Assembly (NCBI RefSeq): GCF_009936275.1
Contig: NZ_AP019797.1
Coordinates: 2,277,890 to 2,341,889 of the forward strand
Source: Rhodothermus marinus
GTDB taxonomy: Bacteria; Bacteroidota; Rhodothermia; Rhodothermales; Rhodothermaceae
Direction of reading: 5' to 3'
DNA length: 64,000 nt
Positions 1 to 64,000 of this stretch are shown here, piece by piece (positions within the stretch are counted from its first letter, which is position 1; each line of letters begins with the position of its first letter). The notes beneath the pieces were generated by a model. The model was not told the DNA's origin. It searched no databases and saw only the letters and a program-made list of their open reading frames with translations. The translations under genes were made by a program, and so were the position numbers.

Positions 1-992
1 AGGGTGGACGGCTGCGGGCTCAGCTCGAGGCGGCACGGCAGGAAGCGGCAGCGGCCGTTGCCGAGCAGCACGCCCGACGCGAGGCGCTCGCCTACCGCAT
101 CGCCACGGCCTACTGGCAGCACGTGGAGGCCGAAGCGCTGGCCCGTGCCGCCGAGGAGAACGTCCGGCGTCTGGAAGCGCATCTGCAGGACGCCCGCAAC
201 CGGCAGGCGCAGGGGCTTCTGCTCGAAAGCGAAGTACTCGATGTGGAGGTGGCGCTGGAGCAGGCCCGGCTCGAAGCGCTCCGGCAGCGGCAGGCGGCCC
301 GACTCACCGCCGTCACCCTGAGCAGCCTGGTGGGCCTGCCGCCGGACACGCCGATCCGACTTTCCGACCGACCCGACACGGCCCTGCGGCCGGTGCCGCC
401 GCTCGACAGCCTGCGTGCACTGGCCCTGCGCCGGCGGCCCGATCTGGCCGCACTCCGGCACACCATCGCCCGCGCCGATGCGTTGCAGTCCATGGCCCGG
501 GCCGGCTGGTGGCCGCAGGTGGCGCTCGTCGGACGCTACCTTTACGCCCGACCCAATCCGCGCATCATTCCGCTGCAGGATCGCTTCGAGGGGACCTGGG
601 AGGTCGGGCTGTCGCTGACGCTCGATCTGTGGAACGGCCTGCGCACGCACCATCAGGTGGCCGAGGCCACGGCGTTGCGCCGCCGGGCCGAAGCACAGGA
701 GGCTGCCACGCTGCGCGCGCTGGACGTGGCGCTGGCGCAGGCGCGGCTCGGCGTCGAGCAGGCCTACGAGCGGCTGCGACTGGCCCGGCTGGTGGTCCGT
801 CAGGCCGAAGCCCGCTATGCGCTCGTGCGCGATCAGTTCGCCCAGGGGCTGCGCACCAGCAGCGACCTGCTCGATGCCGAAACGGCCCTGGCGCAGGCAC
901 GCGCCCGCGAAATCCAGGCCCGGACGGCCTGCGCGCTCGCCTGGCTGGCGCTGCATCAGGCGACCGGTACGCTGACCGAACACCTGCCATGA
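1..992 (+). CDS. TolC-family outer membrane efflux protein, 5' end missing
   Basis: This is the C-terminal part (about 330 residues) of a TolC-like outer-membrane factor, the exit duct of a tripartite exporter. The open frame runs in from the window edge without a start. The visible sequence is rich in long amphipathic helices of the TolC type (YRIATAYWQHVEAEALARAA, later AVHALARRRPDL-like text) and contains the typical segment ending in a barrel strand and a second helical hairpin. The stop codon overlaps the start of the downstream ABC ATPase by 4 bases (ATGA), so the genes are co-transcribed. The membrane-fusion protein expected in such systems would lie upstream of the window; this is an inference. 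Confidence 0.85.
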   Translation, partial: GGRLRAQLEAARQEAAAAVAEQHARREALAYRIATAYWQHVEAEALARAAEENVRRLEAHLQDARNRQAQGLLLESEVLDVEVALEQARLEALRQRQAARLTAVTLSSLVGLPPDTPIRLSDRPDTALRPVPPLDSLRALALRRRPDLAALRHTIARADALQSMARAGWWPQVALVGRYLYARPNPRIIPLQDRFEGTWEVGLSLTLDLWNGLRTHHQVAEATALRRRAEAQEAATLRALDVALAQARLGVEQAYERLRLARLVVRQAEARYALVRDQFAQGLRTSSDLLDAETALAQARAREIQARTACALAWLALHQATGTLTEHLP

Positions 993-1927
993 GCATACCC
1001 GCCATCGACGTACGCGACCTGACACGCCGCTTCGGCAGCTTCACGGCCGTCGACCACGTGACGTTTCAGGTGGAGGCCGGCGAGATCTTCGGCTTTCTGG
1101 GCGCCAATGGCGCCGGTAAGTCGACCACCATCCGCATGCTCTGCGGCCTGCTGCCGCCGTCGGAGGGCACCGCCCGCGTGGCCGGATTCGACGTGGCCCG
1201 CGAGCCCTACCGCGTGCGCCAGGCCATCGGCTACATGGCCCAGAAGTTCTCGCTCTACGAAGACCTGACCGGCCTGGAGAACCTGTACTTTTTCGGGACG
1301 GCCTACGGACTGACGGGCCGCCGGCTCGAAGCCCGCATCCGCGAGGTTACGGCCCGCGTGGGCCTGAACGGACAGGAACGCCGTCTGGTGCGCGAGCTGC
1401 CCACCGGCTGGCGCCAGCGGCTGGCGCTGGCCGGTGCGCTGCTACACGAGCCGTCTGTGGTGTTTCTGGACGAGCCCACCAGCGGCGTCGATCCGCTGGC
1501 CCGGCGTCGCTTCTGGGACCTGATCGCCGAGCTGGCCGCCGAGGGCACCACGGTGTTCGTCACCACGCACTACCTGGACGAGGCCGAGTACTGCAACCGG
1601 CTGGGCCTCATCCACAACGGCCGACTCATCGCGCTGGGCGCACCCGAAGCGCTGAAGGCGCGCTACCTGATCCGCCCGCTGTACGAGCTGGAAGCCACGC
1701 CGCTACGTGCCGCCCTGGAAACGCTGCGCCGGATGCCCGAAGTGTTCGAGGCGGATCCCTTCGGCAGTCGCATCCACGTGACCCTGCAGGATCGCTCTCT
1801 CGATCCTGAGCTACTCGTGCGCCGCCTGCGCGAGGCGGGGCTGACGGTCGCCGGCATTCGCCCCATCGTACCCACGCTCGAAGACGTATTTCTGCACTTG
1901 ATCGAGCATCCGCCCACCGAAACCTGA
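989..1927 (+). CDS. ABC exporter ATP-binding protein (YbhF-like, single domain)
   Basis: A 312-residue ATPase that would power the two ABC-2 permeases directly downstream. Walker A is GANGAGKS near residue 45 and Walker B plus the catalytic Glu are VVFLDEPTSGVDP. The signature loop reads LPTGWRQRL rather than LSGGQ, a variant seen in drug-exporter ATPases of the YhiH/YbhF kind. The start is chosen at the ATG overlapping the TolC stop; the frame stays open much further upstream, but that part is antisense-like text over the TolC gene. Gene order TolC, ATPase, permease, permease suggests export of drugs or other hydrophobic compounds. Substrate is not shown by the sequence. Confidence 0.9.
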   Translation: MSIPAIDVRDLTRRFGSFTAVDHVTFQVEAGEIFGFLGANGAGKSTTIRMLCGLLPPSEGTARVAGFDVAREPYRVRQAIGYMAQKFSLYEDLTGLENLYFFGTAYGLTGRRLEARIREVTARVGLNGQERRLVRELPTGWRQRLALAGALLHEPSVVFLDEPTSGVDPLARRRFWDLIAELAAEGTTVFVTTHYLDEAEYCNRLGLIHNGRLIALGAPEALKARYLIRPLYELEATPLRAALETLRRMPEVFEADPFGSRIHVTLQDRSLDPELLVRRLREAGLTVAGIRPIVPTLEDVFLHLIEHPPTET

Positions 1928-1934
1928 CCCGGCC

Positions 1935-3080
1935 ATGGCTGCGCTGCGCATGATCGCGACGCTGTTCGTCAAAGAATTCACCCAGATCCGGCGCGATCCA
2001 CTTTCGCTGGGGATGCTCATCGCGCTGCCGGCCTTTCTGCTGATTCTGTTCGGCTACGCGCTCACGTTCGACGTGCGCAACCTGTCGCTGGGCGTGTGCG
2101 ACCAGGACGGGTCGGCGGCCAGCCGCGAGCTCATCCGACGCTTTGCGATCACCGAGTACTTCGATCTGAAACGCCAGGTGGACGATCCGCGGGCGCTCAC
2201 GCGGCTCATCGATCACGAGGTGATCCGGGTGGGTCTGGTCATTCCGCCGGACTTCGAGGAGCGGCTCGAGGCGGGACGTCCGGCGCCGGTCCAGTTTCTG
2301 GTGGACGGCACGAACGCCACGATCGCCTCGGCCGTCACGGGCTACGCCGACGCCATCGTCCGGGCATTCAGCGGTCAGGTGGTGCTGGAGCAGATGCTGC
2401 GCGCCGGGCACCGTCCGCCGCCGGCGGCCGTCTCCGTCGAGGCCCGCATCTGGTACAACCCCGAGCTGGAAAGCGCCCGCTTCCTGCTGCCCGGTTTGAT
2501 CGCCTTTCTGCTCATGGTGGCCACGGTGGTGGCCACGTCGCTTTCGGTTACGCGCGAGCGGGAACGTGGCACCATGGAGCAGCTCGTGCTGGCCCCACTG
2601 GAGCCCTACCAGCTCGTGCTGGGCAAGACGCTGCCCTATCTGCTGGTGGCGATCGGCTCGACCGTACTGATCCTGCTCGTCGGACGCCTGCTGTTCGACG
2701 TGGAAGTGCGCGGCGACCTGCTCGTGCTGGCCTTCGTGGTGCTGGCCTACCTGCTGGCCGGCCTCGGCCAGGGCCTGTTGATTTCGACCGTCGCGCCCAG
2801 CCAGCAGGTAGCCTTTCAGATTGCCATCATCAGCACGCTATTGCCCACGTTCATCCTCTCGGGCTTCGTTTTTCCCATTTACAACATGCCGCCGGTCATC
2901 CAGGCCCTCACCTACCTGGTGCCGGCCCGCTACTTCCTGGTGGCGCTGCGGGGCGTGATGCTGAAAGGAACCGGGCTGGCCGTTTTCTGGCCCGATGTGC
3001 TGCTGCTGTTGCTTTTTGCAGGGCTTATGCTCACGCTGAGCAGCATTCGCCTGCGCCGTCTGTTTCAACATCTGATGTGA
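1935..3080 (+). CDS. ABC-2 type permease (first of pair)
   Basis: A 381-residue membrane permease. It has one N-terminal transmembrane helix (about residues 27-47), a long extracytoplasmic domain, and then five or six helices in the C-terminal half. This is the YbhS/YbhR layout of ABC-2 exporters. The motif RERERGTMEQLVLAPLEPYQ between the second and third helices is the conserved coupling segment of the family. It starts 7 bases after the ATPase stop and is followed 6 bases later by a paralogous permease, so the pair probably forms a heterodimer with the upstream ATPase. Confidence 0.9.
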   Translation: MAALRMIATLFVKEFTQIRRDPLSLGMLIALPAFLLILFGYALTFDVRNLSLGVCDQDGSAASRELIRRFAITEYFDLKRQVDDPRALTRLIDHEVIRVGLVIPPDFEERLEAGRPAPVQFLVDGTNATIASAVTGYADAIVRAFSGQVVLEQMLRAGHRPPPAAVSVEARIWYNPELESARFLLPGLIAFLLMVATVVATSLSVTRERERGTMEQLVLAPLEPYQLVLGKTLPYLLVAIGSTVLILLVGRLLFDVEVRGDLLVLAFVVLAYLLAGLGQGLLISTVAPSQQVAFQIAIISTLLPTFILSGFVFPIYNMPPVIQALTYLVPARYFLVALRGVMLKGTGLAVFWPDVLLLLLFAGLMLTLSSIRLRRLFQHLM

Positions 3081-3086
3081 GCCGCC

Positions 3087-4181
3087 ATGGAACAGGTGCT
3101 CGCTTTTCTGCGGAAAGAGTTCCGCCAGTTGCGGCGCGATCCGCGCATGCTGTTTCTGCTGATCGTGCCGCCGATCGTGCAGCTCGTGCTGCTGGGCTAC
3201 GCGGCCAACCTGGACGTGCGACACGTGCCGCTCGTCGTGTGCGATCCGGTGCCCTCGGCCACCAGCCGCGACCTCGTGCAGCGGCTGGTAGCCAGCACCT
3301 ACTTCGACCTTGTCGGCTACGAGCCCGACGCGCGGCGCGTCGGCGAATGGCTCGACCGCGGGGAGGCCACCGTGGCGCTCGTCTTTCCGCCCGACTTCGG
3401 GAAAGAGGTGGCGCAGGGCACCACGGCCTCGGTCCAGCTGCTGGTGGACGGCAGCGAGACGAACACGGCCACCGTCGCCCTGAGCTATGCGTCGCAGATC
3501 ATCCAGCACGCCCTCGGTGTCGGTGCCGTTTCGGCCGGAGTCGTGCCCGAGCTGCGCGTGTGGTTCAACCCGGCGCTCTCCAGCCGCTGGTTCATCATCC
3601 CCGGACTGGTGGGTCTGCTTCTGACCGTGATGACCACGGTGCTGACGGCCCTGGCGCTGGTCAAAGAGAAAGAGACGGGCACGCTGGAACAACTGCTGGT
3701 GACGCCGCTGCGTCCGGCCACCGTGCTGCTGGGTAAGCTCGTGCCGTTTCTGCTGATCGGGCTACTGGACGTGCTGCTGGTGGTGCTGGTAGCGACGCTG
3801 TGGTTTCAGGTGCCGCTGCGTGGCAGCATCCCGCTCCTGTTCGGCTGCGCGCTGCTCTTTCTGCTCAACACGCTGGGGCTCGGGCTGCTCATCTCCACGC
3901 TGAGCCGCACGCAGCAGCAGGCACTGATCGGTGCCGCTTTTTTCGCGCTCATGCCCATGATCATCCTTTCCGGCTTCGTCTTCCCCATCGAGAGCATGCC
4001 ACCCGTGATCCAGGCCGTCACCTACATCGTGCCCCTGCGCTACTTTCTGACCATCGTACGGGGCATTTTCCTGAAAGGCGTGGGCATCTCGGCGCTCTGG
4101 GAGGAGATGCTGGCGCTGCTCGTGCTGGGGTTGCTTCTGTTTGGCCTGAGCACCTGGCGCTTCCGCCGGCAGTTGCATTGA
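3087..4181 (+). CDS. ABC-2 type permease (second of pair)
   Basis: A 364-residue paralogue of the preceding permease with the same layout: N-terminal helix, large periplasmic loop, and a C-terminal helix bundle. It has the equivalent coupling motif KEKETGTLEQLLVTPLRP and the near-identical segment ILSGFVFPIESMPPVIQAVT. It is the last gene of the exporter operon, since the next gene is convergent and ends 14 bases away. The pairing of two half-permeases with one ATPase gene matches YbhFSR-like exporters. The substrate is unknown. Confidence 0.9.
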   Translation: MEQVLAFLRKEFRQLRRDPRMLFLLIVPPIVQLVLLGYAANLDVRHVPLVVCDPVPSATSRDLVQRLVASTYFDLVGYEPDARRVGEWLDRGEATVALVFPPDFGKEVAQGTTASVQLLVDGSETNTATVALSYASQIIQHALGVGAVSAGVVPELRVWFNPALSSRWFIIPGLVGLLLTVMTTVLTALALVKEKETGTLEQLLVTPLRPATVLLGKLVPFLLIGLLDVLLVVLVATLWFQVPLRGSIPLLFGCALLFLLNTLGLGLLISTLSRTQQQALIGAAFFALMPMIILSGFVFPIESMPPVIQAVTYIVPLRYFLTIVRGIFLKGVGISALWEEMLALLVLGLLLFGLSTWRFRRQLH

Positions 4182-4195
4182 TGCTGCGCCTGCGT

Positions 4196-5005
4196 TCAGG
4201 CGGGGCTCAGTTCGGTGGCCTCCACGTGCGGGCCCAGTTCCCAGAGATCGACCAGTTCGTTGAGCAGATCTTCTTCAGTGTCCAGGAAGGTGCCGTCGGC
4301 GTTGGCGATCTGCACCAGGTCGTGGAAGGCCGTCAGACGCTGCTCGGGCGTGAGCGCCATCTTGATTGCCTCGGCCGAAACGCGCAGTTCGGCCTCGGTC
4401 AGTCCTTCGGCGTAGCGGTCGATCGCCTCCTGCAGCACAGCCGCCAGTTGCTGGTCGGTCAGGTCCGGACACCAGGTGCGCAGCTTGCGCACGATGATCT
4501 GCCGCTCCTGACGCGTGAGCTCGTGATCGACGCCGTGCGCCAGCACCAGATAGAGCAGCGCCAGATGGATGAGCACTTCGGGAATGCCTTCCTGGCCCGG
4601 ATCGAGCACGCGCACCCGCTCGTAGGGCGGCTCGAGGCCCCAGCGCCGGGCCACCAGCTCCAGCAGCTGGCGCTCGCTTTCCATGACGATCCCGTCGGCC
4701 TCCACGATGCGCAACAGATCATGCAGCACAGCCTGGCGCTGAGCCTGCGAGAGATGGGGTTCGACGGCCTCCAGCGTGGCCTGCAGCAGCGCCTCCGGAT
4801 CTTCGGCGGCCAGCAGCACATCGAATGCCTCCAGGACCAGCGCCCGCAACTGGTCGGGCGGGATCGTCGGACAACGGGCCTGTAGCTGGTCGATGACCGC
4901 CTCCAGCCTACCGTCGCCGACCGGCAAACCTTCGCGGGAGGCCGCGATCAGATACAGGAGCGCCAGTTCCTGCAGCCGGCCGGCCATGCAGCGCGTTTCG
5001 GACAT
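4196..5005 (-). CDS. Protein with two TerB-like domains
   Basis: A 269-residue, all-helical, acidic protein with no signal peptide. Two tandem TerB-type modules are visible, each with the hallmark DLLRIVEADGIVMESERQLL (first) and DLVQIANADGTFLDTEEDLL (second). In TerB the acidic ADG loop binds metal. The family is found in tellurite-resistance and stress contexts, but no other ter genes are here, so a tellurite role should not be assumed. A GAGGG ribosome-binding site lies about 10 bases before the ATG. It is convergent with the exporter operon and lies downstream of the acyl-CoA synthetase gene with a 141-base gap. Confidence 0.75.
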   Translation of the reverse strand: MSETRCMAGRLQELALLYLIAASREGLPVGDGRLEAVIDQLQARCPTIPPDQLRALVLEAFDVLLAAEDPEALLQATLEAVEPHLSQAQRQAVLHDLLRIVEADGIVMESERQLLELVARRWGLEPPYERVRVLDPGQEGIPEVLIHLALLYLVLAHGVDHELTRQERQIIVRKLRTWCPDLTDQQLAAVLQEAIDRYAEGLTEAELRVSAEAIKMALTPEQRLTAFHDLVQIANADGTFLDTEEDLLNELVDLWELGPHVEATELSPA

Positions 5006-5146
5006 GCGATATCCCTCTGTTTTGATGGAGGTTCTCTATCGTCAGCCCGTGCGGGCGGAATCCTCAACCCGGCCTGTATCGGCCAGCCGGCTGTCTTTCT
5101 TTAACAAATTTCTGAAAGCAAGGTGCTTGGACGCAAGGCCGGTTTG

Positions 5147-7936
5147 TTACGCTTTTGCAAGGGATTCACGTTCGACCGGGACGCGGAGCACCCTGACGGC
5201 CTTGACCATCGGATCGGCGGGGTCGTCGCTCCGGATGATCCGAAAGCCCAGCTTCCGGCACACGTGCTGCATGGCGTGGTTCTGCACGAGGATGTCGGCT
5301 ACGATGCGCTCAAGTCCTTCGGCCTCGCCGATCTGGATCAGCCGCCGCAGCAGCTCGGTGCCCAGCCCTTTGCCCTGCACGTCGTCGCGCACGAGCATGG
5401 CAAATTCGCCATCGTTCGTGCCGTAGATCTTGGTCAGTCGCGCGACGGCCAGGATCTCGGGACGGCCGGTTTCGGGGCTGCGCCGCTCGGCCACCAGCGC
5501 CATTTCCCGATCGTAGTCGATGAAGCAGAGCCGGGCCAGCCGCTCATGCGCCACGCGCTGGCTGAGCTTGAGCAGGCTGGCGTAGCGCAGATAGACGCTG
5601 CGCTCGGAGAGTTTGTGGTGGAATTCTACCAGCAGGGGTTCATCTTCGGGACGAATGGGTCGGATGAGCACCGGGGTGCCGTCCTTGAGGCGCCAGGTGC
5701 TCATGTACTGACGCGGATAGGGACGAATGGCCGGACGCGGCAGCTCCTCTTCGCGCAGGTCTGGCGGATGCAACACGATCCGGGCGTCCAGCGCCACGAT
5801 CTGATCGGGGGCGGCCAGCAGCGGGTTCACGTCGATTTCCCGGATCCAGGGCTGCTCGACGACCAGCTGGCTGAAGCGCACCATGAGCTTTTCGAGGCGG
5901 TCGAGGTTGACCGGCGGCCGTCCGCGCACGCCCTGCAGGGCCCGGTAGACCTTCGTCTGCTCCATCATGCGCCGCGCCAGCGTCGTGTTGAGCGGCGGCA
6001 GTCCCAGGGCTCGATCGCGATACACCTCTACGAGCGTTCCTCCCGCGCCGAAGAGCAGCACCGGCCCGAACTGCGGGTCAATCGTGCTCCCGATGATCAG
6101 TTCGTAGCCGTCCCGTGCCCGCACCATCGGCTGCACGGTGACGCCGTCGAACGCGTCGGCCTGGCCGCGCTCCTCCAGGTTGCGCCGGATCGTCTCGAAG
6201 GCCCGCCGTACGGCCTCGGGCGAATCCAGGTTGAGCTGGACGCCTCCCACATCGGTCTTGTGCGTGATCTTGAGCGAATGCAGCTTCAGCACGACGGGAT
6301 AGCCCAGCTCTTCGGCGGCCGCCACGGCTTCGTCGGCCGTGCGGGCCAGGCGCGTCGGCGTCACGGGCAGGCAATAGGCCTCGAGCACCTGCTTGGCCTC
6401 GTACTCGGTCAGCAGCGTGCGCCCTTCCCGGCGCACCTGCTCAATGATCTGCTGCGCCCGCTCACGGTCCGGGCCTCCGTCGATCTCATCGTCGGGCAGC
6501 GAAGGCGTCTCGTACAGGGCGCGCAGGTTGTAGCTGTAGCGCCACATGTAGTTGAACACGCGCACGGCCGTGTCGGGGTACTGGAAGGTGGGAATGCCGG
6601 CGCGGTTCAGGATCTTTTTACCGGCGGCCACCTCCACCCCACCCATCCAGCTGGCCAGAATCGGCTTGCGGCTCTGTGCAAAGCGCCGGAGCTGCTCGGC
6701 CGTCTGCGTGGGATCGGTCATGGCCTGTGGCGTGAGGATGACCAGCAGGCCGTCGCTGTTTTCGTCGGCCAGCGTCACCTCCAGCGCCTTCGCGTAGCGC
6801 TCCGGATCGGCGTCGCCGAGGATGTCCACCGGATTGCCGTGACTCCAGTGCGGCGGCAGGAATTCGTCCAGCTTCTTTTTCGTTTCCTCCGAAAGCTCGG
6901 CCAGCTGGCCGCCGCCCTGCACGAGCGCATCGGTGGCCAACACACCCGCTCCGCCCGCGTTGGTCAGAATGGTCAGCCGGGGCCCCTCGGGACGCGGCTG
7001 CTTGGCCAGCACCTCGGCCATGTAGAAGAGATCGGCGATGCTATCGACGCGCAGGACGCCCGTCCGGCGAAAAGCGGCACTGAGCACCTCGTCGCTCCCG
7101 GCCAGCGAGCCCGTGTGTGAAAGCGCTGCACGCGCCGCCTCTTCGGTTCGCCCGGCCTTGATCACAATGATCGGCTTCTGGAGCGCCACTTCACGGGCAG
7201 CCGACAGAAACGAACGGGCGTCGCCGATCGACTCCATGTAGAGGATGATGCTCTTCGTGTAGGGGTCGCTGCCCAGATAGTAGATCAGGTCGCCCCAGCC
7301 CACGTCGAGCATCGAGCCGATCGAGATGAAGGCGCTGAAGCCGACGTTTTCTTCCAGACTCCAGTCCAGGATCGACGTCAGCAGCGCGCCGCTCTGACTG
7401 ATGAAGCCCACCGTACCCGGACGTGCCATCGTGCTGGCAAACGTAGCGTTCAGCCCGGTGACCGGCCGCATGACGCCCAGGCAGTTGGGACCGATGATGC
7501 GCATGCCGCCCTTACGGGCAATCGTCAGGATCTGCTCCTCCAGCCGGCGCCCTTCTTCGCCGATTTCTTTGAAACCGGCCGAAATGATCACCGCTCCTTT
7601 GACGCCCGCCTCGACGCACTCCTGCACGACGCCGGGCACCGTGGGGGCTGGCGTCGCGATGACGGCCAGGTCCACCGGCTCGGGAATATCCTTCACGGAC
7701 GGATAGGCCCGGATGCCCAGCACGTTCGTGCGCTTGGGGTTGACCGGATAGACCGTGCCGCCGAACGGGTTGCTGATCAGGTTCCAGAGCAGCGTCCGCC
7801 CCACGCTGCCCGGACGCTCGCTGGCTCCGATGACGGCCACGCTGCGCGGCCGGAAAATGGCGTCCAGATGCAGACGCCGGGGCAGAAATAGCTCGTGAGA
7901 TGGGTCGTGCTGCATCACATCAGGCCGGGCTTCCAT
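5147..7936 (-). CDS. ADP-forming acyl-CoA synthetase fused to GNAT acetyltransferase (Pat/YfiQ-like)
   Basis: A 929-residue multidomain protein. Residues 25-480 are the CoA-binding and CoA-ligase part of the ADP-forming acetyl-CoA synthetase family, about 510-735 are an ATP-grasp domain ([19 protein letters not shown]), and about 745-929 are a GNAT domain with acetyl-CoA loop [11 protein letters not shown]. The domain order matches Pat/YfiQ lysine acetyltransferases, which acetylate enzymes such as Acs. His274 in [10 protein letters not shown] sits at the site phosphorylated in true ADP-forming synthetases. In classical Pat proteins the synthetase part is inactive, so retention of this His leaves open that the enzyme is also catalytic. 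A second ATG 7 codons in is an alternative start. Confidence 0.85.
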
Positions 7937-7977
7937 GGCGCGCTTGCTGTTCGTTTCGCATGATATTTATATCGAAA

Positions 7978-8006
7978 AACTTGTACGACCCACGCCGAAA
8001 CAAGTT
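7978..8006 (-). terminator. Possible terminator after the phosphohexomutase gene
   Basis: Read on the minus strand, AACTTGT and ACAAGTT form a 7-bp stem around a 15-base loop. A short T run follows directly. It lies between the mutase stop and the synthetase start. The stem is AT-rich and weak. Confidence 0.35.
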
Positions 8007-8036
8007 GATACGAAGTGGTGATTTGACATTTTCTTA

Positions 8037-9413
8037 CTACACACTCCTCAATTCGTCAACAAACCGCTGCACCAGTGCGGCGGCCTCGTCGGGCGTCCGC
8101 GCTTCGGCATAGATACGCAAAATGGGCTCGGTGTTGGATTTCCGAAGGTGCACCCAGCCTTCGTCCAGATCGATCTTCAATCCGTCGATCGTCGTAATGC
8201 GGGCGTGCGCATAGCGCCCGGCCAGCCGCTGCAGCGCCTGGTCGGCATCCAGGTTGTCGAGCGGCAGTTTGTGCTTGACGATCGCGTAGCGCGGGAGCGT
8301 GGCCACCAGTTCCGAGAGCGATTGCTCCAGGTTGGCCAGGTGCTGCAGCACCATGGCGGCGCCCACCAGCGCATCGCGGCCGTAGTGCACGTCGGGTAGA
8401 ATCACGCCCCCGTTGCCCTCGCCGCCCAGGATGGCCCCCACCTCTTTCATCTTCTGCACCACGTTGATCTCGCCGACGGCCGCCCGGTAGACGGGCATTC
8501 CATAGCGGGCCGCTACGTCTTCAATGGCCCGCGACGAGGACAGGTTCGTGACAAACGGTCCTTCGCGGAAGCGCCAGAGGAAGTCGGCGGCGATCACCTG
8601 CGTCAGTTCTTCGCTGACGTACTCGCCGCCGTCGGCGATGAGCGCCAGGCGGTCGGCGTCGGGATCGACCACCAGCCCCAGATCGGCGCCCGTGTCGGCC
8701 ACGGCCCGGATCGTCTCCTGCAGGTGCTCGGGCAGCGGTTCGGGCGGATGGGCAAAGCGTCCGTTCGGCTCCCCGTTGAGCAGCAGCACTTCGGCCACGC
8801 CCAGACGCCGGAGTAGCACGGGAAGCGCCACGGCGCCCACCGAGTTGATCCCATCCACCACCACGCGGAACTGTCGCCGCCGGATGCGCTCAGGGTCCAT
8901 GAAGTCCAGCGCCAGGATGCGCTGGATGTGCGCATCCAGAAAGTCGCGGGCCTCGTAGGTCCCCAGCGCTTCCCAGGTCACCAGCGGCATGGCGCCGGCT
9001 TCGGCCAGGGTCAGCACCTCGCGGGCTTCGTCCGGCGTCAGGAATTCCCCGTGGCGGTTGAGCAGCTTCAGCGCGTTCCACTCGGCCGGATTGTGGGAGG
9101 CCGAAAGCACGATGCCGCCGTCGGCCTGGGCGGCCATCACGGCCACCTCCACCGTGGGCGTGGTGGCCAGCCCGGCGTCGAGCACGTCGCACCCCACGCT
9201 CTGCAGCGTGGCCGTCACGATGCGGGCACAGACCGGTCCGGTCACGCGCCCGTCGCGCCCCACCACGACGCGCGGTCGCCGCCCCCCGATCTGCTTCCGA
9301 AGCCAGGCCCCGTAGGCGGCTGCATACCGCACCAGTTCTTCTGGTCCCAGCCCGGCTCCGAAAATGCCCCGAATGCCCGAAATCGATGCGATCAGAACCT
9401 GCTTTTCGGCCAT
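8037..9413 (-). CDS. glmM: Phosphohexomutase (phosphoglucosamine/phosphomannomutase family)
   Basis: A 458-residue alpha-D-phosphohexomutase. The catalytic phosphoserine loop is SASHNP (Ser106), the metal loop is DPDADRLAL, the sugar-binding loop is GEGNGGVI, and the phosphate-binding loop is RKSNTEPILRIYAEA. Loop sequences resemble the archaeal/thermophile GlmM-ManB branch, so glucosamine-6-phosphate to glucosamine-1-phosphate for cell-wall UDP-GlcNAc is likely, but phosphomannomutase or phosphoglucomutase activity cannot be excluded. The start is taken at ATG 9413 (MAEKQVLIASISGIRG). The frame stays open 32 codons further, but those residues do not resemble the family. It is divergent from ctaA. 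Confidence 0.8.
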   Translation of the reverse strand: MAEKQVLIASISGIRGIFGAGLGPEELVRYAAAYGAWLRKQIGGRRPRVVVGRDGRVTGPVCARIVTATLQSVGCDVLDAGLATTPTVEVAVMAAQADGGIVLSASHNPAEWNALKLLNRHGEFLTPDEAREVLTLAEAGAMPLVTWEALGTYEARDFLDAHIQRILALDFMDPERIRRRQFRVVVDGINSVGAVALPVLLRRLGVAEVLLLNGEPNGRFAHPPEPLPEHLQETIRAVADTGADLGLVVDPDADRLALIADGGEYVSEELTQVIAADFLWRFREGPFVTNLSSSRAIEDVAARYGMPVYRAAVGEINVVQKMKEVGAILGGEGNGGVILPDVHYGRDALVGAAMVLQHLANLEQSLSELVATLPRYAIVKHKLPLDNLDADQALQRLAGRYAHARITTIDGLKIDLDEGWVHLRKSNTEPILRIYAEARTPDEAAALVQRFVDELRSV

Positions 9414-9427
9414 GGCACGAATTGGTT

Positions 9428-9435
9428 TATTTTTG
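9428..9435 (+). promoter_or_regulatory. Candidate -7 element for the ctaA operon
   Basis: TATTTTTG matches the Bacteroidota-type -7 consensus TAnnTTTG. It lies in the 173-base divergent region and points toward ctaA, with a leader of roughly 145 bases. No clear TTG -33 element is found at the expected distance, so support is limited. Confidence 0.35.
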
Positions 9436-9586
9436 CAGACAATTTCGTGCAGCAACGACCAGAATGTCGAGCTTTTCAACAGAAGTCCATTGACAAACCG
9501 GACTTTCAAGTCGTTTTTATGAAACAGCCCCTGCGGGGCAACGTTCGGCAGATTTGATCCGGGGTTCAGACGATACGTCTTCGATC

Positions 9587-10603
9587 ATGGCACTTGCAGA
9601 CTGGAGCATACCCGTTCAGCCCCACGATCACCGGGCGCGCGCCCGCTGGTGGTTTGCCGTGCTGACGGCCTTCTTCACGCTGGCGTTGATCTCATGGGGC
9701 GGTTTTGTCACCACGATCGATGCGGGGATGGCCGTGCCCGACTGGCCTTCGTCGTTCGGCTCGTACGATCCGTTCAAGACGGGCTTTCACGACCCGACCG
9801 ATCCCTCGGCACAATGGTGGGATCGCACGCCGATCCTGGCCGAGCACGGCCACCGGCTGCTGGGCGCGCTGGTGGGCCTGCTGACGATCGGGCTGGCGCT
9901 GTGGACCTGGCGGAGCGATCCGCGCCGCTGGATGCGTCGGCTGGGCTTTGCCGCGCTGGGGCTCGTCATCTTTCAGGGCATTCTCGGCGGGCTGCGCGTC
10001 ACGGAAAACTCGCTGGCGCTGGCGGCCGTGCACGGAGCCACCGCCCAGCTCTTTTTCTCGCTGATCGTGGCCATCGCACTGTTCACCTCGCCGGCCTGGC
10101 TCGAAGCCCGCGCCGTGCCCGCCGACGGTCCGCCCCTGGATCGGCTGCGCCGCCTTTCGCTCTGGACTATTGCGGCACTTTACGGCCAGATCATTCTGGG
10201 CGTGCTGCTGCGCCATCCCGGCCAAGGGATTGCGATTCATTTTGCCGTGGTGCATATTGCAGGAGCTTTCGTGGTGACAGGGCTGGTGCTGGCCGTGTTC
10301 ATTCACGTGCAGAAGCACTTTGAGGCCAACCGCCTGCTCAACCGGGCCGCCTGGGCGATGCTCTGGATCGTAGCGCTGCAGTTTGCACTGGGGCTGTCGG
10401 CCTACCTGGTGCTGCTGTATGAAACACCGGTAGCGCTGCGGAGCACGCTCCAGGTGGTGCTGCGGACGGCCCACGTCGCCACGGGCGCTTTGCTCATGGG
10501 CAGCACGGTGGTGCTGACGCTGCTGGCGCTGCGTCGTCGCGCCGAAGCGCCGGCCGCGGCGGTCGCCCCCGAACTGGCCGCTTTTTCGCAGACCAATCGA
10601 TAA
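9587..10603 (+). CDS. ctaA: Heme A synthase (COX15/CtaA)
   Basis: A 338-residue integral membrane protein that oxidises heme O to heme A for aa3/caa3 cytochrome oxidase. Eight transmembrane helices are visible in two four-helix repeats. The conserved motif TTIDAGMAVPDWPSSFGSY lies in the first periplasmic loop. The likely heme ligands lie in AEHGHRLLG and AVHGATAQ, with further His in VVHIAGAF and AHVATGALL. The start is the ATG at 9587; an upstream in-frame TTG at 9554 adds only 11 poorly conserved residues. It is followed 6 bases later by ctaB, which supplies its substrate. Confidence 0.92.
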   Translation: MALADWSIPVQPHDHRARARWWFAVLTAFFTLALISWGGFVTTIDAGMAVPDWPSSFGSYDPFKTGFHDPTDPSAQWWDRTPILAEHGHRLLGALVGLLTIGLALWTWRSDPRRWMRRLGFAALGLVIFQGILGGLRVTENSLALAAVHGATAQLFFSLIVAIALFTSPAWLEARAVPADGPPLDRLRRLSLWTIAALYGQIILGVLLRHPGQGIAIHFAVVHIAGAFVVTGLVLAVFIHVQKHFEANRLLNRAAWAMLWIVALQFALGLSAYLVLLYETPVALRSTLQVVLRTAHVATGALLMGSTVVLTLLALRRRAEAPAAAVAPELAAFSQTNR

Positions 10604-10609
10604 GCCGTC

Positions 10610-11524
10610 ATGACCGATCAGCCGCGCTCTCTGCTGGCAGCCCTGCCGCTTTCGGCCGAGCGGCGCGTGCAGCTCCAGGCCTGCTGGGAGCTGACCAAGC
10701 CGGAGATCACCTTCCAGGTGACGCTCTCGGCCCTGGCCGGCTATCTGCTGGGCTGCCCGGAGGGACTGAACGGCTGGCACCTGCTGGGCACGCTGACCGG
10801 TACCGGTCTGACGGCGGCCGGCGTCGGCGCCCTGAACCACTACCTGGAGCGGGACTACGACGCGGCCATGCGCCGGACGGCCCGTCGGCCGCTGCCTTCC
10901 GGACGCGTCTCGCCCACCACAGCCCGCTACCTGGGCATGCTGCTCGTCTTTGCCGGAGTGGGCCTGCTCTGCCCGGTGGCCAACGCGCTGACGGCCGCGC
11001 TGGCTATCGCCACCGTGTTGCTCTACCTGTACGTGTACACGCCGCTGAAGCGTCGCACGAAGTACAACACGCTGATCGGCACGATTCCGGGCGCCCTGCC
11101 CGCGCTGGGCGGCTGGACGGCCGCCACGAACAACCTGGACGTGGGCGGCTGGACGCTCTTTGCCATCTTGGCCGTCTGGCAGATGCCCCACTTCCTGTCG
11201 CTGGCCTGGATGTACCGCAAAGACTACGAGCGCGCCCACTACCGGATGCTGCCCGTCGTGGAGCCCGACGGCCGCTCGACGGCCTGGCAGACGCTCGGCT
11301 TTACGGCGCTATTGCTGCCGCTGGGCGTCACGCCCTACCTGGCAGGCGTGGCGGGCTCGATCTACCTGGTCGGCTCCATCCTGCTGGGTCTTTACTTCCT
11401 GCGGCCGGCCGTGGCCTTCTTCCGGACGCGCCACGTGCAGGACGCCCGCCGCGTGCTGATCGCGTCGGTGGTGTACATCCCGGCCCTGACGGGCCTGATC
11501 GTGCTGGACTGGTTGCTGCGCTGA
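10610..11524 (+). CDS. ctaB: Protoheme IX farnesyltransferase (heme O synthase)
   Basis: A 304-residue UbiA-superfamily prenyltransferase that adds farnesyl to heme B to give heme O. The first aspartate-rich-type motif appears as NHYLERDYDAAMRRTARRPL and the second region as YTPLKRRTKYNTLIGTIPGALP, both typical of CtaB/CyoE. About eight to nine membrane helices are present. It lies between ctaA and an ABC exporter, with 6 bases to ctaA and 2 bases to the ATPase gene, so all four genes probably form one transcript. Confidence 0.93.
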   Translation: MTDQPRSLLAALPLSAERRVQLQACWELTKPEITFQVTLSALAGYLLGCPEGLNGWHLLGTLTGTGLTAAGVGALNHYLERDYDAAMRRTARRPLPSGRVSPTTARYLGMLLVFAGVGLLCPVANALTAALAIATVLLYLYVYTPLKRRTKYNTLIGTIPGALPALGGWTAATNNLDVGGWTLFAILAVWQMPHFLSLAWMYRKDYERAHYRMLPVVEPDGRSTAWQTLGFTALLLPLGVTPYLAGVAGSIYLVGSILLGLYFLRPAVAFFRTRHVQDARRVLIASVVYIPALTGLIVLDWLLR

Positions 11525-11526
11525 AA

Positions 11527-12480
11527 ATGTCCGAAGCTGCTGTCGAAATCGAAGCGCTCACGTTTCGCTACGGCTCCCGCCTCGCCCTTCAATCGCTCTC
11601 GCTCCGCATTCCTTCCGGTTGTTGCTTCGGGCTGCTGGGCCCTAACGGTAGCGGCAAGACCACCCTGATGCGGCTGCTGGCCACGCTGCTGCAACCCGCG
11701 GAAGGCCGCCTGCGGGTATGCGGTCACGACACGGTAGCAGCACCCGGGGCGGTTCGCCGCTGCCTGGGCGTGGTCTTCCAGCAACCAGCGCTCGACGGCG
11801 ATCTGACCGTCGAGGAAAACCTGCGGCTGCACGGCGCCTTCTACGGCCTGCGGGGTGAGCCGCTCCGAAATCGCATCGACGAGCTGCTGACACGCTTCGG
11901 TCTGCAGGAGCGACGGCACGAGCCGGTACGGCGTCTGTCGGGCGGCCAGCAACGCCGCGTCGATCTGATACGGGGGCTGCTGCACCACCCCCGTGTGCTG
12001 CTGCTCGATGAGCCCACGACCGGGCTGGATCCGCTGGCGCGCCATGCCTTCTGGCAAACGCTTCGCCAGTTGCGCCAGACGGACCGGCTGACGCTGATCG
12101 TGGCCACGCACCTGCTGGAAGAAGCCGAGTTGTGCGACGAAGTCGCGCTGCTCGACGAAGGCCGCCTGGTCGCCGCCGGCGCGCCCGATGCGCTGGCCCG
12201 TGCCCTCGGCGACGAGGTGCTCTGGCTGGAAACGTCCGAACCCGAAGCCGTTGCGGCCTTCGTTCAGCCCCACTTCGGTGTCGAAGCCCGTGCGATCGGG
12301 GCCTCGGTGCGCGTGGCAGCACCCGACGCCCACGCGCTGCTGCCGCGCCTCTACGAAGCACTGGGTGATCGGCTGCGGAGCGCAACCGTGCGGCGACCCA
12401 CGCTCGAAGACGTGTTTCTGGTGCACACGGGCCACCATCTGCACGCTTCGCTGGAATCCTTTACGGCACCGGTCTCATGA
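11527..12480 (+). CDS. ABC-2 exporter ATP-binding protein (heme A operon)
   Basis: A 317-residue ATPase with Walker A GPNGSGKTT, signature LSGGQQRRVDL, Walker B VLLLDEPTTGLDP and the switch His in VATHLLEEAE. The C-terminal 80 residues form the small accessory domain common in DrrA/CcmA-like ATPases. The gene starts 2 bases after ctaB and overlaps the following permease by 4 bases. Its position behind ctaAB suggests that it serves cytochrome oxidase assembly (for example cofactor, copper or lipid handling), but that link rests on context only. Confidence 0.88.
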   Translation: MSEAAVEIEALTFRYGSRLALQSLSLRIPSGCCFGLLGPNGSGKTTLMRLLATLLQPAEGRLRVCGHDTVAAPGAVRRCLGVVFQQPALDGDLTVEENLRLHGAFYGLRGEPLRNRIDELLTRFGLQERRHEPVRRLSGGQQRRVDLIRGLLHHPRVLLLDEPTTGLDPLARHAFWQTLRQLRQTDRLTLIVATHLLEEAELCDEVALLDEGRLVAAGAPDALARALGDEVLWLETSEPEAVAAFVQPHFGVEARAIGASVRVAAPDAHALLPRLYEALGDRLRSATVRRPTLEDVFLVHTGHHLHASLESFTAPVS

Positions 12481-13262
12481 ATGCCACGCTGCTGACCATC
12501 CGGATGCTCTGGTGGCGCGAGCTGGTCAAGTTCGTACGGGATCGCGCCCGACTCTTCGGCGCCCTGGCGCAACCGCTCGGCTTCTGGCTGCTGCTGGGTC
12601 TGGGCTTTCACGGATCGATCCGGCTGGCGGGGCCGTCCGCGCCGGGCTCCTATCTGGCCTACCTGCTGCCGGGCATCGTGGTGCTGACGATCCTGTTCAC
12701 GGCCATCTTTTCCACCATGGCCATCGTCGAGGAGCGGCGGAGTGGCCTGCTGCAGGCCGCGCTGGTAGCTCCCGTCCCCCGTACGGCTCTGGTGCTCGGC
12801 TACGGCCTGGGCGGCACGACGCTGGCGTTGCTGGAAGCAGTACTGTTGCTGGGCCTGCTTCCTTTCGTTAACGGCGTCCACCTGACCCCATCCGGACTGG
12901 CGCTCACGCTGGGCGTCAGCGTGCTGACAGGACTGGCCTTTGCCGTGCTGGGCTTTGTGGTGGCCTGGCATGCCGCCTCCACGCGCGGCTACCACGCCGT
13001 AATGAACGTGGCCTTGCTGCCGCTCTGGGCCCTTTCGGGGGCCGTCTTTCCGATCGAAGGCGCCGCCCCGGTGCTGCAGGCGCTCATGCGCCTCAACCCC
13101 GTCACCTACATGGTCAGCGCCCTGCGGCAGGGCCTGTTCGGTCCGGGCGCCGCCGGTGCAGTGGGTACGCCCGAGGCCTGCCTGCTTATCACACTGCTGT
13201 TCACCGTCGCACTGCTCCTGCTGGCCGTACGCACCGTACGCCGCCCACTTCCGCGCACCTGA
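12477..13262 (+). CDS. ABC-2 type permease (heme A operon)
   Basis: A 261-residue ABC-2 permease with six predicted helices. It has the coupling segment EERRSGLLQAALVAPVPR and the late motif NVALLPLWALSGAVFPIEG. Unlike the permeases at 1935-4181 it lacks a long periplasmic domain and so belongs to the compact DrrB/NodJ-like type. It overlaps the ATPase gene (ATGA). It ends 3 bases before the convergent amidohydrolase gene. The substrate is not indicated. Confidence 0.88.
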   Translation: MNATLLTIRMLWWRELVKFVRDRARLFGALAQPLGFWLLLGLGFHGSIRLAGPSAPGSYLAYLLPGIVVLTILFTAIFSTMAIVEERRSGLLQAALVAPVPRTALVLGYGLGGTTLALLEAVLLLGLLPFVNGVHLTPSGLALTLGVSVLTGLAFAVLGFVVAWHAASTRGYHAVMNVALLPLWALSGAVFPIEGAAPVLQALMRLNPVTYMVSALRQGLFGPGAAGAVGTPEACLLITLLFTVALLLLAVRTVRRPLPRT

Positions 13263-13265
13263 GCG

Positions 13266-14588
13266 TTATCGGGCGTACCGGGCGGCGATCTCGTCCAGTT
13301 TCGCCTGCAGCGTCGAAGCGGGCAGCCAGCAGCCCCGTACCATGACGCCCACTTTCTGCTTCAGGTGGTTCAGATCTTCGAGCGGATTGCCCTCCAGCAG
13401 GATCAGGTCGGCCCGGTGTCCGATCCCTACCACGCCGAAGCTGTCGTGCCGCTGGAAGTAGCGGCCTACGTTGTAGGTGGCCGCGCGCAGGATCTGGTAG
13501 GGTGTCAGCCCGGCCGCCTCCATGCGTTCGATCTCGCGATACACCGAGAAGCCCGGCACGCTGAACTGCTGCGGCGAGTCGGTGCCGAACAGAATGCCCA
13601 CGCCACCGTCGGCCAGCGCCTTGAGCAGCCGCATGCGGTTGGCGATGTGCCGGCGGGCCGCCTCGCGGTCGAGCTGTGGATCGGCCAGCCGCCGCCTGTG
13701 CGCCTCGATCCAGCGTTCGACGATTTCCGGCGGCATGTAGCGCAATTCGTCGTAGGCCTGAACCGTTTCCAGATCCAGTACCCCCATCAGCACCTCCCAG
13801 AGCGCCATGGTCGGCACCACCCAGGCCTGCGCCTCGCGTGTGAGGCGGACGATCTCCTGCAGGCGGGCTTCGTCGATCGGTCTGTCGAACGCGTCCAGGT
13901 AGGCGATGAAGCCGTCCAGGTGATCGAACGTTTCCTGCCCCATCTCCAGCGCATGCCGGAGTCCGACGGCATCGGGCACGTGCCCGGCAAAGCGAATCCC
14001 TACTTCGTGCGCCGTACGCGCCATGGCGTCGTAGACCTCCCGACTCAGGCCCGGCAGCACTTTCAAGAGATCCCACCCTTCGGCCTTCTGGCGACGCACC
14101 ATTTCCACGGCCTGCGCTGGCGAGGTGACCGAATTGCCACTGAAAGGCGGCCCCGCCAGGTACAGCGTGGGACCGACCAGCTCGCCCCGGTTGATGCGCG
14201 TCCGCAGGTCGAGCTGCGCCGGATCGCCCAGCATGCCGCGCACCGTCGTTACCCCGTTGGCCACGTAGAGCCACATCACGTCCTCGACGTACTGCGCCGG
14301 TGCGTTACCGCCGGGGACGTGTCCGTGCATTTCGGCCAGTCCCGGCATCAGGTAGCGGCCCGCGCCGTCGATCCGGCGGGCCCCTTCGGGGATTTCCACG
14401 GAAGCGGCCGGTCCCACGGCCACGATACGCGTACCCCGCACCAGCACGGTCTGATCGCGCAGCACCGTGTTGCGATCCATCGGGAGCACGTTCACGTGCA
14501 CGAACGCCGTGATCGGCTCGGGCGTCGGCTGGGCCCGGCAGGCCAGCACACCCCAGAGCAGCAGCCCCACCACGCTGCAGATCTTCAT
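13266..14588 (-). CDS. Exported amidohydrolase-family protein
   Basis: A 440-residue metal-dependent hydrolase of the amidohydrolase superfamily. An N-terminal hydrophobic signal (MKICSVVGLLLWGVLACRAQ) is present; VLAC could be a weak lipobox. The HxH metal motif is MPGLAEMHGHV near residue 85, a further His is in GIRFAGHVPDA, and the late Asp is FGTDSPQQFS. The start at 14588 gives a clean signal peptide, while the frame extends 26 codons upstream with no signal. Such exported members often act on imidazolone, dipeptides or cyclic amides; the substrate here is unknown. It is probably the end of a minus-strand run that begins with the LON-domain gene. Confidence 0.82.
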   Translation of the reverse strand: MKICSVVGLLLWGVLACRAQPTPEPITAFVHVNVLPMDRNTVLRDQTVLVRGTRIVAVGPAASVEIPEGARRIDGAGRYLMPGLAEMHGHVPGGNAPAQYVEDVMWLYVANGVTTVRGMLGDPAQLDLRTRINRGELVGPTLYLAGPPFSGNSVTSPAQAVEMVRRQKAEGWDLLKVLPGLSREVYDAMARTAHEVGIRFAGHVPDAVGLRHALEMGQETFDHLDGFIAYLDAFDRPIDEARLQEIVRLTREAQAWVVPTMALWEVLMGVLDLETVQAYDELRYMPPEIVERWIEAHRRRLADPQLDREAARRHIANRMRLLKALADGGVGILFGTDSPQQFSVPGFSVYREIERMEAAGLTPYQILRAATYNVGRYFQRHDSFGVVGIGHRADLILLEGNPLEDLNHLKQKVGVMVRGCWLPASTLQAKLDEIAARYAR

Positions 14589-14677
14589 GGCGGGTCTTCG
14601 ATTGGATGAAAAGGACTGCTTAAAGCATAAGAAAAGGGCGGGTTGAAAGAAAGAGGCGCTCAGCATTCACCGCACAC

Positions 14678-15286
14678 TCACCCCGGCAACGTGTCGCGCA
14701 GGGCGACCAGGCGTTGCAGGAGGGCATGGAGCTGGCGGCAGGCTTCTTCGATGTCGGCCACGGGGCCTTCCAGCTCGGCATCGCCGCCGCGAAGACGGAT
14801 CAGCTCGTGCAGGAACTGCGCGTTGCCCGAAATGATGGCCAGCGGATTTTTCAGATCATGGTTGAGGCGCGACAGTTCGCGGCGCACCTGCTGTAACCGC
14901 TCGGCCGCCGGCATTACGGTGGAAGCGACCAACCGTTGCGCCCAGCGCTGCACCGCCTCGGGTTGATCCGGTGCGGCGGCCGTCAGCCAGCCCGTGTGCG
15001 CCAGCGCCGCTGCCAGACGCACCGGCTCGGCCTCGGTCAGCAGCAACACAGGGAGCGCAACCCCAGCGTGCGCCTTCCACAACGTCTGCAGACAGCCCCC
15101 CTCCGCCTCCGTACCGACCCGGACGACCACCCCGCGTACTGCCTCCTGCTCCAGACTGTCGGCCAGTTCTCCAGGGCTGCACGAGCGAACCTCCCAGCCG
15201 GCCGCCGCCAGCGCTTCGACAATCGATTCGGGCGCCGGTCCTTCGACGACCAGCAAGATCACACCGGATGATTTTTCGGTTTCCAT
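14678..15286 (-). CDS. HisKA-only protein with degenerate receiver-like N-terminus
   Basis: A 202-residue cytosolic protein. The C-terminal third carries a clear histidine-kinase dimerisation helix, LSRLNHDLKNPLAIISGNAQ, with candidate phospho-acceptor His143. No ATP-binding HATPase domain follows: the protein ends about 55 residues later. Residues 8-120 alternate strand and helix like a response-regulator fold but lack the conserved acidic pair, so this would be a pseudo-receiver. It starts 3 bases before the end of the MBL hydrolase and is probably co-transcribed with it. It could be a phosphotransfer or scaffold protein, or a decayed hybrid kinase. The function is unknown. Confidence 0.65.
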   Translation of the reverse strand: METEKSSGVILLVVEGPAPESIVEALAAAGWEVRSCSPGELADSLEQEAVRGVVVRVGTEAEGGCLQTLWKAHAGVALPVLLLTEAEPVRLAAALAHTGWLTAAAPDQPEAVQRWAQRLVASTVMPAAERLQQVRRELSRLNHDLKNPLAIISGNAQFLHELIRLRGGDAELEGPVADIEEACRQLHALLQRLVALRDTLPG

Positions 15287-15289
15287 GAC

Positions 15290-16147
15290 TCAGAAGAGTT
15301 CGGCCAGCGGACGAGGATGTACTGCCGCCACTTCCCGCTCCGTCCGATGGAGGCTGACGACCGCCACCTCGGGATCGTGCTCGAAAAACAGGTGCCAGCC
15401 ATTGGTCTCGGCCCGTTCCAGAAAGGCCAGCTTCTCGTCGATGGTCACCAGCGGCCGGATGTCGTAGCCCATGTTCCAGACCGGCCGCATGTGCGCCGTC
15501 GTGGGAATCAGATCGGCCACGAAGACGAGCGTTCCCTCCGGCCCGTCGATACGCACGATCTGCTGCGCCTCGGTATGTCCGTTCACGACCTCCACGGTGA
15601 TGCCCGGAAGCACTTCGCCCGGTCCCTCCAGCAGCCGGAGCTGTCCGGAAGCTTCCAGCGGCTCCAGATTTTCGGGCAAAAACGATGCCCGCTCTCGCAA
15701 ATTCGGGTTTCGGGCCCACTCCCAGTGGCGCCGCTGCACATAGAACGTGGCGTTAGGAAAAGCGACCTCCAGCCGATCGCCCACGCGCCGCGTGCTGCCA
15801 CCGCAATGATCGAAGTGCAGGTGCGTCAGGATCACGTCGGTCACGTCCGCGGCCGAAAAGCCCAGCCGTTCGAGCGAGCGATGCAGCTCGGCGTAGTCGT
15901 GATCGACGGCGTAGATGTCCCGGAACTTGGCATCGAACTTATCCCCGATACCGTTGTCGATCAGAATCAGACGACCGTCGCCTTCGAGCAGCAAGCAGCG
16001 CATGTTCAGCAGGATGCGGTTGCGCTCGTCGGCCGGCGCATAGCGTTCCCACAGCGGTTTGGGGATGATGCCGAACATGGCGCCACCATCGAGGCGAAAG
16101 CGCCCGGTCTCCACCGTGTAAAGCGTGTAGGGTCCAATGCGCGGCAT
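15290..16147 (-). CDS. MBL-fold metallohydrolase
   Basis: A 285-residue metallo-beta-lactamase-fold hydrolase. The metal motif is THLHFDHCGG, followed by the later His in VNGHTEAQQ, an Asp in FVADLIP and a final His in FFEHDPEV. The signature resembles the quorum-quenching-lactonase/MlhB-like branch of soluble hydrolases, but the substrate cannot be assigned. The start is set at ATG 16147 (MPRIGPYTLYTVETG). The frame stays open 43 codons upstream into the LON-domain gene, but that text is unlike the family. It lies between the LON-domain gene (13-base gap) and the HisKA-only gene (3-base gap). Confidence 0.85.
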   Translation of the reverse strand: MPRIGPYTLYTVETGRFRLDGGAMFGIIPKPLWERYAPADERNRILLNMRCLLLEGDGRLILIDNGIGDKFDAKFRDIYAVDHDYAELHRSLERLGFSAADVTDVILTHLHFDHCGGSTRRVGDRLEVAFPNATFYVQRRHWEWARNPNLRERASFLPENLEPLEASGQLRLLEGPGEVLPGITVEVVNGHTEAQQIVRIDGPEGTLVFVADLIPTTAHMRPVWNMGYDIRPLVTIDEKLAFLERAETNGWHLFFEHDPEVAVVSLHRTEREVAAVHPRPLAELF

Positions 16148-16160
16148 AACGGTTACTCCG

Positions 16161-16802
16161 TTACTTTGAAGAACTGGATGAATGTCCCTCAGGAAAATGG
16201 CCGTTCGACTGCACACGTCGCCGCACGGCTTCCATCTGCTCGACCTGCGGCAACAGCCGCTCCAGGTGCGCCACAAGATACGCCACGCGCTCGTTTTCGG
16301 TGAGCAGTTCCAGCACCTCCTGTTGTTGCTGCACGGTCAGCCCGGCGTTCGGTGCGATCACGTACGACAGGTAGCGCACGTTTTCGTAAAGGGAAGGCCG
16401 GACCGTACGGCCGACCAGCTCCAGCAGCCGCATGTGCTGGGTGATCAGCCGCTCGCGCAACGCCCGCTCCGGAACCTCCCAGGGTTCGACGATACGCTCG
16501 ACGTCGGCCGTCAGGTAGGGCTCGTCGGAATAGAGCTGCAGAATCCGAAAGCGATCTTCTCCGGTCACCAGGATGTCCATGCGGCCGTCGCCATAACGGG
16601 CCAGCACGCGCGTGATGCGGGCCAGCGACCCCACCTGCGCCAGCTTCCCGGCTTCGGCCAGCACGATGCCGAACGGCCGGTCGTCTTCCAGGCAACGCGT
16701 CACCAGCGTACGGTAGCGGGGCTCGAAAATGTGCAACGGGAGCTGCTCGCCGGGATACAGCACCACCTCCAGTGGAAAAAGCGGTAAGCGTTCAATCCGC
16801 AT
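16161..16802 (-). CDS. Stand-alone LON substrate-binding-domain protein
   Basis: A 213-residue protein consisting of the N-terminal domain of Lon protease only (PLFPLEVVLYPGEQLPLHIF, then FEPRYRTLV). There is no AAA or protease domain. Such proteins are widespread and thought to bind unfolded or regulatory protein segments, with no proven enzymatic role. The tail is a Ser run ending in Lys. It is the first gene of a minus-strand group and is divergent from the outer-membrane barrel gene across a 136-base region. Confidence 0.85.
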   Translation of the reverse strand: MRIERLPLFPLEVVLYPGEQLPLHIFEPRYRTLVTRCLEDDRPFGIVLAEAGKLAQVGSLARITRVLARYGDGRMDILVTGEDRFRILQLYSDEPYLTADVERIVEPWEVPERALRERLITQHMRLLELVGRTVRPSLYENVRYLSYVIAPNAGLTVQQQQEVLELLTENERVAYLVAHLERLLPQVEQMEAVRRRVQSNGHFPEGHSSSSSK

Positions 16803-16908
16803 GATGGCTCCGGTTCTCTTCCCCGCACCGGGGAAAACCTAATGAACGGGCCAGCAGACGGGTTTCCACTGCCGTGCAGTTTGACAGGGATTCCTTGCAA
16901 CGGTGTCG

Positions 16909-16916
16909 TATTTTTG
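16909..16916 (+). promoter_or_regulatory. Candidate -7 element before the outer-membrane barrel gene
   Basis: TATTTTTG matches TAnnTTTG and lies 22 bases before the ATG. TTGCAACGG occurs 14 bases upstream (16895), and the same nonamer is found before the TATCTTTG element of the S41 protease gene. Spacing to a canonical -33 TTG is not met. Confidence 0.45.
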
Positions 16917-16938
16917 CAGCAATGCGACGCCGACCGTC

Positions 16939-18285
16939 ATGATGCGCCACCTGCACCGGATCGTTCTGGCCGGATGGCTGCTCTTGAGCGCCGGGCCGAT
17001 TGCGGCCCAGACGCTCTGGCAACCGTTTCGCTTCGGCTCGGCCGACGATCCGGCCGAGCAGGTGCAGCGCGTCTGGTGGCGGCGCGAGCGCCACCTGGAA
17101 ACCTGGGGTGGCACTTCACTCATCGGCGCCCACTGGCGACTGGGCACACGCTGGGTGTTCACCTTCGTCACGCGCTCACTTACGGGCCGGCTCGACGCCG
17201 CGCTACGCACCGGCCTCTACGGCACCTACCGGCCGGACTTCGACAGCCCCTACGACGCGCTACGCGTGATCGACTTTCTGCGCTACAACCCGCCCCGTTA
17301 CCGGCCCGTGCACCTGCGGCTGGGTCCGCTGACACGCACGCGTCTGGGCACCGGCCACGTGGTGGACTTCTTCAACACGACCACGGCCTGGGACGACCGC
17401 ACCGTCGGGCTGGAGCTGGGCTGGTCCGACCGCCTCGTAGACGTGGCATTCTTTGCAGCCGACGTGCTTCCCGACCAGGTGGCCGGCCTGCGGCTCGGAC
17501 TGCGGCCCTTCTTCTGGGCGGCGGACCCGCGCACGCAATCGTTCACGCTGGGCTTCAGCTACGTGCGCGACCCGGCCTTTCGCCGCCACGCCCGGCTGGA
17601 AGCGTTCAACTTCGACCTTACCTTCAACACGCTGCGCGCCCGCACCGTCGCGCTGATGCCTTTCATGAGCCTGGCCCACTACCGCCACTACGGGAGCGGC
17701 CTGCGGCTGGGCGTGGCCTTTCAGAGTCCGTACTTCGCCGACCTGATGACCTTCCAGTTCCGGCTGGGTCTCGACTACGACGGCGAAGCGTTTATCCCCG
17801 GCTTCGTGGGCCCTTTCTATCCGGTGCAGAACCTGCAGGCCCGCATTCTGGACGCCGACGCCTACCCGGACGCCACGCGCTACGCCGGCGTGACGCTCGA
17901 CGAAGCCCGCGGCGGCAACGCCTTTTTCACCGAAATCCACCTCCTTTTCCCCCGGAGCTTCGAGCTCTGGTACTTCTTCCGCCGCCACTACGGCACCCAG
18001 CGGCTCAGCACCTTCCACCTGCGGCTGTTTCTGCGCACGCGCGAGCTGCAGTTTCAGACGGGTATCAGCCGCGCCGGGCTGGACGACTTCTTCTCGCTCT
18101 TTCAGAAGATGGGCGATCAGAGCTGGCTGCTGTTCGAGGTGCGCTATCGGCTCGGTCGCATGCTGTGGCTGCTCGTGCACGCCCGCTATACGTTCGAGCG
18201 CCTGGAGACGGCCCCCGACGGCACGCGACGTTACCTGGTGCAGCGCCGCTTCGAACCGATGGCCGGCTTTCGCTGGACCCTGTAG
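16939..18285 (+). CDS. Exported protein of unknown function, probable outer-membrane beta-barrel
   Basis: A 448-residue protein starting with a clear signal peptide (HLHRIVLAGWLLLSAGPIAAQ, cleaved after AQ). The rest alternates aromatic and polar residues with many short strands, and it ends in the strand FEPMAGFRWTL, which is typical of an outer-membrane barrel. There are no TonB-box, OmpA or transporter motifs that I recognise. It may be related to capsule-associated Wzi-like barrels, but the evidence for this is weak. The start is at ATG 16939, with another ATG directly after it. Its stop codon directly abuts the nadA stop on the other strand with no base between. Confidence 0.65.
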   Translation: MMRHLHRIVLAGWLLLSAGPIAAQTLWQPFRFGSADDPAEQVQRVWWRRERHLETWGGTSLIGAHWRLGTRWVFTFVTRSLTGRLDAALRTGLYGTYRPDFDSPYDALRVIDFLRYNPPRYRPVHLRLGPLTRTRLGTGHVVDFFNTTTAWDDRTVGLELGWSDRLVDVAFFAADVLPDQVAGLRLGLRPFFWAADPRTQSFTLGFSYVRDPAFRRHARLEAFNFDLTFNTLRARTVALMPFMSLAHYRHYGSGLRLGVAFQSPYFADLMTFQFRLGLDYDGEAFIPGFVGPFYPVQNLQARILDADAYPDATRYAGVTLDEARGGNAFFTEIHLLFPRSFELWYFFRRHYGTQRLSTFHLRLFLRTRELQFQTGISRAGLDDFFSLFQKMGDQSWLLFEVRYRLGRMLWLLVHARYTFERLETAPDGTRRYLVQRRFEPMAGFRWTL

Positions 18286-19278
18286 CTACCGGATGTCGCG
18301 GCTCATTTCCAGCATGCGAAGAATCGGCCGAAGTGCCCGCTGGCGAAGCTCCTCGTCCATCGTGATCTCGGGCTGCTCGTAGCGCAACGCCAGATAGAGC
18401 TTCTCGAGCGTGTGCAGGCGCATGTGCGGGCACTGGCTGCAGTTGCAACCGTTGTCGGGCGGTGCCGGAATGAAGGTCTTCTCCGGGCAATCCTTGCGCA
18501 TCTGGTGCAGAATGCCCTCCTCGGTCGCCACGATGAACGTGGTGTGCGGGCTCTCGCGGGCAAAGCGGCGAATGGCCGAGGTCGAGCCGATGAAGTCTGC
18601 GTGCTGCAGCACGGCCTCCTCGCACTCGGGATGAGCCAGCACCAGCGCGTCCGGATAGCGCGCCTTGAGCTGCAGGATCTTCTTCTCGCTGAAGGTCTCG
18701 TGCACGATGCAGACGCCGTCCCAGAGCACCATGTCGCGGCCGGTCTTGCGGATCAGGTAGCGCCCCAGGTTGCGATCCGGCGCGAAAATGATAGGCTGCT
18801 CGGGCGGAATCTGGCGGATGATATGCTCGGCGTTGGACGAGGTGCAGATGATGTCGCTGAGCGCCTTGACGGCTGCCGAGCAGTTGATGTAAGACACGAC
18901 GATGTGATCCGGGTACTGCGCTTTGAATTCGGCGAACGCATCGGCGGGACAGCTATCGGCCAGCGAGCAGCCGGCGTTCAGATCCGGAATGACGACTTTC
19001 TTGTCGGGGTTGAGAATTTTGGCCGTCTCGGCCATGAAGTGGACCCCGGCAAAGACGATCAGATCGGCGTCGGTTTCGGCCGCCTTGCGCGACAGCCCCA
19101 GCGAGTCGCCGATGTAATCGGCCAGGTCCTGAATGATCGGCTCCTGGTAGTAGTGCGCCAGGATGATGGCGTTTTTCTCCTTTCGGAGGCGGTTGATCTC
19201 CGCGATCAGATCCAGCGACGGATCGATGGGCGCATCGACGTAGCCAATCTCCGGATCCAGTACCACCGGCTCGGCCAT
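18286..19278 (-). CDS. nadA: Quinolinate synthase A
   Basis: A 330-residue NadA, which condenses iminoaspartate with dihydroxyacetone phosphate to quinolinate for NAD synthesis, using a [4Fe-4S] cluster. Recognisable segments are [75 protein letters not shown]-like text and [16 protein letters not shown]. Cysteines suited to the cluster are in [16 protein letters not shown] and the C-terminal NCSQCPHM. No nadB or nadC is adjacent. It is transcribed alone, convergent with the barrel gene. The 61 bases up to the lolD stop contain no hairpin with a T run. Confidence 0.93.
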
Positions 19279-19339
19279 GAGACTTCCGGCTCAATTGTTA
19301 ACGTTTTAGTCTGCTTTTACGCCGGGTGGGACGATACGT

Positions 19340-20029
19340 TCAGGAAGGGATCGACTCGGGCACGAGACGCCCCTGCTCCAGGCGGAGGACACGGTCGGCC
19401 AGCGCCGCCAGTGCCAGGTTGTGCGTGGCGATGACGAAGGTCTGGCCCACCTCTCGGCTCAGCCGGAGGATTTCGTGGTGGAGCGTTTCGGCGGTGCGCA
19501 CGTCGAGGTTGCCGGTGGGCTCGTCGGCCAGCACGACGGCCGGTCGGTTCATAAGCGCACGCGCCACGGCCACCCGTTGCTGCTCGCCGCCCGAGAGCAT
19601 GGAAGGCCGGTGGTCGGCGCGGTCGGCCAGTCCCAGCAGCTTCAGCAGCTCCAGCGCCCGGGGACGGGCTTCGCGAAGCGTCCGCCCTTGAATGAGCGCC
19701 GGCATGGCCACGTTTTCCAGCGCCGTGAACTCCGGAAGCAGATGGTGAAACTGAAAGACAAAGCCGATCGTGCGGTTGCGAAAGGTGGCCAGCGCCTCGT
19801 CGTCCAGTTCAAAGATGTTGCGGCCTTCGTAGCGCACTTCGCCGCGATCGGGCCGGTCCAGCGCGCCCAGCAGGTGCAGCAGCGTACTTTTGCCCGTACC
19901 GCTTTCGCCCACGATGGCGACCACCTCGCCGGCCTCGACGCTCAGCTCCAGCCCCTGGAGCACCTGCAGCCGGCCGTCCGCGCCGGTCGGGTAGCTCTTC
20001 CACAGATCGATGACTTCGAGCAGGGGCAT
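19340..20029 (-). CDS. lolD: Lipoprotein-release ABC transporter ATPase (LolD-like)
   Basis: A 229-residue MacB/LolD-type ATPase. Walker A is GESGTGKST, the signature [15 protein letters not shown], Walker [13 protein letters not shown], and the switch region VIATHNLAL. The phrase [22 protein letters not shown] is highly typical of LolD, which powers release of lipoproteins from the inner membrane. No LolC/E permease is adjacent in this window, so it must pair with a permease encoded elsewhere; a different MacB-type partner is the alternative. It starts 6 bases after the NtrC-type regulator and is the third gene of that operon. Confidence 0.85.
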
Positions 20030-20035
20030 GCGGGC

Positions 20036-21421
20036 TTACGCTTCGCGCTGGATGCCGTACTTGGCGAGCTTGTTGTACAGGTGCGAGCGCTGGATGCCGA
20101 TGGCCTCGGCCGTCTTGCTGACATTCCAGCCAAACTCCCGGAGCTTGTGCTCCAGAAACAGCTTTTCGGCCGCGTCCCGGAACTCGGCAAACGTGGGATG
20201 CCGCTCGATCAACTCCTGCAGCGAACCCGAGCCTGAGGCGCTTCCGGGATGCACGTAGCGCTGCACGTCGCGGGCCGTGATGGTGGGGCCGTCGCTCAGG
20301 ATGAGCAGCCGCTCGACCACGTTGTACAGCTCACGCACGTTGCCGCGCCACTCGTAGCGCTTGAGCTGTTCCAGCGCGGCCGGTTCGAATTCCTTCGGAG
20401 GCATGCCGTTGCGCCGGGCCAGCCGCTCCAGCGCATACTGCGCGATGATCGGGATGTCCTCGCGCCGCTCCCGAAGCGGCGGCACGTGGATGAGGATGAC
20501 GCTCAGCCGGTGGTAGAGGTCTTCGCGGAATTTGCCTTCCTCGACAAGCTTCCAGAGGTCTTTGTTCGTGGCGGCCACCACGCGCACATCGACCGAGATG
20601 GAGCGCTCGCCGCCCACGCGCTGGATGCGATTCTCCTGGAGCGCCCGGAGCACCTTGGCCTGTGCGGCCAGGCTCATGTCGCCGATCTCGTCGAGAAAGA
20701 GCGTACCGCCGTGCGCCTGCTCGAACTTGCCGATGCGGAGCCGGGTGGCGCCGGTGAAGGCGCCCTTTTCGTGCCCGAACAGCTCGCTTTCGATCAGTTC
20801 GCTCGGGATGGCCGCACAGTTGACCTCCACCATGGGGCCGTCTTTGCGGCCGGAGAGGTGATGGATCCAGCGGGCCACCAGCTCTTTGCCCGTGCCGGGC
20901 TCGCCGGTGATGAGCACACGGGCCTCGGTGGGCGCCACGCGATGGATTGTCTCGATCACGCGCTTGATGGCGGGGCTTTCCCCCAGGATGGGCGTCAGCT
21001 CGCCCTCCCAGCGCTCGGTCAGGACCTGCCGGATGCGCCGGTTTTCGGTCTGGAGCTGGCCGCGCTCCAGCGCGTTGCGGACGGTCAGCAGCAGGCGGTT
21101 CAGATCCGGCGGCTTCTCGATAAAGTCGAAGGCGCCCAGACGGGTGGCCTCGACGGCCGTCTCGATGGTGCCGTGGCCCGAGATCATCACGACGGGCAAC
21201 TCGGGCTGCTCGGCCGCCAGCGTGCGGAGCACCTCCATGCCATCGCGCCGCGGCATTTTGATGTCGAGCAGCACCAGATCGTAGCGCCCTTCGCGAAGCT
21301 TTTCCAGCGCCTCGTCGCCGTCGGCGGCCTCCTCGACGGCGTACCCCTCATATTCCAGGATCTCGCGAAGCGTGCGCCGGATGCTGCGCTCGTCGTCGAC
21401 GACCAGAATGGTAGCCGCCAT
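20036..21421 (-). CDS. Sigma-54-dependent response regulator (NtrC family)
   Basis: A 461-residue regulator with three domains. Residues 1-120 are a receiver with phospho-acceptor Asp53 and acidic pair DDE. Residues 140-375 are an AAA+ domain with Walker A GEPGTGKE (173-180) and the sigma-54 contact loop GAFTGA (220-225). The C-terminus is a Fis-type helix-turn-helix (KTAEAIGIQRSHLYNKLAKY). It activates RpoN-dependent promoters after phosphorylation. The partner kinase is not adjacent, so it is an orphan here. It lies between a TPR membrane protein (19-base gap) and lolD (6-base gap), which hints at envelope stress control. Confidence 0.93.
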   Translation of the reverse strand: MAATILVVDDERSIRRTLREILEYEGYAVEEAADGDEALEKLREGRYDLVLLDIKMPRRDGMEVLRTLAAEQPELPVVMISGHGTIETAVEATRLGAFDFIEKPPDLNRLLLTVRNALERGQLQTENRRIRQVLTERWEGELTPILGESPAIKRVIETIHRVAPTEARVLITGEPGTGKELVARWIHHLSGRKDGPMVEVNCAAIPSELIESELFGHEKGAFTGATRLRIGKFEQAHGGTLFLDEIGDMSLAAQAKVLRALQENRIQRVGGERSISVDVRVVAATNKDLWKLVEEGKFREDLYHRLSVILIHVPPLRERREDIPIIAQYALERLARRNGMPPKEFEPAALEQLKRYEWRGNVRELYNVVERLLILSDGPTITARDVQRYVHPGSASGSGSLQELIERHPTFAEFRDAAEKLFLEHKLREFGWNVSKTAEAIGIQRSHLYNKLAKYGIQREA

Positions 21422-21440
21422 GGATGCGCGTCGGTCGGCT

Positions 21441-22148
21441 TCAGGACGGTTGCGCGGCGCGCGCTGCGATGCGCGCCAGCGCGATCTCGGCCTCGGTGGC
21501 CTGCGCGGATTCCGGATAGCGTTCCCGGATGGCTTCGTACATGCGCCGGGCCGCCTCCAGGTTGCCGGCCAGCTCGTAGTTACGCCCGGCCCGGAGCAGG
21601 TACTGCGGCGTCACGACCGGGTTGTCGTAGCGGTCAGCCGCCCGGTGGTACAGCTCGGCGGCCCGCTCGTGCTCGCCTTTGTTTTCATAGACGGCGGCCT
21701 GTCCGGCCAGCGCGGCCGCCGCCAGCATCGGATCGTCGCTGTCGAAGGCCCGCCACAGCTCAAGGGCCCGGTCGTACTCCCCCAGCCGGTAGAGCGCGTC
21801 GGCCGCATAGAAGCGGGCCAGGTTGCCCGCGTCCGTGCTCCCGTAGTCGCGCGCCAGCGCCAGCAGGCCGGATTGGCCGTCGGCACCGTCCAGCGCCTCG
21901 CGATACTTCCCCTGCTCGTAGAGCGGAAGCACCTCGCCCAGCAGTTGCTGCGCCCGCTGCTCCTGCTGCCGCTGGTAGTAGGAATAACCGATGATGCCGA
22001 AAATGGCTACCGCAATGGCCGCCAGCCCCGCATAGAGCTGTTTGCGATAGCGGTGGTAGAAGTCCAGCCAGCGAGCATAGAGCGTGACAACCGTGTCCTC
22101 GCGCAACGCCTTGCGCTTCGAAGTAGCCGTACGTGAAGCGACTGCCAT
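21441..22148 (-). CDS. TPR protein with one membrane anchor (YfgM-like)
   Basis: A 235-residue protein with a basic cytoplasmic N-terminus, one transmembrane helix (about 38-58, LYAGLAAIAVAIFGIIGYSY) and a periplasmic TPR solenoid of four or so repeats (EALDGADGQSGLLALARDYG, ARFYAADALYRLGEYDRALE, AGQAAVYENKGEHERAAELY, LRAGRNYELAGNLEAARRMY). The layout matches YfgM, an ancillary SecYEG/chaperone-network factor, and similar Bacteroidota proteins. It is first in an operon with the sigma-54 regulator and lolD. It is divergent from gap. Confidence 0.75.
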   Translation of the reverse strand: MAVASRTATSKRKALREDTVVTLYARWLDFYHRYRKQLYAGLAAIAVAIFGIIGYSYYQRQQEQRAQQLLGEVLPLYEQGKYREALDGADGQSGLLALARDYGSTDAGNLARFYAADALYRLGEYDRALELWRAFDSDDPMLAAAALAGQAAVYENKGEHERAAELYHRAADRYDNPVVTPQYLLRAGRNYELAGNLEAARRMYEAIRERYPESAQATEAEIALARIAARAAQPS

Positions 22149-22345
22149 TTCGATCCCCTGAGCTTGATTGCAAAATAAACGCGCGCTAAGATAGAAGTCC
22201 TGCCTCAGATAAACAACGGACGTTGCTTCAACGCCGGCCTCTCGGAACGTTTCCCCGTTTCGTTACAGGGTTTTTGCTCAGATTTTCGTTAAATTCCGTA
22301 GAGCCTTCTCGCCAGAAGGCTGCTTTTCGCGTATTCTTGGAGTGA

Positions 22346-23407
<1,062 letters not shown>

Positions 23408-23430
23408 ACGGGTCGATTCACAACGGCTTC

Positions 23431-23469
23431 AGGGAGAACGGGAGGGCATGCCTGCCGTTCTCCCTTTTT
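23431..23469 (+). terminator. Intrinsic terminator between gap and pgk
   Basis: An 11-bp perfect stem (23431-23441 with 23455-23465, AGGGAGAACGG/CCGTTCTCCCT) encloses a 13-base loop and runs into five Ts. It lies 24 bases after the gap stop. Partial read-through would still supply pgk, which starts 33 bases later without an obvious separate promoter. Confidence 0.85.
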
Positions 23470-23501
23470 CGTGCATCTGCCGGACAAACCCCCTGCTGGC
23501 C

Positions 23502-24710
23502 ATGTCGACGCTTCGCAAACTGACCATCGACGACCTGGACGTCAAAGGCAAGCGTGTGCTGGTCCGGGTCGATTTCAACGTGCCGCTCAAAGAAGACGAA
23601 CAGGGCAACCTGGTCGTCGCCGACGACACCCGTATCCGGGAGGCGCTCCCCACGATCCGGGCGCTCATGCAGGCCGGCGCCAAAGTGATCCTGATGAGCC
23701 ACCTGGGTCGTCCCAAGGGTCAGCCCGATCCCAAGTACAGCCTGGCGCCGGTGGCGCGTCGGCTCGAAGAGCTGCTGGGCGTGCGCGTCCGCTTCGTGAG
23801 CAACATCGTGGGTGAAGCCGTGCGCCAGGCCATCAACAGCATGCCGGAAGGCGGTGTGATCCTCCTGGAAAACACACGCTTCCATCCGGGCGAGACGAAA
23901 AACGATCCGGAGCTGGCCCGCCAGCTGGCCGAGCTGGCCGACGTGTACGTGAACGATGCCTTCGGCTCGGCGCACCGCGCGCACGCCTCGACCGAAGGCG
24001 TGGCCCACTACGTCAAGCAGGCGGCCATGGGCTACCTGATGAAACGCGAGGTGGAATACCTGAGCCGCCTGCTCGAAAACCCCGAGCACCCGTTCGTGGC
24101 CATTCTGGGGGGGGCGAAGGTTTCCGATAAGATCGGCGTGATCAAGAACCTGCTGCCGCGCGTCGATCGGCTGCTCATCGGCGGCGCCATGAGCTACACG
24201 TTCCTCAAGGCGCTGGGCCACAACGTGGGCGCCTCGCGGGTAGAGGAAGACCGCCTGGAAGAAGCGCGCCAGCTTTACGAAGCGGCACAGGGTAAAATCC
24301 TGCTGCCCGTCGATCACGTGGTGGCGCCCGAGTTCTCCAACGAAGCGCCCTCGCAGGTCGTCGAGGGCGACATCCCGGACGGCCTCATGGGGCTGGACAT
24401 CGGGCCGAAAACCATCGAACGCTACCGCGAGGAAATCCTGCAGGCCCGCACGGTGGTCTGGAACGGCCCCATGGGCGTTTTCGAAATGCCCAACTTTGCG
24501 AAGGGCACCTTTGCCATCGCCGAGGCGCTGGCCGAGGCCACCGACCGGGGCGCCCTGACCGTGGTGGGCGGCGGCGACTCGGTGGCCGCCATCACTCAGG
24601 CCGGTTACGCCGACCGCGTGAGCCACGTCTCGACCGGCGGCGGTGCCATGCTGGAGTTCCTGGAAGGCAAGGAACTGCCCGGCCTGGTCGCGCTGACCGA
24701 CAAAAAGTAA
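23502..24710 (+). CDS. pgk: Phosphoglycerate kinase
   Basis: A 402-residue kinase that makes ATP from 1,3-bisphosphoglycerate. The N-terminal signature is [13 protein letters not shown], the substrate-binding motif is SHLGRPKG, the nucleotide loop is [14 protein letters not shown], and the C-terminal hinge and glycine loop are [11 protein letters not shown] and [13 protein letters not shown]. The start is at ATG 23502 ([18 protein letters not shown]). The 18 codons open upstream overlap the gap terminator and do not match the family. It is followed by its own terminator at 24731. Confidence 0.97.
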
Positions 24711-24730
24711 CCGGAACTGGAAACCTTCCT

Positions 24731-24754
24731 CCCGGCGCTTTGGCGCCGGGATTT
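24731..24754 (+). terminator. Terminator after pgk
   Basis: An 8-bp GC-rich stem (CCCGGCGC with GCGCCGGG) with a 4-base loop is followed by ATTT. It lies 21 bases after the pgk stop and 28 bases before the MscS gene. Confidence 0.65.
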
Positions 24755-24781
24755 CTGTTCGGAAGCCCTTCCAGCACAACC

Positions 24782-25789
24782 ATGCTCCAGACCGTTACGG
24801 CCGACACCACCCAGACACTGACCGACCGACTCCGCGCCGACTCGCTCGAAGTCGTCCAGACGCTCAGTGCGTTCTGGGCGGAGCTGCGCAACCCGAACCT
24901 GTGGATGGGCCTGCTGGGCACGCTCCTGCACATCGGCCTGGTGGTGCTGCTCATCCTCATCGGCCTGCGCGTGATCGACCGCGCTGCCGACCGCTGGATG
25001 CAACGCGTGGCCGACCTCCCCGCCTCGCATCCCCGCCGCCAGCGCGCCTCCACGCTGGCCAACCTGATCAGCTCGACGGCCCGCTACACGCTCTGGGCCG
25101 TAGGCCTGATCATGATCCTGAGCGAACTGGGCATCAACGTGAGCGCCCTGCTGGCCACAGCTGGCGTGGCCGGGCTCGCCATCGGCTTCGGCGCCCAGAC
25201 GCTCGTGCGCGACGTCATCAGCGGCGTCTTTTTGCTCTTCGACGACACGATCCACGTGGGCGACCTCGTGCGCGTCGGGAACGACGTGGGTACCGTCGAA
25301 CACATCGGTGTGCGCCTGATCAAGGTGCGCAAGTTCGACGGCGAACTCCTGATGATCCCGGCCGGCGAGCTGCGCATCTTCGGCAACCGGAGCATCGGCT
25401 TCGTGCGGGCCATCGTCGAAATCGGCCTGGCCTACGAGCAGGACCTCGACACCATTCTGCCCGTCATCGAACGGGTGGCCAGCGAATGGGCCCAGGCGCA
25501 TCGCGACATCCTGCTGGAAGAAAAGCCCGAAGTGCAGGCCATCATGAGCTTTGGCGACTCGGCCGTCACGGTACGCGTGGCCGTGCAGGTGCGCCCGGGC
25601 GAGCAGTTCAAGGCCGAGTGCGATCTCCGGCTACGCCTCAAACGCACCTTCGACGAACTCGGCATCGAGATCCCCTTCCCACGCCGTACCATCTACGTGC
25701 GGGAAGAAAAAGAACTCCCCCCGCGTCAAATCCAGGACGTAACTTCCGAGAAGGCTACCTTCGACAAAGAACCTCCCGAAACCGACTGA
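24782..25789 (+). CDS. MscS-family mechanosensitive channel
   Basis: A 335-residue small-conductance mechanosensitive channel. It has hydrophobic helices near residues 35-60 and 85-110. The pore-lining helix is LLATAGVAGLAIGFGAQTLVRDVISGVF (glycine/alanine-rich), followed by the MscS beta domain (FDDTIHVGDLVRVGNDVGTVEHIG). The C-terminal alpha/beta domain and a short polar tail follow. It opens under membrane tension to release solutes in hypo-osmotic shock, a useful trait for a marine hot-spring organism. The start is at ATG 24782. It is 3 bases upstream of the amidinotransferase gene, so the two are probably co-transcribed. Confidence 0.9.
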   Translation: MLQTVTADTTQTLTDRLRADSLEVVQTLSAFWAELRNPNLWMGLLGTLLHIGLVVLLILIGLRVIDRAADRWMQRVADLPASHPRRQRASTLANLISSTARYTLWAVGLIMILSELGINVSALLATAGVAGLAIGFGAQTLVRDVISGVFLLFDDTIHVGDLVRVGNDVGTVEHIGVRLIKVRKFDGELLMIPAGELRIFGNRSIGFVRAIVEIGLAYEQDLDTILPVIERVASEWAQAHRDILLEEKPEVQAIMSFGDSAVTVRVAVQVRPGEQFKAECDLRLRLKRTFDELGIEIPFPRRTIYVREEKELPPRQIQDVTSEKATFDKEPPETD

Positions 25790-25792
25790 ATC

Positions 25793-26683
25793 ATGGTCTA
25801 TCGGCAAGCCGAACAGATCGACTTTACCATTGAAACGACGCCGCCCATGCCGCTGCCGCGGCGGGTGCTCATGGTCTCGTCCGATCATTTCGACGTGGAA
25901 TACGTGATCAATCCCCACATGGAAGGGCACGTCGGCCAGGTGGATCGGGCACTGGCCCGCCGCCAGTGGGAGGCGCTGCGCGACACCTACCGGACGCTGG
26001 GCTTCGAGGTACACGTGCTCGACGGCGTGCCCGGCCTGCCCGACATGGTGTTCTGCGCCAACCAGACGCTGCCCTTCCTGCGTGGAGACGGCGAGCGCGG
26101 CGTCGTGCTCAGCCGCATGCACGCGCCCCAGCGCCGCGACGAGGTGCCTCACATCGCCCGATTCTTCGAGCAGCAGGGCTATGCGCTGGTTTCCATCCCC
26201 GACGAAGTGCCCGGAAGCTTCGAGGGCATGGGCGATGCGCTCTGGCATCCGGGCCATGCATTGCTCTGGGGCGGCTACGGCTTCCGCACGGATCAGGCCG
26301 TCTACGAGTGGCTGGCCCGTGAGCTGGGCGTTCGCGTGGTGGCACTGCACCTGACCGACCCGGACTTCTACCATCTGGACACCTGCCTGAGCCTGCTCGA
26401 CGCCGGCACCGCCCTCTACGTGCCGGCCGCTTTCGACGAAGCAGGCCGCGCGCTGCTCCACCGCCTGATCCCCAACCTGATCGAAGTGCCCGAACGCGAA
26501 GCCCGCGAGCTGCTGGCCTGCAACGCGCACTGCCCCGACGGCCGCCACGTGCTGATCCAGCAGGGCTGCACCGAAACCGTCGCCCGGCTGCGCGCGGCCG
26601 GCTTCGAGCCGATCGAACTGGATACCGGCGAGTTTCTGAAGTCGGGCGGTTCCGTCTTCTGCATGAAGCTGATGTTCTTCTGA
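25793..26683 (+). CDS. Amidinotransferase-fold hydrolase (arginine deiminase / DDAH-like)
   Basis: A 296-residue member of the guanidino-group-modifying superfamily. Motifs: PDMVFCANQ (substrate Asp region), SFEGMGDALW (Glu/Asp), FYHLDTCLS (catalytic His) and the C-terminal nucleophile Cys290 in GGSVFCMKLMF. Candidate reactions are hydrolysis of arginine or methylated arginine, or the arginine dihydrolase reaction of ArgZ/AgrE, whose N-terminal domain has this length. The sequence alone does not decide among these. It lies 3 bases after the MscS gene and 3 bases before tyrA, suggesting an amino-acid metabolism operon that continues into gcvT. Confidence 0.8.
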   Translation: MVYRQAEQIDFTIETTPPMPLPRRVLMVSSDHFDVEYVINPHMEGHVGQVDRALARRQWEALRDTYRTLGFEVHVLDGVPGLPDMVFCANQTLPFLRGDGERGVVLSRMHAPQRRDEVPHIARFFEQQGYALVSIPDEVPGSFEGMGDALWHPGHALLWGGYGFRTDQAVYEWLARELGVRVVALHLTDPDFYHLDTCLSLLDAGTALYVPAAFDEAGRALLHRLIPNLIEVPEREARELLACNAHCPDGRHVLIQQGCTETVARLRAAGFEPIELDTGEFLKSGGSVFCMKLMFF

Positions 26684-26686
26684 GCC

Positions 26687-27808
26687 ATGATCGAACGGAT
26701 TACGATCTGCGGGCTGGGCCTGATCGGCGGCTCGCTGGCAATGGCCTGGAAGCGGGCCCGGCCGGAGCTACACCTGACGGCTTTCGACCGGCGCGAGGTG
26801 CTTCGCCAGGCCCGTGAACTGGGCGTGGTGGACGCCACCGCCGAGGATGTGGCCGAGGCCGTGGCCGAATCCGATCTGGTGGTGCTGTCCGCCCCGCTGC
26901 GCGGCATTCTGTACCTGCTGGAGGAGATCGGCCCGCACCTGAAGCCGGGCACCCGGGTAACCGACGTCTGTGGCGTCAAACGCCCCATCATGGCCCATGC
27001 CCGGGAGATGCTGCCCGAGACGGTCACCTTCATCGGCGGCCATCCCATGGCCGGCTCCGAACGCCGCGGCCTGGCCAACGCCGATCCGTTTCTGTTCGAG
27101 AACGCTACTTACGTGCTCTGCCCGCCGTCAGGACTTGACGCCACCCGGCTGCAGCAGGAACACGAAGACCTGCTGGAGCTGATCCGGCTGCTGGGCGCCC
27201 GCGTGCTGGTGCTCGACGCCGAACGACACGACGCCATCGCCGCCGCCGTCAGCCATCTGCCCCAGCTCCTGGCCGTGCTGCTCGTCAACACGGCCGCCGA
27301 ACTCAGCAAAGGCGACGAGACGTTCCTGCAGCTGGCCGCCGGAGGCTTCCGCGACATGACCCGGATCGCCTCGTCGCCGTTCGACCTCTGGCGCGACGTG
27401 CTCTTTGCCAACGAAGGGCCGCTGCTCGACACGCTCGGCCATTTTGCAGCCAACCTGCAACGCCTGCGCAACCGCATCATCGAAGAGGACGAACAGGCGC
27501 TCGCGGAAGCCTTCGAGCAGGCCCGCCGGACGCGCGCCCGCATCCCGCGCGACACGAAAGGCTTCCTGCACCCGCTGGCCGACGTGTACGTCCGCATCGA
27601 GGATCGCCCCGGTGCCCTCTACCGGATCACCCGCGCGCTCTACGAGGCCGACCTCAACATTCAGGACATCGAGCTGCTGAAAGTGCGCGAAGGTACGGGC
27701 GGAACGTTCCGCCTGGGCTTCGCCACCGAAGCCGATGCCGACCGCGCCTGCGAGGTGCTTCGCCAGGCCGGCATCGAAGCCTTTCGCCCCGACGATCACG
27801 GAAACTGA
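26687..27808 (+). CDS. tyrA: Prephenate dehydrogenase with C-terminal ACT domain
   Basis: A 373-residue TyrA. The NAD-binding site is ICGLGLIGGSLAMAWKR, the substrate region is FIGGHPMAGSERRG with catalytic His (SHLPQLLAV), and residues about 296-365 form an ACT regulatory domain (VRIEDRPGALYRITRALYEA). It converts prephenate to 4-hydroxyphenylpyruvate for tyrosine, and the ACT domain probably senses tyrosine. It is flanked at 3 and 15 bases by the amidinotransferase gene and gcvT. Confidence 0.92.
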   Translation: MIERITICGLGLIGGSLAMAWKRARPELHLTAFDRREVLRQARELGVVDATAEDVAEAVAESDLVVLSAPLRGILYLLEEIGPHLKPGTRVTDVCGVKRPIMAHAREMLPETVTFIGGHPMAGSERRGLANADPFLFENATYVLCPPSGLDATRLQQEHEDLLELIRLLGARVLVLDAERHDAIAAAVSHLPQLLAVLLVNTAAELSKGDETFLQLAAGGFRDMTRIASSPFDLWRDVLFANEGPLLDTLGHFAANLQRLRNRIIEEDEQALAEAFEQARRTRARIPRDTKGFLHPLADVYVRIEDRPGALYRITRALYEADLNIQDIELLKVREGTGGTFRLGFATEADADRACEVLRQAGIEAFRPDDHGN

Positions 27809-27823
27809 ACCCTGAAGCAAACC

Positions 27824-28951
27824 ATGGCCGAAACCACGCTGAAGCGCACCCCGCTTTACGAACGGCATCTGGCACTGGGAGCCCGTATGATGGGCTTCGG
27901 GGGCTTCGAAATGCCTGTGCAGTACAGCAGCATCATCGACGAGCACCTGGCCGTCCGGCAAGCAGCCGGTCTGTTCGACGTCTCCCACATGGGCGAAATT
28001 TTCGTGCGCGGGCCCCGCGCGTTCGACTTCGTGCAACACCTGATCACCAACGACGCCGCCCGTCTCTACGACGGCCGGGCGCTCTACACGGTCATGTGCA
28101 CCCCCGAAGGGGGCGTGGTGGATGACCTGCTGGTCTATCGCTTCGACGCCGAAACCTACATGCTGGTGGTCAACGCCGCCAACATCGAGAAAGACTTCGC
28201 CTGGATGGCGGCGAACAACCCGATGGGCGCCCACCTGGAGAATCGCTCCGACGAGATCGCCCTGCTGGCGCTGCAGGGGCCGGCCGCCTTCGAGATCGCC
28301 CGGCATTTCGTGCCCGATCTGGCCCCGGACAACCCCCGCTACTATCACTTCCGGGTCATGGAACCGGGCACGTTTCTGGACTGCCGCTGGGCCGTGCTCT
28401 CGCACACCGGCTACACGGGTGAACCGGGCCTGGAGATCTACTGCGATGCCGACGAGGCCGTCCGCGTGTGGGACGCGCTGCTCGAGGTGGGCCAGGCCTA
28501 CGGGCTCAGGCCGGCCGGACTGGGCGCGCGCGACACGCTTCGCCTGGAGGCCGGCTACTGCCTCTATGGCCACGAGCTGGACGAATCGACCAACCCGCTG
28601 GAAGCCGGCCTGAGCTGGGTGGTCAAGTTCGACAAAGGGGACTTCATCGGCCGCGAGGCGCTGCTGCGCATTAAAGAGAGCGGACCGGCCCGCCGCCTGA
28701 TCGGACTGATTCTGGAAGAGCGAGGCATCCCGCGCGCCGGCTATCCGATCACCGACGAAGGCGGTACACCCATCGGCAAGGTGACCAGCGGTACGCTTTC
28801 GCCCGTGCTCCAGCAGGGCATCGCCCTGGGCTACGTGCCCAACCGCCCCGAATACACAGAGCCCGGGCGACGGCTCGGTGTGCAGATCAGAGGCCAGCAT
28901 GTACCGGCCCGCGTCCACAAACCACCGTTCGTCGAGCTTCACAGAAAATAA
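27824..28951 (+). CDS. gcvT: Aminomethyltransferase, glycine cleavage T protein
   Basis: A 375-residue T protein of the glycine cleavage system, which transfers the methylene group from the H-protein lipoyl arm to tetrahydrofolate. The N-terminus TPLYERHLALGARMMGFGGF, the catalytic Asp in FDVSHMGEI and YTGEPGLEIY with LEAGYCLYGHELDE are diagnostic. The genes for H and P proteins are not adjacent. It ends the run of genes starting at the MscS channel, before an 89-base gap. Confidence 0.95.
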   Translation: MAETTLKRTPLYERHLALGARMMGFGGFEMPVQYSSIIDEHLAVRQAAGLFDVSHMGEIFVRGPRAFDFVQHLITNDAARLYDGRALYTVMCTPEGGVVDDLLVYRFDAETYMLVVNAANIEKDFAWMAANNPMGAHLENRSDEIALLALQGPAAFEIARHFVPDLAPDNPRYYHFRVMEPGTFLDCRWAVLSHTGYTGEPGLEIYCDADEAVRVWDALLEVGQAYGLRPAGLGARDTLRLEAGYCLYGHELDESTNPLEAGLSWVVKFDKGDFIGREALLRIKESGPARRLIGLILEERGIPRAGYPITDEGGTPIGKVTSGTLSPVLQQGIALGYVPNRPEYTEPGRRLGVQIRGQHVPARVHKPPFVELHRK

Positions 28952-28987
28952 CGGGCGCGACCGGTCGGTAATCCCGGCGCTCTGCCG

Positions 28988-28995
28988 TAAATTTA
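28988..28995 (+). promoter_or_regulatory. Weak candidate -7 element before comB
   Basis: TAAATTTA resembles TAnnTTTG with one mismatch and lies 45 bases before the comB start in an 89-base gap. No -33 TTG is present at 19-20 bases. Confidence 0.25.
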
Positions 28996-29040
28996 CAGGC
29001 TATCGGACCAGTTGAACCGGACGGACTGCAGAGCCGGGCA

Positions 29041-29790
29041 ATGAACGTAGAGGTTTTTCTGACCGGAAGCCACGTGACGGAGGAAGACGTCGAGGGACGC
29101 ACCGTCGTGGTGATCGACGTGCTGCGGGCATCTTCGACCATCATCACGGCACTGGCCAACGGGGCGCGGGCCGTCATTCCGGTGGCCGACATGGACCAGG
29201 CTGGCAAGATCGCCATGAACCTGGATCCGAGCACCTATCTGCTGGGCGGCGAGCGCGACGGCGACCGCATCGACGGCTACCACCTGGGCAACTCCCCGCT
29301 GGAATACACGCCGGACGTCGTCGAAGGCAAGACGATCATCCTGAACACGACGAACGGCACGCGTACCATCTGGAACGCCCGCAATGCCGAACATCTGATC
29401 GTGGGGAGCTTCCTCAATGCGGATCGTGTCGTGCAGTTCGTCCGGGAAGCCGGCCTGGACGTCACGATCATCTGCGCCGGTCGCAACAACCGGGTCGCGC
29501 TGGACGATGCGCTCTGCGCCGGCCTGCTCCTTCACCGCCTCTGGGAAGGTCGGGAGCCCGAATATGTCAGTGACGCCGCCCACATCGCGCTGACCCAGTA
29601 CCTGCACGACCGCGACCGCCTGGCCGACGCGCTGCGGCACAGCAATCACGCCCGCTGGCTCATCGAGAAGGGCTACGGCGCCGACGTGGAGTACTGCCTG
29701 CAGCTCGACGCGCTGCCCGTCCTCCCCTACTACCGGGAAAATCGCCTGGTGCTGTACAGAGAGCGCCAGCTCTCCGAATCCGTCGGATAG
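29041..29790 (+). CDS. comB: 2-phosphosulfolactate phosphatase family protein
   Basis: A 249-residue member of the ComB family, Mg-dependent phosphatases that convert 2-phosphosulfolactate to sulfolactate. Diagnostic text: VVVIDVLRASSTIITALANG, LLGGERDGDRIDGYHLGNSP, LNTTNGTR and ICAGRNNRVALDD. In methanogens this is a step of coenzyme M synthesis; many bacteria carry the gene for sulfolactate or unknown products. No comA or comC partner is in this window. The gene lies alone between gcvT and ftsK, with 53 bases to ftsK. Confidence 0.88.
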   Translation: MNVEVFLTGSHVTEEDVEGRTVVVIDVLRASSTIITALANGARAVIPVADMDQAGKIAMNLDPSTYLLGGERDGDRIDGYHLGNSPLEYTPDVVEGKTIILNTTNGTRTIWNARNAEHLIVGSFLNADRVVQFVREAGLDVTIICAGRNNRVALDDALCAGLLLHRLWEGREPEYVSDAAHIALTQYLHDRDRLADALRHSNHARWLIEKGYGADVEYCLQLDALPVLPYYRENRLVLYRERQLSESVG

Positions 29791-29831
29791 GCTGCGCGTA
29801 CAGAGCCCTGGCGTGCTGCAGGTGCGTATCG

Positions 29832-29839
29832 TATCTTTG
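29832..29839 (+). promoter_or_regulatory. Candidate -7 element at the very start of ftsK
   Basis: TATCTTTG is an exact TAnnTTTG match that ends only 4 bases before the ftsK ATG at 29844. Transcription from it would begin at or next to the start codon. A CTG sits 21 bases upstream, near the -33 position. Confidence 0.4.
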
Positions 29840-29843
29840 GAGC

Positions 29844-32327
29844 ATGGCCGGTACAACGTCCAGGCGTCGTCGCAAAGCGCGCAAGCCCGAAAAGGAAGCA
29901 GCTCCTGCGATTTCTCCCACACGTCGGCGGGAGATTCTGGGGCTGACGCTCATGGTGCTGGGGGTGCTGCTCACCCTGGCGCTGGTGACCTATCACCCTT
30001 CGGATAACGGGCTGGCCCGGCACTTTTCGCTCGGGGCTGCGCTGGACCCCGGCAACAACCGGGCGGAGAATGCGCTGGGGCTGGTGGGAGCCTCGCTGGC
30101 TTACCTCCTGGTGGCCCGCCTGTTCGGCTACGCTTCGGTGCTGCTTACCGGCCTGCTGGTCGCCTGGGGATATGTGATCTTTCGCGGCCGACGCTCCCGT
30201 GCGCTGCCGCTCTTCAGCGGTCTGATCCTGCTGCTGGTCCCGCTGCTGGCCGCCAGTTTTGGATGGATCGGCGTCGTCTTCGAAGCCGACCTGCACGCCT
30301 GGTCCGGCGACCTGGGACTGGGACTGGCCGGCTGGATGACCCGGGTCTTCGGCACCGTCGGAGCACTGGGGCTCCTGCTGCTGGGCCTTGCTTCGATGAC
30401 CATGCTGCTGGTCGATCACGACCTGCAGCGCTCGCTCGACCGTCTGGAACACCTGCTGGCCGCCGCCCGCGAGGGGCTCCGCCGCCGCTGGCAATCCTGG
30501 CGCCAGCATCGGGCCGAACGCCGCCGCCAGCGCCGGGAAGCACGCAGGCACCGCCGCGAGGAGCGTCCGGAGCCCGCATCGCCTGCCTCCCCTCCACCGC
30601 CCCCCGAGCCGCGTCCGGCACCGGAGCCGGCAATCAGCGCCACCGAAGGCGACGCCATTCCACGGCACGAACTGCTGCGTGAGCTGGTCCGAGGTGAAAC
30701 CCCTCCACCGAAGCCGGCTCCACCCGAGCCGGAACCCGCCGAGCCCCGCCAGCCCGAGCTGATCGTCCGCCAGGGCATCGAGGAAGAACGCGCCGACCGC
30801 ATCGATCGCCCGGCCGAACTGCCCACGCTGGCTTCCTTACCCCCCTACAATCCGCCACCCATCGACCTGCTCGACGCGCCAGAGGCCCACGAGCGCCGCA
30901 TCGACTACGAAGAACTGGAGGCCAACAAGCGCATCCTGCTCGACAAGCTGGCCACCTACAATATCGAGATCACCTCGATCAACGCGATCGTCGGCCCCAC
31001 GGTCACGCTCTACGAGCTGACGCCGGCGCCCGGCGTCAAGATCAGCAAGATCACCTCGCTGGAAGACGACCTGGCCATGGCGCTGGCCGCGCCGGGCATC
31101 CGCATGATCGCCCCGATTCCCGGCAAGTCGGCCATCGGCGTGGAGATCCCCAACCGCCATCGCGAGCTGGTCCGCATCCGCGACGTGATCGGCACGGCCC
31201 GCTTCCGCGACGCGCAGATGGAGCTGCCCATTGCGCTGGGCAAGACCATCGAAGGCGAGGTTTATCTGCAGGACCTGACCCGCCTGCCGCACCTGCTCAT
31301 CGCCGGTGCCACCGGCTCCGGGAAGTCGGTGGGCCTCAATGCACTCATTACGGGCCTGCTTTACGCCTGCCATCCGGCCAATCTCAAGTTCGTGATGATC
31401 GACCCCAAAAAGATCGAACTGCAGCAGTATGCGGCCGTGGTCGATCATTTCCTGGCCATGCCGGAAGGTGCCGAGGAGCCCATCATTACCGACTTCACGC
31501 AGGCGCTATCCGTCCTGAAAAGCTGCGAAAAAGAAATGGAGCTGCGCTACGACCTGCTTTCCAAGGCCGGCGTGCGCAGCATCAAAGACTACAACCGCCG
31601 CCTCAAAGAGGGCGCACTTTCCCCGGACGAAGGGCATCGCCACCTGCCCTACATCGTGGTGATCATCGACGAGCTGGCCGACCTGATGATGACGGCCGGT
31701 AAGGACATCGAAGGACCGATCGCCCGCCTGGCGCAGATGGCGCGGGCCGTGGGCATTCACCTGGTGCTGGCAACCCAGCGGCCCTCGGTGGACGTGATCA
31801 CCGGCCTGATCAAGGCGAACTTCCCGGCCCGCATCGCCTATCAGGTGGCCACCAAAGTGGACTCGCGGACCATTCTCGACCAGAACGGCGCCGAGGGCCT
31901 GGTGGGCAACGGCGACCTGCTCTTCATGATGGGTAGCCAGTTGGTGCGCCTGCAGGGGCCGTTCGTGTCGATCGACGAGGTAGAGCGCGTCACCCGGTTC
32001 ATTGCCGAGCAGCCGGGCCCCGGTCCCTACTGGTTGCCGAGCATCGAAGACGAACGAAACGGCGAAACCACCGGCGGCGGAAGCGGCGACAGCTACGACG
32101 AGCTTTTCGAAGAAGCCGCCCGGATCATCGTGCGCAGTCAGCAGGGCTCGGTGTCGCTCCTGCAGCGCAAGCTGTCGATCGGCTACACCCGCGCCGCCCG
32201 CATCGTGGATCAGCTCGAAGAGGCCGGCATCGTGGGTTCCTTCGAGGGCTCCAAGGCCCGCCGCGTGCTCGTGCAGAGCGAAGCCGAACTCGAAGAGCTG
32301 CTCCGCTCGCTACGCGCTGCTTCCTGA
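29844..32327 (+). CDS. ftsK: DNA translocase FtsK
   Basis: An 827-residue FtsK/SpoIIIE translocase that pumps chromosome termini through the division septum. After a basic N-terminus there are four transmembrane helices within about residues 30-190. A Pro/Glu/Arg-rich linker of about 150 residues follows (short by FtsK standards). The motor has Walker A GATGSGKSVG, Walker B YIVVIIDELADLMM and ATQRPSVDVITGLIKANFPARI. The C-terminal gamma winged helix (RKLSIGYTRAARIVDQLEEA) recognises KOPS-like DNA motifs. The start is the ATG at 29844, only 5 bases after a -7 promoter element, so the mRNA may be leaderless. It is convergent with the HSDR_N gene. Confidence 0.95.
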   Translation: MAGTTSRRRRKARKPEKEAAPAISPTRRREILGLTLMVLGVLLTLALVTYHPSDNGLARHFSLGAALDPGNNRAENALGLVGASLAYLLVARLFGYASVLLTGLLVAWGYVIFRGRRSRALPLFSGLILLLVPLLAASFGWIGVVFEADLHAWSGDLGLGLAGWMTRVFGTVGALGLLLLGLASMTMLLVDHDLQRSLDRLEHLLAAAREGLRRRWQSWRQHRAERRRQRREARRHRREERPEPASPASPPPPPEPRPAPEPAISATEGDAIPRHELLRELVRGETPPPKPAPPEPEPAEPRQPELIVRQGIEEERADRIDRPAELPTLASLPPYNPPPIDLLDAPEAHERRIDYEELEANKRILLDKLATYNIEITSINAIVGPTVTLYELTPAPGVKISKITSLEDDLAMALAAPGIRMIAPIPGKSAIGVEIPNRHRELVRIRDVIGTARFRDAQMELPIALGKTIEGEVYLQDLTRLPHLLIAGATGSGKSVGLNALITGLLYACHPANLKFVMIDPKKIELQQYAAVVDHFLAMPEGAEEPIITDFTQALSVLKSCEKEMELRYDLLSKAGVRSIKDYNRRLKEGALSPDEGHRHLPYIVVIIDELADLMMTAGKDIEGPIARLAQMARAVGIHLVLATQRPSVDVITGLIKANFPARIAYQVATKVDSRTILDQNGAEGLVGNGDLLFMMGSQLVRLQGPFVSIDEVERVTRFIAEQPGPGPYWLPSIEDERNGETTGGGSGDSYDELFEEAARIIVRSQQGSVSLLQRKLSIGYTRAARIVDQLEEAGIVGSFEGSKARRVLVQSEAELEELLRSLRAAS

Positions 32328-32340
32328 CCGTCCTGAGGCC

Positions 32341-32808
32341 TCACCCCCGTCGCCGTTCAAGCATCTCGGCATACGTGAGCCATCGAGGAAGGGGCGTCAT
32401 GGTACGATGGGTCAGATCGATGTGCCAGAGGTAGTGTATGTGGCCGTTCGTGACGAGCAGATACGGCGCACCGATCACACGGTTGTAGCGACCGGCCTGC
32501 TCGATCACGTCCTGCGTGATGGACACCGTCGGCGCCTTGCATTCGGCCAGCAACAATGGCCGTCCCGCCCGATCATACACCACCAGATCGGCCCGTCGCC
32601 CCATACCCTGATCCGTGAACGACGCCTCCAGCGCCACCAGCGAGGGCGGACACTTCAGCGCCTGCACCAGATACTGGGCCAGATGTTGCCGCACCCACTC
32701 TTCGGGCGTCAGGCGCACCCAGCGCCGCCGCAGCGGATCGAGCAGGTACACGTGCCCGCCTCGACGCTGCAACCGGAACGAATAGGCCGGGAAGTTCAGC
32801 GCTTCCAT
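32341..32808 (-). CDS. Stand-alone type I restriction HsdR N-terminal-domain protein
   Basis: A 155-residue protein that matches only the nuclease-like N-terminal region of type I restriction R subunits (HSDR_N). The PD-(D/E)xK pattern is visible as RADLVVYDRAGRPLLLAECK. No helicase or hsdM/hsdS genes are nearby. Similar short proteins sit next to housekeeping genes in many Bacteroidota, where their role is unknown. The start is at ATG 32808, 4 bases after the prmC stop, so it is the second gene of a prmC operon. The 54 codons open upstream overlap prmC and are excluded. Confidence 0.75.
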   Translation of the reverse strand: MEALNFPAYSFRLQRRGGHVYLLDPLRRRWVRLTPEEWVRQHLAQYLVQALKCPPSLVALEASFTDQGMGRRADLVVYDRAGRPLLLAECKAPTVSITQDVIEQAGRYNRVIGAPYLLVTNGHIHYLWHIDLTHRTMTPLPRWLTYAEMLERRRG

Positions 32809-32812
32809 GGCT

Positions 32813-33727
32813 TCAGGAGGATGACACAGGGGCGGGCCGTCGGGCCCATACCAACCGAGGATTACCGGCCAGATCGCACTCGAGCCGCACCGCTTCGTAG
32901 CCACAGGCTTCAAACAGCGCAACCACGTCGGTGCCGTAGTGCGCATGTACCTCACAGGCCAGGCGGCCACCGGGTTTCAGCAGCACGTGACCGTGGCGGG
33001 CCAGCGCCCGGTAGAAGCGCAGCGGATCCTCGCCGGCATACAGCGCCACCGGTGGCTCGTAGTCGCGCACCTCGGGCGGCAGCTCGTCGGCTTCATGCAA
33101 CGCTAAATACGGCGGATTCGAGACGATCAGGTCAAACGGTCCGGGCACGTTTTCCGGAAACGAATCGGCCAGCACGTCCGCTTCCACCCAGTGCACCTGC
33201 AGGCCCAAGCGCTCGGCGTTGCGCCGGGCGATGGCCAGCGCCTCCGGACTGATGTCGCAGGCCCATACGTTCGCATCCGACCGGTAGTGTTTGATGGCCA
33301 GCGCGATGCAGCCGCTGCCCGTTCCCACGTCCAGCACACGCGGGCCTGGCGTCGCTTGCAGTTCCTGAAGGACGCGTTCGGTCAGCCACTCCGTCTCCGG
33401 ACGCGGCACCAACACGCCCGGTCCGACCTCCAGCCGGAGCCCCAGAAATTCCACATAGCCCAGCACGTACTGCAGCGGCTCGCGTCGCAGCCGTCGGGCC
33501 AGCAGCTCGGCAAAACGCGCCCGGCGGGCGGCATCGACGGGCCGCTCCGGATAGGCGTAGAGCTGCGCCCGTGAACACCCGAGCACCTCACAGAGCATCC
33601 ATTCGGCATTCCGGCGGGCATCGGGCACCCCGGCCGCCTCCAGTCGTTGGATGGCCTGTTGCAGCAGCTCGCCCTGCGTGATCGTGCCGTTTTCCACGGG
33701 ATCGTTGCCGGTCATGATCGCCAGCAT
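32813..33727 (-). CDS. prmC: Release factor glutamine methyltransferase
   Basis: A 304-residue PrmC (HemK) that N5-methylates the GGQ glutamine of peptide-chain release factors. The N-terminal helical domain ends at about residue 95 (LLARRLRREPLQYVLGYVEF), the SAM site is VLDVGTGSGCIALAI, and the catalytic motif is NPPYLAL. The tail ends in SSS. ATG at 33727 is used; a second ATG lies 4 codons in. It is divergent from the SDR gene across only 38 bases and is followed at 4 bases by the HSDR_N gene. Confidence 0.92.
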   Translation of the reverse strand: MLAIMTGNDPVENGTITQGELLQQAIQRLEAAGVPDARRNAEWMLCEVLGCSRAQLYAYPERPVDAARRARFAELLARRLRREPLQYVLGYVEFLGLRLEVGPGVLVPRPETEWLTERVLQELQATPGPRVLDVGTGSGCIALAIKHYRSDANVWACDISPEALAIARRNAERLGLQVHWVEADVLADSFPENVPGPFDLIVSNPPYLALHEADELPPEVRDYEPPVALYAGEDPLRFYRALARHGHVLLKPGGRLACEVHAHYGTDVVALFEACGYEAVRLECDLAGNPRLVWARRPAPVSSS

Positions 33728-33765
33728 GAACGGTCTGTTGAACGATTTGCTTCCGACCGAACGCC

Positions 33766-34557
33766 ATGAAGACGTTCAAGAACAAAACGATTCTGATCAC
33801 CGGTGCCTCGAGCGGCATCGGTGAGGCGATGGTTTACCAGCTCCGCGATCCATCGGTCAAACTATTGCTGGTAGCCCGTTCTGAGGACAAGCTGCAGGCG
33901 ATGGTCGAAGCGCTGGAGCGTCAGGGTGTCTGGGCCCAGGCCTACCCCTGTGATCTTGCGCAACCCGGGGCGGCCGAAGCGCTGTTCCGGCGCCTTACGG
34001 ATGATGGCTACCGGGTGGACGTGCTCATCAACAACGCCGGCTTCGGCAAGTACGGCCGCTTCGACCAGATCAGCCTGACCGACACGCTGGAGATGCTCCG
34101 GCTCAACATTGAGAACCTGGTGGCGCTCACGCACCTGTGCATCCCGCACATGCTGGAGCGCGGCGACGCAGGCATTCTGAACGTGGCCTCGACGGCCGGT
34201 TTTCAGGGCATTCCCTACATGGCCGTCTATGCCGCCACGAAAAGCTTCGTGATTTCTTTTTCCGAGGCACTGCATGCCGAGTACGCCGATCGGGGCATCA
34301 CGGTGACCTGTCTGTGCCCGGGTCCGACAGCCACGGCCTTTCAGGAACGGGCCGGCATGCCCGTCGAAGGCGTTCGCCGCTTCATGGAATCGGCCGAAAA
34401 GGTCGCCATCGCCGGCCTGCGCGCCCTGCTTCGCGGCGAGGTGGTGCACGTCAGCGGGGCCTCCAATGCGGTGGTGGCCCGCCTCAGCCAGCTGACCCCG
34501 CGTCGGGTGCGGCTGGCCGTCACCCGTCAGCTGCTGGGCCCGCACGATGACACCTGA
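33766..34557 (+). CDS. SDR-family oxidoreductase
   Basis: A 263-residue classical short-chain dehydrogenase/reductase. The cofactor loop is TGASSGIGEAM (12-22), the NNAG motif is INNAGFGKYG, and the catalytic triad is Ser142, Tyr155 and Lys159 in YMAVYAATK. An Arg in LLLVARSEDKLQ after the second strand suggests NADP(H). The sequence resembles the DltE/YdfG-like and ketoreductase branch of this family. The substrate is unknown. It ends before the 127-base promoter region of the glucan phosphorylase. Confidence 0.85.
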   Translation: MKTFKNKTILITGASSGIGEAMVYQLRDPSVKLLLVARSEDKLQAMVEALERQGVWAQAYPCDLAQPGAAEALFRRLTDDGYRVDVLINNAGFGKYGRFDQISLTDTLEMLRLNIENLVALTHLCIPHMLERGDAGILNVASTAGFQGIPYMAVYAATKSFVISFSEALHAEYADRGITVTCLCPGPTATAFQERAGMPVEGVRRFMESAEKVAIAGLRALLRGEVVHVSGASNAVVARLSQLTPRRVRLAVTRQLLGPHDDT

Positions 34558-34611
34558 GCCGGCGGTTTCGACCGTCCACCCGAAAGATTTGACAATCGAA
34601 TCCGGCAGGCC

Positions 34612-34641
34612 TTGATGTAAACGCTTACCTGCTTATCTTTA
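34612..34641 (+). promoter_or_regulatory. Promoter of the glucan phosphorylase gene with an embedded LacI-type operator
   Basis: A -33 TTG (34612-34614) and a -7 TATCTTTA (34634-34641) are separated by 19 bases, fitting the Bacteroidota sigma-A consensus TTG-N19/20-TAnnTTTG. The 16 bases between them (34615-34630, core TGTAAACGCTTACC) match 15 of 16 positions of the LacI-family/cre consensus WTGNNARCGNWWWCAW. A repressor bound here would block RNA polymerase. The natural inducer for a glucan gene would be a malto-oligosaccharide or a similar sugar, which is inferred. Confidence 0.65.
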
Positions 34642-34684
34642 AACCTCGTTCGTAAAAAAACCATAGCCAACCCGCGTAAAGCCT

Positions 34685-36763
34685 ATGACCACCCGCGATA
34701 AACTGGAAGCCCTGGCGGCTAACCTCTGGTGGAGCTGGAATCCCGAAGCGCTCCAGCTTTTCGAGCGGCTGAACCCGGAAGCCTTTCGGGTTTCGCACCA
34801 CAATCCACTGGCGGCGCTTCGCGCAGCCGACCCGGCTATGCTGAACGATCGGCCTTTTCAGAAAGAAGTCGATCGCATCTACGAGGCCTTTCAGGCCTAT
34901 CTCAACAGCCCATCACGCCTTGAGGACGCCCCGCGTACCGTCTATTTCTGCATGGAGTACGGCCTGCACGAAAGCCTGCCCTTCTACGCGGGCGGACTGG
35001 GCGTGCTGGCCGGCGACCACATCAAGGCCGCCTCGGACCTGGGCATTCCCATGACGGCCGTCGGGCTGTTTCTGCGCGAAGGATACTTCCGTCAGCGTTT
35101 CGACCACAGCGGCTGGCAGCTGGCCGACTATCCGGCCATGGACCCGCTCGACCATCCCATGTCGCTGGTTCACGGGCCGGACGGCTACCCGCTGGTGATC
35201 ACCGTACATCTGGGCCGTCAGCCGCTCTACCTGCGAGCCTGGAAGCTGGAAGTCGGTCGCGTGCCGCTGTACCTGCTCGATGCGTCGTTCGATGCCAACC
35301 CCGAGCCGCTGCGCATCCTGACACGCCGACTCTACCAGGGCGACCGCCGCATTCGCCTCCAGCAGGAAATCATCCTGGGCATCGGTGGCGTGCGCCTGCT
35401 GCGAGCCCTGGAGCAGGACTTCGACGTCTATCACATGAATGAAGGACACTGCTCCTTTGTCACGCTGGAGCTGCTGCGCGAGCGGCTGGCGGCCGGCGAA
35501 GAGCGCGAGGCGGCCGAGGCCTGGGTGCGTCAGCACTGCGTCTTCACCACGCACACGCCCGTCATGGCCGGGCACGACCGCTTCGATCCGGGCCTGTTGC
35601 TGGAGCAGATGGAGACGTTCCGGCACCAGCTCGGACTGTCCGAAACCGACCTGCTGGCCTACGGCCGCGTCAATCCCAGCGACAGCACCGAGGCGTTCAA
35701 CATGACGGTGCTGGGCCTCAAGATGTCGCGCAAGTCCAACGGGGTTTCGGCCATCAACGGCCTGGTGGCGCGCCGCCAGTGGCACCACCTGTACCCGGAC
35801 CGCCCGGTCAACGAGGTGCCGATCGGCCACATCACCAACGGCGTGCACCTGCCCACCTGGACCGTCCCCCACGCCCGCCCCTTCCTGGAGCAGCACCTGG
35901 GCGACTGGCTCGAAGGCCGCTTCAACCTCGAGATCTGGAAGAAAGTGGACGATATTTCGGACGCCGAGCTGTGGCAGTACCGGTGCATGCTGCGTCGGCG
36001 GCTGGTGGAGTTTGTCAACGAATACGTCAAACACCAGTCGCTGCCCCAGGAGTCGCACCTGAACCCCGACGTACTGACGATCGGTTTTGCGCGGCGCTTT
36101 GCCACCTACAAGCGGGCGCCGCTGCTTTTCGAGGACATGGAGCGGGCCATCCAGCTCTTCACCCGGGAAGACCGGCCCATCCAGGTGATCTACTCTGGCA
36201 AGGCCCATCCGGCCGACGATGGCGGCAAACGTTTCATCCAGCAGATCTACGAGATCACACAGCATCCGGCCTTCCGGGGCAAGGTGGTCTTTGTCGAGGA
36301 TTATGACATGCACATTGCCCGCATGCTCGTTTCGGGCTGCGACGTGTGGCTGAACAACCCGCGCCGTCCGCTGGAGGCCAGCGGCACCAGCGGCCAGAAG
36401 ACGGCCATCCACGGCGGGCTAAACCTGTCGGTGCTGGACGGCTGGTGGCCCGAGGCGTACAACGGCCAGAACGGCTGGGCCTTTGGCCGCGAGGCAACCG
36501 GCTACTACGAGGATCCCGTCACGCAGGATGTGGAAGACCGCGAGGCGCTCTATCGCGTGCTCGAGTACGAGGTGATTCCGGCCTTCTACGAACGCAACGG
36601 CGAGGGGCTGCCGATCCGGTGGCTGACCCGCATGCGCCAGGCCATGCGCACCATCCCCGCCCGCTTCAATGCCGTACGCATGGTGCGCGAGTACGTGGAG
36701 CAGATTTACCGACCGGCCGAAGCGCCTACACCGGTCACCGCAACGATCAAGAACGAGAAGTAA
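34685..36763 (+). CDS. glgP: Alpha-glucan phosphorylase (GT35)
   Basis: A 692-residue phosphorylase of the short archaeal/thermophile type, which releases glucose 1-phosphate from starch, glycogen or maltodextrin. The N-terminal DUF3417-like region is LAANLWWSWNPEALQLF. The segment VYFCMEYGLHESLPFYAGGLG is the active-site start, and the pyridoxal-phosphate Lys is K572 in GTSGQKTAIHGGLNLS. Typical GT35 enzymes of 800 or more residues carry an allosteric N-terminus that is missing here. It is controlled by the promoter/operator at 34612-34641 and ends in a strong bidirectional terminator. The surface amylase at 37612 would feed it. Confidence 0.93.
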   Translation: MTTRDKLEALAANLWWSWNPEALQLFERLNPEAFRVSHHNPLAALRAADPAMLNDRPFQKEVDRIYEAFQAYLNSPSRLEDAPRTVYFCMEYGLHESLPFYAGGLGVLAGDHIKAASDLGIPMTAVGLFLREGYFRQRFDHSGWQLADYPAMDPLDHPMSLVHGPDGYPLVITVHLGRQPLYLRAWKLEVGRVPLYLLDASFDANPEPLRILTRRLYQGDRRIRLQQEIILGIGGVRLLRALEQDFDVYHMNEGHCSFVTLELLRERLAAGEEREAAEAWVRQHCVFTTHTPVMAGHDRFDPGLLLEQMETFRHQLGLSETDLLAYGRVNPSDSTEAFNMTVLGLKMSRKSNGVSAINGLVARRQWHHLYPDRPVNEVPIGHITNGVHLPTWTVPHARPFLEQHLGDWLEGRFNLEIWKKVDDISDAELWQYRCMLRRRLVEFVNEYVKHQSLPQESHLNPDVLTIGFARRFATYKRAPLLFEDMERAIQLFTREDRPIQVIYSGKAHPADDGGKRFIQQIYEITQHPAFRGKVVFVEDYDMHIARMLVSGCDVWLNNPRRPLEASGTSGQKTAIHGGLNLSVLDGWWPEAYNGQNGWAFGREATGYYEDPVTQDVEDREALYRVLEYEVIPAFYERNGEGLPIRWLTRMRQAMRTIPARFNAVRMVREYVEQIYRPAEAPTPVTATIKNEK

Positions 36764-36789
36764 ACCACACATTCTTCTGGATAGCACAG

Positions 36790-36825
36790 AAAAAAAGCCC
36801 CATCCCGTGGGATGGGGCTTTTTTT
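36790..36825. terminator. Bidirectional terminator between the phosphorylase and HiPIP genes
   Basis: A 9-bp GC-rich stem (GCCCCATCC with GGATGGGGC) with a 4-base loop is flanked by seven As on one side and seven Ts on the other. It therefore works in both directions for the two convergent genes. Confidence 0.9.
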
Positions 36826-36845
36826 CTGTAGCCAATCGCCTCGTT

Positions 36846-37229
36846 TCAGGTCGCTTTCTGCACCCAGGAGGTGCAGTAGCCGTTCGGGTGAATCGGCCCT
36901 TTGATGAGCTGACAGCCGCCACACTGGTCGGGGCTTTCAGCCGGGACATACAGCTGACAGTTGGCGCAGATCTTGTCGGGGTACGGCGAGTGGTCCGTGT
37001 ACTGCAGGCTTTCCCGCATCTGGATTTCCTCGGCCGTCAGTCCCGACACATCGGTGCAGGTCAGCTCGGCGCTGGCCGATGTTCCACTTTCCGAGGCGGC
37101 TCCGCTCTGCTGTTGTTGCTGCTGGCCGCCTCCGCAGGCGCTCAGGAGCGCCGAGCCGCCGAGTCCGGCCAGTCCGAGCGCTCCGACCCGCAGCAGAAAG
37201 TCGCGACGCGTGACACGTTTGTCTTCCAT
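36846..37229 (-). CDS. High-potential iron-sulfur protein, TAT-exported lipoprotein
   Basis: A 127-residue HiPIP carrying one [4Fe-4S] cluster. In R. marinus such a protein is known to carry electrons to the caa3 oxidase. The N-terminus has a twin-arginine signal (TRRDFLLR) joined to a lipobox (LSAC, Cys32), then a Gln-rich spacer. Cluster ligands are most likely Cys88, Cys91, Cys106 and Cys119 (CANC, GGC, YCTSW). Two further cysteines, 58 and 103, are unusual and might form a disulfide. A good promoter lies upstream (37274-37304) and a terminator downstream. It is monocistronic. Confidence 0.92.
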   Translation of the reverse strand: MEDKRVTRRDFLLRVGALGLAGLGGSALLSACGGGQQQQQQSGAASESGTSASAELTCTDVSGLTAEEIQMRESLQYTDHSPYPDKICANCQLYVPAESPDQCGGCQLIKGPIHPNGYCTSWVQKAT

Positions 37230-37273
37230 GGCAGCTCCGGGGTCTTGGTTGAACGGGGGTCAAAGAACCTCTC

Positions 37274-37304
37274 AAAAGGTAGCGAGGTGGCACGCTAAAA
37301 ACAA
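37274..37304 (-). promoter_or_regulatory. Promoter of the HiPIP gene (-33/-7 type)
   Basis: On the minus strand a TTG (37302-37304) is followed after exactly 20 bases by TACCTTTTG (37273-37281). This fits the Bacteroidota consensus TTG-N19/20-TAnnTTTG with one extra T. The leader is about 35-40 bases. Confidence 0.55.
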
Positions 37305-37321
37305 CCTGGATTACACTTTTT

Positions 37322-37615
37322 TCACCACCAGCGAATTTCGAAGGCCTCGAACTCGCCCCGGGCCGGCAGCCAGTGCACCTGCACATCGTCGACGCGCGCA
37401 GCCGGTGGCCCCTGCCGCACGGCGTCGAGCAATTGCTCCAGCAGCTCACGCGGTCCTTCGGCCACCAGATAGACCGAGCCGTCCGGTTCGTTGCGCACCC
37501 AGCCGGTCAGTCCCAGCCGTCGGGCATGGTAGCGGACGAACTGTCGAAAACCCACGCCCTGCACCCGGCCTGTCACCCGGGCTTCCAGTCTGGCCTGTGC
37601 ATCCAGGCTGTTCAT
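37322..37615 (-). CDS. acyP: Acylphosphatase
   Basis: A 97-residue acylphosphatase, slightly longer than the usual 90-93. The family signature VTGRVQGVGFRQFVRYHAR carries catalytic Arg24, and Asn42 lies in GWVRNEPDGSV. It hydrolyses carboxyl-phosphate bonds such as 1,3-bisphosphoglycerate or acetyl phosphate. Its ATG overlaps the alpha-amylase stop (ATGA), so it is translated from the amylase transcript. Confidence 0.95.
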   Translation of the reverse strand: MNSLDAQARLEARVTGRVQGVGFRQFVRYHARRLGLTGWVRNEPDGSVYLVAEGPRELLEQLLDAVRQGPPAARVDDVQVHWLPARGEFEAFEIRWW

Positions 37616-38991
37616 GGCCGCAATGGCTGATAGATGCGGTAATTGTATGGACCAAGTTGCAGCGTATCGGTTGCCAGCGTGTCGGACCCAAAGACCTCCA
37701 CCCAGCGTCGCCCGCGTATACCTTCGGGCAGGGCGACCGTTTCCGGCCGGTTGCGAACGTTAACGATCAGTAACAACGTATCGGCCTCGGTAGCCCGCAG
37801 GTACACGAGCACGTCGTCGGCTTCCGGATTCAGCACGGTCAGTTCGCCGTGGCGCAGCGCCTCGCTCGCCCGGTAAAAGTTCAGGTAGCGTCGGTAGAAC
37901 GCATAGAGTGCCGGACTTTCGGGCGCCTCCCAGTTGTAGGGCGTGCGGGCGAAAAACGACACCCGCTCCCGCACGCCCAGCTCCTGTCCGTTGTAGAGCA
38001 GCGGCACGCCGGGCATGGACGTGGCCAGCACGAACGCCGCCATCGACCCTTTGTCGCCGCCAAAGAGTACCGGCGGCGGCGCATCCCACATCGTCTCGTC
38101 GTGGTTGGTGGTAAAGCGCAGCCGACGTGCACCCGGCGGCAGCAGCCCGAGCGTCGAGCCCACCTGTCGCACCAGCGTGTGCAGCGGTGCCCCGCGCCAG
38201 ACCTCTTTCAGTTGATGGTAGAAGGGCCAGGCATAGGTCAGATCGAATCCGACCCGATGCATCTCCGGCTCAGCCGCTTCGGCCAGCATCAGCACCGGTT
38301 TGATCTTTTCCACCGAATCGATCGCCGCTTTCCAGAAGTCCAGCGGCACGCCGTGGGCCACGTCGCACCGATAGCCGTCGATGTCGAACTCCCGCACCCA
38401 GTACTGCATCACTTCGATCATCGCCTGGCGGAGCTCGGGATTGTCGTAGTTGAGATCGACCACGTCGGTCCAGTCCGTCGTGTCGCCGTTAAGCACCGGA
38501 TAGGTGAAGCCGTCGATCGGCCCCGGCGTGTACCAGTCAGGGTGTTCCGTGACCCAGGGGTGGTCCCAGGCCGTATGGTTGGCCACCAGGTCAATGATGA
38601 TGTGCATGCCGCGGGCGTGTACCGAATCGACCAGCGCACGGAAGTCCTCCTCGGTGCCGTAGTCGGGGTTGACCGCGTAGTAGTCTCGCACGGCATAGGG
38701 CGACCCCAGCGGCCCGATGTCCGTCTTGGCCCGCTTCTTTCCGACAGGATGAATCGGCATGAGCCAGAGCGTATTGACACCCAGCGCCTGCAGCGAATCC
38801 AGCCGCCTGATCACGCCCTGGAAGGTCCCCTCCGGCGAAAAGTCGGGCACAAAGATCTCGTAGAGCACCGCATCGGCGATCCATTCGGGCTTGCCCACCC
38901 CGGGCGGTACGGGGGGTAATTCCTGCTCAGGCGGTGCCTCGCATCCGGTCGCAATGAGCAGGCTCAACACCAGGTAAAACAACGGGCGCAT
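37612..38991 (-). CDS. Lipoprotein alpha-amylase (GH13)
   Basis: A 459-residue glycoside hydrolase family 13 enzyme on the cell envelope. The N-terminus is a lipoprotein signal ending LLIATGC (Cys17). The GH13 regions are DLVANH (I), GYRCDVAHG (II, nucleophile Asp), LAEAAEP (III, acid Glu) and TNHDE (IV). The start is set at ATG 38991, which gives the signal peptide; 20 codons open upstream do not. It would cut starch-like glucans outside the inner membrane. Together with the phosphorylase at 34685 it forms a small glucan-use pair. No SusC/SusD genes are in this window. Confidence 0.9.
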   Translation of the reverse strand: MRPLFYLVLSLLIATGCEAPPEQELPPVPPGVGKPEWIADAVLYEIFVPDFSPEGTFQGVIRRLDSLQALGVNTLWLMPIHPVGKKRAKTDIGPLGSPYAVRDYYAVNPDYGTEEDFRALVDSVHARGMHIIIDLVANHTAWDHPWVTEHPDWYTPGPIDGFTYPVLNGDTTDWTDVVDLNYDNPELRQAMIEVMQYWVREFDIDGYRCDVAHGVPLDFWKAAIDSVEKIKPVLMLAEAAEPEMHRVGFDLTYAWPFYHQLKEVWRGAPLHTLVRQVGSTLGLLPPGARRLRFTTNHDETMWDAPPPVLFGGDKGSMAAFVLATSMPGVPLLYNGQELGVRERVSFFARTPYNWEAPESPALYAFYRRYLNFYRASEALRHGELTVLNPEADDVLVYLRATEADTLLLIVNVRNRPETVALPEGIRGRRWVEVFGSDTLATDTLQLGPYNYRIYQPLRP

Positions 38992-39165
38992 CGTTCGAAA
39001 CGGTTGATGAAAGGGCTTACCTTCCTCCGAAGTATAACACACCCCGGACACAACCGCTACCCTTCTTCGCTCCCCCCACAGAAATTCGACGCACTTTCCT
39101 GCAGGGAACCCGGTGCAATCTGTGCGAATTTTTCAGCAGTGCGACCGTCCTTTCCCAGATGTGTC

Positions 39166-39858
39166 ATGGCGATTCTGACCGTTCCGAAGGTGCTGCGTGA
39201 GAAGCTCGGCGACGAGGGTGTCGAGGCACTTATCACGCTTTTGAACGAAGCGGCCCATCACGAACGCAACAACCTGCTTGGAATTCTGGAAGAACGTTTT
39301 GAGCGACGCGTGGCAGATGAGGGCGCACGTCTGGACAAACGAATCGCAGAAGAAGCGACGCGCCTGGAGGTGCTGCTGGCCGAGACGGAAAAGCGATTGG
39401 ACCATCGAATCACAGAAGAAGTGGCCCGCCTGGAAGTGCTACTGGCTGAGACGGAAAAGCGATTGGATCAACGAATCGCAGGAGAGGTAGCGCGTCTGGA
39501 GGCGCTGCTGGCCGAGACGGAAAAGCGATTGGACCATCGAATCACAGAAGAAGTGGCCCGCCTGGAAGTGCTACTGGCTGAGACGGAAAAGCGATTGGAT
39601 CAACGAATCGCAGGAGAGGTAGCCCGCCTGGACAAGCGAATCACAGAAGAAGCAGCAAAGGTGGACAACCGCATCACCGAAGAAGTGGCCGGACTCCGGC
39701 AGCAGATTGCAGCCGTAGATAACCGCATCACCTCGGAGATGGCCCGGATGGGCGAGCGCATGGCCGGGATGCGTGCCGACCTGATCCGATGGATGTTCAT
39801 CTTCTGGGTGGGTCAGCTCGGCACGCTCATCGCCATTCTGTTTGCCTTTTTCCGGTGA
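39166..39858 (+). CDS. Membrane-anchored coiled-coil protein with hendecad repeats (long paralogue)
   Basis: A 230-residue protein with three parts. Residues 1-45 are a conserved head (MAILTVPKVLREKLGDEGVE and LNEAAHHERNNLLGILEERF), 46-200 a coiled-coil stalk, and about 204-226 one C-terminal transmembrane helix (WMFIFWVGQLGTLIAILFAF). The stalk is built of 11-residue repeats, with four copies of a 22-residue pair (LEVLLAETEKR + LDHRITEEVAR), encoded by two near-identical 132-base units at 39364 and 39496. The layout recalls the DUF1640/CCDC90 head-neck-stalk-anchor family. A short paralogue with the same head lies at 59566. The start at 39166 is fixed by that shared head. The function is unknown. 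Confidence 0.75.
   Translation: MAILTVPKVLREKLGDEGVEALITLLNEAAHHERNNLLGILEERFERRVADEGARLDKRIAEEATRLEVLLAETEKRLDHRITEEVARLEVLLAETEKRLDQRIAGEVARLEALLAETEKRLDHRITEEVARLEVLLAETEKRLDQRIAGEVARLDKRITEEAAKVDNRITEEVAGLRQQIAAVDNRITSEMARMGERMAGMRADLIRWMFIFWVGQLGTLIAILFAFFR
39364..39627 (+). repeat. Two tandem 132-base repeats inside the coiled-coil gene
   Basis: Units 39364-39495 and 39496-39627 differ at about three bases. Each is itself two diverged 66-base halves coding for 22 residues. The reading frame is kept, so copy-number change would lengthen or shorten the stalk by 44 residues. Confidence 0.9.
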
Positions 39859-39867
39859 TCTGGGTCT

Positions 39868-40797
39868 TCACGGGGCTGTAGAAGCCCACGTCGCTATCTG
39901 GTCGATTCCTTCCCGGAACGTCGGGTAGCGGGGACGCCAACCGGTCTCGCGGCCAAACCGAGTATTCGAGGTGCACGTCGAGCGCGTGAAAAAAGTGACG
40001 GCGTGGGAGCCTGCCACCAGACGGGCCACCCAGACCGGCACGTGGAAAGGACGCGGGGCGTTGAGGCGATCAGCCCAGTAGGTCAGCACCTCCTGCACGC
40101 GGGCCGGTTCGTCGTCCACGACGTGCCAGCAACCCGAGCGGGCTGCCACAGCGGCTGTAACGAAAGCATCGGCGGCGTCGTCCAGGTGCAGCAGGCCCCA
40201 CCGGGCCCGCCCGTCTCCAATGACAGGGATTCGGCACCGACGCAGTCCTTCACCGATCTGCCGCGTATGGGCCGCATCGGCCCCGTAGAACCAGCCGCAG
40301 CGCAGCACCGCCGTGGCGAAGCCATGCGCCTCGCCGGCTTCCCGGGCGATCAGCTCGCCGTCAAGGGCCGAACGTGAGGGGAAGTCCGGGCACGGGGGCG
40401 TTTCTTCATCGAAAAAACGATCGTCCGGCGGGCTGATCACCCAGACGACGCTCTGCTGCACATAGCAGCGGGCACCGATCCGGGCGGCGCAGGTTGTCAG
40501 CGCCCGCGTGCCTTCCTGTCGAATCCGATCGTTCATCGCCCAGTCTTGCGGCCGCACCCGGGTACGGACCGGAATCGCACTCGCCGCATGAATCACCACG
40601 TCGCAGCCATCGGCCGCCCACGCCAGCGCCTCGGCATCGAACAGACTGGCCTGCCGCGGCTCGCCACCCAGTTCCCTCACCTTTTGCGCCCCTTCCGGGG
40701 AGCGCACCAGCCCCACCACCCGATCGCCGCGCACCCGAAACCGTCGGACCAACCGCCGCCCCAGCACTCCCGTCGCTCCTGCAATGAATACCTGCAT
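39868..40797 (-). CDS. NAD-dependent epimerase/dehydratase family protein
   Basis: A 309-residue extended-SDR protein. The Rossmann motif is FIAGATGVLGRRLVRRFRVRG at the N-terminus and VVIHAASAIP follows the fourth strand. The usual catalytic YxxxK is not obvious: the equivalent stretch reads PDFPSRSALDGELIAREAGE, which suggests an atypical or binding-only member such as the NmrA/TMR-like branch. The start is at ATG 40797, directly before MQVFIAGATG; the 82 codons open upstream overlap the small membrane gene and are excluded. It is convergent with the coiled-coil gene at a 9-base gap. Confidence 0.82.
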   Translation of the reverse strand: MQVFIAGATGVLGRRLVRRFRVRGDRVVGLVRSPEGAQKVRELGGEPRQASLFDAEALAWAADGCDVVIHAASAIPVRTRVRPQDWAMNDRIRQEGTRALTTCAARIGARCYVQQSVVWVISPPDDRFFDEETPPCPDFPSRSALDGELIAREAGEAHGFATAVLRCGWFYGADAAHTRQIGEGLRRCRIPVIGDGRARWGLLHLDDAADAFVTAAVAARSGCWHVVDDEPARVQEVLTYWADRLNAPRPFHVPVWVARLVAGSHAVTFFTRSTCTSNTRFGRETGWRPRYPTFREGIDQIATWASTAP

Positions 40798-40814
40798 GTT
40801 CCGCCTGCGAATGT

Positions 40815-41024
40815 TTATGTGGAGTCCCGACGCCGAAGCAGCGCTGCGACCAGCAAAAATCCGACGAAGGCCAGCCCGCTCAGTCGCACTACGTCGGCCG
40901 TCAGCTGTGGCGTTCCCGTCAGCACCCATTCGGCCATCAACGCCACCAGCCCGAAGAGCAGTGCCAGAAAAACCGCCCCCAGCAGCACAAAGCGGGGCGA
41001 GCGGAAGGGCTCTGAATCGAACAT
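40815..41024 (-). CDS. Small two-helix membrane protein
   Basis: A 69-residue protein with two hydrophobic helices (about 13-33, VLLGAVFLALLFGLVALMAE, and 43-63, VRLSGLAFVGFLLVAALL) and a charged RRRDST tail. It fits exactly into the gap between the NhaC antiporter gene (49 bases) and the epimerase gene (17 bases), on the same strand. I do not recognise the family. Its position suggests it is expressed with the antiporter and may be an accessory peptide, which is inference. Confidence 0.55.
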   Translation of the reverse strand: MFDSEPFRSPRFVLLGAVFLALLFGLVALMAEWVLTGTPQLTADVVRLSGLAFVGFLLVAALLRRRDST

Positions 41025-41073
41025 GCCGTCCGGGGTTTCTCATGCCAACGAACGGCGTCCGGCCGGGATCCGC

Positions 41074-42504
41074 TCACAGGGCCAGTCCCAGCCCGAGATA
41101 CACGACCAGCGACACGCCGGCCAGCAGCAGCGCATAGGGCAGCTGGGTGTTCACGTGGTCGATGTGATCGCAGGCGGCCGCCATGGACGAAATGATCGTC
41201 GTGTCCGAAAGCGGCGAGGCGTAGTCGCCGAAAATACCGCCCGAGAGCACGGCTCCCAGCATAAGCGGAAGCGGCAGCCCCAGCCCCTCGGCCAGCGGCA
41301 GCGCCACCGGAATCAGAATAGCAAAAGTCGTCCAGGAAGAACCCAGCGTGAAGGAGACGAAGCAGCCCACCAGAAATACCAGCGCAGGCAGCCACCAGAC
41401 CGGCCAGTTCGGATCGATCAGTCCGACGAGGTAGGGTCCCATCTCCAGCGCCCGCGACACCTGTCCCAGCGCAAAGGCCAGCACGACCAGGACCGTCACG
41501 CCTACCAGTCCCGACATGCCCCGAAGCACCAGCGTGGTCGATCGGGCCAGCGAAAGCACGGGACGCCCGCCCCGGAGCGGCCGGGGCAGCGCATACAGTG
41601 CCATAGCCACCGCCACGGCCGTCGACACGGCCCAGAAGACGGCCGTCGAGCCGCTGCCGGCCATCAGGTTGCCCTCGCCCGTCACCCAGAGCCCCACGAA
41701 GATCATCCCCACCATGACGCCGAGCGGGATCAGAAAGTCGGAGGCCCGACAGGGCGCGCCTTCGACCGGCTTCAGGCCTGCAATTTCTTCGGCCACCAGC
41801 GGTTGCGCATCGGGACGCAGAAGCTGGCCCGTCGTCGCCGCCCGCCTTTCGGCCGCCCGCATCGGACCGAAGCCCCAGCCCGTCCAGGCTACCAGCAGCG
41901 CAAACAGAATGGTCAGCCAGCTGAAGACGTTATAGAGCAGCCCTTCGGCCAGCAGACGTACGGCCCCGTCCGAAATTCCCTGCGCGGCCAGCAATCCCAG
42001 CACGTAAGCGCCCCAGCCGTTGAGCGGAATCATCATGCAGACCGGCGCGCTCGTCGCATCGCAGTAGAACGCGAGCTTTTCGCGGGGCAGCCGCAGTCGA
42101 TCGAAAAACGGCCGCCCCACGGCACCAACCACCAGTGAGGTGATGCTGGATTCGACAAAGATCACCAGGCCCACCAGCCAGGCCAGCAGTTCGGCTCCCC
42201 GCCGCGACGTGCCCCAGCCGCGCCGCTGCGCCCAGGCGATGAATCCCTGCACGCCGCCCGACGCCTGCACCAGCGCAATCAGGCCGCCCACCAGCAGGCA
42301 GAACATCACCACACGCGTGTTGCCCGCGTCGGCAAAGACGGCCACCAGTTCGTCGCCCAGCCGTCGCAGTCCCAGCAGCGGATGTCCCCCTTCCAGCAGC
42401 GTGGTGCCCAGCCAGAGTCCGACCAGCAGCGACAGATAGACCTGGCGCGTCCACAGGGCCAGCCCGATGGCCACAATCGGCGGAAGCAGGACGAGCCCGT
42501 CCAT
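41074..42504 (-). CDS. Na+/H+ antiporter, NhaC family
   Basis: A 476-residue transporter with about 11-12 helices. The NhaC/ion-transporter motif is seen in FTLGSSWTTFAILIPVALPLA and GAVLSGGIFGDYASPLSDTT, and again in the first half as FVESSITSLVVGAVGRPFFDR. It probably exports Na+ in exchange for protons, as expected for a marine organism; other NhaC-like members exchange lactate/malate. The gene is followed on the same strand by a small membrane protein and preceded by a thioredoxin-like gene at 12 bases. Confidence 0.88.
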   Translation of the reverse strand: MDGLVLLPPIVAIGLALWTRQVYLSLLVGLWLGTTLLEGGHPLLGLRRLGDELVAVFADAGNTRVVMFCLLVGGLIALVQASGGVQGFIAWAQRRGWGTSRRGAELLAWLVGLVIFVESSITSLVVGAVGRPFFDRLRLPREKLAFYCDATSAPVCMMIPLNGWGAYVLGLLAAQGISDGAVRLLAEGLLYNVFSWLTILFALLVAWTGWGFGPMRAAERRAATTGQLLRPDAQPLVAEEIAGLKPVEGAPCRASDFLIPLGVMVGMIFVGLWVTGEGNLMAGSGSTAVFWAVSTAVAVAMALYALPRPLRGGRPVLSLARSTTLVLRGMSGLVGVTVLVVLAFALGQVSRALEMGPYLVGLIDPNWPVWWLPALVFLVGCFVSFTLGSSWTTFAILIPVALPLAEGLGLPLPLMLGAVLSGGIFGDYASPLSDTTIISSMAAACDHIDHVNTQLPYALLLAGVSLVVYLGLGLAL

Positions 42505-42516
42505 GGACCCGGCGGT

Positions 42517-43107
42517 TCAGCGGGGCTCGTTGCCCGGCTTCCACTTGATGTTGCAGCCCATCGAGGGGTACTGCGGGCCGCTCACCTTCCCGGTATCCAG
42601 CAGCTCGTCCAACGCCCGCTTCAGATCGGCCCCGGTGGCCGGACGCCCCTGGCCGGGCCGCGTGTCGTCGAATCGACCATGATAGACCAGCCGCCGATCG
42701 GCGTCGAACACGTACAGGTCCGGCGTGCAGAGCGCCCCGTACGCTTTCGCAACCTCCTGCGTCTCGTCGAACAGGTACGGAAACGGATAGCCCTTGGCCC
42801 GGGCACGCCGCGCCATCTCTTCGGGCGCGTCTTCCGGGTACTGCGCCGGATCGTTCGCATTGATCGCCACAAAGCGCACGCCCTTCGGCTGATAGGCCCG
42901 GGCCAATTCGATCAGGGCATCTTCAATGTGCTGGGCATAAGGACAGTGATTGCAGGTGAAGACCACCACAAGCGCCCGGGCATCGGCAAAATCCTCCAGA
43001 CTGCGCGTGGGCTTGTCGAGCCCATCGGCTTCGGGATTGACCACGGGCAGTTCGAACGGAGGCGCTTCGGTACCCAGCGCGATCTCCTGCGAATACGTCA
43101 GAGCCAT
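42517..43107 (-). CDS. Thioredoxin-fold peroxiredoxin-like protein
   Basis: A 196-residue cytosolic protein of the AhpC/TSA-thioredoxin superfamily. The redox site is FTCNHCPYAQ, a CNHC pair, followed by FVAINANDPAQYPEDAPEEM and the cis-Pro loop GALCTPDLYVFD. No signal peptide is present. Such Bacteroidota and cyanobacterial proteins are often annotated as thiol-disulfide isomerases, but their substrate is not known. The start is at ATG 43107 (MALTYSQEIALG). It follows htpX and its terminator and precedes nhaC. Confidence 0.85.
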   Translation of the reverse strand: MALTYSQEIALGTEAPPFELPVVNPEADGLDKPTRSLEDFADARALVVVFTCNHCPYAQHIEDALIELARAYQPKGVRFVAINANDPAQYPEDAPEEMARRARAKGYPFPYLFDETQEVAKAYGALCTPDLYVFDADRRLVYHGRFDDTRPGQGRPATGADLKRALDELLDTGKVSGPQYPSMGCNIKWKPGNEPR

Positions 43108-43136
43108 AGGGCATCGGCAGGTCTGGTGAGCAACAG

Positions 43137-43165
43137 AAAACGGCCGGCAGAGAAATGGCCGGCCG
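43137..43165 (-). terminator. Terminator after htpX
   Basis: On the minus strand an 8-bp stem (CGGCCGGC with GCCGGCCG) around a 9-base loop is followed by four Ts. It lies 16 bases after the htpX stop and separates it from the thioredoxin-like gene. Confidence 0.75.
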
Positions 43166-43180
43166 CTTCCGAAGGTTCCG

Positions 43181-44038
43181 TCAGGCGCGGGCGCCCGCCA
43201 ACTCCTGCTCCAGTTCGAGCAGGCGGCGGATACGCTCCTCGGTGGGCGGGTGCGTCGAAAACAACCGGGCGATCCCGCCGCCGCTGAACGGATGCACGAT
43301 GAACATGTGCGCCGTGGCCGGGTTGGCATCCATCGGGATATGGGCTACGCCGGCTTCGAGCTTCTCCAGCGCACGAGCCAGTGCCCGCGGCTTGCCACAG
43401 ATGAGCGCTCCGCCCCGGTCGGCTGCAAACTCGCGTGCCCGCGAAATGGCCATCTGGATCAGCATGGCCGCCAGCGGCGCCAGAATCAGCATGAGCAACC
43501 CGGCCAGCGCATTGCCGCGGTCCCGGTCATGTGCCGGACCGAAGAAAAAGGCAAAGCGTGCCAGCATCGTGATGGCCGCCGCCAGCGTGGCCGCAATCGA
43601 CGAGATCAGGATGTCCCGGTGCTTGATGTGCGCCAGCTCGTGCGCAATGACGCCCTCCAGCTCTTCCCGATTGAGCAGCCGTACGATCCCCTGCGTGACG
43701 GCCACCGCGCTGTGCTTCGGGCTACGGCCCGTGGCAAATGCATTGGGCTGCTCCGAGGGAATCACGTACACCCGCGGCATGGGCAGTCCGGCCCGCTGCC
43801 GCAGCCGGTCCACGATGTCGTAGAGTTCCGGCGCCTCCTCACGCGTAACCTCCCGGGCGCCGTACATCATCAGGACAATCTTGTCGCTGAACCAGTAGCT
43901 GAAAAAGTTCATCGCCACGGCAAAAAAGAAGGCGATGATCATGCCCTGCTCGCCGCCGATCGCTTCACCGATCAGCACAAAGAGCACGATCAGCAGGGCC
44001 ATCAGCGCCGCCGTACGCAGCGTATTCGCCATGGTCAT
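43181..44038 (-). CDS. htpX: Membrane zinc metalloprotease HtpX
   Basis: A 285-residue M48 protease that degrades misfolded membrane proteins. Two N-terminal helices (about 10-27 and 32-50) are followed by the catalytic HELAH (His133, Glu134, His137), two more hydrophobic stretches and the third zinc ligand region [14 protein letters not shown]. The C-terminus has the [15 protein letters not shown] signature. The usual start is ATG 44038; MANTLR two codons in is an alternative. It is the last gene of the LemA-TPM-TPR run with a 120-base gap before it, so it may have its own promoter. Confidence 0.93.
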
Positions 44039-44158
44039 CTTCCGGGGATGGTTGACAGGTTACTGCCGTCTACAACGACGTCGGGATATACGACGGGAAG
44101 GAAGGCGGGTTCTACCCGCGGTCTTTACTTCCACGGTAAAAACGACGCAACCGGACGG

Positions 44159-44479
44159 TTACTCTTCGCCCAGCTCGAGCGCCATCAGGGCATCCTGCAG
44201 CTCGGCCAGGCTTTTCACGTCGCCCACCCGACGGGCCACTTCAATGCCCTGCCGGTAGGTGCGCACCGCGTCTTCGGTGCGCCCCAGCTCCCGGTAAAGC
44301 CGGGCCAGGTGGTAGTAAGTGCCCACATAGTCGGGATGATCGCGCACCAGCCCTTCGAAGAAATGGAGCGCCCGCTCCGTGTCGCCGCGTTTCCAGTACT
44401 CCTGCGCCAGCGCAAAGCGCGTGAAGGCATCGTCCGGATCTTCCCGGTAAAATTGCAGCAACTGTTCCAGTCGGTCCAT
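44159..44479 (-). CDS. Small TPR protein
   Basis: A 106-residue soluble protein with two clear tetratricopeptide repeats (AFTRFALAQEYWKRGDTERA and VGTYYHLARLYRELGRTEDA) and a helical C-terminus. There is no signal peptide or anchor. The start is taken at ATG 44479; a GTG 3 codons upstream is the alternative and would lie closer to the preceding stop. It directly follows the TPM-domain gene on the same strand and is probably co-transcribed with it. It is likely a protein-binding adaptor; no partner is shown. Confidence 0.75.
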   Translation of the reverse strand: MDRLEQLLQFYREDPDDAFTRFALAQEYWKRGDTERALHFFEGLVRDHPDYVGTYYHLARLYRELGRTEDAVRTYRQGIEVARRVGDVKSLAELQDALMALELGEE

Positions 44480-44493
44480 AGCCAGCACACGGA

Positions 44494-45309
44494 TTACCAG
44501 TGGCCGCCGGCTCCACCGCCGCCGAAGCTACCGCCACCCCCGGAGAAGCCGCCGAAATCACCGCCACCGCCCCATCCTCCGCCGCTACTCCAGCCGCCCC
44601 CGCCTCCGAATCCACCTCCCCAGATGATAATCGGCGGAAAGTCGGGTTCGCGGCGATAGACCCGATAGGGATAGCGGGCGCCTTTCCGCCCCCGGGGCGG
44701 TCCACCGCCGCTGCGCATGGCCGACAGGAAAAACAGCAGCACCACCAGCAGTACGAACAGCGAGGCCACGTTGACCCAGACGCCGCGATCGTCGGCCGCC
44801 CGGGGCGGCGGCTGAAACTCGCCCTGCGCCGCGGCAATGATCGCATCGACGGCCGCCGAAAGCCCCCCGTAAAAATCACCCCGACGAAAACGCGGCACGA
44901 TGATGTCCCGTACGATCCGGCCGGCCAGCGCGTCGGGGATGGCGCCTTCGAGGCCGTAGCCCGTCGCGATGAACACCTCGCGTTCTTCACGGGCTACCAG
45001 AATGACCACGCCGTTGTCGTACTCCTTCTGTCCCACGCCCCAGCGCCGCCCCAGCTCCACGGCATAGTCGGCGGCCGGGATGCCGTTGAGCGTGGGCAGC
45101 GTCACGATCACGATCTGCGTCGAGGTCGTGTCGGCGTAGGTGGCCAGCTTCCGGCTCAGCATCTGCTCTTCCGCCGGGGTCAGCAGGTCGGCCAGGTCGG
45201 TGACCCACTGCCCGCTGGGCGGAATCACTTCAATCTGCTGCGCCAGCGCCACCGACGTCAGCAGCAGCGCCGGCAGCCAGCCGAGCCACCTTCCGCCGAA
45301 TCGTCGCAT
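44494..45309 (-). CDS. TPM-domain (YgcG-like) exported membrane protein
   Basis: A 271-residue protein with a cleavable signal (WLPALLLTSVALAQ), a TPM domain at about residues 30-160 (VTDLADLLTPAEEQMLSRKL and DNGVVILVAREEREVFIATG), one transmembrane helix at about 180-198 and a Gly/Trp/Ser-rich tail (GGGFGGGGGW...). The tail is characteristic of TPM proteins paired with LemA, as seen here with LemA 3 bases upstream. The pair is widespread; a role in membrane protein quality control or lipid/phosphatase function has been proposed but is not shown by this sequence. Confidence 0.9.
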   Translation of the reverse strand: MRRFGGRWLGWLPALLLTSVALAQQIEVIPPSGQWVTDLADLLTPAEEQMLSRKLATYADTTSTQIVIVTLPTLNGIPAADYAVELGRRWGVGQKEYDNGVVILVAREEREVFIATGYGLEGAIPDALAGRIVRDIIVPRFRRGDFYGGLSAAVDAIIAAAQGEFQPPPRAADDRGVWVNVASLFVLLVVLLFFLSAMRSGGGPPRGRKGARYPYRVYRREPDFPPIIIWGGGFGGGGGWSSGGGWGGGGDFGGFSGGGGSFGGGGAGGHW

Positions 45310-45312
45310 GGG

Positions 45313-45915
45313 TCAGAGATCAAATTCTACCTGCGGCGCTTCCTGGGCGCTTTCGGCTGCCTCGAACGGTTGCTTGGGCACAAAACCCGTCAGGCTGGCC
45401 ACCAGCACCGTCGGAAATCGCCGGACCAGCGTGTTGTAGCGCCGCACGGCTTCGTTGTAATCGCGTCGGGCCACGGCGATGCGGTTTTCCGTGCCTTCGA
45501 GCTGCACCAGCAGATCACGGAAGGCCTCCGTGGTCTGCAGCTGCGGATAGTTTTCGGCCACGGCCAGCAACCGGGCCAGCGCACTCGAAAGTTGCGCCTG
45601 CGCCTCCTGGAACTGCCGCACCTTCTCCGGATCGCTCAGATCTTCGACGCTCAGCGTGATCGACGTGGCACGCGCCCGCGCGTTTGTCACGGCCTCCAGC
45701 GTCTCGCGCTCGAAGTTGGCCGACGCCTGCACCGTCCGCACCAGGTTGGGAATCAGATCGGCGCGGCGTTGATACTGCGCCTGCAGGTCGGCCCAGGCAC
45801 GGGCCACCATCTCATCGGCTTCAACCATCCGGTTGTAGGCGCTGCAGCCGGCGCAGCCGGCCATGCCGAGCAGCAGCACCACCACAACCAGGGCCAGCAG
45901 TCCTTTGCTTCGCAT
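45313..45915 (-). CDS. lemA: LemA-family lipoprotein-like protein
   Basis: A 200-residue LemA protein. The N-terminal hydrophobic segment LLALVVVVLLLGMAGCAGC could serve as a lipobox or a membrane anchor. It is followed by the family's NRMVEADEMVARAWADLQAQ and QRRADLIPNLVRTVQ motifs, and near the end by YNTLVRRFPT and GFVPKQPFEA. The protein is a helical bundle exposed outside the inner membrane. It starts a run with the TPM protein, a TPR protein and htpX, a quality-control-like neighbourhood. It is divergent from the S41 protease gene across 182 bases. Confidence 0.92.
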   Translation of the reverse strand: MRSKGLLALVVVVLLLGMAGCAGCSAYNRMVEADEMVARAWADLQAQYQRRADLIPNLVRTVQASANFERETLEAVTNARARATSITLSVEDLSDPEKVRQFQEAQAQLSSALARLLAVAENYPQLQTTEAFRDLLVQLEGTENRIAVARRDYNEAVRRYNTLVRRFPTVLVASLTGFVPKQPFEAAESAQEAPQVEFDL

Positions 45916-46060
45916 AGCGGTTTGCTTCAGGCCTGAACAGACACACGGCCCGCCTACGCAGGCGCGAAAGATCGGGTTTCAATCAAAAGCAACCGTCCCG
46001 CAACAATCTGACGGCTGAACGATTAAGATAGAACGGCGTGCGTTTTGCAACGGATTGCGT

Positions 46061-46068
46061 TATCTTTG
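46061..46068 (+). promoter_or_regulatory. Candidate -7 element of the S41 protease gene
   Basis: TATCTTTG exactly matches TAnnTTTG and lies 30 bases before the ATG. A TTG sits only 13 bases upstream, within TTGCAACGG; a GTG at 20 bases is the nearest -33 match. Confidence 0.5.
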
Positions 46069-46097
46069 TCTGATCCGATCAAGCCATCATACTCGCG

Positions 46098-47768
46098 ATG
46101 AAGAAATCACTGCGTTACACCCTCCCGGCCGTTTTGCTGCTGGCGCTGGGCATTCTGCTGGGCTGGAATCTGCAGCAGGCCGTTTCCGACACCGACACGC
46201 TGGCCAGCCTGCGCAAGCTCGAAGAAGCTTTCCTGACGATCACGCAGCGCTACGTCGATCCGGTCGAGCCCGAACCGCTGGCCGAGGAGGCCATCCGGGC
46301 CATGCTTCAGGAGCTGGATCCCCACTCCGTGTACATCACCGCCGAAGAGATGAAGGAGCTTCGGGAAAGCTACCAGGGCTCTTTCGGCGGCATCGGTATC
46401 TGGTTCGAGGTAGTGGATGACACAGCCCGTGTGGTGGCCACCATCAGCGGCGGACCCAGCGAGGCGGTCGGGCTGCAACCCGGCGATCGGATCATCAAAA
46501 TCGAAGACTCCAGTGCCGTCGGCCTGTCCTCCACCGAAATCCAGAAGCGCCTCAAAGGTCCGGAAGGCACCAAAGTGCGCGTAACCATTCGCCGGCTGGG
46601 CGTTCGCGAGCCGCTGGAGTTTACGATCACGCGTGACCGCATTCCGCTCTATACGGTCGATGCCGCCTACATGCTCGACGAGCGGACCGGCTACATCCGC
46701 ATCAGTCGCTTTGCCATGACCACCTATGACGAATTCCTGGAACACCTGGATCGGCTCAAGCGGCAGGGCATGGAGCGGCTGGTGCTGGACCTGCGCGGCA
46801 ATCCGGGCGGCATCATGGAGACGGCCGTCGAGCTGGTCGATGAGCTGCTGCCCGAAGGCTACACGATCGTCTACACGCGCGGGCGCATTGCCCAGGCGGA
46901 AATGACCCGCCGCTCCACCTCGGGCGGTCGCTTCGAGACGCAGCCGGTCATCGTGCTGGTCGATCGCAACTCGGCCTCGGCCAGCGAGATCGTGGCCGGC
47001 GCGCTACAGGACAACGACCGGGCGCTGATTGTGGGGCTGCGTACCTTCGGCAAAGGGCTGGTGCAGAACCAGTTCCCGCTTTCGGACGGCAGCGTCATCC
47101 AGCTGACGGTCGCCCGCTACTACACGCCCTCGGGCCGCCTGATCCAGACGCCGTACCACGGCGGCGACCTGGAAGACTACTACCGGGAAAAGTTCGCCGA
47201 CTACGAAACGGCCGTCTTCCATCCGGAGGATTACATCAACGAAATTCCGGACTCGCTGAAATTCAAGACGGTGCACGGCCGCACGGTCTTTGGCGGTGGC
47301 GGCATTCTGCCCGACGTGATCGTGCCGCCCGACACGAACTCCATCCTGCTGGAAGTCAGTCGCCGCAACCTGCCCTCCACCTTCATCCGCACCTGGTTCA
47401 ACCAGCACGAGCAGGAGATCCGGCAGCAGTGGAACAACCGGAAGGACGCCTTCATGGCTTCGTTCGAGGTGGACGACGCGCTGTGGCAGGCCTTCCTGGA
47501 TTATGCCCGGGAGCAGGGACTCTTTGCCGCCGACTCTGCCGCGACGCATCGCTTCACGGTCGCACAGGCCGAAGCACACCGGCACGAGCTGAGCACGCTG
47601 CTGAAAGCCTATCTGGCCTGGCAGCTGTTCGGCCGCGAGGCGTCGATCCCGCTGTTCAACGAAATCGATCCGGTCCTGCACGAAGCGCTCAAGCACTGGG
47701 ATCGGGCCGAGGCGCTGGCCGCCTATTTCGCCCCAAAGGCAGGCGACACAGTGCGCAAAGGGCGTTAG
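46098..47768 (+). CDS. S41 carboxyl-terminal processing protease
   Basis: A 556-residue periplasmic protease of the CtpA/Prc type. It has an N-terminal anchor or signal (YTLPAVLLLALGILLGWNLQ), a helical lid, a PDZ domain at about residues 95-180 (FGGIGIWFEVVDDTARVVAT), and a protease core. The Ser-Lys dyad lies in VDRNSASASEIVAGALQDN and FGKGLVQNQF. A C-terminal extension of about 120 residues follows the core. It cuts substrates near their C-termini in envelope maintenance. It is divergent from lemA and is followed by a hairpin before hsp20. Confidence 0.93.
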   Translation: MKKSLRYTLPAVLLLALGILLGWNLQQAVSDTDTLASLRKLEEAFLTITQRYVDPVEPEPLAEEAIRAMLQELDPHSVYITAEEMKELRESYQGSFGGIGIWFEVVDDTARVVATISGGPSEAVGLQPGDRIIKIEDSSAVGLSSTEIQKRLKGPEGTKVRVTIRRLGVREPLEFTITRDRIPLYTVDAAYMLDERTGYIRISRFAMTTYDEFLEHLDRLKRQGMERLVLDLRGNPGGIMETAVELVDELLPEGYTIVYTRGRIAQAEMTRRSTSGGRFETQPVIVLVDRNSASASEIVAGALQDNDRALIVGLRTFGKGLVQNQFPLSDGSVIQLTVARYYTPSGRLIQTPYHGGDLEDYYREKFADYETAVFHPEDYINEIPDSLKFKTVHGRTVFGGGGILPDVIVPPDTNSILLEVSRRNLPSTFIRTWFNQHEQEIRQQWNNRKDAFMASFEVDDALWQAFLDYAREQGLFAADSAATHRFTVAQAEAHRHELSTLLKAYLAWQLFGREASIPLFNEIDPVLHEALKHWDRAEALAAYFAPKAGDTVRKGR

Positions 47769-47812
47769 TCAGGTTGACAGACGGGCGCTGACACGGTGAC
47801 CGATTCGACAGG

Positions 47813-47834
47813 CGGCATGCCCATGGGCATGCCG
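47813..47834. repeat. Perfect 22-base palindrome between the S41 and hsp20 genes
   Basis: The 22 bases read the same on both strands, and as a hairpin form 9 bp around a CATG loop (CGGCATGCC with GGCATGCCG). A T-rich stretch (TTTGTCTTTT) follows, so it can terminate the S41 transcript. TATAAT at 47844-47849 lies 9 bases later, so the palindrome could also be an operator for hsp20. Confidence 0.6.
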
Positions 47835-47925
47835 TTTGTCTTTTATAATGGACGGTCGGTCGGGCGCGACAGGATGTCCGATCGACCAGGTCGGTTGGCG
47901 TATTGCGTAACCCACAAACCAAACC

Positions 47926-47934
47926 GGAGGAGGA
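47926..47934 (+). promoter_or_regulatory. Strong ribosome-binding site of hsp20
   Basis: GGAGGAGGA lies 3 bases before the ATG. It is the strongest Shine-Dalgarno sequence seen in the window; most neighbours lack a clear one, which suggests high expression of hsp20. Confidence 0.8.
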
Positions 47935-47937
47935 GCC

Positions 47938-48378
47938 ATGGCCGAGGTGATGCGCTATACGTCGCCGACGACGCTGCTGTCGGAGCTGCAGCGGGAAGTG
48001 GACCGGCTGTTCGAGAACTTCTTCGGTGGCTGGCTGCGGCCTGAGGTCGAGTCGGCGGTCTGGACGCCCACGGTGGACCTGCTGGAGACGGACGACGCCT
48101 ACCTCATCTACATGGACCTGCCCGGCGTGAACCGGGACCAGGTCACGATCACCTTCGAGAACGGCACGCTGCAGGTGAGCGGTGAGCGGGTGCAGCCCGA
48201 GCACAAGGACGCTCAGTATCACCGGATGGAGCGGTGGTATGGCCGCTTCTTCCGGTCGTTCAACCTGGGCCAGAACGTGAATCCGGATAAGATCAAGGCC
48301 CACTTCGAGAATGGCGTCCTTGTGATCGAGGCACCGAAGACGGAGGAGAGCAAGCCGGTGCGGATCAAGATCTCGTAA
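47938..48378 (+). CDS. Small heat shock protein (Hsp20/alpha-crystallin)
   Basis: A 146-residue ATP-independent holdase. The alpha-crystallin domain spans about residues 38-138 (WTPTVDLLETDDAYLIYMDL, then GVLVIEAPKTEE), and the I-x-I-type tail is reduced to RIKIS. It would form oligomers that bind unfolding proteins under heat stress. A very strong ribosome-binding site and a palindrome 104-125 bases before the ATG stand out. No CIRCE element is seen. It is followed by two hairpins. Confidence 0.94.
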   Translation: MAEVMRYTSPTTLLSELQREVDRLFENFFGGWLRPEVESAVWTPTVDLLETDDAYLIYMDLPGVNRDQVTITFENGTLQVSGERVQPEHKDAQYHRMERWYGRFFRSFNLGQNVNPDKIKAHFENGVLVIEAPKTEESKPVRIKIS

Positions 48379-48392
48379 GCGGCCCGTAAGCC

Positions 48393-48417
48393 GCGGCACC
48401 GGCTTGCTCGGTGCCGC
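48393..48417 (+). terminator. First hairpin after hsp20
   Basis: A 9-bp stem (GCGGCACCG with CGGTGCCGC) encloses a 7-base loop 15 bases after the stop. Only TT follows, so it is weaker than the second hairpin. Confidence 0.5.
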
Positions 48418-48432
48418 TTGCCGCCGAAACTG

Positions 48433-48470
48433 AAAGCCCCGCACTTCACAGGCGGGGCTTTGGTGTTTTT
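48433..48470. terminator. Terminator between hsp20 and phoU
   Basis: A 10-bp stem (AAAGCCCCGC with GCGGGGCTTT) has a 9-base loop. On the plus strand it continues into GGTGTTTTT. Because the arms start with As and end with Ts it can act for both convergent genes. Confidence 0.75.
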
Positions 48471-49167
48471 ATAGCGGCCGCTCGCCTTCCTGCGCCTGGG
48501 GCTCCCGGAGTTTGCGGTGGCGGATGTCCACGCCTTCGATCAGAAAGACCACGCTCTCGGCGATGTTCTTGGCGTGGTCCGAAATGCGCTCCAGCGCCTT
48601 GCTGGCCGTGATCAGATGGGCCACCGCTTCGAGATGCTCCGGATGCTGCTGGCCAAAGCGTACCAGTTGTTCGAAGTTTTCCCGGTGCAACCGGTCGATC
48701 TGCAGGTCTTCGGCCAGCACCTGACGCGCCAGCAGGCGATCCCGCTTCAGGAAGGCCTCCTGCACCTGCCGGAGCATGGCCCGCGAGGCGTCGGCCATCT
48801 CCTCGATGCGCGTCTGCGCCAGCGCCTCGGGCGCCTGCACCACGTAGGGCGTGTGCTTGGCGAGGTTCTTACAGTGGTCGCCAATGCGCTCCAGGTCGGT
48901 GTTGACCTTGACGGCCGTGATGATCATGCGCAGCTCGGCCGCCACCGGATGGTGCAGCGCCAGAATGCGTTCGCACTGCCGGTCGATCTTCAGCTCGTAG
49001 GCGTCCACCTCGTCGTCCCGCGCCCGCACGCGCTCGGCCAGTTCCAGATCGCGCCGAAGCAATGCATCGATGGCATTGGCCATCTGTTCGTCGACCAGAT
49101 CGGCCATCTCGAACAGCATACGCTGCAGGACCAGCAGCTCGTCGTCGATATGTCGATGTACGGTCAT
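48469..49167 (-). CDS. phoU: Phosphate signalling protein PhoU
   Basis: A 232-residue PhoU with two helical-bundle repeats. The repeated metal-binding motif appears as VNTDLERIGDHCKNLAKH and KALERISDHAKNIAES. It restrains phosphate uptake and the Pho kinase when phosphate is ample. The start is set at ATG 49167, 13 bases after the pstB stop; a TTG start at 49188 would overlap pstB. It is the last gene of the pst operon. No phoR/phoB pair is in the window. Confidence 0.93.
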   Translation of the reverse strand: MTVHRHIDDELLVLQRMLFEMADLVDEQMANAIDALLRRDLELAERVRARDDEVDAYELKIDRQCERILALHHPVAAELRMIITAVKVNTDLERIGDHCKNLAKHTPYVVQAPEALAQTRIEEMADASRAMLRQVQEAFLKRDRLLARQVLAEDLQIDRLHRENFEQLVRFGQQHPEHLEAVAHLITASKALERISDHAKNIAESVVFLIEGVDIRHRKLREPQAQEGERPL

Positions 49168-49180
49168 CGTCCGTAGCAGC

Positions 49181-50008
49181 TTAGCCAAACCGTCCGGTAA
49201 TATAATCTTCCGTACGTTTTTCGCGGGGGCGCGTGAAAAGTTCGTCAGTCCGGTTCATCTCGACCAGCTCGCCCATGTAGAAGAAGGCCGTCGTGTCGCT
49301 GATGCGCGAGGCCTGGTGCATGTTGTGCGTGACGATGACGATCGTGTAGGATTTTTTGAGTTCCAGGATGGTCTCCTCCAGCTTGGCCGTGGCGATCGGG
49401 TCAAGCGCGCTGGCCGGTTCGTCCATCAACAGCACCTCGGGCTCAACGGCCAGCGCCCGTGCGATGCAGAGGCGCTGCTGTTGCCCGCCGCTGAGTCCGT
49501 AGGCGTTCTCGTGCAGCCGATCTTTCACCTCGTCCCAGAGCGCGGCCAGCCGCAGGCAACGCTCGACGAGTTCGTCCATGTTGCCCCGGTAGCCGTTGAT
49601 GCGCGCGCCCCAGGCCACGTTCTGGTAGATCGACTTCGGGAACGGATTGGGTTTCTGGAAGACCATCCCCACACGCCGCCGCACCACCACGGGATCCATC
49701 TCCCGATAGATGTCGCGGCCGTCCAGCAGCACCGTTCCCTCCATGCGCGTGTTGGGGATCAGCTCGTTCATGCGGTTGAGGCAGCGCAGCAGCGTGCTCT
49801 TGCCGCAGCCCGAAGGCCCGATGAAGGCGGTCACCTCGTTGGGCAGAATCTGCAGCGAGATGTCCTTCAGCGCCAGTTTGTCCCCGTACCAGAAGTACAG
49901 ATTCCGCACCTCCATCTTGGGCCGTACGCGGGCGGCTTCGCTGTCGCGGCTCAACCCGAACGTTTCGGCGGAAGGCACTTTTTCGGCGGGCGAAACGTGA
50001 TCGGCCAT
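49181..50008 (-). CDS. pstB: Phosphate ABC transporter ATPase
   Basis: A 275-residue PstB. Walker A is [20 protein letters not shown], followed by [15 protein letters not shown], the signature [16 protein letters not shown] and Walker [13 protein letters not shown]. It powers high-affinity phosphate import by PstCA. The first 30 residues are an extra N-terminal extension relative to typical 250-260-residue PstB; an internal start is possible. It lies 3 bases after pstA. Confidence 0.96.
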
Positions 50009-50011
50009 GGC

Positions 50012-50905
50012 TCAATGCGGACGATGACGTTCGTAGTAGTTGCGCAGCAGGATGGCACTCAGGTTCATCAGGAACAGAAACACCATGAGCACGATGATGG
50101 CGGCAGCCGCCAGACCGCGAAATTCCTCCTGGGGTCGGGCCGTCCAGTTGAAGATCTGAATGGGCAGCACGGTAAAAGGATCCAGCAGGCTCTCGGGCAA
50201 GAAGGCGATGAACGTGAGCGCCCCGATCATGACCAGCGGCGCCGTCTCGCCGACGGCGCGGCTCAGCGCCAGGATGATGCCGGTCAGGATGCCCGGCGCC
50301 GCAATGGGCAGCAGATGGCTGGAGACCACCTGCCAGCGCGTGGCGCCCAGCGCGTAGGCACTCTCCCGGATCCCCTGCGGCACAGCCCGGAGCGCTTCCT
50401 GCGTGCTGATCACGATGATCGGCAACACCAGCAGGCTCATCGTCAGCGCCCCGGCCAGCAGGCTTCGGCCCAGTGCAAAAAACCGCACGAAGAGCCCCAG
50501 TCCCAGAATGCCATAGATCACCGAAGGAATACCGGCCAGGTTGGCGATGTTGAGCTGGATCAGCCGCAGAAACCAGCCGCGCGGCGCGTACTCCTCAAGG
50601 TAAACAGCCGCCCCCACGCCGATCGGCACCGAAAACAGCGCCGTCAGCAGCATCATCCAGAACGATCCCACGATGGCCGACTTGATCCCGGCTTCTTCGG
50701 GATTGCGTGACGGATAGGACGTGAGAAACTGCCAGTCCAGCCAGGGCGCGCCTTTGCGCACGACGTCGACCATCAGCGAGGTCAGCACCAGCAATCCGAA
50801 CAGCGTGGAAAAAAACAGCACCACGGCCAGGATCTGTCCCAGCCGTCGCCGTCGCTCCAGTCGCAAATCGAACCGGGTGGCTACTGCCTGCTGCACTTCG
50901 GTCAT
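50012..50905 (-). CDS. pstA: Phosphate ABC transporter permease PstA
   Basis: A 297-residue inner-membrane permease with six helices and the EAA coupling loop (EALRAVPQGIRESAYALGATRWQVV). It has the usual PstA layout, with a hydrophilic loop after the first helix. It partners PstC and is driven by PstB. It lies between pstC (5-base gap) and pstB (3-base gap). Confidence 0.95.
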   Translation of the reverse strand: MTEVQQAVATRFDLRLERRRRLGQILAVVLFFSTLFGLLVLTSLMVDVVRKGAPWLDWQFLTSYPSRNPEEAGIKSAIVGSFWMMLLTALFSVPIGVGAAVYLEEYAPRGWFLRLIQLNIANLAGIPSVIYGILGLGLFVRFFALGRSLLAGALTMSLLVLPIIVISTQEALRAVPQGIRESAYALGATRWQVVSSHLLPIAAPGILTGIILALSRAVGETAPLVMIGALTFIAFLPESLLDPFTVLPIQIFNWTARPQEEFRGLAAAAIIVLMVFLFLMNLSAILLRNYYERHRPH

Positions 50906-50910
50906 GCCGC

Positions 50911-51855
50911 TCAGTAGGTTTCTTTAAAGCGGAGGATGATCCGGTTGGCCAGCAGGTTCATGCCCAGCGTCAGCACGAACAGCACCAGCCCCACCGCAAA
51001 CAGACTCTGATAGACGACCGTTCCCTGCGGCGTGTCGCCCAGGCTGACCTGCACGATGTAGGCCGTCATCGTCTGGATCGACTCCAGCGGGTTGAGCGTC
51101 AGCTTGGGCGTAGCGCCGGCCGCCAGCGTCACGATCATCGTTTCGCCAATGGCACGGCTCAGTGCCAGAATGAAGCTGGCCATGATGCCACTCAGCGCGG
51201 CCGGCACCACCACACGGAGCACCACCTCGTACTTCGTGGCCCCCAGCGCATAGGCGCCTTCGGCCAGCGAGCGCGGCACGGCCCGCAAGGCGTCCTCACT
51301 CAGCGAAGCCACCATCGGGATGATCATGATGCCCACCACGATCCCGGCGCTGAGCGCGTTGTAGACCTGCATCTGCGGAAGCACATGCTGCAGCAGCGGC
51401 GTGACGAACGTCAGCGCAAAGTAGCCATAGACGACCGTCGGCACGCCCGCCAGCAATTCCAGCGACGGCTTCAGCCAGCGACGCACGCGATCAGGCGCAT
51501 ACTGTGAGATGTAAATGGCGGCGGAAAGCCCGATCGGGATGGCCACCAGCGCCGCAATGACCGTGATCATCAAGGTGCCGGCCAGCAGCGGCCAGATGCC
51601 AAAATGCTGCTCGGAAAACTGCGGGGTCCACTTCGTGTCGCCGAAAAATTCGGCCAGCGACACCTGCCGGAAAAAGGCGACCGATTCCCCGATCAGGATC
51701 GCCGCAATGCCCAGCGTGGTGAATACCGTCACCAACGCACAGAGCCCAAGCAGCGCCTGGATCAGACGCTCCCTGGGCCCACGCGAAAGGTTGGCATCCG
51801 GCGCCAGGTCCGGAAAGCCCTGGCGCCGGATCCATCCATCTGACGAGGAAGCCAT
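50911..51855 (-). CDS. pstC: Phosphate ABC transporter permease PstC
   Basis: A 314-residue permease with six helices and the EAA loop ([25 protein letters not shown]). The first helix is followed by the PstC-type segment [20 protein letters not shown]. It lies 6 bases after pstS, in the canonical order pstS-C-A-B-phoU. Confidence 0.95.
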
Positions 51856-51861
51856 ACGTCC

Positions 51862-52899
51862 TTATTCTGCCGTACCTTCCGTACTCTGCCGTTCGAGTCG
51901 CAGCAGGTCCACAACCCGCACACCCACCTGCGACCCCTCGCCTCCAAAGATACTACCGGTTACCCGGTTCCGGAAACGCTCGAGCGCCAGCTCGTAGGCC
52001 TCGGCCGTCAGCGGCACATACCCTACCTCCGGTGCCAGTTCGGCCGCATGCTGCAGGTAAAACTCGACGAAGGCCTCTACGGCCGGGTCGTTGGCCCGCT
52101 CCGCGTTCACATAGATGAAAATCGGTCGCGAAAGCGGCTGGTAGGTGCCGTTGTTGACGGTCTCGGGACTGGGCAGAATGCAGCCCTCGCCGTTGTCAGG
52201 GTTGCCGTCGTCGATGGCCACCGCCTTCAGTTTGTCCATGTTCTCCTCGTAGTAGGCCAGCGGGATGAAGCCCAGCGCGTTGGGGTCGCCGCTGACGCCC
52301 TGCACGAGCACGTTGTCGTCCTCGCTGGCCGTGAAGTCCGAGCGGCTGGCGTGCTCTTCGCCCACGATGGCGGCCGTGAAGTAATCGTAGGTGCCGCTGT
52401 CGGTCCCGGCGCCGTACAGGTTCAGCGGCCGATCCGGAAACGAAGGCCGCACCTGATTCCAGCGTGTGATCGTGCTGTTGGGCTCCCAGATGCGCCGCAG
52501 CTCTTCGACGGTCAGGCACTCGACCCAGTCGTTCTGGGGATTCACCACGATGGCAATGCCATCATAGGCCACCGGCAGTTCGATGTATTCGACGCCGTTC
52601 TGCCGGGCCAGCGAATCTTCCACGGGACGAATCGGACGCGAGGCATCGTTGATGTCCGTCTCCTTGCGCACGAACTTGGAAAAGCCCCCGCCGGTCCCGC
52701 TGATGCCCACGGTCACCCGCACCCCCGGATACTGCTTCATGAACTCCTCGGCTACCGCCTCGGTCAGCGGATAGACCGTGCTCGATCCGTCGATGTGCAC
52801 CGCGCCGGAGAGCTGCCCTTCCTGCTGCTGCCCACGGCCACATCCGGCCAGCAACAGCACAAGCAATACACCGGCTCCTAAGATTGCTCGCTTTTCCAT
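51862..52899 (-). CDS. pstS: Phosphate-binding lipoprotein PstS
   Basis: A 345-residue periplasmic phosphate receptor anchored as a lipoprotein ([10 protein letters not shown], Cys20). Phosphate-site segments are [32 protein letters not shown] and the [11 protein letters not shown] loop. It is the first gene of the pst operon. An inverted repeat 44-64 bases upstream (52943-52963) is a candidate operator. It is divergent from the M1 peptidase gene. Confidence 0.95.
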
Positions 52900-52942
52900 G
52901 AGGCGCCTGTGCTTTTGTTTGCAATCGCTGGTAATCTAACAA

Positions 52943-52963
52943 ATCATTCTGTCAACGAATGAT
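52943..52963. promoter_or_regulatory. Inverted repeat upstream of the pst operon
   Basis: ATCATTC and GAATGAT form a perfect 7-bp inverted repeat around TGTCAAC. It lies 44 bases upstream of pstS, in an AT-rich patch within GC-rich DNA. It is not a good match to the enterobacterial Pho box of direct CTGTCAT repeats, although CTGTCAA occurs in it. Confidence 0.45.
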
Positions 52964-53082
52964 AAATCCTGGAGCTACCTGGATTATCAAATTGTTAACG
53001 GCGGTACATCTGCAGGTGGCAATAAAAGGGGAAGCCTCCTATATTGCAACACTGTTTCCTTCGAATCAAACCGCATGTGAAG

Positions 53083-55074
53083 ATGCGTCGTCTGTCGCTG
53101 GTATTGGTATTGCTGCTGGCCGGATGTACCGCCTCGCGTCCCGTCGAACAGACGCCTGCTGCGCGCACCCCCATGTTCGTGCGTCCGGAGCGTCCGCTAC
53201 CCGCCCCGGTCACCCTGCCCCCCTCGTTTGAAGCGGCCATCGAGCGGGGCACGCGTACCGCCGAAGGACGTCCCGGACCGAACTACTGGCAGCAGTACGC
53301 CCGCTACGACCTGACCGCCCGCATCGACACGGCCACACGGCGGCTGGACGGCGAGGGACGGATCGTATACCTGAACCGCTCGCCCGACACGCTCCGCCAG
53401 CTCTTTCTGGAGCTTCCGCTGAACGTTCACGCCGAAGGCGTCGTGCGCAACGAGCCGGCCGAGGTAACCGGCGGCGTGTCGCTGCACTACGTGGCCGTCG
53501 ATGGACAGGAAGCCCTGCATCCGGCCGAGGCACCCGCCGGTGCGCCGCGCTATGCGGTCAACGGCACGCGACTGATCATCTTTCTGCAGCGCGATCTGGC
53601 ACCCGGCGATTCCATTAAGCTCGACTTCCGCTGGTCCTTTACGATTCCCAAACGCGGCGCCGGGGGCCGCATGGGCTACGACGAGAACCTGTTCTTCCTG
53701 GCCTACTGGTACCCCCACGTGGCCGTCTATGACGACGTGATCGGCTGGTTCACCGATTCGTTCCTGGGCCGCGCCGAGTTCTACTTCGGCTATGGCGACT
53801 ATCGGATCACGATCGACGCGCCAGCCGGCTGGCTCGTGATGGCCACCGGTGCATTCGAAAATCCCGAAGAAGTGCTGGCACCCGACGTGCTGGCCCGCAT
53901 GCGTCAGGCCTACGCCAGCGACACGCCGGTCCGTATTGCCGAACCCGACACGGATCCGGTCACGCTTCCGGGCACCGACGGCCGCCTGCAGTGGCGCTTC
54001 CGAGCCACAAACGTGCGCGACGTGGCCTTCAGCCTGGTGCATCGCGGCTACTGGGAAGGTGCCCGCACGCCTGTGGGCGACCGTGACGGTGACGGACAGA
54101 CCGACTACGCGCAGATCAACACGTTCTGGCGTCCGACCGCCCCGCGCTGGGCCAACGTCACGCGCTACCAGCAGCACGCCATCAGCTACCTCTCGCGCCT
54201 GACCGGCTTTCCCTATCCCTGGCCGCACATGACGGCCGTCGAAGGCGGCGGCATCATCGGCGGCGGCATGGAATTTCCCATGATGACGCTCATCGGCGAC
54301 TACAACGCCGCCGGCGACAGCGCCCTCTACTACGTGACGGCGCACGAACTGGCCCACATGTGGATTCCCATGATCGTCGGCCCCAACGAGCGCCGCTATA
54401 GCTGGATGGACGAAGGCAGCACCACGTTTGCCGAAAACCATGCGCGCACCGATTTCTTCCCCGGCACCCAACCCCGGCTGAGCGAGCAGGAAAGCTATCT
54501 GATGCTGGCCCGCATGGGCGCCGAAGGGGAAATCATGCGCTGGTCCGACTACCACTACTCCAGCTTCGCCTTCGGCATCGCCTCCTACAGCAAGCCGGCC
54601 ACGCTGCTTGAAGCGCTCCGAGGGCTGCTAGGCGAAGACGTGTTCTGGCGCGCCTACCGCACGTTCATCCGCGAGTGGGCCTTCAAGCACCCCTACCCCT
54701 ATGATCTGTTCAACACGTTCGAGCGCGTGAGCGGACGCGACCTCGACTGGTTCTGGCACGCCTGGTACTTCGAGACGTGGACGCTCGATCAGGCCGTGGC
54801 GGCCGTCGAACCCATCGAAGGCGGCGTGCGCATCACGGTGGAAGACCACGGGCTGGCCCCCATGCCGGTCTACCTGACGCTCACGCTGGCCGACGGCTCG
54901 CAGGTGCGCGATACGATCGACGTGGACGTGTGGCTGGAAGGGCGGCGGCAGGTGACCGTCACGGTGCCGACCGGCGCCGCCGTTACCCGCGTCGAAATCG
55001 ACCCCGAGCGCTGGTTCCCCGACATCGACCGCACGAACAACGTCTGGCGCGCACCGGCCGGCACCGGACAGTAA
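53083..55074 (+). CDS. M1-family metallopeptidase lipoprotein
   Basis: A 663-residue aminopeptidase-like protein exported as a lipoprotein ([15 protein letters not shown], Cys15). The M1 exopeptidase loop reads GGGMEFPMM in place of GAMEN, as is common in Bacteroidota M1 members. The zinc site is HELAHMW with the third ligand Glu in SWMDEGSTTFAE. The C-terminal domain is beta-rich. It probably trims peptides at the cell surface. ATG 53083 is preferred; GTG 53077 is an alternative. Its stop lies 1 base from the convergent PCuAC-like gene. Confidence 0.9.
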   Translation: MRRLSLVLVLLLAGCTASRPVEQTPAARTPMFVRPERPLPAPVTLPPSFEAAIERGTRTAEGRPGPNYWQQYARYDLTARIDTATRRLDGEGRIVYLNRSPDTLRQLFLELPLNVHAEGVVRNEPAEVTGGVSLHYVAVDGQEALHPAEAPAGAPRYAVNGTRLIIFLQRDLAPGDSIKLDFRWSFTIPKRGAGGRMGYDENLFFLAYWYPHVAVYDDVIGWFTDSFLGRAEFYFGYGDYRITIDAPAGWLVMATGAFENPEEVLAPDVLARMRQAYASDTPVRIAEPDTDPVTLPGTDGRLQWRFRATNVRDVAFSLVHRGYWEGARTPVGDRDGDGQTDYAQINTFWRPTAPRWANVTRYQQHAISYLSRLTGFPYPWPHMTAVEGGGIIGGGMEFPMMTLIGDYNAAGDSALYYVTAHELAHMWIPMIVGPNERRYSWMDEGSTTFAENHARTDFFPGTQPRLSEQESYLMLARMGAEGEIMRWSDYHYSSFAFGIASYSKPATLLEALRGLLGEDVFWRAYRTFIREWAFKHPYPYDLFNTFERVSGRDLDWFWHAWYFETWTLDQAVAAVEPIEGGVRITVEDHGLAPMPVYLTLTLADGSQVRDTIDVDVWLEGRRQVTVTVPTGAAVTRVEIDPERWFPDIDRTNNVWRAPAGTGQ

Positions 55075-55075
55075 G

Positions 55076-55540
55076 CTATTCGGTCGGCGCAGCCGCCTCG
55101 CGCACCGGCACGCGCACGCGCAGCCGTCCCTGCCGGGCCAGGCTCAGATCGACAAGCACCACCTGTCCCGGCTCGAGCGCCTGCTGCAGATCGCGCAGCA
55201 CCAGCTGTACGGCCACGCGCGAACGCGCCGGAATCACGATGGACGTGGCCGGACGGGTGGTCTGCACCGTATCGCCCACCACCTCACGCAATGCGACGTT
55301 GCGCGTGACGGCCGGCGCTTCGGCTCCGACCAGCGTGTCGGCCTCGGCCGTGCCGTTGGCAATCCGCAGCGACACGATCGCGCTGTCGCCAGCGGCCGCC
55401 GCATAGACGACGGGTTCCTCCACGGCCAACCGCCCCTCCGGAAGCGGCGGCTCGGCCGGGGTCGCCGGCTGCTCGCGCTGCTGCTGTCCACAACCGATCA
55501 GCAGAAGCAGGCCCAGAAAAACCGTTGCCAGATACCGCAT
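55076..55540 (-). CDS. PCuAC-like lipoprotein lacking the copper ligands
   Basis: A 154-residue lipoprotein (LLLLIGC, Cys17) whose fold-defining text matches periplasmic copper chaperones PCuAC (SAIVSLRIANGTAEADTLVG, then PGQVVLVDLSLARQGRLRVR). The copper motif H(M)x10Mx21HxM appears to be gone: where the family has His-Glu it reads ALREVV, where it has the Met it reads TVQTTRP, and the HxM position reads VQLVL. It may have a new ligand or a scaffold role. It is the last gene of the ApbE cluster, 78 bases after the membrane-protein gene. The start is at ATG 55540, which gives the lipoprotein signal. Confidence 0.72.
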   Translation of the reverse strand: MRYLATVFLGLLLLIGCGQQQREQPATPAEPPLPEGRLAVEEPVVYAAAAGDSAIVSLRIANGTAEADTLVGAEAPAVTRNVALREVVGDTVQTTRPATSIVIPARSRVAVQLVLRDLQQALEPGQVVLVDLSLARQGRLRVRVPVREAAAPTE

Positions 55541-55618
55541 GACGTCTCCGGGGTTTGGTGAAGGGAGATTCTTTCTCCGCAAAAATCTGTATTCAAAAGA
55601 AAAGCAAAACGTGGCGTT

Positions 55619-56137
55619 TCACGCAACAGCGCGACGGTTACGTGGATGCCACATTTCCCAGAGCATCCGTGCGATCATTGCGTAGAGACAGACGAACGTC
55701 GAAGCCCCCGCCCCCAGCATCACCCAGGCCGTCGGCCGCGCCCAGCTTTCCGGCAAAAAGCGCACGGCCGCCATCCCGCCAAACAGCAACAGCGTGGCGA
55801 CGAACGGCTCCAGCGCCAGAATCGCCTTCCATCGCTCCGACACCGACGTGCCCAGAAAGAGCCCCCCGACGGCCAGAAAGATCAGCGCAAACGAAGTGAC
55901 GTGCGCATGAATGATGTTGAGCATTTCGTAGGGGCTCTTCGGATACTTGATCTCCTGCACCTGCTCCAGCGGCACGTCTTCGTTGCCCCGGAACTGATGC
56001 ACGACGCCCGTAGGCGTGTTGTGCGTGGTGTGCCGGACGAACACGATCCCGGTCAGATACCCCACGCCCACCACGATCAGAAACCAGGTCACCAGCCAGC
56101 GGGCCGTTCCCCGTAGTGCACCCAGCGAAAACGACAT
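55619..56137 (-). CDS. Four-helix membrane protein with paired histidines
   Basis: A 172-residue protein with about four transmembrane helices (about 14-34, 73-96, 104-124, 136-158). His36, His39 and His47 lie in the first loop (RHTTHNTPTGVVHQF), and His77 and His79 (IIHAHV) lie at the start of helix two. I do not recognise the family. The histidines at membrane edges could bind heme or metal, which is inference. It follows the FMN-binding-protein gene by 3 bases, so the two are translated from one mRNA. In the cluster context it could pass electrons between the quinone pool and the flavoprotein. Confidence 0.65.
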   Translation of the reverse strand: MSFSLGALRGTARWLVTWFLIVVGVGYLTGIVFVRHTTHNTPTGVVHQFRGNEDVPLEQVQEIKYPKSPYEMLNIIHAHVTSFALIFLAVGGLFLGTSVSERWKAILALEPFVATLLLFGGMAAVRFLPESWARPTAWVMLGAGASTFVCLYAMIARMLWEMWHPRNRRAVA

Positions 56138-56140
56138 CGG

Positions 56141-56719
56141 TCAGTTCGGGTGGTAGGTCAACTGCGGAGGATGCTTTCGGTATTGCGTGGTCACAAAATA
56201 CAACACTTTTTTGATCCCCCGATTCAGTGAGTTAACCGAAATAGTGGCGCCGCTGACGTTGACGATGTCACGATGTGTCTGGATGGGGTCCCGAAGCGTT
56301 TTGCCCCGGTACTGATAGAGAAAGCGCGGGAGCCGCACCTGTCCGCCGTGCGACTCCCGATAGACCATGACGGCCACTTTTTCTACGGAAAAATCAGGGC
56401 GCACGCCCACGATGAACGTGATGGGCCGGTGCTTGCCCAGCTCTTCGGTGATCACGGCGTAGCCCAGAAACCGGCCTTCGGCATCGTAGACGCACCTCAC
56501 GACCAGCACGGAATCGAGCGGTTCGGTGCGGCGCAGCGCCCGCCGCGCTTCCTCCAGTTCCTCCGGGGTGAAGCGTAACGTGTCGTACTGCACATAGCGC
56601 CCCTTCGGAAACACTTCGGCCAGCGCCTCCTCGGGCGTCAGGAACACCTGATCCTGCGCGCGCCCGGCAGGCGCCAGCATCCAGCCACACACCAGCAGCA
56701 AAAGCCCTGCGTAACGCAT
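56141..56719 (-). CDS. Exported FMN-binding-domain protein (ApbE substrate candidate)
   Basis: A 192-residue protein with a signal peptide (LLLLVCGWMLAPAGRAQ) and a C-terminal FMN_bind domain like that of NqrC/RnfG. The flavinylation motif is SGATIS (156-161), where Thr159 would carry FMN through a phosphoester bond. NqrC and RnfG usually have Asp two residues before SGAT, while here it is Asn154 (IVNVSGAT). The flavin transferase ApbE is encoded two genes upstream on the same strand. Hence it is likely a flavin electron carrier outside the inner membrane. Confidence 0.82.
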   Translation of the reverse strand: MRYAGLLLLVCGWMLAPAGRAQDQVFLTPEEALAEVFPKGRYVQYDTLRFTPEELEEARRALRRTEPLDSVLVVRCVYDAEGRFLGYAVITEELGKHRPITFIVGVRPDFSVEKVAVMVYRESHGGQVRLPRFLYQYRGKTLRDPIQTHRDIVNVSGATISVNSLNRGIKKVLYFVTTQYRKHPPQLTYHPN

Positions 56720-56735
56720 CCGTAAGCCTGGTTGG

Positions 56736-56775
56736 AAAAATGACCGGGCCGGCGCCGCGCGCGGCGCCGGCCCGG
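56736..56775 (-). terminator. Perfect 32-base palindrome with T run after the barrel gene
   Basis: Positions 56744-56775 are a perfect GC-only inverted repeat (arms of 16 bases). On the minus strand it is followed by TCATTTTT (As at 56736-56740). It lies 17 bases after the barrel-gene stop and 17 bases before the FMN-binding gene, so it would terminate or attenuate transcription inside the cluster. Confidence 0.75.
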
Positions 56776-56791
56776 ATGGTTCGCCATCCGC

Positions 56792-58207
56792 TCAGAAGCC
56801 GAAGACCACGCCGAAGATAAACGCCCGGGCGAAGTCTTCGTCGCCTTCGGCGATCAGATAGTTCGTCACGTCGCCCAGGCTGTGGCCCTTGTTCGTCCAG
56901 GTCAGCTCGTAGGCCAGTTGGAAGCCCACCAGCGGCGTGGGCCGGTAGGTCAGCCCGAAAGCCAGCCGGTTCACCCAGCGGTTGGCCGCCTCGAACTCCT
57001 CCAGCACGCCGGCCGCAAACTCGGCCTCCTCCAGCAGCTCGTCGTACCAGACCTGCTCCCAGCGCACACCGGCATACCAGAGCGGCTGATTGCCCCGGCC
57101 GAAGAACGTGTTGCGCAGAAATTCGGGGAAGAACGCATAGCGGGCTTCCACCCAGTAGCCCTGGCGCGCCCGGCTCAGGCCGTCCAGCTCGACCTCCACC
57201 TCGCTTTCGAGCGGCACCTCGTCTTCGGCCGGACCGAACGCCACGCCAGCCTGGTTGTAGACGCGCCGCGCAAACCCCCGCGCCACGGCCTCCACGTCGC
57301 CCATCGACGTGTAGACGTACTCGCCTTCGAGCGCCAGTGCCCCCCGGCTCAGCAGAAAGTCCACGCCCACACTGCCCACGTACTCGGCCGGTAGATACTG
57401 GGGCGTGTAACGGCCGTAGTAGCCCGAAAGCCCCAGCTCCACGCCCAGCGACGGACTCAGCGCCACGCGGCCCGTCACCGTTTTGGCCTGCTTCGTGTCG
57501 TTGCCGAACGTGCCCGTGAAGGGCTCGAACTTCAGCTCGATGTAGTTGTCCACGTGGTTGCCGGGGCTGCCCGCATAATCCGGATTGGTGATGTACTTGT
57601 TTTCGACCTCCACGTCGAGCTGCATCCCGTTCACCACGTAGAGCTGATAGGTGAGCAGCCCCTGCGCGCCCACCGGCACTTCGCCCGTGAAGCCCAGGCC
57701 CAGCTCGTTCCAGGCCGACTTGACGGGCAGCACGGGCGCACCGCGATCGACCAGCGAGCGCCGCGGAAACATCCACTGGTTGTCGTCATGGTTGATGTTG
57801 AAGCGTCCCAGCGGCACCAGCACGCCACCGGCCCGCAGCCGGAAGGCCGGATCGATGGCCCACTCCAGCCAGGCCTGTTCGATGGCGATCTCAGACTGAT
57901 CCGTCCCCTCGATGGCCTGCTCGACCGTCACGCCGCCCTCGGCTTCCACCACCTTTTCCAGCTCCAGCAGCCGGAAGCGTTCCAGCTCCAGCTCCGACAG
58001 AAAGCGCAGGTTCGAGGTGATCGCCACGTCGGTGGTCAGCACGAAGCGACGGAACGTGAACGTGTTGTACTGGTGCTCCAGGTTGGTGGTCTCGAAGCGA
58101 ATGGCGCCGTAGCCGCCCAGGCGTGCCCGCTCGCCTTCGTCCTGCGCACGCACCGGCCCGGCCAGCAATAGCGCCAGCAACAGCCATCCCGTGTATCGAC
58201 GCATCAT
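56792..58207 (-). CDS. Outer-membrane porin-like beta-barrel of the ApbE cluster
   Basis: A 471-residue protein with a signal peptide (YTGWLLLALLLAGPVRAQ) and a body of alternating strands. The early segment GGYGAIRFETTNLEHQYNTF resembles phosphate-selective-porin-like (OprO/P) barrels. The protein ends in the strand FARAFIFGVVFGF with a terminal Phe, as required for barrel insertion. Its start overlaps the apbE stop by 4 bases. It may let flavins, metals or other electron acceptors pass the outer membrane, which is inferred from context. Confidence 0.78.
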   Translation of the reverse strand: MMRRYTGWLLLALLLAGPVRAQDEGERARLGGYGAIRFETTNLEHQYNTFTFRRFVLTTDVAITSNLRFLSELELERFRLLELEKVVEAEGGVTVEQAIEGTDQSEIAIEQAWLEWAIDPAFRLRAGGVLVPLGRFNINHDDNQWMFPRRSLVDRGAPVLPVKSAWNELGLGFTGEVPVGAQGLLTYQLYVVNGMQLDVEVENKYITNPDYAGSPGNHVDNYIELKFEPFTGTFGNDTKQAKTVTGRVALSPSLGVELGLSGYYGRYTPQYLPAEYVGSVGVDFLLSRGALALEGEYVYTSMGDVEAVARGFARRVYNQAGVAFGPAEDEVPLESEVEVELDGLSRARQGYWVEARYAFFPEFLRNTFFGRGNQPLWYAGVRWEQVWYDELLEEAEFAAGVLEEFEAANRWVNRLAFGLTYRPTPLVGFQLAYELTWTNKGHSLGDVTNYLIAEGDEDFARAFIFGVVFGF

Positions 58208-59178
58208 GGAAGTCTCCCGGTTTGATCAGGTGAAACAGCAGCCAACGACCAGCGACAGGTCTGCACGCGCAGCCCTTCGGCATCCCGACGCGCCACCAGC
58301 GCCCCGACCGACGCCGGTAGCCAGGACGGATCGGGCTCGACCGCCAGCGCCGTGGCCAGCGCATCGGCCGCCCCGCAGGTGGGCGCCCACACCGTGACGC
58401 TTCCGTCGAGCCGGACGCGCGCCAGATCGCGGGGATCGACCAGCGTCGAGCCATCTGGCTCGTAGTCGCCGCTGGTGGCCAGCGCACCCTCGGTCAACGC
58501 CACGGTGGTCAGCACCTCGTCGGGCCGCAGCGGATGGCGGATGCCGATCGTCCATGCCGACCTGCCGGGCGGCGCGCCGAACACGCGCAGATCGCCTCCG
58601 GCGTTGACCAGCGCGGCCGTGCAACCGGCCTGCCGGAGCACCGCCACCGCCTGGTCCACGGCCCATCCCTTGGCACTACCACCCAGATCCAGCGCCACCG
58701 GCCCCCACTTGCGCAATCGTCCGTCCCCGTCCAGCTCCACCTGGCGCTCCGGCTGCGGCACCGGTGTCCGTCCCTGTTGCCAGGCGGCCACGGCGGCGCC
58801 TACGGTTGGATCGAAGCGCCCGTCCGTCGCCGCCCGCCAGCGGAGCGCCTCGGCCACGGCCCGGCGCGTCAGCTCCGGCAACACCAGCTCCGCGCCCGAA
58901 GGGCTCGCGTTCCAGCGGCTCAGGATCGACGCAGACTCCTGCACGCTCATCTGCCGGTGCACCTCGAAAAGCAGCGCGCTCGCGCGCCGGACGGCGTCCC
59001 GGGCCGCCGCCCGATCCGGGTGATAGACCTCGAAGCGCACGATCGTCCCCATCACGTAGTAAAGGCGCACCAGCGGCGTCTCCTCGGCCGCACGGGCCAG
59101 CAGCCGGAACGGCGAGCCGGCCAGCCATCCCCCGGCCATCAATCCTCCCAGCCGATGCAGGAACGTCCGTCGATCCAT
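58204..59178 (-). CDS. apbE: FAD:protein FMN transferase
   Basis: A 324-residue ApbE, which transfers FMN from FAD to Ser/Thr of exported proteins. The N-terminus has a TAT-like signal (MDRRTFLHRLGGLMAGGWLA). Motifs: YYVMGTIVRFEVY, ALDLGGSAKGWAVDQAV, VNAGGDLRVFG, GALATSGDYE and the C-terminal ADALATAL. It is the first gene of a cluster containing its probable substrate at 56141. A good promoter with an overlapping operator-like repeat lies at 59204-59235. Confidence 0.93.
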   Translation of the reverse strand: MDRRTFLHRLGGLMAGGWLAGSPFRLLARAAEETPLVRLYYVMGTIVRFEVYHPDRAAARDAVRRASALLFEVHRQMSVQESASILSRWNASPSGAELVLPELTRRAVAEALRWRAATDGRFDPTVGAAVAAWQQGRTPVPQPERQVELDGDGRLRKWGPVALDLGGSAKGWAVDQAVAVLRQAGCTAALVNAGGDLRVFGAPPGRSAWTIGIRHPLRPDEVLTTVALTEGALATSGDYEPDGSTLVDPRDLARVRLDGSVTVWAPTCGAADALATALAVEPDPSWLPASVGALVARRDAEGLRVQTCRWSLAAVSPDQTGRLP

Positions 59179-59203
59179 GCGACACGTCTTCGATTTACGA
59201 GCA

Positions 59204-59235
59204 CAAAACTTAGATCATGTCTAAATTAGAAGCAA
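59204..59235 (-). promoter_or_regulatory. Promoter of the ApbE cluster with overlapping inverted repeat
   Basis: On the minus strand TTG (59233-59235) is followed after 20 bases by TAAGTTTTG (59204-59212), the same layout as the HiPIP promoter. The inverted repeat TTAGA-TCATG-TCTAA (59210-59224) overlaps the upstream edge of the -7 element. That is a typical site for a repressor. Confidence 0.6.
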
Positions 59236-59379
59236 TAACATCGAGACAGCTTTCGGAAGATTTGACACCAACTCCACAGAAAAGCCAGATCGCGCTGCTC
59301 CTTCGACCTTGCTCCGCTGCTCGAAATGCAGGACTGCTTATGCAGTTTCCCGGACGTCAAGGTGCATGGGAGAAAGCAC

Positions 59380-59401
59380 GGGCGCACACGGCGGTGCGCC
59401 C
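59380..59401. repeat. Palindromic element 1 (REP/MITE-like)
   Basis: GGGCGCAC and GTGCGCCC form an 8-bp stem around a 6-base loop, followed by CTAC. It is one of a cluster of hairpins in non-coding DNA. Confidence 0.6.
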
Positions 59402-59435
59402 CTACCAGATCCCTGACATTTTCCCTACCCCGCAG

Positions 59436-59457
59436 GGGCGGACCCCTGTGTCCGCCC
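59436..59457. repeat. Palindromic element 2 (REP/MITE-like)
   Basis: GGGCGGAC and GTCCGCCC form an 8-bp stem around a 6-base loop. Stem length, loop length and GC pattern equal those of element 1, 56 bases away, suggesting one repeat family. Confidence 0.6.
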
Positions 59458-59565
59458 TGTCATACCCGCCGGATCACGTCCGCCACACGGGGTGTTGCCC
59501 CCTCATGCACCGGCAAATCGGCAATCCCATATACGCAGTTGCACGTGTCTGAACGAAGTCCTGCT

Positions 59566-59970
59566 TCACCGCAGCAGCGCGAACAGCGCCACGATCACTC
59601 CGATCTGTCCCGCCCAGAAAATGAACATCCAGCGCACCAGACTCGCATACCGCTCGCTGAGCGTCACCTCCAGCCGCGACACCTCCTCCGTGATCCGGCG
59701 GTCCAGCTTCGCCACCTCCTCCGTGATCCGGCGGTCCAGCTTCGCCACCTCCTCCGTGATCCGGCGGTCCAGTTTGGCAACCTCCTCTGCGATGCGATTG
59801 TCCAATCGCTTGCCTTCCTCGGTTACGCGCCGCTCAAAACGTTCTTCCAGAATGCCCAGCAGATTGTTGCGTTCGTGATGGGCCGCTTCGTTCAGCAAAG
59901 CGATCAGCGCCTCGACGCCCTCGTCGCCGAGTTTTTCGCGCAAAACTTTCGGGACCGTCAGAATCGCCAT
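59566..59970 (-). CDS. Membrane-anchored coiled-coil protein with hendecad repeats (short paralogue)
   Basis: A 134-residue paralogue of the protein at 39166. The first 45 residues (head) are almost identical, including MAILTVPKVLREKLGDEGVE and the HHERNNLLGILEERFERRV neck. The stalk is much shorter and contains three copies of the 11-residue unit LDRRITEEVAK. One C-terminal transmembrane helix follows (WMFIFWAGQIGVIVALFALL). The start is fixed by alignment of heads. The gene stands alone between repeat-rich DNA and a 311-base region with no gene. The function is unknown; DUF1640/CCDC90-like architecture is suggested. Confidence 0.75.
   Translation of the reverse strand: MAILTVPKVLREKLGDEGVEALIALLNEAAHHERNNLLGILEERFERRVTEEGKRLDNRIAEEVAKLDRRITEEVAKLDRRITEEVAKLDRRITEEVSRLEVTLSERYASLVRWMFIFWAGQIGVIVALFALLR
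59681..59779 (-). repeat. Three tandem 33-base repeats in the short coiled-coil gene
   Basis: Units at 59681, 59714 and 59747 code for the same 11 residues. The first two are identical and the third differs at a few bases. They resemble a short direct-repeat array but are in-frame coding sequence. Confidence 0.9.
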
Positions 59971-60281
59971 GAGCGGAAAAGGATGGCTCCGGGCGCAAAG
60001 GCAAACTCCGGGAGACGTGCGATAGGTTCCCGGGCCGAAACGCCCCGAGGTCTCCGCCAATCGTAACCCCGCGACACCGTTCCCGCTTCCCATGGGGAGC
60101 TATCGCGAAGCGACTGAGGCGGGGCTCATAGGATGCCGCGCACATGCACCAGAATGCCCGGAGAATCGTACTACGCTGACAGCTTCCAACCTTCCCGCGT
60201 AAACGATCAGGGCCGGCGCCATGGCCGGCCCTGTGGGTAATAGCCTGATGCCTCATACAGGCATCCCTGCTACATTCTGGG
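59971..60281. other. 311-base region without a recognisable gene
   Basis: This region lies between the short coiled-coil gene and gpmI, both on the minus strand. It contains a 10-bp hairpin at 60208-60233 and a small 7-bp hairpin near 60240-60258 (GATGCCT with AGGCATC). No coding frame with family resemblance, and no tRNA-like fold, was found. Confidence 0.6.
60208..60233 (-). terminator. Hairpin downstream of gpmI
   Basis: A 10-bp stem (CAGGGCCGGC with GCCGGCCCTG) with a 6-base loop lies about 50 bases after the gpmI stop. No T run follows on the minus strand, so it may only stabilise the transcript end. Confidence 0.4.
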
Positions 60282-61814
60282 TCAGATCAGCACCTCGCCG
60301 GTCATTTCGGGCGGAATCTCTTCGCCCAGAATACGCAGGATCGTCGGAGCCACGTCGCCCAGCTTACCGTCTTTGATCGGCCCGTTGAAGCCCGGCTTGA
60401 TGATCAGGTGCGGCACGAGCGCCGTCGTGTGGGCCGTGTGCGGCGAGCCGTCGGGATTCTTCATCCGGTCGGCGTTGCCGTGGTCGGCCAGCACCGTCAC
60501 CGTGTAGCCGTGCTTCAATGCGGCCTCGACCACCACCTTCGTGGCGGCATCGACCGCTTCGATCGCTTTGACGGCCGCTTCGAAAACGCCCGTGTGCCCC
60601 ACCATGTCGGGGTTGGCGAAGTTCAGCACGATCAGGTTGTAGATCTCCTTTTCGATGGCTTCGGCGCAGCGCCGGGCCACCTCGGGCGCGCTCATCTCGG
60701 GCTTCAGATCGTAGGTGGGCACCTTCGGCGAGGGCACCAGAATCCGATCTTCGCCTTCGAAAGGCTCCTCGCGTCCGCCGCTGAAGAAGTAGGTCACGTG
60801 CGCGTACTTTTCGGTTTCGGCGATCCGGAGCTGGCGTCCGCCCAGCTTCGAGATCACCTCGCCGAGCGTCATGCGCAGATTGACCTTCTCGAAGGCGACC
60901 GGCAGGTCGAAGGTTTCGTCGTAAGGCGCGAAGGTCACAAACAGCAGATCCAGCTTCTTGCCCCTATCGAAGGCGTCGAAGTTCGGATCTGTGAAGGCCC
61001 GGGTGAGCTGGCGGGCGCGGTCGGCGCGGAAGTTGTAAAAGATCACCGCATCGCCGTCAGCCACCCGCGTCGGGTAACCGTCGCCGTAGTCGATCAAGCG
61101 CGGCTTGACGAACTCGTCGGTCACGCCTTCGGCGTAGCTGGCCTCCAGCGCTTTGACGGGATCGTCGAACACCTCGCCCTCGCCGTAGACCAGCAGCCGG
61201 TAGGCTTTTTCGGTACGGTCCCAGCGCTTGTCGCGATCCATCGCGTAGTAGCGGCCCACAATCGAGACGATGCGCCCGACGCCGATCTCCCGGGCCTTTT
61301 CCTGAAACTGGCGTACGTAGGTCACGCCCGATTTCGGATCGGTGTCGCGGCCGTCGGTAAACGCGTGCACGCACACCTGCTCGGGCCGCAGCCCCTCACG
61401 CCGAGCCAGCTCCAGCAGCGCGAACAGGTGGTTCAGGCTGGCATGGACGCCGCCGTCGGAGAAGCACCCCATCAGATGCAGCCGGGTGTTGTGCTCCCGC
61501 GCGTGGCGGGCCGCCCGCACCAGCACTTCGTTCGTGAAGAACGTGCCTTCTTCGATTTCCTTGTCGATGCGCGTGATTTCCTGGTAGACCACGCGTCCGG
61601 CCCCCAGGTTGAGGTGCCCCACCTCGGAGTTGCCCATCTGGCCTTCGGGCAACCCCACGGCCAGCCCCGAAGCCTTCAGCGTGGCATGCGGATAGGTGGC
61701 AAACAGGTGATCCAGAAACGGCTTGCGGGCATGATCGATGGCGCTGACCGACGGGTCCTCGGCAATGCCGTAGCCGTCGAGAATGACCAGCAGATGACGT
61801 TTTTTCGGGTCCAT
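60282..61814 (-). CDS. gpmI: 2,3-bisphosphoglycerate-independent phosphoglycerate mutase
   Basis: A 510-residue manganese-dependent mutase that interconverts 3- and 2-phosphoglycerate. The first metal Asp is LVILDGYG (Asp13), the phosphoserine is Ser63 in MGNSEVGHLN, then HAFTDGRDTDP, RYYAMDRDKRWDR, LNFANPDMVGHTG and VLADHGNADRM. The start is set at ATG 61814 rather than a TTG three codons upstream. It adds to gap and pgk as the third lower-glycolysis enzyme here. It follows the endonuclease III gene by 43 bases. Confidence 0.96.
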   Translation of the reverse strand: MDPKKRHLLVILDGYGIAEDPSVSAIDHARKPFLDHLFATYPHATLKASGLAVGLPEGQMGNSEVGHLNLGAGRVVYQEITRIDKEIEEGTFFTNEVLVRAARHAREHNTRLHLMGCFSDGGVHASLNHLFALLELARREGLRPEQVCVHAFTDGRDTDPKSGVTYVRQFQEKAREIGVGRIVSIVGRYYAMDRDKRWDRTEKAYRLLVYGEGEVFDDPVKALEASYAEGVTDEFVKPRLIDYGDGYPTRVADGDAVIFYNFRADRARQLTRAFTDPNFDAFDRGKKLDLLFVTFAPYDETFDLPVAFEKVNLRMTLGEVISKLGGRQLRIAETEKYAHVTYFFSGGREEPFEGEDRILVPSPKVPTYDLKPEMSAPEVARRCAEAIEKEIYNLIVLNFANPDMVGHTGVFEAAVKAIEAVDAATKVVVEAALKHGYTVTVLADHGNADRMKNPDGSPHTAHTTALVPHLIIKPGFNGPIKDGKLGDVAPTILRILGEEIPPEMTGEVLI

Positions 61815-61857
61815 GGGTATCAACCGTTTCGTGAGACAGCCTTATCCAGTGGCCTGT

Positions 61858-62700
61858 TTAGCGCACGCGATAGTCCGGTACGCGTTTCGTCGAACGACCG
61901 GTTTTTGCATCAAATACATGCATCGAACCACACGCAGGGCAACTCCTCTGCTCCAGCCCGTAGCGGTCGGTCCGATGCACGGGTACGTCGAAATAGCGCC
62001 GGCACCGTTTGCAGAAGTACCGTCCCCGACGCGGATCCAGTCCTTCGAGCGGCGCAGGTAGCCGACGAAGCCGCCGGTAATGATCGCACAGGTCGGTGAG
62101 CACGCACCGGTCACAGTGAGGCTGACGGGCCGTGCAGGTGTAGCGTCCGTGCAGGATCAAAAGGTGGTGGGCCTCGCCCCAGTCGCGCGCCGGAAGCTGG
62201 CGCTTGAGCCGGCGTTCGACCTCGAGGGGAGTGCGGGCCCGCCGCACCAGCCCGATCCGATGCGCCACGCGGTAGACGTGCGTATCGACGGGCAAGGCGG
62301 CCACCCCGAAGGCGACCGAGGCCACCACGCGGGCCGTCTTGGGACCGACGCCCGGCAGCGACTCGAGCGCTTCGAGCGAGGCGGGAATTTCGCCCCCGAA
62401 CACGTCGCGGATGCGTCGGGCTGCGGCGACCAGATGCCGCGCCTTGCTGTTCGGGTACGAAACGGACCGAATGTAGGGCAGCACGTCCTCCGGCTCGGCG
62501 GCCGCCAGCGCCTCGACGGTCGGAAACGCCGCAAACAGCGCCGGCGTCACCTGGTTGACCCGCGCGTCGGTGCACTGGGCCGAGAGCATCACGGCCACCA
62601 GCAGCTGATAGGGATTCTCGTGGTGCAGCTCGGTCTGCGGCCGCGCGATCACCTGCCGCAACCGCGCCAGCACCTGCCGGGCCCGGGACGTACGTGCCAC
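61858..62700 (-). CDS. nth: Endonuclease III with C-terminal zinc ribbon
   Basis: A 280-residue DNA glycosylase/AP lyase for oxidised pyrimidines. The helix-hairpin-helix is LPGVGPKTARVV with catalytic Lys121, and the catalytic Asp139 is in VDTHVYRV. The [4Fe-4S] ligands are Cys189, 196, 199 and 205 in the classical Cx6Cx2Cx5C spacing. E. coli Nth ends near residue 211, while this protein carries about 70 more residues with a CxxC pair (230, 233) and another (254, 257), i.e. a zinc-ribbon. The extension may help DNA or protein binding, which is inference. Confidence 0.9.
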   Translation of the reverse strand: MARTSRARQVLARLRQVIARPQTELHHENPYQLLVAVMLSAQCTDARVNQVTPALFAAFPTVEALAAAEPEDVLPYIRSVSYPNSKARHLVAAARRIRDVFGGEIPASLEALESLPGVGPKTARVVASVAFGVAALPVDTHVYRVAHRIGLVRRARTPLEVERRLKRQLPARDWGEAHHLLILHGRYTCTARQPHCDRCVLTDLCDHYRRLRRLPAPLEGLDPRRGRYFCKRCRRYFDVPVHRTDRYGLEQRSCPACGSMHVFDAKTGRSTKRVPDYRVR

Positions 62701-62848
62701 CTGCCGTCTTTCCGGTTCTGTTAAAAAACCGCGTCCAAGATAGCACGACGGCCGTCAAGTTCCTTTGAAAAAAGCGCTTTGCCTGCAAGAACTCCCCGGC
62801 ATTCGGAGTCGTTGGAGCCGCCGTACGTGACCACTCAGCGCTCAGCCC

Positions 62849-64000
62849 ATGCGTCGTTTGCTTCTGTTGCTGTTGCTGGTATCGACGGCCGCTCCGGCGG
62901 CCACGCGTCCGCTCCCCCTTTCCGACAGCGCGCGCGTGGCGCTTGTCACGATCCTGCCCGGTCGCGCCCTCTACGCGGCCTTCGGGCACAGCGCCCTTCG
63001 CGTGTACGATCCCGTGCAGGGCATCGACTGGCTTTTCAACTACGGCACGTTCGACTTCAGCGATCCCTGGTTCATCCCGCGGTTCGTCTACGGCCAGCTC
63101 GACTATTTCCTGTCGGTGAGCGATTATGCCCGCTCCGTGCAGTTCTATCGTGAGGTGGAAGGCCGCCCGATCGTCGAGCAGTGGTTGAACCTGACCCCGG
63201 CGCAGCGCGACTCGCTCGTGGCCTTTCTGATGTGGAACGCCCGCCCGGAAAACCGCACCTACCGCTACGATTTTCTGTTCGACAACTGCTCGACACGCAT
63301 TCGGGACGTGCTCGAGCGCACGCTGGGCGACGCGTTGCGCTTTACGCACCGGGCGCCGGAGACGACGTTTCGGCGCCTGCTCGATCCGTACGTGGCCGAC
63401 CGGCCGCTGCTCCAGCTCGGCTTCTATCTGACGCTCGGCCAGCGCGTCGATCGACCACCCACGGCACGCGAGGTGATGTTTCTTCCGCTGGAACTGAAAG
63501 CCGCCTTCGATGAGGCCCGGGTGCGCCGCGATACCGCCTGGCTGCCGCTCGTTGCCCGCACCGACACCGTATTCTGGCCCACCGGCCACCGGCCGCTGCC
63601 CGAGCCGGCCTGGCCGTGGCCGACCGTGCTGGGCTGGCTGCTCTTTGCCTTCGGCGCGGGTGCGACGCTCGTCGCCTGGCGACGCGGTCGGCCGACCACC
63701 ACGCGGCTGGACGCCCTGCTGTTCGGCCTGGTCGGACTGGTGGGGCTGCTGTTGCTGCTGCTCTGGGTGGCCACGCTGCACACGGTGACGGCCTGGAACT
63801 GGAACCTGATCTGGGCCTGGCCACCGCATCTGGTGGTGGCCGTCCGCCTCTGGCGCCGCCGCCCACCCGCCGGATGGGAACGCACCTATCTACTTATGAC
63901 GGGCCTGCTCACGCTCCTGTTGGCGCTGGGCTGGTTCTTCTGGCCGCAGGAGCTGCATCCGGCCCTGCAGCCGATCGCCCTGCTGCTGGTGGTGCGCACG
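62849..64000 (+). CDS. DUF4105 membrane protein, 3' end cut by window
   Basis: The first 384 codons of a protein with a signal peptide (RRLLLLLLLVSTAAPA). The DUF4105 domain shows GRALYAAFGHSALRVYDP, FNYGTFDFSDPWFI and YDFLFDNCSTRIRDVL, where His, Asp, Asn and Cys are the conserved residues. After a linker there are at least three to four helices (from about residue 255). The domain resembles NlpC/P60-like cysteine peptidases by its conserved Cys/His, but activity has not been shown from this sequence. The frame is open to the last base. It is divergent from nth across 148 bases. Confidence 0.85.
   Translation, partial: MRRLLLLLLLVSTAAPAATRPLPLSDSARVALVTILPGRALYAAFGHSALRVYDPVQGIDWLFNYGTFDFSDPWFIPRFVYGQLDYFLSVSDYARSVQFYREVEGRPIVEQWLNLTPAQRDSLVAFLMWNARPENRTYRYDFLFDNCSTRIRDVLERTLGDALRFTHRAPETTFRRLLDPYVADRPLLQLGFYLTLGQRVDRPPTAREVMFLPLELKAAFDEARVRRDTAWLPLVARTDTVFWPTGHRPLPEPAWPWPTVLGWLLFAFGAGATLVAWRRGRPTTTRLDALLFGLVGLVGLLLLLLWVATLHTVTAWNWNLIWAWPPHLVVAVRLWRRRPPAGWERTYLLMTGLLTLLLALGWFFWPQELHPALQPIALLLVVRT

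Follow-up and report, generated by a model that had tools for sequence, protein, structure and literature searches.

A conserved flavin-transfer gene set under an iron-type operator suggests a periplasmic iron-reduction module in Rhodothermus marinus and other Bacteroidota

The window analysed here, 64,000 nucleotides of a Rhodothermus chromosome, contains a cluster of five genes on the minus strand that encode an FAD:protein FMN transferase (apbE), a predicted outer-membrane porin, an exported FMN_bind protein, an unclassified four-helix inner-membrane protein (termed 4TM) and a PCuAC-fold lipoprotein. A previous sequence-only reading had described two tight joints among these genes, and their positions, their strand and the two close joints are all as it had them: apbE and the porin gene overlap by 4 bases (58204–58207), and only a 3-base spacer (56138–56140) separates the FMN_bind gene from that of 4TM. 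The remaining two joints are looser (approximately 72 and 78 bases). Four more Rhodothermus genomes show the five genes in synteny, and a fifth keeps the order in the portion present on its truncated contig. Outside the genus, the core of porin, FMN_bind and 4TM, in part with ApbE, is kept and co-linear across the phylum Bacteroidota, with FMN_bind adjoining 4TM at 42 of 43 loci, usually with overlapping codons. A narrower-alignment profile scan of genome contigs returned only Fodinibius-like and Rhodothermus-like loci. Because of the synteny within Rhodothermus and the recurrence of the core across the phylum, the gene set is far from a chance arrangement; the genes are a real and widely conserved unit, as had been supposed, with the qualification that the lipoprotein joins the cluster only in Rhodothermus. 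In one branch of the Rhodothermia, the neighbours of 4TM and FMN_bind include c-type cytochromes and an EB_dh protein, a setting with a respiratory look that speaks against iron reduction.

The apbE gene (58204–59178, minus strand) encodes a clear ApbE domain (PF02424, E 4.1e-50, far above the cut-off) behind an N-terminus that reads as a Tat-like signal (DRRTFLHRLGG). It is the sole ApbE of the genome. The FMN_bind protein (56141–56719, minus strand) is likewise the only one of its kind, leaving exactly one candidate ApbE substrate, in agreement with the pairing of ApbE and SGAT protein that had been proposed. Both are single-copy in every Rhodothermus genome except one (G001), from which both are missing, and where no apbE neighbours the module it is located elsewhere in the genome (16/16 tested). 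ApbE and the FMN_bind protein are a dedicated pair of predicted enzyme and substrate. The latter has a signal peptide and no visible membrane anchor, matches Pfam FMN_bind above the cut-off (E 9e-7), and gives a profile related to RnfG (9eri_G, E 4e-17). Its version of the [S/T]GA[S/T] flavinylation motif is SGAT, at residues 156–159 (56243–56254, minus strand), and the GAT is invariant in 28/28 homologues. The motif suggests that the protein carries covalent FMN on Thr159, the expected acceptor, and that ApbE would be the enzyme transferring it at this locus.

The porin (56792–58207, minus strand) belongs to no Pfam family above the cut-off, and a search of its profile against PDB sequences gave only weak OmpX matches. 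Its AlphaFold2 model, of moderate confidence (pLDDT 75.7), is predicted to be a 16-stranded barrel with OprP and OprO as the best PDB folds (E 1e-13; Foldseek E 1.2e-13 to 2o4v, TM 0.51/0.57). While the modelled fold is shared with OprP and OprO, we found no sequence relation, and the porin has a Glu triad where the title of the OprP entry names an arginine ladder. The triad (E72, E74 and E76) is invariant in 37/37 sequences, together with E110, H140, R54 and R150. There is no obvious need of a general porin for Fe(III) uptake, which counts against an iron-reducing role of the module.

The 4TM protein (55619–56137, minus strand) is proposed as electron donor to the FMN_bind protein; its AlphaFold2 model has pLDDT 93.6 and pTM 0.85. 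It has no Pfam family above the cut-off and no PDB relative that clearly matches by sequence or by fold search; a hit to DUF998 (E 0.0025) falls under the cut-off and is not taken as a family assignment, and the fold matches to FAT domains and cytochrome oxidase (Z 7–9) are in the range expected of any helical bundle. The label "His-rich" previously given to this protein is misleading, since H77 and H79 are its only conserved histidines (46/46 homologues). This H77-x-H79 motif (55901–55909, minus strand) is predicted to lie in the second transmembrane helix, close to where it reaches the periplasm, and the only other fully invariant residue is G51. A classical bis-His heme held between two helices is unsupported, as the conserved histidines are confined to one helix; the pair could serve a heme site in a homodimer. 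Since 4TM conserves just one His pair, within one helix, its cofactor and its quinol site are both guesses. At one locus (L041), the position of 4TM is occupied by a b561/DUF4405-like protein that is not homologous to it, a substitution that agrees with 4TM being an electron carrier.

The last gene of the cluster, that of the lipoprotein (55076–55540, minus strand), encodes a PCuAC domain (Pfam E 1e-10, above the cut-off). It was found in six Rhodothermus genomes and, in the loci examined, in Rhodothermus only. The protein shares its Pfam domain with the PCuAC copper chaperone and differs from it in that its mature sequence contains neither His nor Met. Lacking copper ligands and confined to one genus in these loci, it is unsuited to a copper role, and we regard it as an accessory outside the conserved module rather than the system part it had been taken for.

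The operon is preceded by the palindrome TTTAGAnnnnnTCTAAA. The predicted operator TTAGATCATGTCTAA (59210–59224) lies 31 bases upstream of the start codon of apbE and is kept in all five Rhodothermus genomes with upstream sequence, though the flanks diverge. The 3.43 Mb genome contains four copies (0 for a reversed-pattern control), another of which precedes feoA-feoA-feoB at a nearly equal distance from the start codon. Across seven Rhodothermus genomes there are 3–5 copies each; the operator stands upstream of feoAAB in 7/7 and of the present operon in 5/5, and also upstream of TonB receptors. Outside Rhodothermus, the palindrome stands, with at most one mismatch, no more than 200 bp upstream of the module's porin gene at 24/35 loci, compared with a mean of 0.2 and a maximum of 2 for shuffles, and 8/228 for other genes. 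Across whole genomes of other Bacteroidota, it is also located upstream of feoAB, fur-feoAB, a FecA-like receptor and hemA. The module is often flanked by genes for FeoB, Fur or FbpA; its direct neighbours include Fur-FeoA-FeoB (L082), FeoB (L107, L108), Fur (L093), FbpA (Fodinibius and relatives) and a TonB receptor (L041). By its operator, common to iron-uptake genes, the operon is predicted to be iron-regulated. The genome encodes one Fur and one DtxR-FeoA protein, and the presence of the site before fur in two other genomes favours Fur as the repressor; we consider Fur the most likely candidate, or else a DtxR-type protein. In a published RNA-seq study of Riemerella, feoAB is induced under iron limitation; its main text contains no FMN term.

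The gene content and the operator suggest that this is probably an iron-regulated, flavin-based module for periplasmic iron reduction. When iron is low, the iron-sensing repressor (Fur most likely, or a DtxR-type protein) would leave the operator, and the genes of the operon, of the Fe(II) importer FeoB and of TonB receptors would be expressed at the same time. Electrons would pass from the membrane quinol pool via 4TM to the FMN that ApbE would have attached to Thr159, and the flavoprotein would reduce Fe(III), or Fe(III) complexes entering via the porin or TonB receptors, yielding Fe(II) for import by FeoB. We infer that the module is redox-active and that its electrons run in this direction, with quinol as the donor and iron as the acceptor, and likewise infer the role of the porin.

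Other functions have to be weighed against periplasmic iron reduction. One of them, in the line of the earlier reading, is a respiratory or extracellular route for energy conservation, in which electrons from quinol would travel by way of 4TM and the flavoprotein to acceptors admitted by the barrel. For the electrons themselves, passage from the inner membrane to a flavoprotein in the periplasm continues to be the best interpretation. The parts list and the Rhodothermia branch mentioned above, with a multihaem cytochrome, an EB_dh protein and another barrel, would suit a respiratory purpose. However, most genomes have no terminal reductase or multihaem cytochrome visible beside the module, and the operator common with feoAAB and TonB receptors, together with the adjoining FeoB, Fur and FbpA, points to the acquisition of iron and makes a respiratory route to outside acceptors improbable. 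On the other hand, in some genomes respiratory genes too have the operator in front of them (SDH cytochrome b, alternative complex III cytochrome c and NqrA), so iron control alone is no proof of iron acquisition.

In another reading, the covalent flavoprotein would be an iron-sparing carrier that replaces an iron-containing periplasmic cytochrome under scarcity, much as flavodoxin replaces ferredoxin, with a role in respiration or redox maintenance and no iron reduction. The iron-type operator, its occurrence before respiratory genes in some genomes and the branch pairing the module with c-type cytochromes are in line with such a carrier, and the principle has been discussed (PMC8238504), but this reading leaves unexplained both the porin and why FeoB, Fur and FbpA should be directly linked to the module, and we consider it unlikely. 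Alternatively, 4TM could be a metal permease in place of an electron carrier, its HxH site binding the Fe(II) that the flavoprotein makes and passing it inward. That HxH and G51 are the sole fully invariant residues, the iron regulation and the tight coupling of 4TM with FMN_bind would all agree with this. Yet FeoB is present and co-regulated, we found no conserved polar path across the 4TM helices, and a cytochrome-like protein takes the 4TM position at L041, so that a permease seems very improbable.

How does the module relate to known systems? Flavinylation-associated transmembrane systems have been described as NapH-, MsrQ-, PepSY-, DsbD- and NQR/RNF-like, defined by the partner families PF12801, PF01794, PF03929/PF16357, PF02683 and PF03116 (Meheust et al. 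2021, PMC8238504). They too combine ApbE, an exported FMN_bind substrate and a membrane electron donor, and several are tied to iron assimilation; here, in contrast, 4TM falls in none of the defining families (no such Pfam match with E up to 1, nor with E up to 0.1 in two distant 4TM members), and a porin consistently accompanies the set. The main text of Meheust et al. contains neither porin nor beta-barrel nor Bacteroid-. The P19/FTR1 iron-uptake clusters with FMN_bind (PMC8238504) also link a flavoprotein to iron uptake, but we see no P19 or FTR1 here, and the importer of the regulon is FeoB. DUF4405/FezC cytochromes are small membrane proteins with conserved His, and DUF4405 adjoins apbE as a proposed flavoprotein feeder (Huang et al. 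2024, PMC11334425); however, the six helices and four central His of DUF4405 contrast with the four helices and one HxH pair of 4TM, which gives no match to PF14358. RnfG and NqrC have the same FMN_bind domain with [S/T]GAT and are related in sequence, but the protein described here shows no anchor beyond its signal peptide, and no further Rnf or Nqr gene adjoins it. A literature search found no publication on the gene set of the module and no published flavinylation system of this composition, in keeping with the earlier impression that no characterised system has exactly these parts.

Soils, seas and guts all harbour abundant Bacteroidota, in which periplasmic Fe(III) reduction ahead of FeoB import is, to our knowledge, poorly characterised. 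The module provides a concrete candidate of three to four genes, with a predicted regulator, an unclassified membrane family and a residue predicted to accept the flavin. We regard it as an evenly balanced question whether it represents a class of assimilatory ferric reductase, flavin-based and phylum-wide, that has not been described before, combining a new four-helix redox family with a single HxH site and a dedicated acidic-ladder porin under a Bacteroidota iron operator. If so, 4TM would be a further membrane partner for the known flavinylation systems, and the operator motif could be used for mapping iron regulons across the Bacteroidota.

The five genes that a sequence-only reading had proposed as an ApbE-centred route for electrons from the membrane to an external flavoprotein are all present on the minus strand of this 3.43-Mb Rhodothermus chromosome: apbE (58204-59178; Pfam ApbE), a porin gene (56792-58207), FMN_bind (56141-56719; Pfam FMN_bind), a four-helix membrane protein gene (4TM; 55619-56137) and a PCuAC-fold lipoprotein gene (55076-55540; Pfam PCuAC), with neither the porin nor 4TM matching a Pfam family above cut-off. 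The tight joints it described are borne out, apbE and the porin gene overlapping by 4 bases and FMN_bind lying 3 bases from 4TM. Conservation of the whole gene order holds within the genus, where six of seven genomes keep the set in synteny (one of them visible only in part, at a contig end) and ApbE, FMN_bind and 4TM are all absent from the seventh, G001; elsewhere the order varies and the FMN_bind-4TM pair is what persists. A 4TM profile search of the phylum detected homologues in 39 of 394 Bacteroidota genomes (32 genera), with 4TM adjoining FMN_bind at 42 of 43 loci, usually with overlapping start and stop codons, and a homologous porin immediately precedes FMN_bind at 32 of the 43. An apbE gene lies in the neighbourhood at 19 of 43 loci, first in Rhodothermus and last elsewhere, and is encoded elsewhere in all 16 tested genomes that have no neighbouring copy. 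Since each Rhodothermus genome carrying them has one ApbE and one FMN_bind gene, the two look, by sequence, like a dedicated enzyme and substrate pair.

The FMN_bind protein is related to RnfG by profile comparison, and its GAT is invariant; Thr159 is the expected acceptor. 4TM is predicted with high confidence to have four transmembrane helices and a short helix after the first; only G51, H77 and H79 are invariant among 46 sequences, and our reading of the charge pattern places the HxH close to the outer end of membrane helix 2. Sequence and fold comparison gave 4TM no clear relative of known structure. The porin is modelled as a barrel, with the 16-stranded OprP and OprO as nearest folds, and all 37 sequences compared share E72, E74, E76, E110, H140, R54 and R150. 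In this model the alternating glutamates on a single strand should face the lumen, where we infer that they favour cations. The PCuAC-fold lipoprotein sequence lacks the copper ligands.

An iron-type palindrome 31 bases upstream of apbE (59210-59224) is kept, within diverged flanks, in each of the five Rhodothermus genomes whose upstream sequence is available. Its pattern, TTAGAYNNNRTCTAA, occurs four times in this genome (the reversed pattern, never) and three to five times per Rhodothermus genome. The palindrome precedes feoA-feoA-feoB in all seven genomes, with the start codon about 30 bases away in six, and other sites precede TonB receptors, a lipoprotein hydrolase and a 100-residue protein. 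The last lies directly behind the operator in at least five Rhodothermus genomes (L118:5588-5913; homologues at L138, L142, L146 and L147). The lipoprotein alpha/beta-hydrolase, followed by a GNAT gene (L119:5382-6490, L139, L143, L148, L150, L153), is possibly a siderophore-ester hydrolase. Also upstream of apbE is one copy of a recurrent intergenic repeat of about 190 bases (59346-59532; L119:2174-2359; L118:3110-3274; 80-89% identical). A coiled-coil membrane protein with tandem RRITEEVAKLD repeats (59566-60093) lies upstream of the operon; it is present in genome G004 and was not found in the loci examined from three further Rhodothermus genomes.

A palindrome search without a preset motif, run on the sequence before the module porin in the other Bacteroidota, returned the same motif. 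With at most one mismatch, TTTAGANNNNNTCTAAA falls no more than 200 bp from the porin at 24 of 35 loci, against a mean of 0.2 and a maximum of 2 in shuffled sequences and 8 of 228 for other genes of the same loci. Nine loci lack it even at two mismatches, and every one has an iron gene near the module, a post hoc statement covering neighbouring loci of shared ancestry: Fur-FeoA-FeoB (L082), FeoB (L107, L108), Fur (L093), FbpA preceded by a variant palindrome (L043, L044, L045, L047) and a TonB receptor whose site is perfect (L041). Across whole genomes, further copies of the motif stand in front of feoAB, fur-feoAB, a FecA-like receptor, hemA and certain respiratory genes (names without a Pfam call were read from translations), and with controls at 0-2 per genome single sites may be chance. 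In three related Bacteroidota genomes, palindromes before hemA, succinate dehydrogenase cytochrome b, alternative complex III cytochrome c and nqrA (L180, L181, L176, L165, L177, L178, L168) could possibly mark a wider iron regulon.

In two genomes the palindrome stands before fur itself, which makes Fur the likelier repressor; the alternative is the Rhodothermus DtxR-family repressor with a fused FeoA domain (L156:1597-2253), whose gene seems to share an operon with a TroA-like metal ABC transporter.

Membrane partners of flavinylated proteins, several tied to iron, have been catalogued (Meheust et al. 2021, PMC8238504; Huang et al. 2024, PMC11334425). Because none of the systems found in those papers includes a porin partner or a 4TM-type protein, and 4TM matches none of the defining families given there, we class the module broadly among flavinylation-based electron-transfer systems, regard its membrane partner as new, and assign it to none of the named subclasses. 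An electron role for 4TM is supported by a single case, L041, where a b561/DUF4405-like protein (Pfam scores below curated cut-offs), without detectable 4TM homology, takes its place between FMN_bind and apbE. In another Rhodothermia branch (L035-L038, L040, L042, L046, L048, L049), 4TM and FMN_bind stand beside a c7/c3-type cytochrome, an unrelated barrel, an ethylbenzene-dehydrogenase-like heme protein and a small CxxCH lipoprotein; the set resembles a respiratory form of the module, and this branch may use the pair for another purpose.

Taken together, the computational evidence suggests that the module probably carries out flavin-based Fe(III) reduction when iron is scarce. Low iron would lift repression of the operon, ApbE would couple FMN to Thr159, and the porin may admit iron or small chelates; electrons would pass from quinol through 4TM to this flavin, which would reduce periplasmic Fe(III) to Fe(II) for import by FeoB.
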